Part shown: positions 1 through 41,195 of the stretch, one piece after another
How the letters are laid out: every line of letters starts with the position of its first letter
How positions within the stretch are numbered: the stretch's first letter is position 1
The notes under the pieces: model-generated
Told to the model about the DNA's origin: nothing
The model's input: only the letters and a program-made list of their open reading frames with translations
Database searches by the model: none
Source: Anaerolineaceae bacterium
GTDB taxonomy: Bacteria; Chloroflexota; Anaerolineae; Anaerolineales; Anaerolineaceae
Assembly: GCA_016841445.1 (NCBI GenBank)
Contig: JAENZD010000008.1
Coordinates: 1 to 41,195, forward strand
DNA length: 41,195 nucleotides
Direction of reading: 5' to 3'
Position numbers and translations under genes: made by a program

Positions 1-314
1 TCCACAGTTTATGATACTCCCTTTTAACTGTGTCCAATATTTCAACCGCACTACAGAAAATGTCCTTTGTGATTGAATCTGTTTCATGACCGTGAGCTGA
101 ATGTATTTTAATCAGGGTCCTTCGCTGGTGAGGACACCAGCGAGAACAGAGGTCACCAGCGAGAACGGAAGACACCAACGAAGACGGGGAGAAATAGTTT
201 TATCACACAGGCTGCTTCGTAACCATAGGCAACCTGCGCCTGAAGCATAACATTCCCAATTCACCCTCCCCCATTCACCAAGGACTTGCCTGGTTGATCG
301 AAAGCCCTATCCCG
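1..314. other. Intergenic region with no recognisable gene
   Basis: I see no credible coding region here. The stretch lies downstream of the multicopper oxidase stop codon and runs to the window edge. Its only clear structure is the palindrome and 19-bp tandem repeat at 122-191, listed separately. A gene ending left of the window cannot be excluded, but no open frame with coding character enters from position 1. Confidence 0.6.
122..191. repeat. Hairpin plus three 19-bp tandem repeats
   Basis: A perfect 9-bp palindrome, TCGCTGGTG (122-130) and CACCAGCGA (135-143), encloses the loop AGGA. Its right arm is also the start of a 19-bp unit that occurs three times in direct tandem at 135-153, 154-172 and 173-191. 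The units begin CACCAGCGAGAAC, CACCAGCGAGAAC and CACCAACGAAGAC. The third copy is degenerate. There are no spacers between copies, so this is not a CRISPR array. It is probably a dispersed intergenic repeat of this genome, and it may act in transcription termination downstream of the oxidase gene. Confidence 0.75.
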
Positions 315-1838
315 TTACGAATTTTCCACCCTGTAGTTTCGCATCATGCCCATATCTTCATGTTCAAGGTTGTGACAATGATAAATATATAATCCAGCGA
401 AATCTTCGAACTGCATTAAAACACTTACCTTTTCACCAGGCATAACCAGAACCGTATCATGCCATCCTTCATCAATGAAACCATCTTTCAGGCCGTTATA
501 TGAATCTTGATTGCGGGGGTCAACCTGTCGTTCAAGGATCTTGAATTGAAGCCCGTGGATATGCATCGGATGCGGTTGAAGCATGCCGCCCATACCCATT
601 CCCCCCATGCCGGTTCCCTGGTTGATAAATTCCCAGATCTCTACATCGCCAAGTTTAACCTTTTCATTTTTGGAGACATCTGTCATATCAAACACTTGCC
701 CGTTGATCATCCAGCGCATACCGGGTCCCATTTCGAGTTCAAAAGTGCGGGGGTCATCCGCATTGACAGCTTGAGCCGGCGAAAGTACTTTGTGGTTCGG
801 GAAAGTCTCGGGTAGTGTTTGGGCTGAATATTCTGTATCGTTGATCCTGGCGGAGAAAATCGTGAACTCTTCTTCAACGTCCTGTGTTAATGCGGAAAGA
901 CTCACCATTCTGATGGTGCTGCCAGGGTCCCACATCCCAAAATCAACCCACAAATCGATCCTTTGAGCAGGTGCCAGCGTTATAGTGTCTCTCTTAAGCG
1001 GTTTTTCTAATAATCCGCCTTCTGTACCAATAACGTGCATGGGAGAGCCATCGTTCCAGGCAAGTTTATAGATTCGAGCATTTGAGCCGTTCATCAAACG
1101 CAGTCGGTAGGCCGTACGATCAAATTCAATTTCATAATCGGGTTGGCCGTTGACCAGGATCTGGTTGCCAAACATGCCCATCATGCTGGGATCATACACC
1201 AGCTGATTTTCCTTATCAAAATATCGGTCCTGGATAACGATAGGAACATCCTGTTCATTTGATGGAAGATCTAAAGATGCCTCTTCATCGTCATGGATCA
1301 GGAATAGCCCCGCCAGCCCTTGATACACCTGGGGTCCTGTGCGCCCATGTGGGTGGGGATGATACCAGTAAGTTCCTGCGCGATCCATGATCCTGAAGTC
1401 ATAGATATAGTTTTCACCATTTTCAACGGCCAGGCGAGGGTGTCCATCTGCGCTATCAGGGACGTGTAAGCCATGCCAATGAATGATTGATTTTTCCGGC
1501 AGCTGGTTTTCAAAGTGGACGCGTAAATGCGCGCCGGTCTTTACATTAAAAACGGGACCCAGGAATGAATCAGGAAGGGAAATGAGGCTGTCTGAGGGAC
1601 CTTTCAGCACTTCACCGGTGTAACGCCAGACATTAGTTGAATTGCCCGGAAAAATCTGCTGGGTACCTGGTTTTGCAGTCAGACGTACTTCAATATCTGG
1701 TTCGCCTGTTATTTCATAATCGATCGGCTGATTTACCCGGTTACTGCATGCGCTAAGGATCTGCTGGCTGCTTAACGCGATTCCAGCATAACCTAGCAGA
1801 CGAAGAAACCCCCTGCGGCTAATCGTGTTCTTTGCCAT
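315..1838 (-). CDS. Tat-exported multicopper oxidase (CueO/laccase-like)
   Basis: A three-cupredoxin-domain copper oxidase of 507 residues that would oxidise Cu(I), metals or phenolics outside the cytoplasm while reducing O2 to water. All copper-binding motifs are visible: HWHG near residue 119, HPHPHG near 162, HPMHIHG near 425, and HCHNLEHEDMGM near 489. The last supplies the type 1 Cys, His and axial Met. The N-terminus has a twin-arginine motif (SRRGFLRLLG) and then a hydrophobic stretch ending LSAC, so Tat export with possible lipid anchoring is likely. A Met/Gly-rich patch (GMGGMGMGGM) just before HPMHIHG recalls the methionine-rich copper-entry segments of CueO-like enzymes. The start is supported by AGGAG 7 nt upstream. 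It is the last gene of the minus-strand cluster but has its own promoter at 1954-1983. The substrate is unknown. Confidence 0.93.
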   Translation of the reverse strand: MAKNTISRRGFLRLLGYAGIALSSQQILSACSNRVNQPIDYEITGEPDIEVRLTAKPGTQQIFPGNSTNVWRYTGEVLKGPSDSLISLPDSFLGPVFNVKTGAHLRVHFENQLPEKSIIHWHGLHVPDSADGHPRLAVENGENYIYDFRIMDRAGTYWYHPHPHGRTGPQVYQGLAGLFLIHDDEEASLDLPSNEQDVPIVIQDRYFDKENQLVYDPSMMGMFGNQILVNGQPDYEIEFDRTAYRLRLMNGSNARIYKLAWNDGSPMHVIGTEGGLLEKPLKRDTITLAPAQRIDLWVDFGMWDPGSTIRMVSLSALTQDVEEEFTIFSARINDTEYSAQTLPETFPNHKVLSPAQAVNADDPRTFELEMGPGMRWMINGQVFDMTDVSKNEKVKLGDVEIWEFINQGTGMGGMGMGGMLQPHPMHIHGLQFKILERQVDPRNQDSYNGLKDGFIDEGWHDTVLVMPGEKVSVLMQFEDFAGLYIYHCHNLEHEDMGMMRNYRVENS

Positions 1839-1953
1839 CGTAACTCCTAATCGTGGTTTCTCTTCTCCTTTAAAAATAGATTTTCCGAGATGGGTGGAGA
1901 GGAATACCAGTGAATGTTTTTACTTACCATCGATCTGAGGATTAATTGGTTTA

Positions 1954-1983
1954 ATGATACTGGATGGAAAACCTGAATGTCAA
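1954..1983 (-). promoter_or_regulatory. Sigma-70-type promoter for the multicopper oxidase
   Basis: On the minus strand, TTGACA (1983-1978) is followed by an 18-bp spacer and TATCAT (1959-1954). The -35 matches the consensus fully and the -10 at five of six positions. Transcription would start near 1947 and leave a leader of about 110 nt before the ATG at 1838. This separates the oxidase from the upstream hydrolase genes, which agrees with the 195-bp gap between them. I saw no recognisable copper-regulator operator. Confidence 0.65.
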
Positions 1984-2033
1984 AGGGCCAGGATCCTTGC
2001 CGGTGAGATTGATAGATGATGACGGTGTCAAAA

Positions 2034-3293
2034 TCAGCCCCCGACCTGCTTGATTTTCTCCCCAAATTCCGCAACCGTTGCCAGGACATTCTCAAATGCA
2101 GGGTTGTGGGGCATGGTCATACTGTGCGAGCCATCTACCACTTTGTAAGTTACCTCTCCCCCTAATAATGCCTTCAAATGCTTTGTGGTCGCTGGTCGGA
2201 TGATGTTATCCTGGGCACCCTGGATGAGCAGGCAGGGCGTTGTAACCTTCGGTGCGGCAGAGAGAGCTTTCTGGCCCACCTCCCGGATTTGTTCAACCAC
2301 ATACAGCGGAAGCTGTAAATGCCTGAGCTCCTGGATATGCTCCGGGTTATCTGAATCGATCTCAGGTAAATACTGAAGAAAATTTGATTCTATCAAAGGA
2401 CCACTAATCGCGATTCGGCCAAGGGGATGTAAGGCTGCCGGGAAGAAGGTGCGTCCAAAATCGACGATCACATTCAGGAAGGCTGAATTGCGCCAGGTGA
2501 GCGGCGCGATCAAAGCTAACCCATCCAGCTTTTCTTCAGCGGCGACCTGCAGTGCTAAACCGCCGCCGAAGGAATAGCCCACCAGAAGAAAAGGGGCATG
2601 TCCCTGATACCGAAGTGATTTGATTTCCTGTCGTATATAAGCCACCCAATCGCTGCTCTTATATTCTGTCAGGTTGATCAAATCTGGACCGAACCCTGGC
2701 AGGCGCAAGCCACTCACCGTCCAGCCTCGTTCATGCAGCGCCCTACCAACATGGCGCATTTCGAGGGCTGTGCCCGGAAAACCGTGGACGAGGACTGCAG
2801 CAGGATTCCCGCTTTTAAAAAGGAAAGAGTCATGATCGGGATGCGAAAATAAGGGCAAATGTGGGAGGGATAGAGGTGGGGGGATGCGTACAGCGTGGGA
2901 TATATCGAAGAAATAGAGGAATGTTCCCTGGAGGATCACTCCCCAACCCGTGCCGCGCCAGAACTCGGACCGGCCTCCCAGGATAATGACCAGTGAGACA
3001 CCGCCTAAGATGTAAACCACATCCAGAGCTGTGTTGATCCAAAGAATCCTTCGCAGCTTTTTGGATTCCGCTTCTTCTTCCTGCATCGTTGAAGGCTTTC
3101 CGAGATTCCCCCGGGCTTTTCGCAGACCAAACCAACCGATGAGGGCGTCAATGCTGCCCCAGGCCAATGCCTGGATGCCAAAAGCTTGCCAGAGAGATGT
3201 CCCAAAGAGGGTCAAGATTAATCCACCCAGGATGCTTACCCCAGCCCAAAGGATCAGCCGGCGTGCCAGCAGGTTCTCGTAATCCCAAACCAT
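2034..3293 (-). CDS. Alpha/beta hydrolase with N-terminal membrane domain
   Basis: This 419-residue protein has two parts. Residues 1 to about 145 contain four or so hydrophobic segments without a signal peptide. From about residue 165 a serine hydrolase fold follows: the oxyanion region LVHGFPG, the nucleophile elbow GYSFGG (Ser near 243), an acidic residue in GAQDNI near 360, and the catalytic His in DGSHSM near 388. The hydrolase half resembles esterases/lysophospholipases and carboxylesterases of the Est30 kind. The membrane half resembles small uncharacterised membrane domains. AAAGGA lies before the ATG, and the gene begins 16 bp after the reductase-like gene at 3310, so the two are probably cotranscribed. 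The substrate is unknown; membrane attachment suggests a lipid or other hydrophobic ester. Confidence 0.85.
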   Translation of the reverse strand: MVWDYENLLARRLILWAGVSILGGLILTLFGTSLWQAFGIQALAWGSIDALIGWFGLRKARGNLGKPSTMQEEEAESKKLRRILWINTALDVVYILGGVSLVIILGGRSEFWRGTGWGVILQGTFLYFFDISHAVRIPPPLSLPHLPLFSHPDHDSFLFKSGNPAAVLVHGFPGTALEMRHVGRALHERGWTVSGLRLPGFGPDLINLTEYKSSDWVAYIRQEIKSLRYQGHAPFLLVGYSFGGGLALQVAAEEKLDGLALIAPLTWRNSAFLNVIVDFGRTFFPAALHPLGRIAISGPLIESNFLQYLPEIDSDNPEHIQELRHLQLPLYVVEQIREVGQKALSAAPKVTTPCLLIQGAQDNIIRPATTKHLKALLGGEVTYKVVDGSHSMTMPHNPAFENVLATVAEFGEKIKQVGG

Positions 3294-3309
3294 ATTTATC
3301 CTTTTCTAA

Positions 3310-3984
3310 TTAGCAATTTTGTTTCAATGACTGGAACAGCTCAGCCCAATCGGGTTGGCCATGTTTTTCCGATTCGATCACTTCAAAGGTTGTACATTCG
3401 AATTGAGGATATTGTAATGCATTCAGGCAGGTTTCGGCGACAGCAAACCGGCTGATCGTCCCCATGATGCGATCTCCCTGGTCAAAGATCAAGCCGCATT
3501 TGCCATTCCTCTTATCCACCAACCCCCCGGGGCGGATGATCGTGTATCTCAACCCACTTTCGCGCAAGGTTTCTTCCCCCTTTAATTTCCAATCTAACAC
3601 ATTGCCAAAGCTGTTCAGGGGATGTTCTGAATGGGTGACCGCGATCGAGGATATTAAAACGAAGCGCTCCACCCTGTTCGTTTGCGCCGCTTTTACCAAA
3701 TTTACAACTCCCAGGTAATCCACATTTTTTGGGCAGTTCTTCCCCACGGGCGTTTGGGTGCCAATTGCTGAGATGACTGTGTTGATACCAGCAAAATGGG
3801 GGACTAACGATTCCAGGTCTCGGATGTCACTTCTATGATAGGTGACCAGCTCACCCAAGATTTTTTGGGCTGCTCCAATATCCCTCACAAGGACATGAGG
3901 GGTGATTCCCATCCTTAGAAGATTTCTAACAATAATACGACCAGTTCGACCCGTTGCACCGGCAACGAGAATATTTTTACCCAT
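3310..3984 (-). CDS. NAD(P)-binding atypical SDR / NmrA-like protein
   Basis: A 224-residue Rossmann-fold protein. The N-terminal glycine motif is GATGRTGR (residues 9-16), typical of atypical short-chain dehydrogenases such as NAD(P)H-binding, NmrA and SDR5-like proteins. Further SDR features are an ISAIGT strand near residue 70 and a TIIRPGGLVD segment near 150. No clear YxxxK catalytic pair is visible, so it may be a sensor or an atypical reductase. AAAGGT precedes the ATG. It sits 42 bp after the selenocysteine peroxiredoxin and 16 bp before the membrane-hydrolase gene. A redox role with the peroxiredoxin is an inference from context only. Confidence 0.85.
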   Translation of the reverse strand: MGKNILVAGATGRTGRIIVRNLLRMGITPHVLVRDIGAAQKILGELVTYHRSDIRDLESLVPHFAGINTVISAIGTQTPVGKNCPKNVDYLGVVNLVKAAQTNRVERFVLISSIAVTHSEHPLNSFGNVLDWKLKGEETLRESGLRYTIIRPGGLVDKRNGKCGLIFDQGDRIMGTISRFAVAETCLNALQYPQFECTTFEVIESEKHGQPDWAELFQSLKQNC

Positions 3985-4026
3985 AAATTACCTTTAATAA
4001 CCAATAAATAGCTCTGTAATGAACAA

Positions 4027-4500
4027 TTACCGGTTCAAATCATCAATCTTAGCTAAGATCTCCTTGTTATCGGGGATGTCAGACATTGAATTGGAATAAT
4101 GTACATATTGTAAAACACCATTTTTATCGATGAGCATTTGGGCTGGGACCCGGCCGAATTTTAGAATGTTTACTTCCTGCTCATATTTTTTTGCGACCTT
4201 GTGTTTCGGGTCGGCCAAACCAATAAAGGGGATCTCTTTTTGCTTCCAAAAATTTTGAAAGTCTTTTTTTGAATCAGGTCCCACTGCAATCACAACGGTG
4301 TTTCTTTTTTTGAATGCTTCATAATCCTGGCGCAACTGCACCATGTGCCCGCGGCAGTATGGTCAGGTAAATCCCCGGTTGAAAACCAGGAATACATTCT
4401 GTTTGCCTTCAAAATCAGACAGGGTGATTTTTTCACCCCGAGTATTTTCAAGCTTGAAATCAGGTGGTTTTTCTCCTACTTTAACTTTGTTGTTGCTCAT
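4027..4500 (-). CDS. Selenocysteine-containing peroxiredoxin (UPYC, in-frame TGA at 4363-4365)
   Basis: Read from the ATG at 4500, the frame is open for 157 codons except for one TGA at codon 46. The context is FNRGFT-TGA-PYCRGHM. Homologous AhpC/TSA-family proteins carry Cys at that place in a CPYC motif, so reading TGA as selenocysteine gives a UxxC redox centre. The flanking sequence is conserved-looking on both sides: GEKPPDFKLEN before, and VGPDS, GLADP, GRVPAQMLIDKNG and HYSNSMSDIPDN after. A SECIS-like hairpin follows the TGA (4328-4343). The ATG overlaps the stop of the upstream hydrolase gene as ATGA, implying translational coupling and confirming this start. The product would reduce peroxides or act as a thiol oxidoreductase. 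A nonsense mutation is the alternative; the rest of the frame shows no decay. Conventional annotation would start at Met53 (4344) and lose the active site. Confidence 0.82.
4328..4343 (-). promoter_or_regulatory. Bacterial SECIS-like hairpin after the in-frame TGA
   Basis: On the coding (minus) strand, TGGTGC-AGTT-GCGCCA forms a 6-bp stem with one G-U pair and a four-base loop. The apical loop begins 25 nt after the TGA and has G as its second base. As I recall the bacterial SECIS rules, the loop lies about 16-37 nt after UGA with a G among its first two bases, and this hairpin satisfies them. It lies inside the coding region, as bacterial SECIS elements do, and would recruit SelB. Confidence 0.65.
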
Positions 4501-5480
4501 GTTTCTCCTTGGGTTTGGGAGTTTATAAAATTCTTGATGATTTGGATGAATGCTTCAGGGCATTCTTCCTGGGGGAGATGTCCGCAGTTCTGCAGGATTT
4601 CCAATTCAGCCCCCGGGATATCTTCCGCCAGCTGGATGCTGTTTTCCAGCGGGACGATCCGGTCATCCGCACCGCTGATGACGAGGGAGGGGACCTGGAT
4701 TTGGGCCAGTTTTTCAGCCAGGCCAGGGGGTTGGGATGCTTGTGTAAATGCCCACAACGCCTGGTCCCAGTGTTCGGATTGGGTTGCTTTCTGGTAGCCG
4801 GCTGTGATCTCAGGGTTTTCTTTTAGGATCGTGGGGTCACTCCAGGCCATTTCAAGGAAATTTTCACCACGATTTTGAATAAAGTATCGCACAAACAAAG
4901 GTCCAATGCGGTCCATCTGAGGGGTGTTAATGAGCCACTGAAACAGCTTTGAATCAGGGGACGTTTGGTAAATTGCTGCATCCACCTCGACCAAAGCTAT
5001 CACTCTTTCCGGGTGATCCAGAGTGAACGCGGTTGCCAGTGTACCCCCTGCTGAATTGCCTACCAGGATAGCTTTTTCAATCTGCAAGGCGTTCATTAAA
5101 CCCAATAGCAATTCTGTATTGCTCTCCTGGGAGTAGGGGTTGTCCCCTTCCCATGCCAAAGGACGTTCCGTTAATCCAAAGGCTGGCCGGTCATAAGCGA
5201 TTACAGTGCCGATTTCTGAAAAAGGAGCCATAACCTCGCGCCATGAAAAAGTGCTGGCACCGAAGCCATGCAGCAGGATGAAGACCGGTTCACCGGAACC
5301 CATCTTTTTGTAATGGATATTGATGTTGTTTATTTCGATAAACATGCTGTCCGGATCTGCCAAAGCCTGAGCAGGTTGCGTGTTTTCAAGCGGCGGGATC
5401 GGTACAAGGAAAGGACCGACCAGGATCAAGAATAGCAGTGATGCCAAGACAATTAAGGTGATTTTCCATCCTTTTTTCAT
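4497..5480 (-). CDS. Membrane-anchored alpha/beta hydrolase
   Basis: A 327-residue protein with an N-terminal hydrophobic segment (residues 7-28) that is either an uncleaved anchor or a signal peptide. A canonical alpha/beta hydrolase fold follows: LLHGFGAS, the nucleophile elbow GNSAGG (Ser near 142), an Asp in GADDRIVP near 270, and the catalytic His in NCGHLPQEE near 298. The likely location is the outer face of the membrane. AAGGGGA precedes the ATG. Its TGA stop overlaps the ATG of the selenoprotein gene, and it begins 13 bp after the previous hydrolase gene, so these three are almost certainly one transcript. It belongs to the large esterase/haloperoxidase/epoxide-hydrolase group; the substrate cannot be read from sequence. 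Confidence 0.9.
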   Translation of the reverse strand: MKKGWKITLIVLASLLFLILVGPFLVPIPPLENTQPAQALADPDSMFIEINNINIHYKKMGSGEPVFILLHGFGASTFSWREVMAPFSEIGTVIAYDRPAFGLTERPLAWEGDNPYSQESNTELLLGLMNALQIEKAILVGNSAGGTLATAFTLDHPERVIALVEVDAAIYQTSPDSKLFQWLINTPQMDRIGPLFVRYFIQNRGENFLEMAWSDPTILKENPEITAGYQKATQSEHWDQALWAFTQASQPPGLAEKLAQIQVPSLVISGADDRIVPLENSIQLAEDIPGAELEILQNCGHLPQEECPEAFIQIIKNFINSQTQGET

Positions 5481-5493
5481 ACCAGTTCCCCTT

Positions 5494-6240
5494 TCATTGG
5501 TTTAATCCTTCCAAAAATATTATTGTCACATTGATAATTTGTTCTTGTTGATTGGTTTTGGTTATTTCGGCTTGCCCATCGCCATTTTGTGGGCCATACC
5601 AGCCAAATCCGGCATGGTTGCCGCCCTGGATTTCCACATAAGATGTCTCATCAGGCAGGTTGGCGCGGGATGCATCAATATCCTGGATCGTTGCCAACCC
5701 GTCGTTGGTGGCGTATATGGAGATGACTTCCAGGTCTGATTTGGAAAGGTCGTTATTCCCAGCCGGGTAGGATGCCCAAAACACCAGACCTTCGACTTCC
5801 TGAAGGTTTGAGCTGGCATACTGGGCTGCCATCGCACCACCTAATGAATGTCCGCCCACTGCCCAATGATCGATATCAGGAAAAGATGCTATCACCTCGG
5901 ATACCTGGTTGAGTCCAAAAAATGCGAAGTTCAGCGGCATCCGTACCACAACCACAAGGAAGCCGGATTCTGCAATTTTGTGGGCAAGAGGGGCATAGGC
6001 GCGGTAATCAACCCGGCCTCCCGGGTAGAAAATCAGACCGGTCGACGCAACCTCTCCCTTTGGTAAAAAAACCAGCCAACCGTCCATATTTTGGTATTCC
6101 ACTGTCGTGGATGATCCCAGGTTATCCAAAGCTGTTTGCTCAGGATTCGCCGGGTTTGAAGCCCAGATTAAGAACCCTGCAGCAATGAGAATAAGTAATG
6201 CCAGGGAAACAAAACCAAGATAGCGTAAATGTCGTTTCAT
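5494..6240 (-). CDS. Secreted or membrane-anchored alpha/beta hydrolase (Abhydrolase_5-like)
   Basis: A 248-residue protein with an N-terminal hydrophobic segment (residues 8-28) and a compact hydrolase domain: the strand GLIFYPGG near 75, nucleophile motif GGHSLGG near 130, an acidic site in YATNDGL near 178, and the catalytic His in GGNHAGFG near 208. The pattern fits the short family often listed as alpha/beta hydrolase family 5, whose members resemble dienelactone hydrolases and exported esterases. AGAGG lies a few bases before the ATG. It is the first gene of the minus-strand cluster and diverges from the aldehyde dehydrogenase gene. The substrate is unknown. Confidence 0.88.
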   Translation of the reverse strand: MKRHLRYLGFVSLALLILIAAGFLIWASNPANPEQTALDNLGSSTTVEYQNMDGWLVFLPKGEVASTGLIFYPGGRVDYRAYAPLAHKIAESGFLVVVVRMPLNFAFFGLNQVSEVIASFPDIDHWAVGGHSLGGAMAAQYASSNLQEVEGLVFWASYPAGNNDLSKSDLEVISIYATNDGLATIQDIDASRANLPDETSYVEIQGGNHAGFGWYGPQNGDGQAEITKTNQQEQIINVTIIFLEGLNQ

Positions 6241-6265
6241 AAAACCTCTTTATTGTCTATGATGT

Positions 6266-6271
6266 ATTATA
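6266..6271 (-). promoter_or_regulatory. Candidate -10 box for the hydrolase/peroxiredoxin operon
   Basis: The minus strand reads TATAAT (6271-6266) in the divergent region, 25 nt before the ATG at 6240. I find no good -35 at the expected distance (TGCGCG). It is proposed on a perfect -10 hexamer and its position only. Confidence 0.35.
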
Positions 6272-6374
6272 TGATTGGTCAACCCTCACGCGCAAGGCGA
6301 AAGGTTTTACAAATAAAAGCTATTTTGGAGGTTATTTGCATGGGGGGATGCGAAGAAATTAAGGGTATGATTCG

Positions 6375-6383
6375 TGATACAAT
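6375..6383 (+). promoter_or_regulatory. Candidate extended -10 promoter for the aldehyde dehydrogenase
   Basis: TGATACAAT is an extended -10 (TGn followed by TACAAT) located 52 nt before the ATG at 6436. No convincing -35 is present, which extended -10 promoters tolerate. The leader contains a strong AGGAGG at 6419-6424. Confidence 0.4.
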
Positions 6384-6435
6384 CTACTCGTAACCAAACC
6401 TTATGAATCCAATATTTTAGGAGGAATTGATCCTT

Positions 6436-8022
6436 ATGGCAAAAGAATCGTCGTTTAAGCTCACTTATGCGACCATGTTCAACCCGCCCGAAGAACTTCA
6501 TACCCGCTTTTCTGAGGCGATGGAAGCATTAAAGACAAACCTGGGTCGAGAGTACCCTATGGTGATTGGCGGCGAAGAACGCCTGACACAAGAAAAATTC
6601 AAAGAATTCTCACCGATTAATACGGAACTGCACCTGGCGACATTCCAAAAGGGTGGCGTGAAAGACGCGGAAGATGCGATTGCGGCTGCTCGTGCTGCGT
6701 TCCCAAAATGGAGCCGCATGAATTGGGATGAGCGAGTCTACCTGCTCCGTAAGGCTGCGGACATCATCGACCAACGTCTATTCGAGATTGGGGCAGTTGT
6801 CGCGATGGAAGTCGGTAAAAACCGTATGGAAGCCCTGGGCGATGTAGCGGAAACCGCGGATTTGATCCACTTTGCCTGCAGCCAGATGGAGGCCAATCAC
6901 GGCTATAAAGTTGGTATGGGAAAAGACCCACTGCCAGGTTTTGATGCGACCAACACATCGGTATTAAAGCCTTACGGTGTTTGGGTTGTGATCAGCCCCT
7001 TCAACTTCCCTGCAGCCCTGACCGGGGGACCTTCCGGTGCAGCTTTGACGGCTGGTAATACCCTGGTCATCAAACCAGCATCCGTCACCACATTGACATC
7101 AGCACTCCTAGTCGACTGTATGCGCCAGGCGGGAATCCCGGATGGCGTTGTGAACTTCGTCACGGGTCCTGGTTCAACGGTTGGCAAAGCTCTGGTTGAA
7201 AGCAAAGAGGTGGATGGGATTACTTTTACGGGCTCATTCGATGTAGGGATGGGCATTTTCCGCAGCTTTGCACAGGGTGAATATGTACGCCCCACGATCC
7301 TGGAACTTGGTGGGAAAAATCCTGCGATCGTCTCCAAGAATGCAGACCTGGAAGATGCCGCAGTGGGTATCGTCCGGTCCGCTTTTGGCCTGCAGGGACA
7401 GAAATGTTCTGCCAACTCACGTGTGTTTGTTGAAGAACCCGTGTATGACGAACTGGTTCAACGTATCGTGGAACTCACAGAGAAGCTTAAAATTGGGGAT
7501 CCCGTGGAACGTGACACCTATATGGGCCCGGTTGCAACCAGGGGCGCATATCAAGATTTCCAGGAATTTTGCGGCGAGCTCAAACAAGCCGGTAAGATCC
7601 TGACAGGCGGCGAGGTGCTTACCGAAGGTGATTTTAGCAAGGGTTACTTCTGCCAGCCCACTGTTGCTGTGGACGTCCCATTAGAGCACCGCTTGTGGAA
7701 GCAAGAGATGTTCGTTCCAATCACGATGATCCATCCAGTAAAAGATCTTCATGAAGCGATGGAATTGGCTAACAGCACAAAATACGGGCTGACTGCTGGG
7801 TTCTACGGTAGTGAAGATGAAGTTGGCTGGTTCTTTGATAATATCGAAGCGGGTGTGGTCTATGCCAACCGGCCGCAGGGTGCAACGACGGGTGCCTGGC
7901 CGGGCTTCCAGCCCTTTGGCGGATGGTACGGTTCCGGAGCCAGCGGTAAGAACGCTGGTGGGTTGTATTACCTGCCGCTGTATATGCACGAGCAGAGCCA
8001 GACCTTAATTCGCAGGCCTTGA
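6436..8022 (+). CDS. Aldehyde dehydrogenase, pyrroline-5-carboxylate dehydrogenase type
   Basis: A 528-residue NAD(P)-dependent aldehyde dehydrogenase. The general-base Glu lies in LELGGKNP, the catalytic Cys in GQKCSANS, and the cofactor region in FTGSFDVG. The N-terminal extension and the layout (PMVIGGEE, SPFNFPAALTGGP, DTYMGPV, GATTGAWPGFQPFGG) match the family that oxidises glutamate-5-semialdehyde to glutamate, as RocA and PruA do. Some close relatives are annotated only as aldehyde dehydrogenases, so the substrate is probable rather than certain. I chose ATG 6436 because AGGAGG (6419-6424) is well placed for it. A TTG at 6427 in the same frame is too close to that ribosome site. A hairpin follows at 8049-8079. 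Confidence 0.85.
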   Translation: MAKESSFKLTYATMFNPPEELHTRFSEAMEALKTNLGREYPMVIGGEERLTQEKFKEFSPINTELHLATFQKGGVKDAEDAIAAARAAFPKWSRMNWDERVYLLRKAADIIDQRLFEIGAVVAMEVGKNRMEALGDVAETADLIHFACSQMEANHGYKVGMGKDPLPGFDATNTSVLKPYGVWVVISPFNFPAALTGGPSGAALTAGNTLVIKPASVTTLTSALLVDCMRQAGIPDGVVNFVTGPGSTVGKALVESKEVDGITFTGSFDVGMGIFRSFAQGEYVRPTILELGGKNPAIVSKNADLEDAAVGIVRSAFGLQGQKCSANSRVFVEEPVYDELVQRIVELTEKLKIGDPVERDTYMGPVATRGAYQDFQEFCGELKQAGKILTGGEVLTEGDFSKGYFCQPTVAVDVPLEHRLWKQEMFVPITMIHPVKDLHEAMELANSTKYGLTAGFYGSEDEVGWFFDNIEAGVVYANRPQGATTGAWPGFQPFGGWYGSGASGKNAGGLYYLPLYMHEQSQTLIRRP

Positions 8023-8048
8023 GGCATAAAAATCATTAGAAAAACACG

Positions 8049-8079
8049 AACCGGATGGTTGATCTGCAGCCATCCGGTT
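8049..8079 (+). terminator. Intergenic hairpin after the aldehyde dehydrogenase
   Basis: AACCGGATGG (8049-8058) and CCATCCGGTT (8070-8079) form a perfect 10-bp stem with an 11-base loop, 26 nt after the dehydrogenase stop codon. Only three T residues follow, so termination may be partial. It could also be an attenuator or an mRNA-stabilising hairpin before the next genes. Confidence 0.5.
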
Positions 8080-8092
8080 TAATCCATAGCGT

Positions 8093-8356
8093 ATGATCCG
8101 TTACCTTCTTTCTCGTATTGGTTGTTTGATGTTATTAGGCGGCATCCTGCTGCTGGTGATTGGGGTGGCCGGTTTGCGAGCAGGTGAGGCTGCTTTTACA
8201 TACCTGTTAATTGGGGTTGCGCTCATGACCTTTGGATTTTTCCTCTGGAACAAACTGCGGTCCAGGGACAAACGGAGCAACAGATTTTCGATGTTTCGCA
8301 GGGAGAGGGATGATGATTCACGAGATGATGTGGAAGAAAACAATGGATGGAAATAA
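8093..8356 (+). CDS. Small two-helix membrane protein of unknown function
   Basis: An 87-residue protein with two hydrophobic segments (about residues 10-29 and 34-52), then a strongly charged tail rich in Arg, Lys, Asp and Glu. I do not recognise the family. There is no clear ribosome site before the ATG. Its 3' end overlaps the proposed start of the CoA-transferase alpha gene by about 10 nt, which suggests cotranscription and coupling. The gene is open with reasonable coding character, but it is short, so its reality is moderately certain. Confidence 0.6.
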   Translation: MIRYLLSRIGCLMLLGGILLLVIGVAGLRAGEAAFTYLLIGVALMTFGFFLWNKLRSRDKRSNRFSMFRRERDDDSRDDVEENNGWK

Positions 8357-9264
8357 AGATAATGACAAAATTAACCACACTGCATGACGCAATAAAAGAA
8401 TATGTGCATGATGGTGACCTGCTGTATGCCAGCGGTTTCACCCATTTGATCCCGTTTGCAGCTGGCCACGAGATCATCCGCCAGGGCGTGAAGGAATTGA
8501 CCTTAGCCCGTGCGACCCCTGACCTGATCTATGATCAGATGGTCGCTGCTGGCTGTGCAAAAAAAGTGATCTTCTCTTATATTGGCAACCCGGGCGTGGG
8601 TTCCCTGCGGGAGGTGAGGGCTGCAATTGAATCCGGTAAGCTTGATTTTGAAGAATATTCTCACTTCAGTATGATCAGCCGCCTGCAGGCTGGTGCGAGC
8701 GGACTGCCGTTCATGCCGATGAAGCAGACTGGCGCAAGGGACCTTGAAAAACAGAATCCAAACTTTCAGCGGGTAGCGGACCCCTATTCGGGCGAAGAGG
8801 TTGTTGTCGTACCGCCGCTCAAACCGGATGTGGCAATTGTGCATGTACAGCGAGCTGATTCGCAGGGGAATGCGCATGTTTGGGGTATTTTGGGTGAACA
8901 GCGCCTGGCAGCCTTTGCCAGCCAGCATGTGATTATGACTGCTGAGGAGATTGTAGACGAATCGGTTATCCGATCTGACCCCAACCGGACCCTGATCCCC
9001 GGGTTAGTGGTTGATGCGGTCTGCCATGTGCCGTTCTGCGCCCATCCATCTTATACACAGGGCTACCATGACCGGGATAACGAATTTTATTTAGCCTGGG
9101 ATGAAATCAGTCAAACAAAAGAGACACTCCAAGCTTATCTCAAAGAATGGGTCTATGACTTGCCTGACCGGAATGCTTACTGGGAAAAATTAGGCCCTGA
9201 AGTGCACCAGCGGTTGCGCGCAGGTGAGCGCTTTTCACAGCCCGTCAACTACGGTGAATATTGA
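8347..9264 (+). CDS. CoA-transferase family I, alpha subunit (GctA-like)
   Basis: A 305-residue subunit of a two-subunit CoA-transferase that moves CoA between carboxylic acids. It resembles glutaconate CoA-transferase subunit A along its length: LHDAIKEYVHDGDLLYASGF at the start, GLPFMPM, VDVAIVH-like PDVAIVHVQRAD, AEEIVDES, RSDPNRTLIPG and KEWVYDLPDRNAYWEKLG at the end. The beta subunit follows after 13 bp. The true start may be ATG 8347 or ATG 8362; the conserved part begins at MTKLTTL, which favours 8362 slightly. Related enzymes act on glutaconate, 3-oxoadipate or steroid-ring intermediates (IpdA), so the acid is not certain. A charged tail gene overlaps upstream. Confidence 0.88.
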   Translation: MEIKIMTKLTTLHDAIKEYVHDGDLLYASGFTHLIPFAAGHEIIRQGVKELTLARATPDLIYDQMVAAGCAKKVIFSYIGNPGVGSLREVRAAIESGKLDFEEYSHFSMISRLQAGASGLPFMPMKQTGARDLEKQNPNFQRVADPYSGEEVVVVPPLKPDVAIVHVQRADSQGNAHVWGILGEQRLAAFASQHVIMTAEEIVDESVIRSDPNRTLIPGLVVDAVCHVPFCAHPSYTQGYHDRDNEFYLAWDEISQTKETLQAYLKEWVYDLPDRNAYWEKLGPEVHQRLRAGERFSQPVNYGEY

Positions 9265-9277
9265 TATAAAGGTATGA

Positions 9278-10045
9278 ATGATGGATAAATTAACCTATAA
9301 CCCAAAAGAATTAATGGTCGTTAATGCAGCCCGACTCCTGAGAGATGGTGATGTTGTTTTTGTCGGTGTTGGCATCCCAAACCTGGCTTGCAACCTGGCA
9401 ATGCGAACGCATGCACCGAACTTGCAGATGATCTACGAAGCTGGTGTGATCGGGGCACAACCATCACGGCTGCCACTCTCGATTGGCGACCCTTCTTTGG
9501 TCACGGGCGCACTTTCAGTCTGCAGTATGGTTGATATCTTTACGCTGTACCTGCAGCGCGGCAATGTCGATGTGGGCTTTCTGGGCGGTGCACAAATTGA
9601 CCAGTTTGGGAATATCAACGCGACCGTGATTGGAGATTACCAAAACCCGAAAGTTCGACTGCCCGGTTCAGGTGGGTCGATGGAGATTGCTGGCTGGGCA
9701 AACCGCTGCTATATCATCACGCCTCACCAAAAACGGCGCTTCCCTGCAAAAGTTGATTTTCAAACCTCGATTGGCTTCCTGGATGGTGGGGATGCCAGGG
9801 CGAAAACCGGTGTGCGTGGGGGTGGACCGGAAGCTGTTGTGACGGATTTGGGTATTTTAAAACCTGACGAAAATGGTGAGCTGGTGCTCGCGGCGTTGCA
9901 CCCCGGAGTGGACTTTGAAAAGGTGCAGGAAAATACCGGTTGGGCATTGAAGCAGGTTCAAAATTGCCCCGTTACGGACCCACCTTTGCAGGATGAGTTA
10001 CGTATTTTGCGTGAAGAATTGGATCCACAGCGAATCTATATTTAA
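9278..10045 (+). CDS. CoA-transferase family I, beta subunit (GctB-like)
   Basis: A 255-residue partner of the preceding subunit. The likely catalytic glutamate, which forms the acyl-glutamyl/CoA thioester intermediate in this family, is in YEAGVIGAQP, the EAG form seen in glutaconate CoA-transferase beta rather than the SENG form of acetoacetate enzymes. Other family features are GGAQIDQFGNIN, the glycine-rich LPGSGGS, and VTDLGILKPDENGEL near the end. AAAGG precedes a cluster of possible start codons at 9274-9283; the one at 9278 gives the conserved N-terminus. It forms the heteromeric enzyme with the 8347 gene. Confidence 0.88.
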   Translation: MMDKLTYNPKELMVVNAARLLRDGDVVFVGVGIPNLACNLAMRTHAPNLQMIYEAGVIGAQPSRLPLSIGDPSLVTGALSVCSMVDIFTLYLQRGNVDVGFLGGAQIDQFGNINATVIGDYQNPKVRLPGSGGSMEIAGWANRCYIITPHQKRRFPAKVDFQTSIGFLDGGDARAKTGVRGGGPEAVVTDLGILKPDENGELVLAALHPGVDFEKVQENTGWALKQVQNCPVTDPPLQDELRILREELDPQRIYI

Positions 10046-10086
10046 GCTTCACGGGCTTGCAGGGGTAGAATCAAAACAAACTGGAT

Positions 10087-11118
10087 ATGGCTATGAAAAA
10101 CAAGATCAAAATTCTGGCAACTTTCAAAATAGATGAAGATGATCAGGCTAAGATACGAGATATGTCTGACCGAATTCAACTTGAAGTGGTCCCTGTGAGC
10201 AGTGCGGATGAAATATCCAAGGAACAGTGGCAGGCAGTTAATGTTCTCCTGACCCAGGGCGTTTTGCCTGAGCCTGATGCCGTACCGAATCTGAAATGGG
10301 TTCAGCTGCGTTATGTTGGGATCGATTCTATCGTGGATCACCCAATATTTGATAGTCATGAAGTTGTTGTTACAACAATGAGCGGTGCGATAACCAGGCA
10401 GATTGCAGAATATGTGATGATGGCTATCCTGGCGATGGGGAAAAACTTGCCCAAAATAATCAGTAATCAACACGAGAAGCAATGGCCGCAGGGGAAAGAA
10501 AGATTATCTGAGTTCTTACCCGTAGATATACGAAACAGCACGGTAGGGATCATCGGCTATGGGAGCATCGGCCGACAGGTGGCGAGATTATTACAGCCAT
10601 TTCAAGCAAAAATTCTGGCTTCTAAAAAAGATGTTTTCAATCCGGAAGACGACGGATATAGCCCTGAGGGGGTGGGTGATCCACATGGAAATTTCTTCAC
10701 GAGGCTTTATCCGGTCGAAGCATTGAATAGTTTGCTTGCAGAAAGTGATTTTGTCGTTCTTGCACTTCCCCTGACAGATTCCACATTTAATCTCATTAAC
10801 GCTGAGGCTTTAGAAGCAATGAAACCAACGGCGTATTTGATCAATGTGGGCAGGGGAGAGTTGGTTGATGAAGGCGCATTGATCAAGGCGCTTCAAGAAA
10901 AACAGATTGCAGGAGCCGTTTTGGATGTTTTTGAGGATGAACCCCTTCCTGAGGATAACCCATTATGGGAAATGGAAAACGTTATTGTCAGCCCCCACAT
11001 TTCCTGGTTCAGCCGCTATTTCAAGAGTGATACATTTTCTCTCTTCATGGAAAATCTCAACCGCTTCCTGTCAAATGATCCCTTATATAACCGGGTTGAT
11101 CCTAAAAAGAAGTATTAA
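10087..11118 (+). CDS. D-isomer-specific 2-hydroxyacid dehydrogenase
   Basis: A 343-residue NAD(P)-dependent dehydrogenase that interconverts 2-oxo and D-2-hydroxy acids. The Rossmann motif VGIIGYGSIGRQVA lies near residue 155. The catalytic Arg is in INVGRGELVDEG, the Glu in VFEDEPLPEDNP, and the His in SPHISW. The catalytic domain has an inserted segment (about 180-210) after the Rossmann motif. The start is either ATG 10087 or ATG 10093; neither has a strong ribosome site. It follows the CoA-transferase by 41 bp on the same strand, so a shared transcript is plausible. The substrate cannot be told; 2-oxoglutarate, glyoxylate, hydroxypyruvate or phosphoglycerate-like compounds are all possible. 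Confidence 0.87.
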   Translation: MAMKNKIKILATFKIDEDDQAKIRDMSDRIQLEVVPVSSADEISKEQWQAVNVLLTQGVLPEPDAVPNLKWVQLRYVGIDSIVDHPIFDSHEVVVTTMSGAITRQIAEYVMMAILAMGKNLPKIISNQHEKQWPQGKERLSEFLPVDIRNSTVGIIGYGSIGRQVARLLQPFQAKILASKKDVFNPEDDGYSPEGVGDPHGNFFTRLYPVEALNSLLAESDFVVLALPLTDSTFNLINAEALEAMKPTAYLINVGRGELVDEGALIKALQEKQIAGAVLDVFEDEPLPEDNPLWEMENVIVSPHISWFSRYFKSDTFSLFMENLNRFLSNDPLYNRVDPKKKY

Positions 11119-11162
11119 GCTGCAACCGTCTTTATTAATCCTTTTGTTCGCCAATATCAGGG

Positions 11163-11185
11163 TATGTTATTCTCTCAATAACATA
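11163..11185. promoter_or_regulatory. Perfect inverted repeat overlapping a TATAAT box
   Basis: TATGTTATT (11163-11171) and AATAACATA (11177-11185) are perfect 9-bp arms around the spacer CTCTC. A TATAAT hexamer (11184-11189) overlaps the right arm. The layout resembles a repressor operator on a -10 region, though the -35 is poor and the next start codon is about 95 nt away. It could instead be a weak terminator for the preceding dehydrogenase, but it lacks a T-run. Confidence 0.4.
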
Positions 11186-11282
11186 TAATCTCAAAAGAAT
11201 ATCCATGATCCATTTTGTGAATGGATTGCAAGTATGATAGATAAAAGTGAGCAAAATTGATCATTCTGATTAGGAAATATTA

Positions 11283-11942
11283 ATGGAAATATTGGCAAAC
11301 CTCCAGCTTATCTTGTTTTCCATGCCAATTGTCTCATTTACTGTATTAGGGGTGTTCATACTGCTTAAGCCAGTAGCTGTCATCAATCGGCGCTGGTATT
11401 TGGCTGTTGTAATACCTCTGCTGCTGGCAAACCTGTTGGCTTTGATCGAGACTAATTTAGGCAATAATTATTCACTCGCTGCTGATTGGCAATTTTGGTT
11501 GGTGGTTGTTGTTGATATCGCCATGTTGATTGGTTCGATCCTGGTGTTCCGAGGTTTTCTGATCTTTGGATTGACCGGATCGGAAATTATGGAAATTATG
11601 AAGCAAAACTTCGAAGCGAAGCAAATTGTGTCTCGTTTACATGCAGGTGAGAAAAAGAGTATTTTGGGAACACCATCAAGGGCAATAATCCTGACCATTG
11701 AAGATCAGGATACCGAAAGGGAAATTTGGATTACTGAAAGTCTGGGTGAAGTGATCCTCCGTGCTGATTCAAAAAATGGATTTGGTTTGGCTCGTGAAGC
11801 GATGCCAGAATTACGGCGACTTAAAAAACCCTTTATATTCAAGCAGCACACAATGGGTATCCTCTATATTGTCCTTGCAGTTGTTTTAGCTGTGTTCGGG
11901 TGGATTTTTTTCTTTGAACCCCGGTTGATCCTTGTCGACTGA
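11283..11942 (+). CDS. Membrane protein of unknown function
   Basis: A 219-residue protein with three hydrophobic segments in its first 100 residues, a soluble central part (about 105-190) and a final membrane segment (about 192-212). The central part contains SILGTPSRAIILTIEDQD and EIWITESLGEVILRAD, which look like a small beta-rich domain. I do not recognise a family. AGGA lies about 7 nt before the ATG. It precedes the MFS transporter by 30 bp on the same strand and is probably cotranscribed with it. Confidence 0.75.
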   Translation: MEILANLQLILFSMPIVSFTVLGVFILLKPVAVINRRWYLAVVIPLLLANLLALIETNLGNNYSLAADWQFWLVVVVDIAMLIGSILVFRGFLIFGLTGSEIMEIMKQNFEAKQIVSRLHAGEKKSILGTPSRAIILTIEDQDTEREIWITESLGEVILRADSKNGFGLAREAMPELRRLKKPFIFKQHTMGILYIVLAVVLAVFGWIFFFEPRLILVD

Positions 11943-11972
11943 GGTTTAACGCAATACATAAAGGAGGTTAGT

Positions 11973-13211
11973 TTGGCATCAAAATCTTTTGTTCAGAAAA
12001 TCAAGGAATTGCCACGGAATGTTTGGGCTGTCAGTTTTACCAGCTTCTTCATGGATACATCCAGTGAAATGGTGTTTAATATCCTCCCTTTGTTTTTGGC
12101 AAATGTGCTGGGGGTTCAAACAGCGATCATTGGCGTGATAGAGGGTATCGCAGAAGCAACGGCCAGTTTACTTAAGGTTTTTTCGGGTTGGCTTTCTGAT
12201 AAGCTGCGGGGTCGGAAATGGATCGCGGTGATCGGTTACGGTTTGTCAGCACTTTCCAAGCCCTTTTTCTATATTGCTAACAGCTGGGGGATGATCGCAG
12301 GGGTTCGTTGGGCAGATCGGCTTGGGAAAGGCGTCCGCACAGCGCCCAGGGATGCCCTTGTAGCGGATTCCATCAAGCCTTCACAGCGGGGGCTGGCTTT
12401 TGGCTTCCACAGGGCCGCTGATACCGGCGGTGCAGTTCTCGGGATTTTGATCGCTGCCCTGGCTGTGTGGCTGGTGCAATCTAACAACCAGGAGCTTGGT
12501 GAAAAAACATTCAGAACGATTGTATTGATCAGCCTCGTCCCGGCATTTCTGGCGGTCCTCAGCCTGGCGATTGGCGCAAGAGATATCAAATTGGGGGAGA
12601 AGACCAAAGCCCCTAAAATCACATTTAAGGGGTTGGGGAAACCCTTCCTGACCTTTTTATTGATCGTGGGCATCTTTGATTTGGGCAACTCTTCAGACGC
12701 GTTTTTAGTGCTGCGAGCTCAGGAACGGGGCATGACCGTTCTGGGGATATTAGTGATGGTGGCGGTGTTTAACCTGGTTTATACGCTGGTTTCTGCCCCA
12801 GCCGGAAATTTATCAGATAAAGTCGGGCGGCGAAAAGTGATCATCGCGGGCTGGGTGGTATATGGTTTGATCTACCTGGGGTTTGGGTTGGCTCAGAAAC
12901 CCTGGCATATCTGGACGGCTTATGTTGCTTATGGTGTTTATTACGGCCTGGCTTACGGCACGGCAAAAGCGATGGTTGCTGACCTGGTGCCTGTTGAACT
13001 GCGAGGCACAGCCTACGGTACCTATAATGCCGTACTGGGGATCATTGATTTTCCCGCATCCCTGATTGCAGGCCTTTTGTGGCAGGGTGTGGGCGGATGG
13101 CAAGGATTTGGTCCGTCTGCGCCGTTTTTCTTTGGGGGCAGCCTGGCGATCTTGGCAGCGGTCTTGCTGTTGATCTGGCGGCCTAAACAGATAAAAGAAA
13201 ATGCGAGCTGA
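11973..13211 (+). CDS. MFS transporter
   Basis: A 412-residue major facilitator superfamily permease with about twelve hydrophobic segments. The loop between helices 2 and 3 carries the family-type motif GWLSDKLRGRKW, and its counterpart in the second half is GNLSDKVGRRKV. GVRTAPRDALVADS, in the first half, is found in a subgroup of bacterial MFS proteins often annotated as drug or metabolite exporters. The start codon is TTG at 11973, chosen because AAGGAGG (11961-11967) precedes it at proper distance and no ATG is nearby. The substrate is unknown. It follows the membrane protein at 11283 closely. Confidence 0.9.
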   Translation: MASKSFVQKIKELPRNVWAVSFTSFFMDTSSEMVFNILPLFLANVLGVQTAIIGVIEGIAEATASLLKVFSGWLSDKLRGRKWIAVIGYGLSALSKPFFYIANSWGMIAGVRWADRLGKGVRTAPRDALVADSIKPSQRGLAFGFHRAADTGGAVLGILIAALAVWLVQSNNQELGEKTFRTIVLISLVPAFLAVLSLAIGARDIKLGEKTKAPKITFKGLGKPFLTFLLIVGIFDLGNSSDAFLVLRAQERGMTVLGILVMVAVFNLVYTLVSAPAGNLSDKVGRRKVIIAGWVVYGLIYLGFGLAQKPWHIWTAYVAYGVYYGLAYGTAKAMVADLVPVELRGTAYGTYNAVLGIIDFPASLIAGLLWQGVGGWQGFGPSAPFFFGGSLAILAAVLLLIWRPKQIKENAS

Positions 13212-13285
13212 TAGGCCACTGATACAATCGATCAGCTGATAATGCTTGAAAATCTCGAATAGTTTATATTGATAAAATTAATAAG

Positions 13286-13315
13286 TTGACAATGAAGACC
13301 TTTCCTTTATAAAAT
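13286..13315 (+). promoter_or_regulatory. Sigma-70-type promoter before the 13369 gene
   Basis: TTGACA (13286-13291) is a perfect -35. A -10 follows as TAAAAT (13310-13315, 18-bp spacer) or TATAAA (13308-13313, 16-bp spacer). Transcription would begin near 13320, at the in-frame ATG 13318. That ATG is therefore unlikely to be the start, and ATG 13369 is preferred. Confidence 0.6.
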
Positions 13316-13368
13316 GGATGGGTACGGTCATTTCTTTATCCATCATTCTGAAGGGCAGGAGAGTGCCT

Positions 13369-14313
13369 ATGTCAACATTCTGGACACTATATTGGCTGGG
13401 ATTTATCGGTATTCCATTATTTGTTTTTATTGCAAGCAAGATTTCAGGAAAAGACAGTGGTTTCCAGAGAGACACATCCCATATCTGGGTCTATCAAAGG
13501 TCTGGCGCAAAAGTAAAGGATGCTACGGTGAGGGATGTCTGGGAGCATAACCATCCCGGCGAAAAATGGGCTCAGCATCAAGAAAACCAATTCCTGGGCT
13601 GCTCTATATTTCTTTCAATTGGATTTGTTGCTTTCCTGGCCTGGCTGGCTGCTGAGATCCTGTTTTTACCTGCCGATCGGACCGGTCTGAGACTGTTCTG
13701 GCAAATCGGCGCCCCGATCCTGGGTGGGCTGTCCGGTGGTGCGTTTTACGGTATCCAAACCTATATCACGAAATATAAGTCCGGATTTTTGATGGTCCTG
13801 CATATTTTAGCGCTCGTCGTAATGTTCACCGGCGTTGTTGGTGGATTAGTGCTGACTTTCCTGAAAATGGACCTGCCTTTATCGCATCATTGGATCTGGC
13901 TCCCAGCAGGTGCTACATTCCTCTTTTTGATCCTGGGGAGTGTCACTAGCGGTGCAAAAAAGAAAAAAGCGGGAAAAGGTGGAGATAAGTTGGAGAATTG
14001 GGTTTATAAGGTGATGGAAATGGCTCATCATCGATGGGATCTTGATAATGTCAAAACTATTATGGCGTTTGCGGCTTACCAGGTTCAGAAGGGCGAATAT
14101 GATTGGGAAATCAGAGACCAGGATTTTTTCAAAGAAACGCAGACATTGATGCTTGACCTGGTACAGGGTCGACCGATATCCATCCAAACGGATGAGATAT
14201 ACCGCGCTCGGGAAGAGGTGATCAAGGCCCTGCAGACGTTTTATTTTTATAGCGTTGATAAGATTCCCCAATTTCAACTTCATCCGCGGATCAAGAAAGC
14301 ACTGAAGAAGTAG
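13369..14313 (+). CDS. Membrane protein of unknown function
   Basis: A 314-residue protein from the preferred start. It has one N-terminal hydrophobic segment, a soluble stretch with the acidic/His-rich WEHNHPGEKWAQHQENQ, three or four further membrane segments (about residues 75-190), and a basic linker followed by a cytoplasmic-looking alpha-helical C-terminus of about 110 residues. I do not recognise the family. GGAG (13358-13361) lies 7 nt before ATG 13369; an ATG at 13318 sits at the predicted transcription start and was rejected. It appears to be a single-gene unit with its own promoter. Confidence 0.75.
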   Translation: MSTFWTLYWLGFIGIPLFVFIASKISGKDSGFQRDTSHIWVYQRSGAKVKDATVRDVWEHNHPGEKWAQHQENQFLGCSIFLSIGFVAFLAWLAAEILFLPADRTGLRLFWQIGAPILGGLSGGAFYGIQTYITKYKSGFLMVLHILALVVMFTGVVGGLVLTFLKMDLPLSHHWIWLPAGATFLFLILGSVTSGAKKKKAGKGGDKLENWVYKVMEMAHHRWDLDNVKTIMAFAAYQVQKGEYDWEIRDQDFFKETQTLMLDLVQGRPISIQTDEIYRAREEVIKALQTFYFYSVDKIPQFQLHPRIKKALKK

Positions 14314-14335
14314 GAAGACTATTGATATCAAAAAC

Positions 14336-14372
14336 CATCCCAGGGAGTTATTGAAACGGATACCTGGGGATG
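14336..14372 (+). other. Stable intergenic hairpin
   Basis: CATCCCAGG (14336-14344) pairs with CCTGGGGATG (14363-14372) as nine base pairs with one bulged G and an 18-base loop. It lies 22 nt after the 13369 gene. There is no T-run, so it is not a classical terminator. It may protect the 3' end or be part of a structured RNA that ends at 14525. Confidence 0.4.
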
Positions 14373-14496
14373 TGGTTAGCTCAAATGATAACGAATAAAA
14401 TTGAAGTCATTCCAAGGTACCCGGGGATAGTCCCTCCTAACCCAAACATTCATTCCGTATTTTCTCCTCGGTGTTAGCAAAAATTATCCCTAAAGC

Positions 14497-14525
14497 AGCG
14501 TTTCTTATGAGACGCTCTTTTTTTA
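14497..14525 (+). terminator. Rho-independent terminator
   Basis: AGCGTTTC and GAGACGCT form an 8-bp stem (one G-U pair) around the loop TTAT, followed directly by a C and a run of seven T residues. This is the best terminator in the 284-bp gap between the 13369 gene and the PfkB kinase. It sits almost 190 nt beyond the preceding stop codon, so a long 3' UTR or a small RNA precedes it. Confidence 0.75.
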
Positions 14526-14597
14526 TCAGGGGGAATCCGCATTCAAAACCTCAGTTATGGTAGGATTAATCTCATTCTATTTATCGGAGTTTTCAAG

Positions 14598-15782
14598 ATG
14601 ATCGATAAGCGAGTTGTTAGTGCTGGGCATATTTGCCTGGATATCACCCCTGATCTTTCCGGTATTTCAGCCGGGGAGTTTTCGACCTTAATCCAGCCCG
14701 GAAAGATGGTGAAGGCGAAGAAGCTAGATTTACGTGCGGGGGGCGCTTCAATTAATACTGGGCTGGCTTTACATAAATTAGGTGTCCCTGTTCAGATCAT
14801 CGGGAAGATTGGTGACGATTTATTTGGATCTGCCCTCCAGGAATGGATTAAATCGCAGAATACGAAACTTGCCCAGGATTTGATCGTTGACCCCGCTGGT
14901 GCGACCAGCTACACTTTGATCATCAACCCGCCAGGTCTTGATAGATCATTCATCCACTACCAGGGTGCAAATGATGTTTTTTACGCTTCCGATTTACCCC
15001 GGAATAAGCTTCAGGATGCGGATTTGTTCCATTTTGGTTATCCCCCATTGATGCGTTCCATCTACCGGGGTGATGGCGCTGAACTGGTCTCGATCATGCG
15101 CCGCGCTCGGAGGGCTGGACTGACGACTTCCCTGGATGTTTCCCTGCCAGATCCCACCAGTGAAGCGGGTCAGGCGAATTGGAATGAAATTTTAGCCAAC
15201 AGCTTACCCTGGGTGGATATTTTTACCCCCAATGCCGCTGAATTAAGTTTTATGATGGATCGGGCGGTCTTTCTGGATCATTGTGATGACTTGAATAGCC
15301 CGTTTCTGGATTGGGTCACTTTTGATTACCTGCATGAATTAAGCAATAAAGTTCTTGCTTATGGGGTGAAAGTCCTATTGATAAAACTTGGCCACCGGGG
15401 AATTTTCCTCAGAACAGCAGGTGAGCGCGCCTGGCAAAAAACAGGGAGGGGACTCCTTGGTTTGGATGAAACATGGTATAACCGGGAAATGTGGGCGCCC
15501 TCCTTCCATGTGACAGTGGGAGGCACAACGGGCGCAGGAGATTCAGCCATCGCCGGATTTTTAACAGGATTATTAATTTCTGCTTCTCCTGAAACAGCAC
15601 TGCGTCTTGCCTCTGCAGCGGGTGCAGCCAGCGTGGAAGGTACGGATGCTGTTGGCGGTTTAACTCCCTGGGAACAATTAATGACCCGCGCCAATTCGGG
15701 ATGGGCGACAATGCCGTTCGATTTTAATCCCTCAAGTGACTGGCAGTTGGAAAAGAATGGTCTCTGGCAAAAGGGTGAATAG
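14598..15782 (+). CDS. PfkB-family carbohydrate kinase
   Basis: A 394-residue ribokinase-like sugar kinase. The N-terminal half has the family pattern AGGASINTGLALHKLGV and IGKIGDDLFG. The C-terminal signature GGTTGAGDSAIAGF near residue 311 contains the GAGD anion hole and the catalytic Asp. A segment between about 225 and 300, including the acidic DHCDDLNSPFLDW, is longer than in typical ribokinases, and the protein exceeds the usual length of about 300-330 residues. GGAG precedes the ATG. It could act on a sugar, nucleoside or sugar phosphate; nothing in the neighbourhood fixes the substrate. SfsA follows 62 bp later on the same strand. Confidence 0.9.
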   Translation: MIDKRVVSAGHICLDITPDLSGISAGEFSTLIQPGKMVKAKKLDLRAGGASINTGLALHKLGVPVQIIGKIGDDLFGSALQEWIKSQNTKLAQDLIVDPAGATSYTLIINPPGLDRSFIHYQGANDVFYASDLPRNKLQDADLFHFGYPPLMRSIYRGDGAELVSIMRRARRAGLTTSLDVSLPDPTSEAGQANWNEILANSLPWVDIFTPNAAELSFMMDRAVFLDHCDDLNSPFLDWVTFDYLHELSNKVLAYGVKVLLIKLGHRGIFLRTAGERAWQKTGRGLLGLDETWYNREMWAPSFHVTVGGTTGAGDSAIAGFLTGLLISASPETALRLASAAGAASVEGTDAVGGLTPWEQLMTRANSGWATMPFDFNPSSDWQLEKNGLWQKGE

Positions 15783-15844
15783 GCTGAACACTTATATCCA
15801 TGTCGTTTATTCCTTGAAGCTAGGATGCAGGAAAGTGAGCAATT

Positions 15845-16537
15845 ATGAACTTTCCTGAGCTGATACCTGCCTGGTTTGTAAAAAGAACGAACCGGTTTAC
15901 TGCTGGGTTACGACTCGAAAATGGAACGCTTGCGAACGCGTTCATCCCCACCACTGGACGGTTAACCGGTGTGCTTGTCCCCGGATGCAGTGTGTGGCTG
16001 GCACAAGCGGATTTGTCTACAGGGCGGAAAACCGCCTACGATATCGTCCTGGTTGAATTGATTGACGGCGGCTTTTGTTGCATTAATGCCCTTAATGCGA
16101 ACCGCATATTTGCCGAGGCGGTTGGGTTAAGACAGTTAAGTGCTTTTCAATACAATGAGGTAAAAAATGAGGTCGCGATTGGAAAAAGCCGTTTGGACTT
16201 CAGGCTAGTATCCGGGAAGGACGTATGCTGGGCTGAGGTGAAATCGGTGACATACGTTAAAAATGGCGTGGGGAAATTCCCTGATGCACCGACATCTCGG
16301 GGTCGAAAACACCTGCTGGAGCTGGCTGACCTGGCAAAAAGCGGCGACCGGGTGAGTGTTGTGTTTATTGCTCAACGGGAGGATGCCCTATCTTTTGCGC
16401 CCTATGCAGATATTGACCCAGAATTCGCAGAAACTCTGAAAACGGTTAACCAGCAAGGGGTGGAAATCCATGCGTACCGGTGCAATGTAAACCTTGTATC
16501 AATAGAAATCAGCGAATCTATTAATTTTCAATTTTGA
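15845..16537 (+). CDS. sfsA: SfsA, DNA/RNA nuclease family protein
   Basis: A 230-residue SfsA homologue of usual family length. Recognised segments are RTNRFTAGL at the N-terminus, IPTTGRL (counterpart of the family NTGRL/DPGRL), SRLDFRL, AEVKSVTYV and FPDAPTSRGRKHLLEL. The D...EVK arrangement is a PD-(D/E)xK-like nuclease signature, in line with reports of nuclease activity for E. coli SfsA, first described as a sugar-fermentation stimulation protein. GGAAAG lies upstream of the ATG. It follows the PfkB kinase on the same strand. Confidence 0.92.
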   Translation: MNFPELIPAWFVKRTNRFTAGLRLENGTLANAFIPTTGRLTGVLVPGCSVWLAQADLSTGRKTAYDIVLVELIDGGFCCINALNANRIFAEAVGLRQLSAFQYNEVKNEVAIGKSRLDFRLVSGKDVCWAEVKSVTYVKNGVGKFPDAPTSRGRKHLLELADLAKSGDRVSVVFIAQREDALSFAPYADIDPEFAETLKTVNQQGVEIHAYRCNVNLVSIEISESINFQF

Positions 16538-16653
16538 AATCAAAAAACTACAGGTGATATCAATCATGTCAATTCTTCCTCGTCAATTGTGGGTATTACC
16601 CAAGGGACCAGGATCCGATTATCCTAATGTCCGGCGCCAATTTTCTTATTCCA

Positions 16654-16662
16654 TGTTACACT
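16654..16662 (+). promoter_or_regulatory. Extended -10 promoter giving a leaderless mutS2 mRNA
   Basis: TGTTACACT is an extended -10 (TGn followed by TACACT). Nine nucleotides separate it from ATG 16672, so transcription would begin at or within about 3 nt of the start codon. No ribosome site is present before that ATG, and no good -35 is visible. Confidence 0.45.
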
Positions 16663-16671
16663 AACTTTCGC

Positions 16672-19059
16672 ATGAATGAAAAAGCTTTAGAAACCCTTGA
16701 ATTTCATAAGATCATCTCCCGTTTGGTCGAGTATGCACATTTCAGCGCTTCGGGTGATTTGGCCCGTCAACTGCGGCCAACCTCCGTTCTGGATGAAGCA
16801 CTCACCCGTCAAAAAGCGACACGGGAAGCAAAATTCATCCTGAGTGTAGATGCAGACATTTCCTTTTTTAATGCACAGGATATCCGACCATCCATTGGGT
16901 TGGCGCGCCGGGACGGCATCCTGGAGCCCCAGGACCTACTGGCTATAAAGAATTCCTTGATCGTTTCTCGCAATGTGCGACGTATTTTGGAATCCATTGC
17001 GGAAGAAGCGCCACATCTTTACGAGCTTTCTGTTAACCTGCCGGTTGGCTTAGGGCTGGTAGACCAGATCAGCAAGACGATTACAGACCGTGGCGATGTT
17101 TTGGATTCTGCTTCTGAAAAGCTTTCAGAAATCCGCAGGGAGATGAAAATCACCTACGAGCGGATGATGACGCGCATGCAGCGCTTTATCTCCGAATCCA
17201 GCACGGCAAAAATGCTGCAGGAGCCGATCATCACACAGCGCAATGGCAGGAATGTACTGCCTTTAAGGGCGGAATTTAAGGGGAAGATCAAAGCCGTCAT
17301 CCATGACCAATCCGCTTCTGGGGCAACATTGTTCATTGAACCCCTGGCTGTGGTGGAGTGGAATAACCGCTACCGCGAATTGGAACTGAAGGAACGTGAT
17401 GAAGTCCGGCGGATTTTGGCCGAATTGAGCCACAGAATTGCGCTGCATGCTGCACCGCTAAACCTGATGGTAGAGGTTATGGCGGAAATGGATCTGGCGA
17501 TGATGTGTGCCCGGTATGCTGAAGACCTGGATGCTGTTGAACCAGAGATGGTGGGCATAAGGGAAACTCCCGGAAAACATCCTGGTAGCACCATTCGCCT
17601 TTATCAAGCTCGCCACCCTCTGCTGGATCAAAAAACGGTGGTCCCAATCGATGTGGATTTGGATAAGGATACGTATGCCCTGGTGATCACCGGTCCGAAC
17701 ACCGGCGGTAAAACAGTCACCCTTAAGACGGTTGGTTTGCTGGTGCTCATGGCGCAGTCTGGGCTGCAGATTCCTGCTCAATCCGGATCGGCACTGTCCG
17801 TTTTCGATAATATCTTTGCGGATATTGGGGATGAGCAGTCAATCGAGCAATCCCTTTCGACCTTCTCGGGACATGTTAACAATATTGTGGAGATCCTCCG
17901 GCAGGCTGACCCCCAATCTTTGGTCCTTTTGGATGAGTTAGGTGCCGGCACAGATCCCCAGGAAGGATCAGCCTTAGCCCGCGCCGTAATGACCCACTTG
18001 CTGGACAGCAGTATCACCAGTATGATCGCAACCCATTACCCTGAACTCAAGGCGTATGCACACACGACACCGGGTGTGTTAAATGCCAGTGTTGAATTTA
18101 ACCTCAAGACATTGAAACCCACCTATCACTTGACGATCGGGCTGCCAGGACGCTCCAACGCCCTGGCGATAGCGGAACGGTTGGGACTTCCCCAATCCAT
18201 TATCGAAGCAGCAAAAGCAGAAATCAATCCGACCGATCTGCGTGCTGAGGATCTGCTGGATGAGATTCACAGGCAGCGGGATCTCTCCCGACAGGCAAGA
18301 GGTGCGGCAGAAGATGCTCAACGGGAAGCAGAAATGTTGAGTAATACGTTGGCTAACAGGTTGGACCAGATTGAAGATGAACGTTTTGCTACACTGGAAC
18401 AAGCACGACAGGAAGGTGAAAGAGAACTGGAGAAATTTCGGGAAGAATTAGAAGGCTTGCGCCGCCAGCTAGCCAAAGCCCGCCAACCTTTGGAGGTTGT
18501 TGATGAGGTTGAAGAGACGGTTGAAGCTTTGGAAGAAGAAATTGCAGAGCCAGTTGTCAGGAAAACACCGGAGAAACCCGTCCGAAAACCGAAAGGCCCA
18601 CTGCGGTTGGGAGAAAAAGTACACCTGCGCTCAATTGACCAGGATGGCGTTGTGACATCGATTGGGGAAGATGAGGTTGAGGTTCAAATTGGCAGGCTCA
18701 GGATTCGAGCTCGATTATCAGATGTTGTCAGGAAAGGGGAACCTGAAGGGGAAGCGCAAAAGGAAAAATCAAAAAAAAGCGGGATCACGCTGCCGGACAT
18801 GATTGAATCTCCCGGTATGGAACTTGATATCCGCGGTCATCGGATTGACGAAGGCCTGGACACTTTGGACCGCTACCTCGAAAGAGCTTATTTGGCAGGA
18901 CTGCCTTTTGTTCGGATCATCCATGGAAAAGGGACAGGGCGGTTAAGAGATTCGGTTCGAGATGCATTGGGGCATAACCCGCATGTTGACCGGTTCGAGA
19001 GCGGGAGCAGAACCGAGGGTGGTGAAGGTGTTACTGTCGCCCACTTGAAAACAAGTTAA
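16672..19059 (+). CDS. mutS2: MutS2 (endonuclease MutS2 / ribosome-rescue ATPase)
   Basis: A 795-residue MutS2. The N-terminus MNEKALETLEFHKI is the conserved family start, so ATG 16672 is chosen over an upstream ATG at 16627. The ATPase core has Walker A GPNTGGKT near residue 340 and Walker B VLLDELGAGTDPQEGSALA near 420, followed by SMIATHYPELK. A long charged coiled-coil-like section (about 520-620) leads to a KOW-like segment (GEKVHLRSIDQDGVV) and a C-terminal Smr domain with ELDIRGHRIDEG and IHGKGTGRLR. MutS2 lacks the mismatch-recognition domain of MutS. It is known to suppress homologous recombination and, in Bacillus, to act on collided ribosomes. The gene converges on the SARP regulator and shares its terminator. 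Confidence 0.97.
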   Translation: MNEKALETLEFHKIISRLVEYAHFSASGDLARQLRPTSVLDEALTRQKATREAKFILSVDADISFFNAQDIRPSIGLARRDGILEPQDLLAIKNSLIVSRNVRRILESIAEEAPHLYELSVNLPVGLGLVDQISKTITDRGDVLDSASEKLSEIRREMKITYERMMTRMQRFISESSTAKMLQEPIITQRNGRNVLPLRAEFKGKIKAVIHDQSASGATLFIEPLAVVEWNNRYRELELKERDEVRRILAELSHRIALHAAPLNLMVEVMAEMDLAMMCARYAEDLDAVEPEMVGIRETPGKHPGSTIRLYQARHPLLDQKTVVPIDVDLDKDTYALVITGPNTGGKTVTLKTVGLLVLMAQSGLQIPAQSGSALSVFDNIFADIGDEQSIEQSLSTFSGHVNNIVEILRQADPQSLVLLDELGAGTDPQEGSALARAVMTHLLDSSITSMIATHYPELKAYAHTTPGVLNASVEFNLKTLKPTYHLTIGLPGRSNALAIAERLGLPQSIIEAAKAEINPTDLRAEDLLDEIHRQRDLSRQARGAAEDAQREAEMLSNTLANRLDQIEDERFATLEQARQEGERELEKFREELEGLRRQLAKARQPLEVVDEVEETVEALEEEIAEPVVRKTPEKPVRKPKGPLRLGEKVHLRSIDQDGVVTSIGEDEVEVQIGRLRIRARLSDVVRKGEPEGEAQKEKSKKSGITLPDMIESPGMELDIRGHRIDEGLDTLDRYLERAYLAGLPFVRIIHGKGTGRLRDSVRDALGHNPHVDRFESGSRTEGGEGVTVAHLKTS

Positions 19060-19062
19060 CAC

Positions 19063-19114
19063 AAAAAGAACCGACAGTGCCTCATTCCGCTCCCTTTGCA
19101 TTGCCGGTTCTTTT
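19063..19114. terminator. Bidirectional terminator between mutS2 and the SARP gene
   Basis: AAAAGAACCG (19064-19073) pairs with CGGTTCTTTT (19105-19114) in a 10-bp stem with a long loop, starting 4 nt after the mutS2 stop. The arms carry A-runs and T-runs, so both strands end with a U-tract (four T on plus, five on minus). This is expected between two convergent genes. Confidence 0.6.
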
Positions 19115-19207
19115 GCATGTGGTCCCCTCAGCCACTTGCCCGTGTTTGATGATAACTTCGACCAAAAATAGTGTAACATATCACCGTTACCAAAACGTGG
19201 ACACGGT

Positions 19208-22200
19208 TTAAAGAATGGTAACGCCCTTTTCCCACCGTTTTCTGGCAAGCTCAAAATCATTCCTGAGGGCTTCGGATTGTGTGTGTCGATCTACTTCCTT
19301 AAGCATCGATCTGAATTTTAACCAAATGTCATCAGAAACAGCAGATTGGTTGATCGTCTTCATCAGTTCAATGTAATGCGTCCATGCATTCAAATGCTGC
19401 CAGACCAAATGATGTTCTTCGCTTTCTTCGAGTGTTTCTAACAGCAGCCTTTCTGCTTCATTGTATTGGTGCTGGTTGACTGCTAATTCTGCCAAACCCT
19501 TTAAGCTCCAAACCTGTTCATATTTTAAACCTAATTTAACTGCTTGGTTATTTGCGGATGTAAATTTCTCATTGGATTCTTCGAAATTATCCTCAAAAAG
19601 GTCACAAAATGCTGTGACGATCAGTGCCTGGATATGATAAGACTGCAGTCCCTTTTCTTTGGTGAATGCCATTACATTATCAATAATCCGTCTGGCTTCT
19701 GGGATTTGCCTTTCCATTGTCAGTACCCGTGCCAATTGGATGCTGTTTTCAATTCCATTTGTGGATTTTGGGGGGAACCCATCCCGAATTTGAGCAATCC
19801 GATAGTGCTGAAGTGCCTGGGATTTATTTTGCAGCGTAAAGAAGATCTGGCCTAAGATCCGGTTTGCATCGATAATGGTGTGGTTCCATCCGAACTTTTC
19901 ACCCATCGCGAGTGCTCTTGATGCGTCTTGATAAGCCTCATCTAAATACCCCTGTTTTACCAGGGCTTTAGCACGGGTGGACAGCAAAACAACTTCGGTA
20001 AGTGTATTATCAATCGCTTTTGCAATTTCCAAGCCCTCTTCAATGAATTTTGTACAAAGAGAATAATCGCCGGTTAACTCATATGCGCATGCCAGCACAT
20101 TGAGTGCCCTCAGGCGGTCATAAGTATTGAGCTGGTGATAGAATTGTTTGTAGACATTATTCGCTGTCTGTAGAGCTTTTTCTGCAAAACCTGTGGCATG
20201 AAGAACCGCCGCAATAGCGTTATTGGCTAAAAATTTGAGGTTATTGTGTGAATCCTCAGTGAAGTCTGATTCATTAATGACATCCAGAGCGAGTTCTGCT
20301 CCCTGGCGACAACCCTCAAAATCAAGCTGCCACCATTGAAATGAACATTTTCGGAGAATAGCTGATGCCAGCGCTTTCCTATCATTCGTAAGATGCAGGT
20401 AATCGATAGCTTTTTCAAGCAGATTTCCGCCTGTGTCAAATTCCATACGTAAATGACATGAGTTTGCCAATGCAATGTATGCATAACCCAGCAATCGAGG
20501 GCTATTTTCCCGTTCTCCTAAGAATTGTATTTTGAGCCCTATTTGCTCCAGTAATCCTGTTTGGTTGGATTGGTGAGCGAAATTGCTCCAGGGTTCATAG
20601 AGTGAGAGTACGTCATCAATCGAAAAGAATCCTTCTGAAGCATCTCTGTAGATTTTCTCAGCGCTCAGGTAATTGTGTAATACATCATCCTTAGCCCCTA
20701 GGGTCCACGCGTATTGGGCAGCTTTGATGAACCAATGGAAGGCATTTAATCGATCTCCGCTGGCAAGGTAATGATTTGCAATGACCCCCGCTTGCTCAGG
20801 GTGATGATTCGCCTCTACCATGTAGTCTGCTGCGCGCTTATGTAGGATACGCAGGCTGGATGGTGTTGATTCCGCGAGAATGACATCCCGTATTTTTTCA
20901 TGAGTCAGTTGAAACGTCAATTCGGGGGAGTTTTCCTCGTCAGTCAGGCTTATGAACCCGGACTTAACGAGCGGCTCAATATAATCTATATTTTCAAATT
21001 TTTCTAAATTCGAAACAGCCTTCAATAAGTCCGGTGAAAAGTTGTGCCCAAGGATGGCTGCACACAGTAAAATATGCCGGGCAGTTTCATCAAATTTATT
21101 TATTCTTCCACGGATGATGGCGCGGATGCTTTCTGGCAGAGGAAGAGAAGGCATTGATTCCAAAGTCTCAATATCCTGGTCCCTATCAAGGATATCTCTG
21201 ACTAGTTCAAGGACAAAAAATGGATTGCCATTGGATTCATGATAGATCTGAGCGATAACATTTGTTGAAACCTTTTTTTGCATGGCACTTTCAACTAAGA
21301 GTCTCAGGTCTTCCGGATTTAATCCGGTTAGATTGATAGAATGGATCGGATGCGTACGATAGAATCGATCTATCATTGATTCCAAAACCTGGTTGGATTC
21401 TTCAGGCCGCAGCGCAATGATAAGGAGGCCTTGAATATTAAACAATCCCTGGGAGATGAGATATGAAATGGTTTGAATCGTTTGGGAATCAGCCCACTGT
21501 GCATCATCCAGGAAAAAGATCAGCTTTCCTTTTTTTTCAGACAAACAACGAAAGAGATGGTAAAGGGCATCCAGTAGATGCTGCTTGCCGGTTGGAAAAT
21601 CGGCGGCTTTCGTTTCATGAATATCAAGGGGCTTAGCGGATAGCTCTGGCAGTAATAATTGGAGCTGGTTCATCCAAATGCAGTCCAGTTCTAACCACAA
21701 ATCTTTTGTTATGGATTTCCTTAAGCCATGGATGATCGGAGAAAAGGGCAAAGTCTCTTCCATTTCCCGGGCGGATGTAAGAAACAGGGTGTTTCTCGCC
21801 CCGAGGGTTTGCAGAAGCTCTTGTACGAGCCGGGTTTTTCCGGTACCCATCTCGCCTCGGATGAGGACGATACCGCCGCTGAAGAATGCGTGTCTCATCT
21901 TTTCTAATTCCAATTGTCTCCCCACCATTGGCAGACGCATGGTCAGCGGCAGGTGCCACTCATTATGTCCTTGTCCCTTGTTTTCTTTGATGATAGATTC
22001 AGCAGCCTGGATCTTGCTGATGATAGCGGTCGGAAGAGGGGCATTGAATTCCATTTCATAAACCGTCTCCAGATCATCGCAATAGGTTAATACATCATTA
22101 TGCTTTCCAAGTTGAGCTAAAATTTCAAGAACCGTCAGGTGATTGGAAACGTTCAGAACATCCAATTGCCCCAATAAAAAGAAATATTTCAGTGCCAACT

Positions 22201-22765
22201 CAAGTTGGCCTGCGCTCTGGTAATGCTCAGCCAGACGCAGCATCAGTAATTTTCGCTGGTAAGTGAGCTCGTTATTATGGATTTGGTGCCAAAATTCTAA
22301 TTCAGGATAGGCTGAGAAGTTCTCTCCCAGGATGATACGATCCCCACGCCAAAGTTCGAGGGCTTTTTGAACCTGGTTCACAATTTGGCCAGGCAGTGTT
22401 CGATTCTCTTGGTAGCTGGAAAGGGTTGTATCCAGGCTGTGAAAATAATCTTCAAATTTTGCTACATCGAGCGAACAGCGGTTGAGATCTAACCTGACCG
22501 TATCGAATTCTGTCACTATCAGGTCTGGATCTACCAGGTTTTTTCGCAGCCTTGAAAGCGCTGTTCGTAAAGCAGCCCTGGGATCCATTTGCTCAGCCTG
22601 GGGCCAGAGTAAATCGATCAGGGTTGTTCGGCTGACAAGTTTGTGTTCGACAGCGAGAATATATAAAATGAAACGCTCTATCCGGCGATTAATTTGGATG
22701 AGTTCATCGCCATGGCGTAATTCTATCGAACCGAGTAAACGGATCGTTAATGTGGGGGCAGTCAT
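19208..22765 (-). CDS. SARP-type transcriptional regulator (DNA-binding, BTAD, AAA ATPase, TPR)
   Basis: A 1185-residue STAND-like regulator. Residues 1-95 form an OmpR/SARP winged helix (LLGSIELRHGDELIQINRR; LIDLLWPQAEQMDPRAALRTA). Residues 100-260 form a BTAD-like helical domain. An AAA_16/NB-ARC-type ATPase follows, with Walker A GEMGTGKT near 305 and Walker B LIFFLDDAQWAD near 418. The remaining part (about 650-1185) is TPR-like helical repeats that probably bind a ligand or partner. Such proteins are ATP-dependent activators related to AfsR and MalT. The regulon is unknown; the gene stands alone, convergent with mutS2 and separated from upstream tRNA-Leu by a terminator. A TATAAT box lies 9 nt before the ATG, with no ribosome site, so the mRNA is probably leaderless. 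Confidence 0.92.
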   Translation of the reverse strand: MTAPTLTIRLLGSIELRHGDELIQINRRIERFILYILAVEHKLVSRTTLIDLLWPQAEQMDPRAALRTALSRLRKNLVDPDLIVTEFDTVRLDLNRCSLDVAKFEDYFHSLDTTLSSYQENRTLPGQIVNQVQKALELWRGDRIILGENFSAYPELEFWHQIHNNELTYQRKLLMLRLAEHYQSAGQLELALKYFFLLGQLDVLNVSNHLTVLEILAQLGKHNDVLTYCDDLETVYEMEFNAPLPTAIISKIQAAESIIKENKGQGHNEWHLPLTMRLPMVGRQLELEKMRHAFFSGGIVLIRGEMGTGKTRLVQELLQTLGARNTLFLTSAREMEETLPFSPIIHGLRKSITKDLWLELDCIWMNQLQLLLPELSAKPLDIHETKAADFPTGKQHLLDALYHLFRCLSEKKGKLIFFLDDAQWADSQTIQTISYLISQGLFNIQGLLIIALRPEESNQVLESMIDRFYRTHPIHSINLTGLNPEDLRLLVESAMQKKVSTNVIAQIYHESNGNPFFVLELVRDILDRDQDIETLESMPSLPLPESIRAIIRGRINKFDETARHILLCAAILGHNFSPDLLKAVSNLEKFENIDYIEPLVKSGFISLTDEENSPELTFQLTHEKIRDVILAESTPSSLRILHKRAADYMVEANHHPEQAGVIANHYLASGDRLNAFHWFIKAAQYAWTLGAKDDVLHNYLSAEKIYRDASEGFFSIDDVLSLYEPWSNFAHQSNQTGLLEQIGLKIQFLGERENSPRLLGYAYIALANSCHLRMEFDTGGNLLEKAIDYLHLTNDRKALASAILRKCSFQWWQLDFEGCRQGAELALDVINESDFTEDSHNNLKFLANNAIAAVLHATGFAEKALQTANNVYKQFYHQLNTYDRLRALNVLACAYELTGDYSLCTKFIEEGLEIAKAIDNTLTEVVLLSTRAKALVKQGYLDEAYQDASRALAMGEKFGWNHTIIDANRILGQIFFTLQNKSQALQHYRIAQIRDGFPPKSTNGIENSIQLARVLTMERQIPEARRIIDNVMAFTKEKGLQSYHIQALIVTAFCDLFEDNFEESNEKFTSANNQAVKLGLKYEQVWSLKGLAELAVNQHQYNEAERLLLETLEESEEHHLVWQHLNAWTHYIELMKTINQSAVSDDIWLKFRSMLKEVDRHTQSEALRNDFELARKRWEKGVTIL

Positions 22766-22774
22766 CAGATTTTA

Positions 22775-22780
22775 ATTATA
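22775..22780 (-). promoter_or_regulatory. -10 box of the SARP gene (leaderless)
   Basis: The minus strand reads TATAAT at 22780-22775, with nine nucleotides between it and ATG 22765. The -35 region (ATTAAT) is poor. The spacing places the transcription start within a few bases of the ATG. Confidence 0.5.
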
Positions 22781-22833
22781 TCTTAATCGCCATTTTCATT
22801 AATCTACGCGTTTCGATACCAGAAACTTAACGG

Positions 22834-22864
22834 AAAAAGCTCACCAAAGGTTGATGAGCTTTTT
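22834..22864 (-). terminator. Rho-independent terminator after tRNA-Leu
   Basis: AAAAAGCTCA (22834-22843) and TGAGCTTTTT (22855-22864) form a perfect 10-bp stem with an 11-base loop, ending in a T-run on the minus strand directly downstream of the tRNA 3' end. The palindrome also has a T-run on the plus strand, but no plus-strand gene ends here. Confidence 0.85.
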
Positions 22865-22866
22865 AA

Positions 22867-22948
22867 TGCCGAAGGTGGGAATCGAACCCACATGCCCGAG
22901 GGCACACGAGTTTGAGTCGTGCGCGTCTGCCAATTCCGCCACTTCGGC
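22867..22948 (-). tRNA. tRNA-Leu (anticodon CAA)
   Basis: Read on the minus strand, a 7-bp acceptor stem (GCCGAAG with CTTCGGC) encloses a D-arm with GGAATTGGCAGACG, an anticodon stem CACGA/TCGTG with loop CTCAAAC giving anticodon CAA, a long variable arm (GTGCCCTCGGGCAT region) typical of class II tRNAs, and the T-arm GTGGGTTCGAACCCAC. The discriminator base is A, as required for leucine. CCA is not encoded. It reads UUG codons. It has its own promoter (22959-22987) and terminator (22834-22864), so it is a single-gene transcription unit. Confidence 0.95.
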
Positions 22949-22958
22949 AAGTAGAAGT

Positions 22959-22987
22959 ATTTTAACCAATTGCATTCATTAGGTCAA
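22959..22987 (-). promoter_or_regulatory. Promoter of tRNA-Leu
   Basis: On the minus strand, TTGACC (22987-22982), a 17-bp spacer and TAAAAT (22964-22959) lie just upstream of the tRNA. Transcription would start about 4 nt before the mature 5' end at 22948. Spacing is ideal and both hexamers match the consensus at five of six positions. Confidence 0.75.
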
Positions 22988-23043
22988 GCTAGAATCTCTC
23001 TTTTCTGCATCACTAGCGAATACACTGAAAAATAGATTAGACA

Positions 23044-24903
23044 TTAATTGGGTGATTCATTTAGAATTGATGCTCGATCTTGAACTTCATAGAAGCTTGC
23101 GTTATAAGCTTCAAAGCGCAATTCAATAAAACCATCTTCCTCAAAGGAATTAATTTTTTCTTTTACTTCATTGCTTGCGTATTTATCCCAGACCAGAAAA
23201 TATTCAACTTCTGGATGATCAACGAAGTTAAAATAAAATTCTTCATAAATTGAGAAAGGTTCAAGTATTTTAAAATTTTCAAGATAAGGCAAATATTCAA
23301 TTGGATATTGAGTCATAATCATCCCGTATTTTCCCTCACTATCGAAATAATTATAAAGTTCATGATTTAATTTGGGTAATAAAGCATTCTTTTGATCTTT
23401 TATTTGAATCTCAGCAAGGGTTGCATTTTTAAAATGCAAGCTTAATGCCCAAATGGCGACGAGTATGGGAACCAAGAAAAAGATAGCCTTAATTTGATGC
23501 AATTTAATTTTCTTAAGAAGTTTCAGGGAGAAATTCATTAATCCAAAAAGGCCCAATCCTGCAAATACAGCTAGAAATGGGAAAACCATAGCAAGGTTTC
23601 TTGTAAAGATACTAAAAAGAAACATCCAAATCAGGGAATAAGGGAATATTGTGATCAGTGCAATCTGTCGGAATTTCTTTTGTATGAATGGTAATGTTAT
23701 TAGAACTACAATAAATAAATATTTGTAAATTCCAAGCATTTCAATTGCTCGTAACCCACGTTCAATAAAAGATCGTCCGCTGTGACGGTCTGCACTGATT
23801 AGGTATTCTACGTTTGTCCAATTTCGCCCTAGCAATATTCTTGATTCATTGAGTATGTACCATGGAAGAAGGATTAGTAAACCGAGAAGCATTGGTTTGA
23901 TTAAAAACTTTAATCTCTCCCAAATCGAAGTGTGTTCTGATTTCTTGGTCAAAATTAAAAATGCGAGTAATGGATAAATAAGAAATATTAGTAATCCATT
24001 TTGCTTTGTTAAGGAAGTCCCTGCAGCAAAGATTGCGCCTAGGTAAACGTAGGAGGTCCTTATAGTTTGGCTTTTCGATTTTTCAGCCTTCAATAATGTA
24101 TATATAGTGAGAAAAGAAAAGAATAATAGCGCAACATCAACATATCCTTCTCCAATATATTCACCGAGGAATTTTTTCGTCAGATAGCGAAGGATGACAA
24201 TGCCTATGAAAAAACCAGGATTCTCATACTCAAATGCGAGGTCCAAGAAGAGCAACCAGGTAATCATTGTAAAAAGAGGCATTATACTTTTCGCGAAGAT
24301 CTGGATGTCTGCGCTTCTCATAAAAGAGTATGTAATTGAGAAATTTGCAGGGATTAGTTGAGGATAGCGATTCGGTGACGGAATTGTATTATTAAACCAT
24401 TCGGTTGCCCATCTATTCCAGGACACAACTGCGTCCCATTCCTTAAATACAGTGCCAAAATTGTCGATAAATACCCTACTCAACCACAATAAACTTGAGA
24501 TTGTCCAGATCAAAAATATTATTGTAAGAATTGATTTGATAATTCTACTGAATGCTAACTCATCTTCTTTTTTGACAAATAAATTCATTAATTTGTATAG
24601 TGCTTCGATGATGAAAGAGTATGTATGGGTGAAGACTTCTTCAATACTAATAAGAATTTTTTCTTTATAAAGCCAAAACACTAAACAGATTTCCGTGATA
24701 AATAGAATATAGTGGAGAATGGAATAATTAATTTTCAGACTAGTCAGGAGTAAAATCCAGAAAAAATTAAAAATAAGACTTAATCCAAAAACATATCCAA
24801 TTGTCTGAAAAACTCTCCTAGGAAGTTGAAAAAACTTTAGGAAAATGACGCCTGGTAAAAACAGAATTTGAATAAGTGATAATATTCCTTTAATGAAAAT
24901 CAT
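23044..24903 (-). CDS. GT-C-fold membrane glycosyltransferase-like protein
   Basis: A 619-residue protein with ten or more hydrophobic segments and a C-terminal soluble part of about 110 residues. The first large outer loop (about residues 145-185) holds EWDAVVSWNRWATEW and PNRYPQLIP. An acidic residue in this loop is the catalytic position in GT-C enzymes such as the PMT/ArnT superfamily, which transfer sugars from polyprenyl-phosphate carriers at the outer face of the membrane. I do not recognise an exact family. The gene is visibly AT-richer than its neighbours and diverges from the GT2 gene at 25101, whose product could make the lipid-linked sugar donor it would use. Confidence 0.75.
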   Translation of the reverse strand: MIFIKGILSLIQILFLPGVIFLKFFQLPRRVFQTIGYVFGLSLIFNFFWILLLTSLKINYSILHYILFITEICLVFWLYKEKILISIEEVFTHTYSFIIEALYKLMNLFVKKEDELAFSRIIKSILTIIFLIWTISSLLWLSRVFIDNFGTVFKEWDAVVSWNRWATEWFNNTIPSPNRYPQLIPANFSITYSFMRSADIQIFAKSIMPLFTMITWLLFLDLAFEYENPGFFIGIVILRYLTKKFLGEYIGEGYVDVALLFFSFLTIYTLLKAEKSKSQTIRTSYVYLGAIFAAGTSLTKQNGLLIFLIYPLLAFLILTKKSEHTSIWERLKFLIKPMLLGLLILLPWYILNESRILLGRNWTNVEYLISADRHSGRSFIERGLRAIEMLGIYKYLFIVVLITLPFIQKKFRQIALITIFPYSLIWMFLFSIFTRNLAMVFPFLAVFAGLGLFGLMNFSLKLLKKIKLHQIKAIFFLVPILVAIWALSLHFKNATLAEIQIKDQKNALLPKLNHELYNYFDSEGKYGMIMTQYPIEYLPYLENFKILEPFSIYEEFYFNFVDHPEVEYFLVWDKYASNEVKEKINSFEEDGFIELRFEAYNASFYEVQDRASILNESPN

Positions 24904-25100
24904 TCGCTTTCCTTTTGGTAAAATTATGCTTATTATAATGTGAATCGGGAATTCAATTATTTTTATTTATAGTTTCTACTTTATTGCTATTGAGATATAT
25001 TTTATGGTTTATTCAGTACAATAATCCAAATAGTTTATGATAGTGTGAGTCTGTATGACTGAAGGTTGTTGTAAAAATTTATTATCCGCAAAGGATCTAA

Positions 25101-26054
25101 ATGGACACATCGAAAAAATTAATCGTTTATATGCCTGCCCTTAATGAAGAAGATAATATTCAGCAGGTTATAAGTAAACTACCTAACGAATTGGAAAATG
25201 TAAACGAGATTGAAGTGCTTGTTGTTGATGATGGCAGTAATGATAGGACAGCAGAATTAGTACAGGAATTAGGAGTGACTGTCATATCTCATCATAAAAA
25301 CCTTGGATTAGGCGTTGCTTTTCAAACTGCTGTAACATATGCGATTGAAAATAATGCAGAAATTTTAGTTAGTATTGATGCTGATGGGCAGTTTGACCCC
25401 CAAACGATTCCATATTTAATTTCTCCCATTCAGAATGGGGATGCACAGATGGTTACAGGAAATCGCTTTTTCAATAAAAGACCAAAGAATATGCCAAAGA
25501 TAAAATATTGGGGAAACAAACAAGTTTCTAAGTTGGTCAGCTTTGTTACAAACAATAAATTTGAGGATGTATCTTGTGGTTTTAGAGCCTATTCTGTAGA
25601 TGCTTTGTATCAGTTGAATTTATTTGGCACATATTCTTATACTCACGAAGTTATTCTAAATCTAGCATTTAAAGGCAATTCTATCCTGGAAATCCCAATT
25701 GATGTCAAATATTTCATAGGTAGAGAATCCCGGATTTCTCCAAACATCCCAAAATACGCATACAAAACAAGCAAGATAATTTTTAGAACGTTGTTGGATT
25801 ATAAGCCGCTTTATTTCTTTGGAAATGTGGGCATATTAAATTTACTTATCGCATCAATTTTTGTTATTTTTATGTTGACTCATTATTTCATTACAGGTGA
25901 ATTTACACCGTATAAAGCTTTTGGATTTATCGGTTTAGGTTTTGGGGTATTTGGGTTAATTATTATTTTTATTGGTTTAGTTGCAGACATGTTGAATCGT
26001 ATTCGACTTAATCAAGATAAGATCTTGTACCAATTACGTAAAACAAGAAAATGA
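25101..26054 (+). CDS. GT2 glycosyltransferase, polyprenyl-phosphate sugar synthase type
   Basis: A 317-residue family 2 glycosyltransferase like DPM1 and bacterial polyprenyl-phosphate hexose synthases. The GT-A fold shows MPALNEEDNI at the start, VVDDGSNDRTAELV near residue 40, NLGLGVAFQTA, and the metal-binding SIDADGQFDP near 93. Two membrane segments (about 235-260 and 270-300) anchor it. It would move a sugar from a nucleotide donor to polyprenyl phosphate on the inner face. AAAGGA precedes the ATG. It sits between the GT-C-like gene (divergent) and an LPG-synthase-like membrane protein (convergent), the usual set for surface glycosylation. It shares their low GC. Confidence 0.9.
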   Translation: MDTSKKLIVYMPALNEEDNIQQVISKLPNELENVNEIEVLVVDDGSNDRTAELVQELGVTVISHHKNLGLGVAFQTAVTYAIENNAEILVSIDADGQFDPQTIPYLISPIQNGDAQMVTGNRFFNKRPKNMPKIKYWGNKQVSKLVSFVTNNKFEDVSCGFRAYSVDALYQLNLFGTYSYTHEVILNLAFKGNSILEIPIDVKYFIGRESRISPNIPKYAYKTSKIIFRTLLDYKPLYFFGNVGILNLLIASIFVIFMLTHYFITGEFTPYKAFGFIGLGFGVFGLIIIFIGLVADMLNRIRLNQDKILYQLRKTRK

Positions 26055-26175
26055 CTGGTTTCTTCTACATAGAATTTATTTGCAAATGGTCGATAGACAG
26101 ACATATGATAAATTAGAAATCATACATCGAATTGCTAATATCAGAAAAAGGGAATCTCCCAGTTTAATTTTTCAT

Positions 26176-27129
26176 TTAAGAGGATTGGTTTTCCAGAGTC
26201 TTCCTTCTTGCCTTTGTAAGAAAGATGTAACTCAACCCCCCAAAGAGACATGCCATTACTAATGAGACAGTGCGCTGCACTAAAGAACCAAATAATAATT
26301 GTTCTTCAGATAAACCCACCAAAGACGAGATATATAAATAAACACCTTCTCTGACACCTAAACCATCAGGTGTAATATTAATATAAGACATAATAAGAGA
26401 AATGCTTGATAAAACCAATGATGATGAATATGAAATCGGTGTTTTTATTGTTCGAAAAATAACATACATATTTAATGAGTCAATTAATAGAATAGCGACA
26501 CTGATCAAGATAAACACTAATAAATCAGATGTATTCCCGACAATGGTTTTCCAACCCTCTATTAATTTGTTGATATAGTTAAATAACCAATTGCGATTTT
26601 TCGATGGTCTGGGCTTAATAATAATTACAGTTATTGACCCAGCCAATATGCTAACGAATGCTAAAATTATGAATAGGTTATATAGGCCTGTTTTTAAAAA
26701 GATAATTAGCATCGCAAAAAGGCTGACTAAAGACTGTGAAGCAAAGGTTACGATCATTAAGCTCGCGAACGATGCGAGGAAGAAAGAATAAGATAATTGG
26801 TAGTGTTTTTTTAAATAAGTTGCCCTAAATGCCACACCCCCTTTAGGGAGAATTTTATTAACTAGATTGTTGACAAATTGAAGGAAGATGATGCTTTTAG
26901 TACTAATATTAGGAGCTAATTTTCTAAAAATTCGTTGGTTCAGAAAACTTAAGGTAAGAATATAGACCAAGTACAAAACTCCTAAAAGAAAAAGGCTACT
27001 GACATTGATTTTTGATAATGATTCAAAAATCCCTTGATTCTCATATAAGTACTTGATTAATGCAAATATAACAATGGCAGTGAGAATAAATGAAATAAGA
27101 TTTGATTTTCTCTTCTTCGATAGTTGCAT
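26176..27129 (-). CDS. Lysylphosphatidylglycerol synthase TM-region / UPF0104-like membrane protein
   Basis: A 317-residue integral membrane protein with about eight hydrophobic segments. The segments LPKGGVAFRATYLKKH near residue 95 and TPDGLGVREGVYLY near 255 are recognisable marks of the LPG_synthase_TM (UPF0104, YbhN/AglD-like) family. There is no soluble synthetase domain, so it is not a full MprF. Stand-alone members commonly sit beside GT2 glycosyltransferases and may serve as lipid flippases or glycolipid enzymes. There is no strong ribosome site at the ATG. It converges with the GT2 gene across a 121-bp gap, and it is part of the AT-rich block. Confidence 0.87.
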   Translation of the reverse strand: MQLSKKRKSNLISFILTAIVIFALIKYLYENQGIFESLSKINVSSLFLLGVLYLVYILTLSFLNQRIFRKLAPNISTKSIIFLQFVNNLVNKILPKGGVAFRATYLKKHYQLSYSFFLASFASLMIVTFASQSLVSLFAMLIIFLKTGLYNLFIILAFVSILAGSITVIIIKPRPSKNRNWLFNYINKLIEGWKTIVGNTSDLLVFILISVAILLIDSLNMYVIFRTIKTPISYSSSLVLSSISLIMSYINITPDGLGVREGVYLYISSLVGLSEEQLLFGSLVQRTVSLVMACLFGGLSYIFLTKARRKTLENQSS

Positions 27130-27543
27130 ATCAATAATTCATCAACTCAGATTTAGGAGAAAAGAACAATCTGGGAAATAGACTATAGGTGATTTTTGAG
27201 AAGACAATTAGATTATTCACTCCTCATCAGTATGATCTAACTGAAAATCCAATAATTTATCACACACAAAGATACCAGATTCCTGGGTAAATGAAAATGG
27301 TAAAGAACTGAAATTTACTTTGTTAACCAGATAATATAGAAAATAATATATCCTGTCCCATCATGTAGGTAAACATGCACCACAGTTAATTCCCTAACTC
27401 TCACAAAAGAGAAATCACTTTGAGATTTTAGCCCATCAATTTTTTCGAAGTTGTCCTGATTTATTTAATTCTAATCTCGGGTATGATTGGTGTGTGAAAT
27501 AGGTTCTAATAAATAATAAAAAATCTTTATGATGGAGTAGCTT
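27130..27543. other. AT-rich intergenic region before ychF
   Basis: These 414 bp lie between divergent genes (the UPF0104-like gene on minus, ychF on plus). I see no credible coding frame, tRNA, repeat or strong hairpin. A TATGAT hexamer at 27482-27487 could be the ychF -10, but no -35 stands at the right distance. The AT-richness marks the right edge of the low-GC block; GC recovers at the start of ychF. Confidence 0.5.
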
Positions 27544-28617
27544 ATGGAACTGGGAATCATTGGACTGCCGCAATCAGGGAAGACCACTGTATTTAATGCG
27601 TTGACGAGGGGTAATGTCCCAACAGGCATCAGCGGCGGCAGGGTGGAAATTCACACGGCTGTTGTGGATGTGCCGGATGAACGGGTTGAGCGACTAACGG
27701 AACTCTTTGAACCTAAAAAAGTCGTCCATGCAAAAGTGACTTATGCTGACATAGCTGGCCTTGAGGGAAAACCATCTGAGGCTGGAATATCCGGGCCATT
27801 GATGAATACCCTTGCGAAGATGGATGGCTTTATTCATGTTGTTCGCCATTTTGAGAACCCAACCGTCCCTCACGCTTCAGGCCAGGTGGATTCAAAGCGT
27901 GACCTGGCTGCGATGGAGTCTGAGTTACTCCTGAATGACCTGATCCTGGTTGAACGGAAGCTGGACCGCCTGTCTGATGAGCGGAAAAGGGGCGGTGTTG
28001 GACGGGATAAAGCCCTGGTTGACCGTGAAACAGCCTTGTTCGAGAGGATCCATTCCCTGTTGATGGATGAGGTTCCTTTGCGTAATGAACAATTTTCTGA
28101 AGAGGAAGAAAAGATGCTGGGGAGCTATGGGTTGCTGACCCGGAAGCCTCAGTTAATCGTGATGAACCTCTCTGAGGATCAACCGCCTGTTGAAATCGAA
28201 CTGCCTTTTGCGAATACGAAAGTCATTAACATGGCAGCAAAACTGGAAATGGATATCGCTCAGCTCCCGCCTGAGGAGGCGGAGATATTCCTTGAGGAAT
28301 ATCATATTGAAGAACCAAGTTTGGACCGGCTTATCCGGCTTTCTTATGACCTCTTGGGATTGATCTCTTTCTTTACGGCTGGCGAAAAAGAAGTCCATGC
28401 CTGGACAGTATCCCAGGGCGCGAATGCCCAGGAAGCTGCCGGTGTGATCCACTCGGATATGGAAAAGGGTTTCATCAGGGCAGAAGTTATTTCTTATGAG
28501 GATTTAATTGCATTGGGAGGATTTTCTGAAGGACGCAATCACGGCAAACTGCGGTTGGAAGGCAAGAAGTATATTGTGCAAAACGGGGATGTGCTGACGA
28601 TACGCTTTAACATATAG
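27544..28617 (+). CDS. ychF: YchF, Obg-family ATPase
   Basis: A 357-residue YchF/OLA1-type translation-associated P-loop protein of usual length. Walker A is GLPQSGKTT (residues 7-15) and the G3-like region is YADIAGLEG near residue 76. The position of the GTP-specific NKxD motif is occupied by VMNLSED, in line with the ATP preference of this family. A coiled region (about 130-190) and a C-terminal TGS domain beginning ISFFTAGEKEVHAWTV complete the family layout. YchF binds ribosomes and is linked to oxidative-stress responses. GGAG lies 7 nt before the ATG. Confidence 0.96.
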   Translation: MELGIIGLPQSGKTTVFNALTRGNVPTGISGGRVEIHTAVVDVPDERVERLTELFEPKKVVHAKVTYADIAGLEGKPSEAGISGPLMNTLAKMDGFIHVVRHFENPTVPHASGQVDSKRDLAAMESELLLNDLILVERKLDRLSDERKRGGVGRDKALVDRETALFERIHSLLMDEVPLRNEQFSEEEEKMLGSYGLLTRKPQLIVMNLSEDQPPVEIELPFANTKVINMAAKLEMDIAQLPPEEAEIFLEEYHIEEPSLDRLIRLSYDLLGLISFFTAGEKEVHAWTVSQGANAQEAAGVIHSDMEKGFIRAEVISYEDLIALGGFSEGRNHGKLRLEGKKYIVQNGDVLTIRFNI

Positions 28618-28756
28618 TTTTGTTGATAATCAATGGCTTTAGAGTAAAGTTTAATTGGGAAGGGACGCGGCGAGCCGCTCATCATTTTTTCTTTTTATAA
28701 TGATGTAACCATGAGAGCTTTAAGGCGTTTTACTCTTTGCCCTTTCTCTATTTGCG

Positions 28757-28785
28757 TTGACGCAAGAATTTACGAACGGTAGAAT
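28757..28785 (+). promoter_or_regulatory. Promoter giving a leaderless helicase mRNA
   Basis: TTGACG (28757-28762), a 17-bp spacer and TAGAAT (28780-28785) form a good promoter ending 10 nt before ATG 28796. Transcription would begin close to the start codon. The in-frame TTG at 28757 lies inside the -35 box, so it cannot be the translation start of this transcript. Confidence 0.65.
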
Positions 28786-28795
28786 CTTTGACATT

Positions 28796-30997
28796 ATGGC
28801 TGATATCCTGCGCGAACTTAATCCGCAACAGAAAAAAGCAGTTGCAGCATCGACTGGGCCTGTTCTTGTTTTAGCAGGTCCGGGTTCGGGCAAAACTCGT
28901 GTTTTAACTTACCGTATCGCATATTTGATCGCGGCAATGGGCATTCCCCCATACCAGATCATGGCAGTCACTTTCACGAATAAAGCCGCCCGGGAGATGG
29001 AAACCCGGGTGACGGACCTGTTGGGGGGTCAGATGGATGGTTTATGGTTGGGGACATTTCACGCCATCTGCGGTCGCATCCTGAGGCGCGAAGCAGCCCA
29101 CCTCCCCATAAACAATAATTATGTGATCTATGACCAGGATGACCAGTTGTCGTTGGTCAGGCGTGTGATCAAAGAGAAAAAGATCAATAACAAGGATTAC
29201 CGCCCACATAGTGTGCTGGATAAGATCAGTTCTGCTAAAAATGACCTGATCACCCCGGATGATTATCCGATTTTAAGCTTTCGGGATGAATCGATCAAGG
29301 AAATCTACCAGGCCTATCAAAGCTACCTGGTTAATAGCAACGCTGTTGATTTTGATGACATGCTGCTTTATGCAGCTAATTTGCTGGCAGAAAATCATGA
29401 AGTCCGGAACAAGTACGCGAAGCGATTCCGGCACATCCTGGTTGATGAATTTCAAGACACCAACCGGGCGCAATATGCCCTGCTGTACCACCTGGCATCT
29501 TACCACCAGAATATATTCGTGGTTGGAGATGAAGACCAGTCCATTTACCGCTGGCGGGGCGCGGACTATCATAATGTGCAGCGGTTTGAGCATGATTATA
29601 AGAATCTGCAAAAGATCTTGCTTGAGGAAAACTACAGGTCAACACAAACCATTTTAGATGCAGCCATGGCCGTAATCGATGCGAACCCACACCGGACAGA
29701 GAAGGAACTTTTCACCAGCAGGGGTGCTGGTAAGGAGATCGTTGTTTACGAAGCAGGTGACGATCAAGAAGAAGCAAGCTACGTTGTGGATGCGATTTCT
29801 CGCGAGGTTATGTTGGGCTATGCCAATGAAACGGATTTTGCGATCATGTACCGCACCAATGCCCAATCTCGCCAGCTTGAGGAAGCATTTCGGCGTGCTA
29901 ATATGGGTTACCGCTTGGTCGGTGCGCAGCGTTTCTATGGACGGATGGAAGTCAAAGATATGATTGCCTTCTTGAAAACCATTTATAACCCCCAGGATGA
30001 GGTCAGCCTGGCCCGGGTGATCAACCTGCCACCGCGTGGCATTGGTTCTGTGACATTGGAAAATTTACAAGTCCTTGCTCGAGAAAAGGGGCTGAGCAGC
30101 GGCGAGGTACTGCTGGCGATTAGCAGGTCTGAAGGATCGGAATTTGAAGAAAGGCTGGGACGTTCTGCGGTTAGATTGATTCCTTTTGGGCAGATGTTAT
30201 CCGGCTGGCGTAAGAATCTGAGCCAGGTCTCGCTGACGGATTTGTTTGACCAGGTGATACTGGATACTGGCTATGAGGCTTATATCAAAGACCAGGGCGA
30301 TGAAGAGCAGGATCGTTGGGCTAATGTACTTGAATTAAGGCAGGTCTTGCTGGAATATGAGGCACTGGGGCTGGCAGAATTCCTGGAAGCGATGGCGCTG
30401 GTTGCTGATCAGGATACCATTCCTGAGACATTGGATGCACCAACCCTGATGACCCTTCATGCAGCTAAAGGTTTGGAATTTAGCCAGGTGTTCATCATCG
30501 GATTGGATGAATTCTATCTCCCCCACAGCCGTTCACGCGATGACCCGGAAGCTATGGCAGAAGAACGCCGTTTATTTTATGTGGGATTGACCCGAGCCAA
30601 GGATAGGTTGTACTTGCTCAGGGCAAGAAGACGACGGAGCCCATATGGGAGTTATGAAACGATGCTGCCCTCACGATTTCTGGAGGATATTCCCGAAGAT
30701 CTATATCGCGGGAACATCAGCCTGGGTTATGAGCAGCGTGGGAATTATGATTTATCGTCTTATCAATGGAACAATACCTATGGGTCGCCAAGCCAGCGGA
30801 AACCTGAAAAACCGGCTAAAACCCGGGAACAACGCTTTTTTCCGGAGATGAAGGTGAAACATCCCGTTTATGGAGAAGGATTGGTCAGGAAAAGCCGCCT
30901 TGAATTTGGTGATGAGACGGTTGAAGTTTATTTTGAAGGCTTAGGTTTAAAAGCACTGGTTGCTTCAATGTCCAGCCTTGAGATCCTCGAGGCGTGA
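28796..30997 (+). CDS. UvrD/PcrA-type superfamily 1 DNA helicase
   Basis: A 733-residue 3'-5' DNA helicase used in repair and replication restart. SF1A motifs are in order: LNPQQKKAV (Q motif), GPGSGKT (Walker A, near residue 30), VTFTNKAAREM (Ia), LVDEFQDTNRAQY (II, near 215), VVGDEDQSIYRWRGAD (III), EENYRSTQTIL (IV), MTLHAAKGLEFSQVFI (V) and EERRLFYVGLTRAKDRL (VI). The C-terminal 50 residues (HPVYGEGLV, VEVYFEGLGLKAL) are the Tudor-like domain of PcrA/UvrD that contacts RNA polymerase. Start ATG 28796 gives MADILRELNPQQ, the usual N-terminus, and has the promoter described at 28757-28785. Its stop codon is 14 bp before the next start. Confidence 0.95.
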   Translation: MADILRELNPQQKKAVAASTGPVLVLAGPGSGKTRVLTYRIAYLIAAMGIPPYQIMAVTFTNKAAREMETRVTDLLGGQMDGLWLGTFHAICGRILRREAAHLPINNNYVIYDQDDQLSLVRRVIKEKKINNKDYRPHSVLDKISSAKNDLITPDDYPILSFRDESIKEIYQAYQSYLVNSNAVDFDDMLLYAANLLAENHEVRNKYAKRFRHILVDEFQDTNRAQYALLYHLASYHQNIFVVGDEDQSIYRWRGADYHNVQRFEHDYKNLQKILLEENYRSTQTILDAAMAVIDANPHRTEKELFTSRGAGKEIVVYEAGDDQEEASYVVDAISREVMLGYANETDFAIMYRTNAQSRQLEEAFRRANMGYRLVGAQRFYGRMEVKDMIAFLKTIYNPQDEVSLARVINLPPRGIGSVTLENLQVLAREKGLSSGEVLLAISRSEGSEFEERLGRSAVRLIPFGQMLSGWRKNLSQVSLTDLFDQVILDTGYEAYIKDQGDEEQDRWANVLELRQVLLEYEALGLAEFLEAMALVADQDTIPETLDAPTLMTLHAAKGLEFSQVFIIGLDEFYLPHSRSRDDPEAMAEERRLFYVGLTRAKDRLYLLRARRRRSPYGSYETMLPSRFLEDIPEDLYRGNISLGYEQRGNYDLSSYQWNNTYGSPSQRKPEKPAKTREQRFFPEMKVKHPVYGEGLVRKSRLEFGDETVEVYFEGLGLKALVASMSSLEILEA

Positions 30998-31011
30998 TCA
31001 CCCGGAACGGC

Positions 31012-32538
31012 ATGATGTCAAGAAGGGTTAAGTTCATTTTTTTCATTCTTTTCATTTCAATTGTCAGCCTGTCCTGCCGGCTGACCTCAGCCACACCTGC
31101 TGCATGGATCAATACAACCACTGCTGAATCGAGATCAGGTACCAATGAAGCGTATCTATTAACGCAGGAGGCTGCCCCTGAATTCGATATCGATCTGACA
31201 CCAATCCCGTCTCGGACTGAGGTCATGTCTACCACTACCCCAACACCGGAGATTGAAGCAGATGGACCATGGTTGGTCTACCTTGCACCGGGGGGCGACG
31301 GGATACATGCTTATGACCTCGATGCACGCACGATTTTATCGATCTCTTTGCCGTCCCCTGTTTACAAAACTGACCTGACGAGAGGACTTTCTCCTGATGG
31401 ACATAGCCTGGTTCTGCGAGCCGGTTCACCCCTGAATTTCGATGAGCTGGCTTTGTACCAGATTGACCTGCCTTCAACTAACCCCACGCCCATTTCACCG
31501 TTAATGTCCCTTTCACTGCAGCGTGAGATTGTGAACGAGGGGAGCAATCGTGCATTTGAAACATTCAAAGCTGTGACGCTCGATCCGGGAATCGCCTGGT
31601 CGCCCAGTGGAAGGTTTTTGGCGTTCAATGCTGCGTTGGACAATGAATCCAGCGATTTATACCTTTTTGATACGCTGAACAACAGAGTTGAGCGGTTGAA
31701 CGGTTTATACACTCAAAATACATCCCCATTCTGGTCACCCGCCAGCAACTGGTTGGTGACACAAGAACTGGGTGATTTTGATGAGGAAATTGGATGGCGT
31801 TCAGAAAACGTCTCTGGTATAGAAGTGCCTGGTTTTGATAACCAAAATTCCATTTACTTACCAATGACTGGCAGCGAAAAAGAAGTTTTTGTTGGCTGGG
31901 TCAACCCTCAAAGTTTTATATCCTATTCCCAAACATCCCGGGGTTTCCAAACGATTAAGCAAGCGAACCTGGAGACTTTTGAGACAGCGATCATTTTTGA
32001 TGGCTATTTCAACCAGGCAGCTTTTGATCCTGAATCGAAAGTACTGGCTTTTACGATTGACAATATTTTTGCTTCCCTCCAGGGTCTGGCGGCAGGTGTC
32101 TACATGGTACAGCCTGAAAGCCAGGTTTACCTGCTGGCGCAAGCTGGAGACTGGGAAAACCTTTATTGGGATCAGAGCGGCCGTTTTGGGGTTTCAGGGT
32201 CACAGGGCGTTCTTTCTTTCAGCGATCTAGGCGAACATACCTTAATACCCGGGGAAGATTATGTCCTCCAATCACCGGATGGCAGTTGGATGCTTGCCTG
32301 GAGTGGTGCTGATGGTGAAGCGCCCGGATTAAGGCTGTATCAACCGGATAGCGATCGTCCCCTTCAGACAATCATTAATTCACCGGTTCAAAACGCGATC
32401 TGGGCTCCGGACTCTAAGTCGTTTTTTATTCATTCGGAAGACTTTATGTATGTTATTCAGTTCCCAAGCCTGAATGTTCTTGAAATCGAAAATGGATTTT
32501 CACCAGAAGAGCTGGTTGAGTGGGTCTGGGTGGAATAA
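31012..32538 (+). CDS. Exported beta-propeller-like protein of unknown function
   Basis: A 508-residue protein from ATG 31012. The N-terminus RRVKFIFFILFISIVSLSC is a signal peptide; the following Cys may be lipidated, although the lipobox is not canonical. A Ser/Thr/Pro-rich stretch (about 25-80) then leads to repeated units that resemble TolB/WD40-like propeller blades, for example DLTRGLSPDGHSLVLRAG, GIAWSPSGRFLAFNA, SPFWSPASNWLVTQ and NAIWAPDSKSFFIHSED. It probably lies on the outer face of the membrane. The open frame extends upstream to a GTG at 30994 that overlaps the helicase stop. No enzymatic motif is visible. Confidence 0.78.
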   Translation: MMSRRVKFIFFILFISIVSLSCRLTSATPAAWINTTTAESRSGTNEAYLLTQEAAPEFDIDLTPIPSRTEVMSTTTPTPEIEADGPWLVYLAPGGDGIHAYDLDARTILSISLPSPVYKTDLTRGLSPDGHSLVLRAGSPLNFDELALYQIDLPSTNPTPISPLMSLSLQREIVNEGSNRAFETFKAVTLDPGIAWSPSGRFLAFNAALDNESSDLYLFDTLNNRVERLNGLYTQNTSPFWSPASNWLVTQELGDFDEEIGWRSENVSGIEVPGFDNQNSIYLPMTGSEKEVFVGWVNPQSFISYSQTSRGFQTIKQANLETFETAIIFDGYFNQAAFDPESKVLAFTIDNIFASLQGLAAGVYMVQPESQVYLLAQAGDWENLYWDQSGRFGVSGSQGVLSFSDLGEHTLIPGEDYVLQSPDGSWMLAWSGADGEAPGLRLYQPDSDRPLQTIINSPVQNAIWAPDSKSFFIHSEDFMYVIQFPSLNVLEIENGFSPEELVEWVWVE

Positions 32539-32556
32539 AAGGCTGACCTGGACCAT

Positions 32557-32585
32557 TTGGGATGCTCTTCAAAAGCGGCTATAAT
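32557..32585 (+). promoter_or_regulatory. Promoter giving a leaderless nadK mRNA
   Basis: TTGGGA (32557-32562), a 17-bp spacer and a perfect TATAAT (32580-32585) are followed after nine nucleotides by ATG 32595. Transcription would start at or next to that ATG. The alternative upstream ATG at 32562 lies inside the promoter and is unlikely to be used from it. Confidence 0.65.
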
Positions 32586-32594
32586 TATGTCGAT

Positions 32595-33482
32595 ATGAAT
32601 CATCCCTTCAAACTGCCTAAAAACGTTGCATTGGTAGCGCATCCAAATATTCCGGGTGCCATGCAAGTTGCTGAGGAAGTCAGCCAATATCTCAGGAATG
32701 AAGGCCTGGATACAGAAACAGGGTCTATTCATGATGAAAACTTGCGTGAGGCTGTTCGTGTAAAATCATTCGATCTTTTAATGAGCTTTGGCGGTGACGG
32801 TACCATGCTCCGAAGCGGTCATCTCTGTGCCCCGTCTGATATACCACTGCTTGGTGTGAATATCGGCCATTTTGGTTTCCTTGCTGAGTTAACCAGAGAC
32901 AACTGGCATGAAATGCTACCCAAACTATTTTCAGGCGATTATCGTTACGAACAACGCATGATGATTAGCGCGCAGTGCATCAAGGACGGTGTAGAAGGGC
33001 CCCTCCATGACGCGATCAATGATGTTGTCGTGGCAAGGGGTTCATATGTCCGGCCTATTGAAGTGGAGGCGCTGCTCAATGGCGCGCATATCACATCGTA
33101 TGTCGCTGACGGACTGATTGCAGCAACCCCGACCGGTTCAACAGCGTACGCATTAGCGGCTGGCGGACCGATCCTACCGCCTGAGCTGCGCAATATCCTC
33201 CTGATGCCTGTTGCCCCCCATTTATCCGTTGACCGGGCAGTGGTGCTATCCGAAGGTGCTTCAGTTTTTATCCGAGTCAAAACAGCTCACGAAGCCGTTG
33301 TCAGTGTGGATGGGCAGGATCCTATCCATCTCTCGAGCGGCGATGGTGTTAAAATCAACGCTCATAAAAAATCACTTTTCATGGTCCGCTTTTCAGATCC
33401 TTACTATTTTTATCGGAACCTGACCTCCTATATGGAGCACAACCCAATATTCAGTATAAAATCAAATGGCCAATCAACCTGA
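32595..33482 (+). CDS. nadK: NAD kinase
   Basis: A 295-residue ATP-NAD kinase that phosphorylates NAD to NADP. The catalytic GGDGTMLRSG motif lies near residue 65 and the NDVVVARG segment (conserved NE/ND motif) near 142. The glycine-rich region GLIAATPTGSTAYALAAGGP and the C-terminal VSVDGQ strand are also present. ATG 32595 is chosen from the leaderless promoter above; it removes eleven residues of the longest frame. The 3' end overlaps the zinc-ribbon gene by 17 nt, and recN follows, so NAD kinase and recN are linked here as in many bacteria. Confidence 0.95.
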   Translation: MNHPFKLPKNVALVAHPNIPGAMQVAEEVSQYLRNEGLDTETGSIHDENLREAVRVKSFDLLMSFGGDGTMLRSGHLCAPSDIPLLGVNIGHFGFLAELTRDNWHEMLPKLFSGDYRYEQRMMISAQCIKDGVEGPLHDAINDVVVARGSYVRPIEVEALLNGAHITSYVADGLIAATPTGSTAYALAAGGPILPPELRNILLMPVAPHLSVDRAVVLSEGASVFIRVKTAHEAVVSVDGQDPIHLSSGDGVKINAHKKSLFMVRFSDPYYFYRNLTSYMEHNPIFSIKSNGQST

Positions 33483-33993
33483 CCCTCAAAACACCCTTAA
33501 CAATGATGAACCGACATTACGCTGTAACAAATGCGGCCGGCCGATCACGCCAGAGGAAGCAGTCCTAACGCCAACGGGCTATCGCTGCCCGGATTGCGTA
33601 CGCCAGCAGCAGAAGATATTTGATACCAGTAAGCCGTTGGATTACGTTTGGGGGTTCCTGGTTGCGGCTTTCCTTTCATTTATTGGAAGCCTGTTAGCCA
33701 GGTGGATCGGTTTTTTTACCTTCTTACTGGCACCCGCAGCAGGGGTTGGGATTGCCGAAGCCGTACGGGCGGTCATCAAAAAACGGCGGAGCCGCAAATT
33801 ATTCAGGTTGATATCTCTTGCGATTATCCTGGGTGGCGTACCGATGATATTGATGTCGGTGATCAACTTGATCTTTGGCTTGGGGGCAGGCGTCTTTCAG
33901 TTGAGGGGTTTAATTCCGATCGGCTACCAGGTCCTTTACCTTGTAATGGCCGTACCATCTGCCTATTACCGGCTCTCAGGCAGCCGGCGCTGA
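33466..33993 (+). CDS. Zinc-ribbon membrane protein of unknown function
   Basis: A 175-residue protein. Residues 19-45 contain a zinc ribbon with two Cys pairs (CNKC and CPDC) about 20 residues apart. Three to four hydrophobic segments follow (about residues 60-85, 86-105, 122-150 and 155-168), with a basic loop KKRRSRK between. It is probably an inner-membrane protein with a cytoplasmic metal-binding head. I do not recognise a named family. It overlaps the end of nadK by 17 nt and precedes recN by 9 bp, so it is in one transcript with them, probably by translational coupling. Confidence 0.82.
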   Translation: MANQPDPQNTLNNDEPTLRCNKCGRPITPEEAVLTPTGYRCPDCVRQQQKIFDTSKPLDYVWGFLVAAFLSFIGSLLARWIGFFTFLLAPAAGVGIAEAVRAVIKKRRSRKLFRLISLAIILGGVPMILMSVINLIFGLGAGVFQLRGLIPIGYQVLYLVMAVPSAYYRLSGSRR

Positions 33994-34002
33994 GGTTGTC
34001 CT

Positions 34003-35727
34003 ATGTTATTTGAGATGCACATTGAAAACTTTGCCATCATCCAAAAGCTTCGTTTAAGCTTCGCGGATGGCCTGGTGATCTTTACCGGTGAGACGGGTGC
34101 TGGCAAATCGATCATCATGGATGCTTTGGAAGCCGTACTGGGGGGAAGAGCAGAAACGACCAGCATCCGGACAGGTGAGGACAGGGCACAAATTGAAGCC
34201 ATTTTTCGGATTTCACCTGAGATTCAGGAACCGGTACATGCGCTGCTGGCATCGCAGGAGCTGCTGGATGATCCTGAATTTGTAACGCTTTCCCGGGAAA
34301 TCCGTTTGGAAGGCCGGAATACAGCCCGGATCAACGGACGCGTTGTCACTGCGGGGCTGCAGCGGGAAATAGGCGCTTATCTGGTTGACATCCATGGGCA
34401 ATCGGAACATCTTTCGCTGCTTCATGTCCGCAGCCATCTTGGGCTGCTGGATAGCTTTGCCGATGTTGAAGATCTGATGAGAGAGTATCAAGGAACCTAC
34501 GAACAACTCAGGGCAGTTCGCAAAGATCTTCAAGGGCTGCGTCAGAGCGAACAGGATGCGGCCAGGCGCACAGAAATGCTGAACTACCAAATCCAGGAAA
34601 TTGACGCAGCAAAATTAGAAACCGGTCAGGAAGATGAACTTCGGCAGGAGCGGACAAGGTTGGCTAATGCAGAGAGCCTGGCAAAACACGCCCAAAACGC
34701 ATTACTGTTGATTGAAGAGGGCTCTCCTGAAGTTCCGGGCATCAGTGAGATGATGGGTGAAGTGGTGGAAGCGCTGCAGAGTTTATCCCGCATCGATCTA
34801 TCTACCCAATCCTTTTATGACCGGGCAGAATCCATTTTAACTTCCTTACAGGATTTAGCGATGGAGTTAAGGGACTACAGCGAGAATATCGAGTTCAATC
34901 CCCGCCTGTTGAACCGAATCGAAGAACGGATTGATCTGATCAATAATCTTAAGCGTAAGTATGGCCGTTCGATTGAAGAAATCTTAGCTTTTGGCGAAAA
35001 AGCTCGTAAGGAACTGGATACGATCATCCATGCTGAAGAACGCATTGCGGATTTGGAAATTGAGGAAAACGACCTGCTAAATACACTGGCTGAGCAAGGT
35101 CGAAAATTAAGTGCTCAGCGGCATGAGTCAGCCCAAAAATTAAGCCAGATGGTCGAGATTGAATTGGACAACCTGAAAATGGCGAATGCCCGTTTTAGCG
35201 TCCTGATGGAAACCCGTCCAGCAGATGACGGTTTGCCGCTGGGTGACGGGGACCGCGTTGCCTTTGATGGGACAGGGTACGATCGGGTGGAATTCCTGGT
35301 GGAGACTAACCCCGGTGAAGGGTTGAAATCACTGGTGAAGATCGCTTCCGGCGGCGAAACCTCTCGTTTGATGCTGGCGCTTAAGAATATTTTGGTCAAA
35401 GCAGATAAGGTGCCCACACTCATATTTGATGAAATTGACCAGGGTATAGGGGGGCGTGTGGGGTTGGTCGTGGGTGAAAAACTGTGGAATCTTTCTCACC
35501 AGCACCAGGTCATGTGTATTACACATCTACCTCAGCTGGCTGCATTTGGAGATCAGCATTACAAAGTGACCAAAGCGACCCTGGATGGGCGAACGCAAAC
35601 TGAGGTGATCCCGCTTGTGGATGATGATCGGTTGAACGAATTAGCCCAGATGTTTGGACCGGTTAGCGAGGGCACGCTCAAATCCGCCAATGAGATTTTA
35701 CAAACTGTCCGGGAACGTACGAAATAA
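34003..35727 (+). CDS. recN: DNA repair protein RecN
   Basis: A 574-residue SMC-like ATPase for double-strand break repair. The N-terminus LFEMHIENFAIIQKLRL and Walker A GETGAGKS (near residue 30) are typical of RecN. The middle (about 150-370) is coiled-coil, interrupted as usual. The C-terminal signature ASGGETSRLMLALKNIL (near 448), Walker B LIFDEIDQGIGG and the ITHLPQLAA motif complete the ATPase head. GAGGT stands before the ATG. It is the last gene of the nadK-zinc ribbon-recN run. Confidence 0.96.
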   Translation: MLFEMHIENFAIIQKLRLSFADGLVIFTGETGAGKSIIMDALEAVLGGRAETTSIRTGEDRAQIEAIFRISPEIQEPVHALLASQELLDDPEFVTLSREIRLEGRNTARINGRVVTAGLQREIGAYLVDIHGQSEHLSLLHVRSHLGLLDSFADVEDLMREYQGTYEQLRAVRKDLQGLRQSEQDAARRTEMLNYQIQEIDAAKLETGQEDELRQERTRLANAESLAKHAQNALLLIEEGSPEVPGISEMMGEVVEALQSLSRIDLSTQSFYDRAESILTSLQDLAMELRDYSENIEFNPRLLNRIEERIDLINNLKRKYGRSIEEILAFGEKARKELDTIIHAEERIADLEIEENDLLNTLAEQGRKLSAQRHESAQKLSQMVEIELDNLKMANARFSVLMETRPADDGLPLGDGDRVAFDGTGYDRVEFLVETNPGEGLKSLVKIASGGETSRLMLALKNILVKADKVPTLIFDEIDQGIGGRVGLVVGEKLWNLSHQHQVMCITHLPQLAAFGDQHYKVTKATLDGRTQTEVIPLVDDDRLNELAQMFGPVSEGTLKSANEILQTVRERTK

Positions 35728-35844
35728 GGCAGGATAACGCTGGGGAAAAGCGTAATTTCTACAGTAAATTCATTTTTCGGTTAAAATAGAGGTAGTTGAT
35801 TGCCTTACCAGTAACCTCACCATTATTTGGTTAAAGGAGTTATG

Positions 35845-37107
35845 ATGCCCAGTTTGAATGATGTGCTTGCTGTTATTTTGGGTGGCGGACAGGGGAAGCG
35901 CTTATATCCTCTCACCTTGATGCGTTCGAAACCTGCGGTACCAATTGCTGGGAAATATCGATTAATTGATATCCCGATCAGCAATTGTATCAATTCGAAT
36001 ATTTATCGCATTGCCATACTCACCCAATTCAACTCAGTTTCCCTTCACAAACATATCACCGGTACTTATAATTTTGATTCCTTCCACAGCGGTTGGGTTC
36101 GCATTTGGGCGGCAGAACAGACCATGGAGCGGATGGAATGGTACCAGGGTACTGCTGATGCGGTGCGAAAGCAGTTGTTTGAGATCAGTTCAGCACGATC
36201 GAATTATGTTCTCATTTTGGCTGGTGATCACTTATACCGCATGGATTATTCCAAAATGGCTCAATTCCATTGGGAAAATAACGCTGATATCACCGTGGCT
36301 GTTCAACCTATCGATCGAGCAAGTGCATCACGCTTTGGGTTGTTGAAACAAGGTTCAAAAGGTGAGATCGTAGACTTTGCAGAAAAGCCTAAAGATCCGG
36401 ACGTATTGGATGCCTTTGTCTCCAGGGATGATCCTGAGAAACCATACCTTGCGTCAATGGGTATTTATCTGTTCAACCTGAGCACGCTGACAGAAACCCT
36501 ATCGCTAAAACCGGGCGGCCAGGATTTTGATGACTTCGGCTATGATATCATTCCGTATTGTGTAAAAAATGGCGCAAAAGTGTTTGGTTATGAATTTTCA
36601 GGCTATTGGCGGGATATTGGAACAATCCGGTCATTTTATGAGACCAATTTAGACTTAACCTTGCCTGAACCCAGTTTTGATATTTACAACCCGGATAAAC
36701 GAATTTATACCCACGCCCGATTTTTACCGGGGTCGAGGTTGACTGATTGCCAATTGCATCATGCGTTAATTGCAGAAGGATGCCGGATCAGCCAGGCGAC
36801 CATTGAACATTCTGTGATCGGGCTGCGCAGTATCATTAAAAGTGGTGTAAAAATTAAAGATACGGTCATGATGGGCGCAGATTACTATAATGAATCCGGT
36901 ACCTTCCCGATTGGTATTGGCGAAAATTGCGATATTGAAGGGGCGATCATTGATAAGAACGTTCATATGGGACGGAATGTTACCATCAAGCCGTTCCCAA
37001 GAGGAACAGAGCTGCAGACCGATACCTACACAGTGAAAGACGGAATCGTAGTTATCCCAAAACGCACTGTTCTACCTGCTGATACAAGGATAGGTCCGGA
37101 AGAATAA
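35845..37107 (+). CDS. glgC: Glucose-1-phosphate adenylyltransferase
   Basis: A 420-residue ADP-glucose pyrophosphorylase, the committed step of glycogen synthesis. The N-terminal nucleotidyltransferase has ILGGGQGKRLYPLT, RSKPAVPIAGKYRLIDIPIS and GTADAVRKQ. ILAGDHLYRMDY holds the metal-binding Asp, and VDFAEKP, MGIYLF and YWRDIGTI follow. A left-handed beta-helix C-terminal domain (about 290-410) has hexapeptide-like repeats. I chose ATG 35845 because GGAG (35836-35839) is 5 nt upstream; an adjacent ATG at 35842 is too close. No other glycogen gene is in the window. Confidence 0.94.
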   Translation: MPSLNDVLAVILGGGQGKRLYPLTLMRSKPAVPIAGKYRLIDIPISNCINSNIYRIAILTQFNSVSLHKHITGTYNFDSFHSGWVRIWAAEQTMERMEWYQGTADAVRKQLFEISSARSNYVLILAGDHLYRMDYSKMAQFHWENNADITVAVQPIDRASASRFGLLKQGSKGEIVDFAEKPKDPDVLDAFVSRDDPEKPYLASMGIYLFNLSTLTETLSLKPGGQDFDDFGYDIIPYCVKNGAKVFGYEFSGYWRDIGTIRSFYETNLDLTLPEPSFDIYNPDKRIYTHARFLPGSRLTDCQLHHALIAEGCRISQATIEHSVIGLRSIIKSGVKIKDTVMMGADYYNESGTFPIGIGENCDIEGAIIDKNVHMGRNVTIKPFPRGTELQTDTYTVKDGIVVIPKRTVLPADTRIGPEE

Positions 37108-37128
37108 CTCCCCTCACCATATTTTGGC

Positions 37129-37149
37129 GTGAGGTCTTCAGTCCGTAAG
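37129..37149 (+). repeat. REP-like palindrome, degenerate copy
   Basis: TGAGGTCTTCAGTCCGTAA keeps the outer bases of the family (TGAGG ... CCG.A) with a mismatched stem. It is in the same orientation as the copies at 37255 and 41165. It lies 22 nt after glgC. Confidence 0.55.
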
Positions 37150-37186
37150 TTTCTTTTCTATACACTGCTCTCTTATTGTGAAGAGG

Positions 37187-37204
37187 ATCGGGCTAAAGCC
37201 CTCA
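37187..37204 (-). repeat. REP palindrome
   Basis: ATCGGGCTAAAGCCCTCA, with hairpin GGGCT-AA-AGCCC. The same 18 bases recur exactly at 37919-37936, on the other side of the RAYT gene. It is inverted relative to the copy at 37255, so the two form a BIME-like pair. Confidence 0.8.
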
Positions 37205-37254
37205 TTCCTGGTATATATACCAATTAAGAAAAGCTCCAATTAATAAATTTTGGA

Positions 37255-37274
37255 TTGAGGCCTTTAGGCCGAAT
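37255..37274 (+). repeat. REP palindrome with compensatory stem change
   Basis: TTGAGGCCTTTAGGCCGAAT, with hairpin GGCCT-TT-AGGCC. Compared with the reverse complement of the 37919 copy, the flanks and loop agree, but one stem pair is swapped from G-C to C-G on both arms. It lies 55 bp after the stop of the RAYT gene. Confidence 0.8.
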
Positions 37275-37329
37275 GCTTTTTCCGCTAGAAGGTAAATAAT
37301 ACAGAGACCTATTTTTTTCTAAACAACTC

Positions 37330-37854
37330 CTAATTTTCAAATTCAAATTCAATCACTGGATATGATTCCCAACAATCTGAAATCCATTCTGCCCCCTGGG
37401 TTGATAAATACTGGTTATAGGTAGAATAACTCCATTCTTCTGGACTCGAAACATACCCATGTTTTACGGGATTGTAATGTATATAATTGAATTTTGTCCA
37501 GAAATCAGTTTCGTTACGAATAATTCGATCCCAGTAATTATGCCAGATGGTTCTCCCTGGCCTTTGTTCTGTTTTATTTATGTAGTGTGAAGTTGCACCA
37601 TGTAGGCGATTAATAAATACAGGGATTAATTTTGCCTGATCAAATTTTAGTAACAGATGGTAATGGTTATCAAGAATTACATAAGCCCAAATGGTTAACT
37701 TGAAGGATAAAGCTAATTCTTTTGTCTTTGACTCCAAGAAAACTTTAAATTTATTCGGCTTTAATACGGGTTCTGAGCCTTTTATATGGGCTGTGATGAA
37801 ATACCACTTATGGTCAATGAAAAGGTGAGGGGGATGATGGGAAACGGTATTCAT
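37330..37854 (-). CDS. REP-associated tyrosine transposase (RAYT, IS200-like Y1)
   Basis: A 174-residue Y1 single-strand transposase of the TnpA_REP type. WYFITAHI opens the fold. The HUH metal-binding motif is in ILDNHYHLLLKF near residue 65. The catalytic Tyr is expected in FNYIHYNPVKHGYV near 140, and the usual tail (SPEEWSYSTYNQYL) follows. RAYTs process REP hairpins and are normally single-copy, vertically kept genes rather than insertion sequences. Here REP palindromes stand on both sides (37187, 37255 and 37919). There are no terminal inverted repeats or tnpB. All expected motifs are present, so the protein is probably active. Confidence 0.9.
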   Translation of the reverse strand: MNTVSHHPPHLFIDHKWYFITAHIKGSEPVLKPNKFKVFLESKTKELALSFKLTIWAYVILDNHYHLLLKFDQAKLIPVFINRLHGATSHYINKTEQRPGRTIWHNYWDRIIRNETDFWTKFNYIHYNPVKHGYVSSPEEWSYSTYNQYLSTQGAEWISDCWESYPVIEFEFEN

Positions 37855-37918
37855 ATCATATGACTATTCATGTTTTAGATGGATTTCTAATAGAAGGATA
37901 TCATTATTTGCGAATTCA

Positions 37919-37936
37919 ATCGGGCTAAAGCCCTCA
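37919..37936 (-). repeat. REP palindrome upstream of the RAYT gene
   Basis: ATCGGGCTAAAGCCCTCA, identical to 37187-37204 and in the same orientation. With that copy it brackets the RAYT gene at a distance of about 730 bp. The extended flank CAATCC after it matches the GGATTG before the 37255 copy when reverse complemented. Confidence 0.8.
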
Positions 37937-38101
37937 ATCCACGAAGGCGTTTTTATTCAGGGAGAACTCCACTTGATTTGCTTTTTAAAAGTCAAATGTG
38001 CAACAATGACCAGAGATATTGGCGCACCCGTTGGCAGCATCGTGATCAAGCAGGGGATGGGGATTTCCCATTAACTTATCTCACATAACGATAAAATCAG
38101 A

Positions 38102-38107
38102 TATAAT
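38102..38107 (+). promoter_or_regulatory. Candidate -10 box for the Ca2+-ATPase gene
   Basis: A perfect TATAAT lies 111 nt before ATG 38219. The -35 region (around TCTCAC) is weak. It is the best promoter candidate in the gap and would give a leader of roughly 105 nt. Confidence 0.4.
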
Positions 38108-38218
38108 AAACAGGATTTGCGTTAAAAACATGACCTGGATACCTTAGATTATCTCAGGGTCCATTTATCGCAGAGAAATATGATATTTATTCAATGATTA
38201 TATTTAGGAGCAGGTCTT

Positions 38219-41089
38219 ATGAGTGATGAAAAAGCAGCAATAAAAGACATCAAAAAGAAGGATGTTTCGATTTCATGGCATACCATGTCCAGCACGGATG
38301 TATTGGATGAGCTGAAAACCCAAACAGAAAATGGTTTGAGCACCAGTGAGGTAAAGGCTCGCCAGGAGAAGTATGGACTGAATGAGCTTGAGGAGGCACC
38401 TGCCACGACATTCTGGGAGATGCTCTGGTCGCAGATCAACAATTTCGTAATTTACATGCTGTTAGGCGCAGCGATCATTTCTGCATTATTGGGTGATGAG
38501 ATAGAAGCTATTGCTATCATGGCGATTGTGGTTCTGAATGCAATTATGGGGATCATCCAGGAGAGCCGTGCGGAGGCAGCCCTAGCGGCATTGAAGAAAC
38601 TTGCAGCACCGGAAGCCTCTGTTCTGAGGGATGGCAAGCGGGTATCCATCCCAACGGCGCAATTGGTGCCTGGTGATATTGTTTATCTTGAAGCTGGCAA
38701 CTTTATCCCAGCGGACGTGCGCCTGCTGGAGGCGGTCAACTTGCGGATTGATGAGGCTTCGCTGACGGGTGAGTCACTCCCGGTTGAAAAGAATGCTCAA
38801 ACTCGTCTTGAAAGAGATGTTCCCTTAGGTGATCGAAATAATACCGCATTTATGGGTACGCTCGTAAATTATGGCCGCGGGAAGGGCGTTGTGGTCAGCA
38901 CAGGTATGAATACGCAGCTTGGCATGATCGCCACCATGCTGCAGCAGGTTGAAACTGAACAAACACCTTTGCAGCGCCGTTTGGATGGCTTAGGCAAGGT
39001 CCTGGGTTGGGGATCGCTGGCTGTTTGTGGGCTGGTATTTGTGATTGGCTCAGTCCGGTTTGTTCTTCAGCCCGGTACAGCTCAATTATTTGGACCAGAA
39101 GGTCTGGAACATTTTGCTGAGCTTTTCATGGTTGCGGTTTCATTGGCGATTGCTGCTGTTCCCGAAGGGCTGCCGGCCGTGGTGACCATCAGCCTTGCTT
39201 TGGGAATGCGTGAAATGGTTAAACGTCATGCACTGATTCGAAAGCTAGCTTCTGTTGAAACATTAGGTTCAGCAACGGTGATTTGCTCGGATAAAACCGG
39301 TACTTTAACGCAGAATGAGATGACCGTCACCAGGATATGGGCAGACGGTGAGGTCGTGAACGTGACAGGCAGCGGTTACACGCCAGTGGGTGAGTTTACG
39401 AATGATGATGAGGTTATTTCTTTAGCGGATTTTCCTGCGATAAAAACAGCATTGTGGATCGGTACGCTGAATAATGATGCCCAATTGGAACATGCAGGGG
39501 AGCAAGCTGGGCAGGAAACCTACCGCATGATTGGAGATCCGACAGAAGGCGCTATTCTGGTGGCCGCGCTAAAAGCTGGATCTTCAGCTAAGGCATTGAA
39601 CCAGGCTTATCCACGAAAGCAAGAGATCCCCTTTGATTCAGCTCGCAAGCGGATGGTCACAGTGCATGCCGTTGAAGAGCCCGAGGATCAGGACATCTCT
39701 CCATTGAGCGGGGATGATTCCAAGCGAGAGTGGCATATTATTGCTGTTAAAGGCGCGCCTGATGTGGTGCTTGATTTGTGTTCTCATATTCAAACACTTC
39801 ATAACGGGGATCAGAAGATGACTGAAGAACGCCGCAAGGATGTTCTGGCAGCAAATGATGCGATGACGGGAGATGCCTTGCGGGTGTTGGGTGTTGCCTA
39901 TCGCATGGTGCCGGTTCTGCCAGATGAAATTAACAGCGATTCACTTGAAAAAGATCTGACCTTCGTAGGTTTGATCGGCATGATTGACCCGGCTCGTACA
40001 GAGGTGAAGGAAGCGCTTACGACCGCAAAGAATGCTGGCATTCGAACAATTATGATTACCGGGGATTATCCCAATACAGCCCGTGCCATTGCAGAAGAAA
40101 TTGGGCTGATCCAACCTGGTCATAAAGTCATCACGGGTGCTGAACTGAGCAACCTTTCCGATGAAGAGATGATTGAGAATGTAATGGTAACGGACGTTTA
40201 TGCACGCGTTAATCCTGAACATAAGATGCGCATTGTGGATGCATTAAGGGCTAACAAAGAGGTCGTTGCAATGACAGGTGATGGCGTGAATGATGCGCCA
40301 GCTATCAAACGAGCAGATATTGGGGTTGCCATGGGGATTACTGGAACTGATGTAGCAAAGGGAACTGCTGACATGGTTCTGACGGATGACAACTATGCGA
40401 GCATTGTTTCGGCTGTTGAGCAGGGACGGGTGATCTATAACAATATCCGTAAGTTTGTTTATTACCTGCTGTCCTGTAATGCGGCAGAAATCATGGTCAT
40501 TTTCCTTGCGACATTGTTTGGTTGGCCGATTCCATTAACTGCTATCCAACTCTTATGGCTGAACCTGGTGACGGATGGCGCGCCTGCCTTAGCGTTAGGG
40601 ACAGAACCTGGTGATCCGGATATCATGGATCGCCCTCCTCGCCCAACAAATGAACCCATCATCAATAAATATATGCAAATTGGCATATTGGTCCAAACAA
40701 TTGCTATCACAGCAGTGACATTAGGTGCTTTTGCTATTGGTCAATTTACGGGAGATGGACATATTGAATTTGCTGAAACAATGGCATTTGTGACCTTGAG
40801 CATATCTGAACTTTTCAGAGCGTTTACCGCTCGTTCTGAATATTATCCGGTTCTGAAAATTGGCTTATTCAAGAACAAATTGATGAATTGGGCTGTTCTC
40901 GGTTCACTGGTTTTGATTTTTGCTGTAATTTATGTTCCATTCCTTCAGCCGATTTTCAATACTGCACCGTTGGGGTTAGCCCAATGGGCTGAGATTTTGC
41001 CGCTTGTCCTGGTACCATCAGTTGCAGCAGAACTGACAAAAACATTCCTGCGGAAAAAGATGAAAAAAGACCAGAACACAGCAATATAA
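38219..41089 (+). CDS. P-type Ca2+-transporting ATPase (P2A, SERCA/PMR1-like)
   Basis: A 956-residue P2-type cation pump. In order: cation-ATPase N-domain (SWHTMSSTDVLDEL), actuator motif TGES near residue 182, M4 motif PEGLPA, phosphorylation motif DKTGTLTQNEMT near 357, and hinge TGDGVNDAPAIK near 686. Membrane helices M5-M10 follow. The Ca2+ ligands known from SERCA have counterparts: Glu in PEGL, Asn and Glu in SCNAAEIMVIF (M5), Asn, Thr and Asp in LNLVTDG (M6), and Glu in SISELFRAF (M8). Both calcium sites may therefore exist, unlike PMR1 which keeps one. GGAG precedes the ATG. A strong terminator follows at 41115, so it is a single-gene unit that probably exports Ca2+ from the cytoplasm. 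Confidence 0.93.
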   Translation: MSDEKAAIKDIKKKDVSISWHTMSSTDVLDELKTQTENGLSTSEVKARQEKYGLNELEEAPATTFWEMLWSQINNFVIYMLLGAAIISALLGDEIEAIAIMAIVVLNAIMGIIQESRAEAALAALKKLAAPEASVLRDGKRVSIPTAQLVPGDIVYLEAGNFIPADVRLLEAVNLRIDEASLTGESLPVEKNAQTRLERDVPLGDRNNTAFMGTLVNYGRGKGVVVSTGMNTQLGMIATMLQQVETEQTPLQRRLDGLGKVLGWGSLAVCGLVFVIGSVRFVLQPGTAQLFGPEGLEHFAELFMVAVSLAIAAVPEGLPAVVTISLALGMREMVKRHALIRKLASVETLGSATVICSDKTGTLTQNEMTVTRIWADGEVVNVTGSGYTPVGEFTNDDEVISLADFPAIKTALWIGTLNNDAQLEHAGEQAGQETYRMIGDPTEGAILVAALKAGSSAKALNQAYPRKQEIPFDSARKRMVTVHAVEEPEDQDISPLSGDDSKREWHIIAVKGAPDVVLDLCSHIQTLHNGDQKMTEERRKDVLAANDAMTGDALRVLGVAYRMVPVLPDEINSDSLEKDLTFVGLIGMIDPARTEVKEALTTAKNAGIRTIMITGDYPNTARAIAEEIGLIQPGHKVITGAELSNLSDEEMIENVMVTDVYARVNPEHKMRIVDALRANKEVVAMTGDGVNDAPAIKRADIGVAMGITGTDVAKGTADMVLTDDNYASIVSAVEQGRVIYNNIRKFVYYLLSCNAAEIMVIFLATLFGWPIPLTAIQLLWLNLVTDGAPALALGTEPGDPDIMDRPPRPTNEPIINKYMQIGILVQTIAITAVTLGAFAIGQFTGDGHIEFAETMAFVTLSISELFRAFTARSEYYPVLKIGLFKNKLMNWAVLGSLVLIFAVIYVPFLQPIFNTAPLGLAQWAEILPLVLVPSVAAELTKTFLRKKMKKDQNTAI

Positions 41090-41114
41090 ATACCTGTAAG
41101 TAAAAAAATAACCT

Positions 41115-41147
41115 AAGCTGTCCCGTGAAAGATGGGACAGCTTTTTT
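41115..41147 (+). terminator. Rho-independent terminator of the Ca2+-ATPase gene
   Basis: AAGCTGTCCC (41115-41124) and GGGACAGCTT (41134-41143) form a perfect 10-bp stem with a 9-base loop, followed by further T residues to 41147. It starts 26 nt after the stop codon. Confidence 0.9.
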
Positions 41148-41164
41148 GTTAACCCTTTAGGGGG

Positions 41165-41184
41165 TTGAGGGCGGAACGCCCGAA
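41165..41184 (+). repeat. REP-like palindrome at the window edge
   Basis: TTGAGGGCGGAACGCCCGAA, with hairpin GGGCG-GAA-CGCCC. The flanks TTGAGG and CCGAA match the REP copies around the RAYT gene while the inner stem and loop differ. It lies just after the ATPase terminator, more than 3 kb from the transposase gene. Confidence 0.65.
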
Positions 41185-41195
41185 ACAGAAAACCA

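Follow-up and report, generated by a model that had tools for sequence, protein, structure and literature searches.

Prx-like proteins with a UxxC motif were already listed among the known selenoprotein families in 2005 (PMC1088965), and a 'Prx-like thiol:disulfide oxidoreductase' with the domain PF00578 and a UxxC or UxxU motif stands as a predicted selenoprotein in Table 1 of PMC13188914 and in PMC9312934. The legend to Fig. 2 of PMC13188914 describes the bacterial SECIS (bSECIS) that accompanies such genes as a stem of 4-16 bp closed by a loop of 3-9 nt with a G in one of the first two loop positions, the loop lying 16-37 nt after the UGA, with a minimum free energy of -7.5 kcal/mol or lower. 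Prx-like selenoproteins, designated prxL, have also been reported in Asgard archaea (PMC11227280). Some of the literature mentions both selenocysteine and Chloroflexi; among the matches listed for selenocysteine in Chloroflexi, Chloroflexota, Anaerolineae or Thermomicrobium, no title was devoted to the gene considered here.

This gene lies in a 41,195-nucleotide stretch of DNA from an Anaerolineaceae bacterium, referred to below as the window. It appears split by a TGA codon, and its sequence leads us to predict, with a probability of about 95%, that it encodes a full-length, 157-aa Prx-fold selenoprotein with a Sec-Pro-Tyr-Cys active site. The features of the locus are the following.

4030-4500, minus strand: predicted Prx-like UxxC selenoprotein CDS of 157 aa, with its stop codon at 4029-4027 (frame, Pfam, pLDDT).
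4363-4365, minus strand: in-frame TGA at codon 46, taken as selenocysteine; of 110 distinct aligned loci, 99 have TGA here and nine have TGC/TGT.
4354-4356, minus strand: TGC encoding Cys49, the partner cysteine of the UxxC motif; Cys in all 99 TGA rows.
4328-4343 (core 4329-4342), minus strand: putative apical hairpin of a bacterial SECIS, UGGUGC-AGUU-GCGCCA (fold, codon conservation).
4334-4337, minus strand: apical loop AGUU, 26-29 nt past the TGA, whose second base is G; 74 of the 99 TGA rows have AGUU closed by a perfect 5-bp stem.
4497-5480, minus strand: alpha/beta hydrolase directly upstream, whose TGA stop overlaps the selenoprotein ATG (4 nt).
5494-6240, minus strand: second alpha/beta hydrolase (PF12695), at the head of the same gene cluster.
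3310-3984, minus strand: NAD(P)-binding protein (PF13460) downstream; a homologue adjoins the gene at each of the six further loci examined from the genus.

The gene reads from 4500 down to 4027 as 157 codons with a single in-frame TGA, codon 46 (4365-4363), and when U is written for TGA the translation is one 157-residue protein whose sole U, at position 46, sits in the context RGFT-U-PYC-RGH. An earlier note on this DNA, made from the letters alone, had described a 157-codon frame interrupted by one TGA at this place; the frame proved to be real, and the strand, which the note had left unstated, is established here as minus, the plus strand of the same frame being interrupted by TAA stops. 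The coherent AhpC/TSA-family sequence that the note had seen on both sides of the TGA corresponds to one domain covering both, since PF00578 matches residues 8-133 (E = 5.5e-29; 101.1 bits against a gathering score of 26) and PF08534 residues 7-139 (E = 4.3e-24). Likewise, the next ATG after the TGA is at 4344, as the note had said, and it is there that the post-TGA ORF of 105 aa in the mechanical ORF list begins. Together with the two hydrolases and the NAD(P)-binding protein, the gene belongs to a minus-strand cluster. A homologue of the hydrolase of the window, or of that of Thermomicrobium roseum (see below), was found at 15 of the 54 TGA loci having at least 900 nt of upstream sequence, indicating a neighbourhood common to some of these loci and not to all.

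The earlier note had supposed that SelA, SelB, SelC and SelD would be encoded outside the window, and had proposed a search of the genome for selA, selB, selD and tRNA-Sec. All four were found in the same genome (3.35 Mb, 8 contigs, 98.85% complete): SelA at 432 bits, SelB at 343 bits (cut-off 242), SelD at 333 bits and a tRNA-Sec with the anticodon TCA at 69.5 bits (cut-off 47). The SelD of this genome carries an in-frame TGA of its own (SSCAG-U-ASKL; L054 1475-2440, G000:C6). Of the 28 window ORFs taken as genes, 12 terminate in TGA, so that TGA is a normal stop in this genome, and a general reassignment of the code was rejected on the same count.

We then compared codon 46 across homologues. 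A total of 114 loci were collected (L091-L093 and L098 having been excluded beforehand as repeats), 113 of which could be aligned at the codon, leaving 110 distinct loci after the removal of three repeats. In this column, TGA is found 99 times and TGC or TGT nine times, which answers the question raised in the earlier note of whether homologues carry Cys or Sec at position 46; the loci were drawn mostly from best matches, so that the proportion of 99 in 110 should not be taken as a frequency in the population. The two remaining loci, L052 and L053, are out of register and were excluded from the TGA and Cys counts, the sequence of the latter being that of an ordinary BCP-like protein. Codon +3 is TGC in 92 and TGT in seven of the TGA rows. 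The base 3' of the TGA (window 4362) is C in 93 of the 99 rows, mostly as part of Pro codons, while the base 5' of it (window 4366) is C in 64, with ACC or GCC at codon -1 in 42 of 45 Thr/Ala rows; ACC also occupies codon -1 in four of the nine Cys rows. This flanking of the TGA by C may be a stop-codon context effect. The window's genome also has a second UxxC paralogue, L051 (G000:C3:368551-369003, minus strand), which is 42% identical and possesses a TGA and the same hairpin. L052 (1300-2150; G000:C3:1523852-1524301, minus strand) is a recent duplicate of L051 (89% DNA identity) that has decayed: it is out of frame near the active site and has lost the second active-site Cys, with the hairpin sequence intact. 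A scan of genome contigs gave one homologous locus, and a scan of viral sequences for homologues gave none.

The distribution of the TGA form follows that of SelA. In the same family, 101 genomes were compared, the window's own among them; 57 of these encode a homologue of at least 138 bits with one in-frame TGA, and SelA is present in 56 of the 57. This form occurs in 56 of 88 SelA-positive genomes versus one of 13 SelA-less genomes (Fisher p = 1.5e-4), where genomes with only weaker TGA matches (G072, G053, G013, G050 and G060 among them) are counted as without. The Cys forms do not simply reflect a loss of the machinery, given that SelB scored above the cut-off in all seven genomes searched (G045, G018, G327, G118, G146, G391 and G105) of the nine that have them.

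The core of the hairpin, GGYGC-AGUU-GCGCC, is located 21-34 nt after the TGA. The earlier note had placed a hairpin with a G in its apical loop 25 nt past the TGA, in agreement with a loop AGUU that starts 26 nt after it, leaving 25 nt between. With a 4-nt loop, a 6-bp stem, a G at loop position 2, a spacing of 25 nt and a folding energy of -8.9 kcal/mol, the hairpin falls within every range of the bSECIS description in the Fig. 2 legend of PMC13188914, which bears out the SECIS proposed in the note, although geometry alone is not very specific: leaving the energy limit aside, the published geometry is found in 99 of 99 TGA rows and also in seven of nine Cys rows, and therefore discriminates poorly and supports little. 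Taken alone, the hairpin, a stretch picked by eye, has a z-score of -2.55. The 48 nt from the TGA onwards fold no better than shuffled sequences (z = 0.21), the hairpin is the centroid of this region and not its minimum-energy fold, and the mean folding energies after the codon are similar in TGA rows (-14.1) and Cys rows (-14.6), so that folding energy alone supports nothing.

The comparative evidence from codon choice is stronger than that from folding. A perfect 5-bp stem is present in 78 of the 99 TGA rows, as compared with a mean of 5.7 and a maximum of 16 in 500 synonymous resamplings drawn from the family's own codon use, and the same stem with an AGUU loop is present in 74 rows, as compared with a mean of 0.9 and a maximum of 4. 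When one stem arm was shifted as a slide control, the stem was found in 0-3 of 99 rows. In line with this, codons +8, +9 and +10 are nearly frozen synonymously (entropy ratios of 0.22, 0.15 and 0.27), most other columns lying at 0.7-1.0, with low values also at -1, +3 and +5 (0.18, 0.43 and 0.39). Within the TGA rows, Ala at +8 is encoded by GCG in 84 of 90 cases, Gln at +9 by CAG in 79 of 79, and Leu at +10 by TTG in 84 of 94. Across the 78 rows with the perfect stem, pair 22/33 is G-C in 50, G-U in 22, A-U in five and U-G in one; pair 21/34 is G-C in 75, C-G in two and U-A in one; pair 23/32 is C-G in 76 and U-G in two; pair 24/31 is G-C in 77 and C-G in one; and pair 25/30 is invariant. This 5-bp stem with its AGUU loop was seen in none of the nine Cys homologues. 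Counting a perfect stem at either of two positions (see below) with a loop of 4 or 5 nt, the hairpin is present in 94 of 99 TGA rows versus one of nine Cys rows, namely L120, which retains a 5-bp stem in the same place with the loop AGCUG; another Cys row, L081, has an 8-bp hairpin of a different shape. The remaining five TGA rows, one of them archaeal, have none of the tested hairpins. At the level of sequence comparison, these data indicate that the hairpin is kept through synonymous codon choice far beyond the needs of the protein.

The same gene is carried by the megaplasmid of T. roseum (NC_011961.1), the only one examined among the 73 plasmid records that gave matches. There, the active site reads RGLR-U-PYC (L138 2495-2956), an alpha/beta hydrolase overlaps the gene upstream in an arrangement similar to that in the window, and a hairpin GGCGC-AGUU-GCGCC lies at the same spacing, with a 41-nt fold of -16.9 kcal/mol (z = -2.37). 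The T. roseum gene table, taken from an incomplete PLSDB table, has a single entry here, a 129-nt 'hypothetical protein' that stops at the TGA, and no gene for the remainder. SelA was not found on this megaplasmid.

The alternative that survives best, although we regard it as improbable, is that a standard amino acid, not Sec, is inserted at the UGA, whether through a reassigned code or through Cys/Trp readthrough by a near-cognate tRNA. A UGA-C context favours readthrough, and C follows the TGA in 93 of 99 rows and precedes it in 64. In two genomes, moreover, TGA forms occur although no Sec machinery was detected: G073 (90% complete, 440 contigs), the single SelA-less genome counted above as having the TGA form, with L044 and L068, and G013 (95% complete, 10 contigs), with the weaker and more distant homologue L090 of a distant subfamily. 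Neither has SelA or a SelB above the cut-off, which could reflect incomplete assembly, contamination, or selenoprotein genes that outlast the loss of the machinery. Against such a reading, the TGA form is associated with SelA across the family, the Sec machinery is complete in the window's genome, 12 of the 28 window ORFs end in TGA, and this particular hairpin is kept in TGA rows while almost all Cys rows lack it.

It is less probable again, and in our view very unlikely, that the gene is broken, the TGA being a nonsense mutation in a cysteine protein at which translation stops or after which it restarts at ATG 4344. The 105-aa ORF that begins at this ATG and the existence of the decayed paralogue L052 in the same genome would fit such a reading. 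However, 99 of the 110 distinct loci have the same TGA codon, synonymous codon choice at the hairpin is constrained, and the amino acids are conserved on both sides of the TGA: in the seven same-genus pairs listed of 21 computed, pN/pS is 0.19-0.44 before the TGA and 0.21-0.35 after it, with pS values (0.60-0.99) that are high and near saturation. A restart was rejected because the internal start codon is not conserved, 31 of the 99 rows having a Leu codon at +7. Finally, a sequencing or assembly error from TGC to TGA, which are one base apart, has a negligible chance of explaining the codon and is refuted at the level of the family, where dozens of separate genomes have the same TGA, as does the T. 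roseum record.

The selenoprotein reading put forward in the earlier note is, in contrast, supported by the machinery, by the alignment of the TGA with the Cys of homologues, and by a hairpin of the bSECIS type. The frame, the presence of the machinery, the conservation of UGA and hairpin and the replacement by Cys in homologues are established for this gene, and we infer Sec incorporation as well as the chemistry and substrates of the 157-aa protein. In the mechanism that we propose, SelB with Sec-tRNA-Sec would recognise the AGUU-looped hairpin 25 nt past the UGA and deliver selenocysteine there, while a share of ribosomes probably terminates at the UGA instead. As judged from motif and fold, Sec46 would most likely be the nucleophile that attacks a disulfide or peroxide, and Cys49 would resolve the Sec46 intermediate with formation of a selenenyl-sulfide, the protein thus acting as a thiol/selenol:disulfide (or peroxide) reductase.

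The position of the hairpin differs in some relatives. In 14 TGA rows the stem lies 9 nt nearer to the TGA, with the loop AGUUG or AGUUA (CGUUG in three); synonymous resampling yields the shifted stem in a mean of 0.44 and a maximum of 4 of these 14 rows, which were pre-selected for having it. In a tree of 108 proteins from which the eight hairpin-coded residues had been removed, 13 of the shifted rows group in a single clade (support 100/99) and the fourteenth, L080, is nested separately among rows of the usual type, implying at least two shifts of the hairpin. At the old and new sites, the main shifted clade has QLARLR or SLARLR and near variants in place of HMAQLR. G343 carries both hairpin types in two paralogues (L107 and L122), suggesting that one cell reads both spacings. 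We are therefore inclined, with considerable reserve, to the view that the SECIS hairpin moved 9 nt toward the UGA at least twice within one family, the loop core (AGUU; CGUU in three rows) being kept and the amino acids being changed. If so, SelB in these bacteria would accept a GUU loop at either of two distances from the UGA, the residues next to the active site would have been shaped by the RNA signal, and the family would constitute a natural series in which SECIS spacing can be measured. The loop 'AGUU' was not found in the bacterial SECIS literature examined, which is weak evidence of absence.

More generally, the locus illustrates how a conserved redox protein is split in two by ordinary gene calling, including in the public record of the cultured T. 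roseum. With some hundred natural variants of the SECIS, which occur at two spacings, and with Cys homologues most of which have no such hairpin, the family makes recognition by SelB testable outside E. coli. The class of function is already known, and a specialist's surprise should be limited accordingly; the readthrough signal is unusually well documented here, and its relocation is the most interesting feature.

The structure model of the 157-aa protein (mean pLDDT 91, from an alignment of 31 sequences) places it among peroxiredoxins by fold. The three best Foldseek matches by E-value are all BCP proteins (9a4d; 3hjp, TM 0.87; 3drn, TM 0.84; TM by query length), and the ResA-like 4nmu gives a TM of 0.77. 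A profile alignment with 2ywn pairs Cys49 with the Cys of TxxC and Sec46 with the Thr, in a register identical to that against 3drn, and R42 and U46 occupy the Pro and Thr places of the canonical peroxiredoxin motif PxxxTxxC/U, which is thus absent. With Sec46 at the Thr and Cys49 at the peroxidatic position, the site is a thioredoxin-like UxxC on a peroxiredoxin fold. The 'peroxiredoxin' of the earlier note consequently stands for the fold and not for a canonical peroxiredoxin, while the UPYC site that it named is read in the translation as U46-P-Y-C49, with Cys at codon +3 in 99 of 99 TGA rows. The best NCBIfam match by E-value, the SelL-related NF040769, which matches all 31 members of alignment set A1, reaches 73.2 bits and lies below its curated cut-off of 120, and PrxU (NF040737) reaches 30.3 bits against a curated cut-off of 270.

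Compared with described systems, the protein shares its fold with BCP/PrxQ (TM 0.87 with PDB 3hjp and 0.84 with 3drn), whereas the two BCP/PrxQ chains examined, 2ywn and the 2cx3/3drn region, have no Cys in the place of Sec46. A peroxiredoxin fold and an active-site Sec are common to this protein and PrxU, for which PMC13188914 gives the motif TxxU; in PrxU, however, the Sec is at the peroxidatic position, which is occupied by Cys in the window protein, where the Sec stands at the Thr position. An Asgard contig of Jordarchaeum (L050) encodes a 42%-identical protein with a TGA at the same codon (RGIT-U-PYC), presumably the prxL of PMC11227280 as far as that report describes it. In contrast to the window gene, it shows no bacterial hairpin of the types tested downstream of the TGA; a 9-bp stem, GGGAAUAAA/UUUAUUCCC, lies just past its stop codon (L050 4450-4520; z = -1.65, with 10 of 200 shuffles equally good) and could be a 3'-UTR SECIS. 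With the published Prx-like UxxC selenoproteins, as they are summarised in the sources above, the window protein shares PF00578, the UxxC motif, a SECIS just downstream and the existence of Cys homologues, a likeness of domain and motif. On these grounds, the gene is a further example of the known Prx-like UxxC kind and not a new family, which does not imply a subfamily shared with the published representative WP_010940744.1; what distinguishes it from the published entries is that its predicted SECIS is traced here over about 100 related loci, at two positions.
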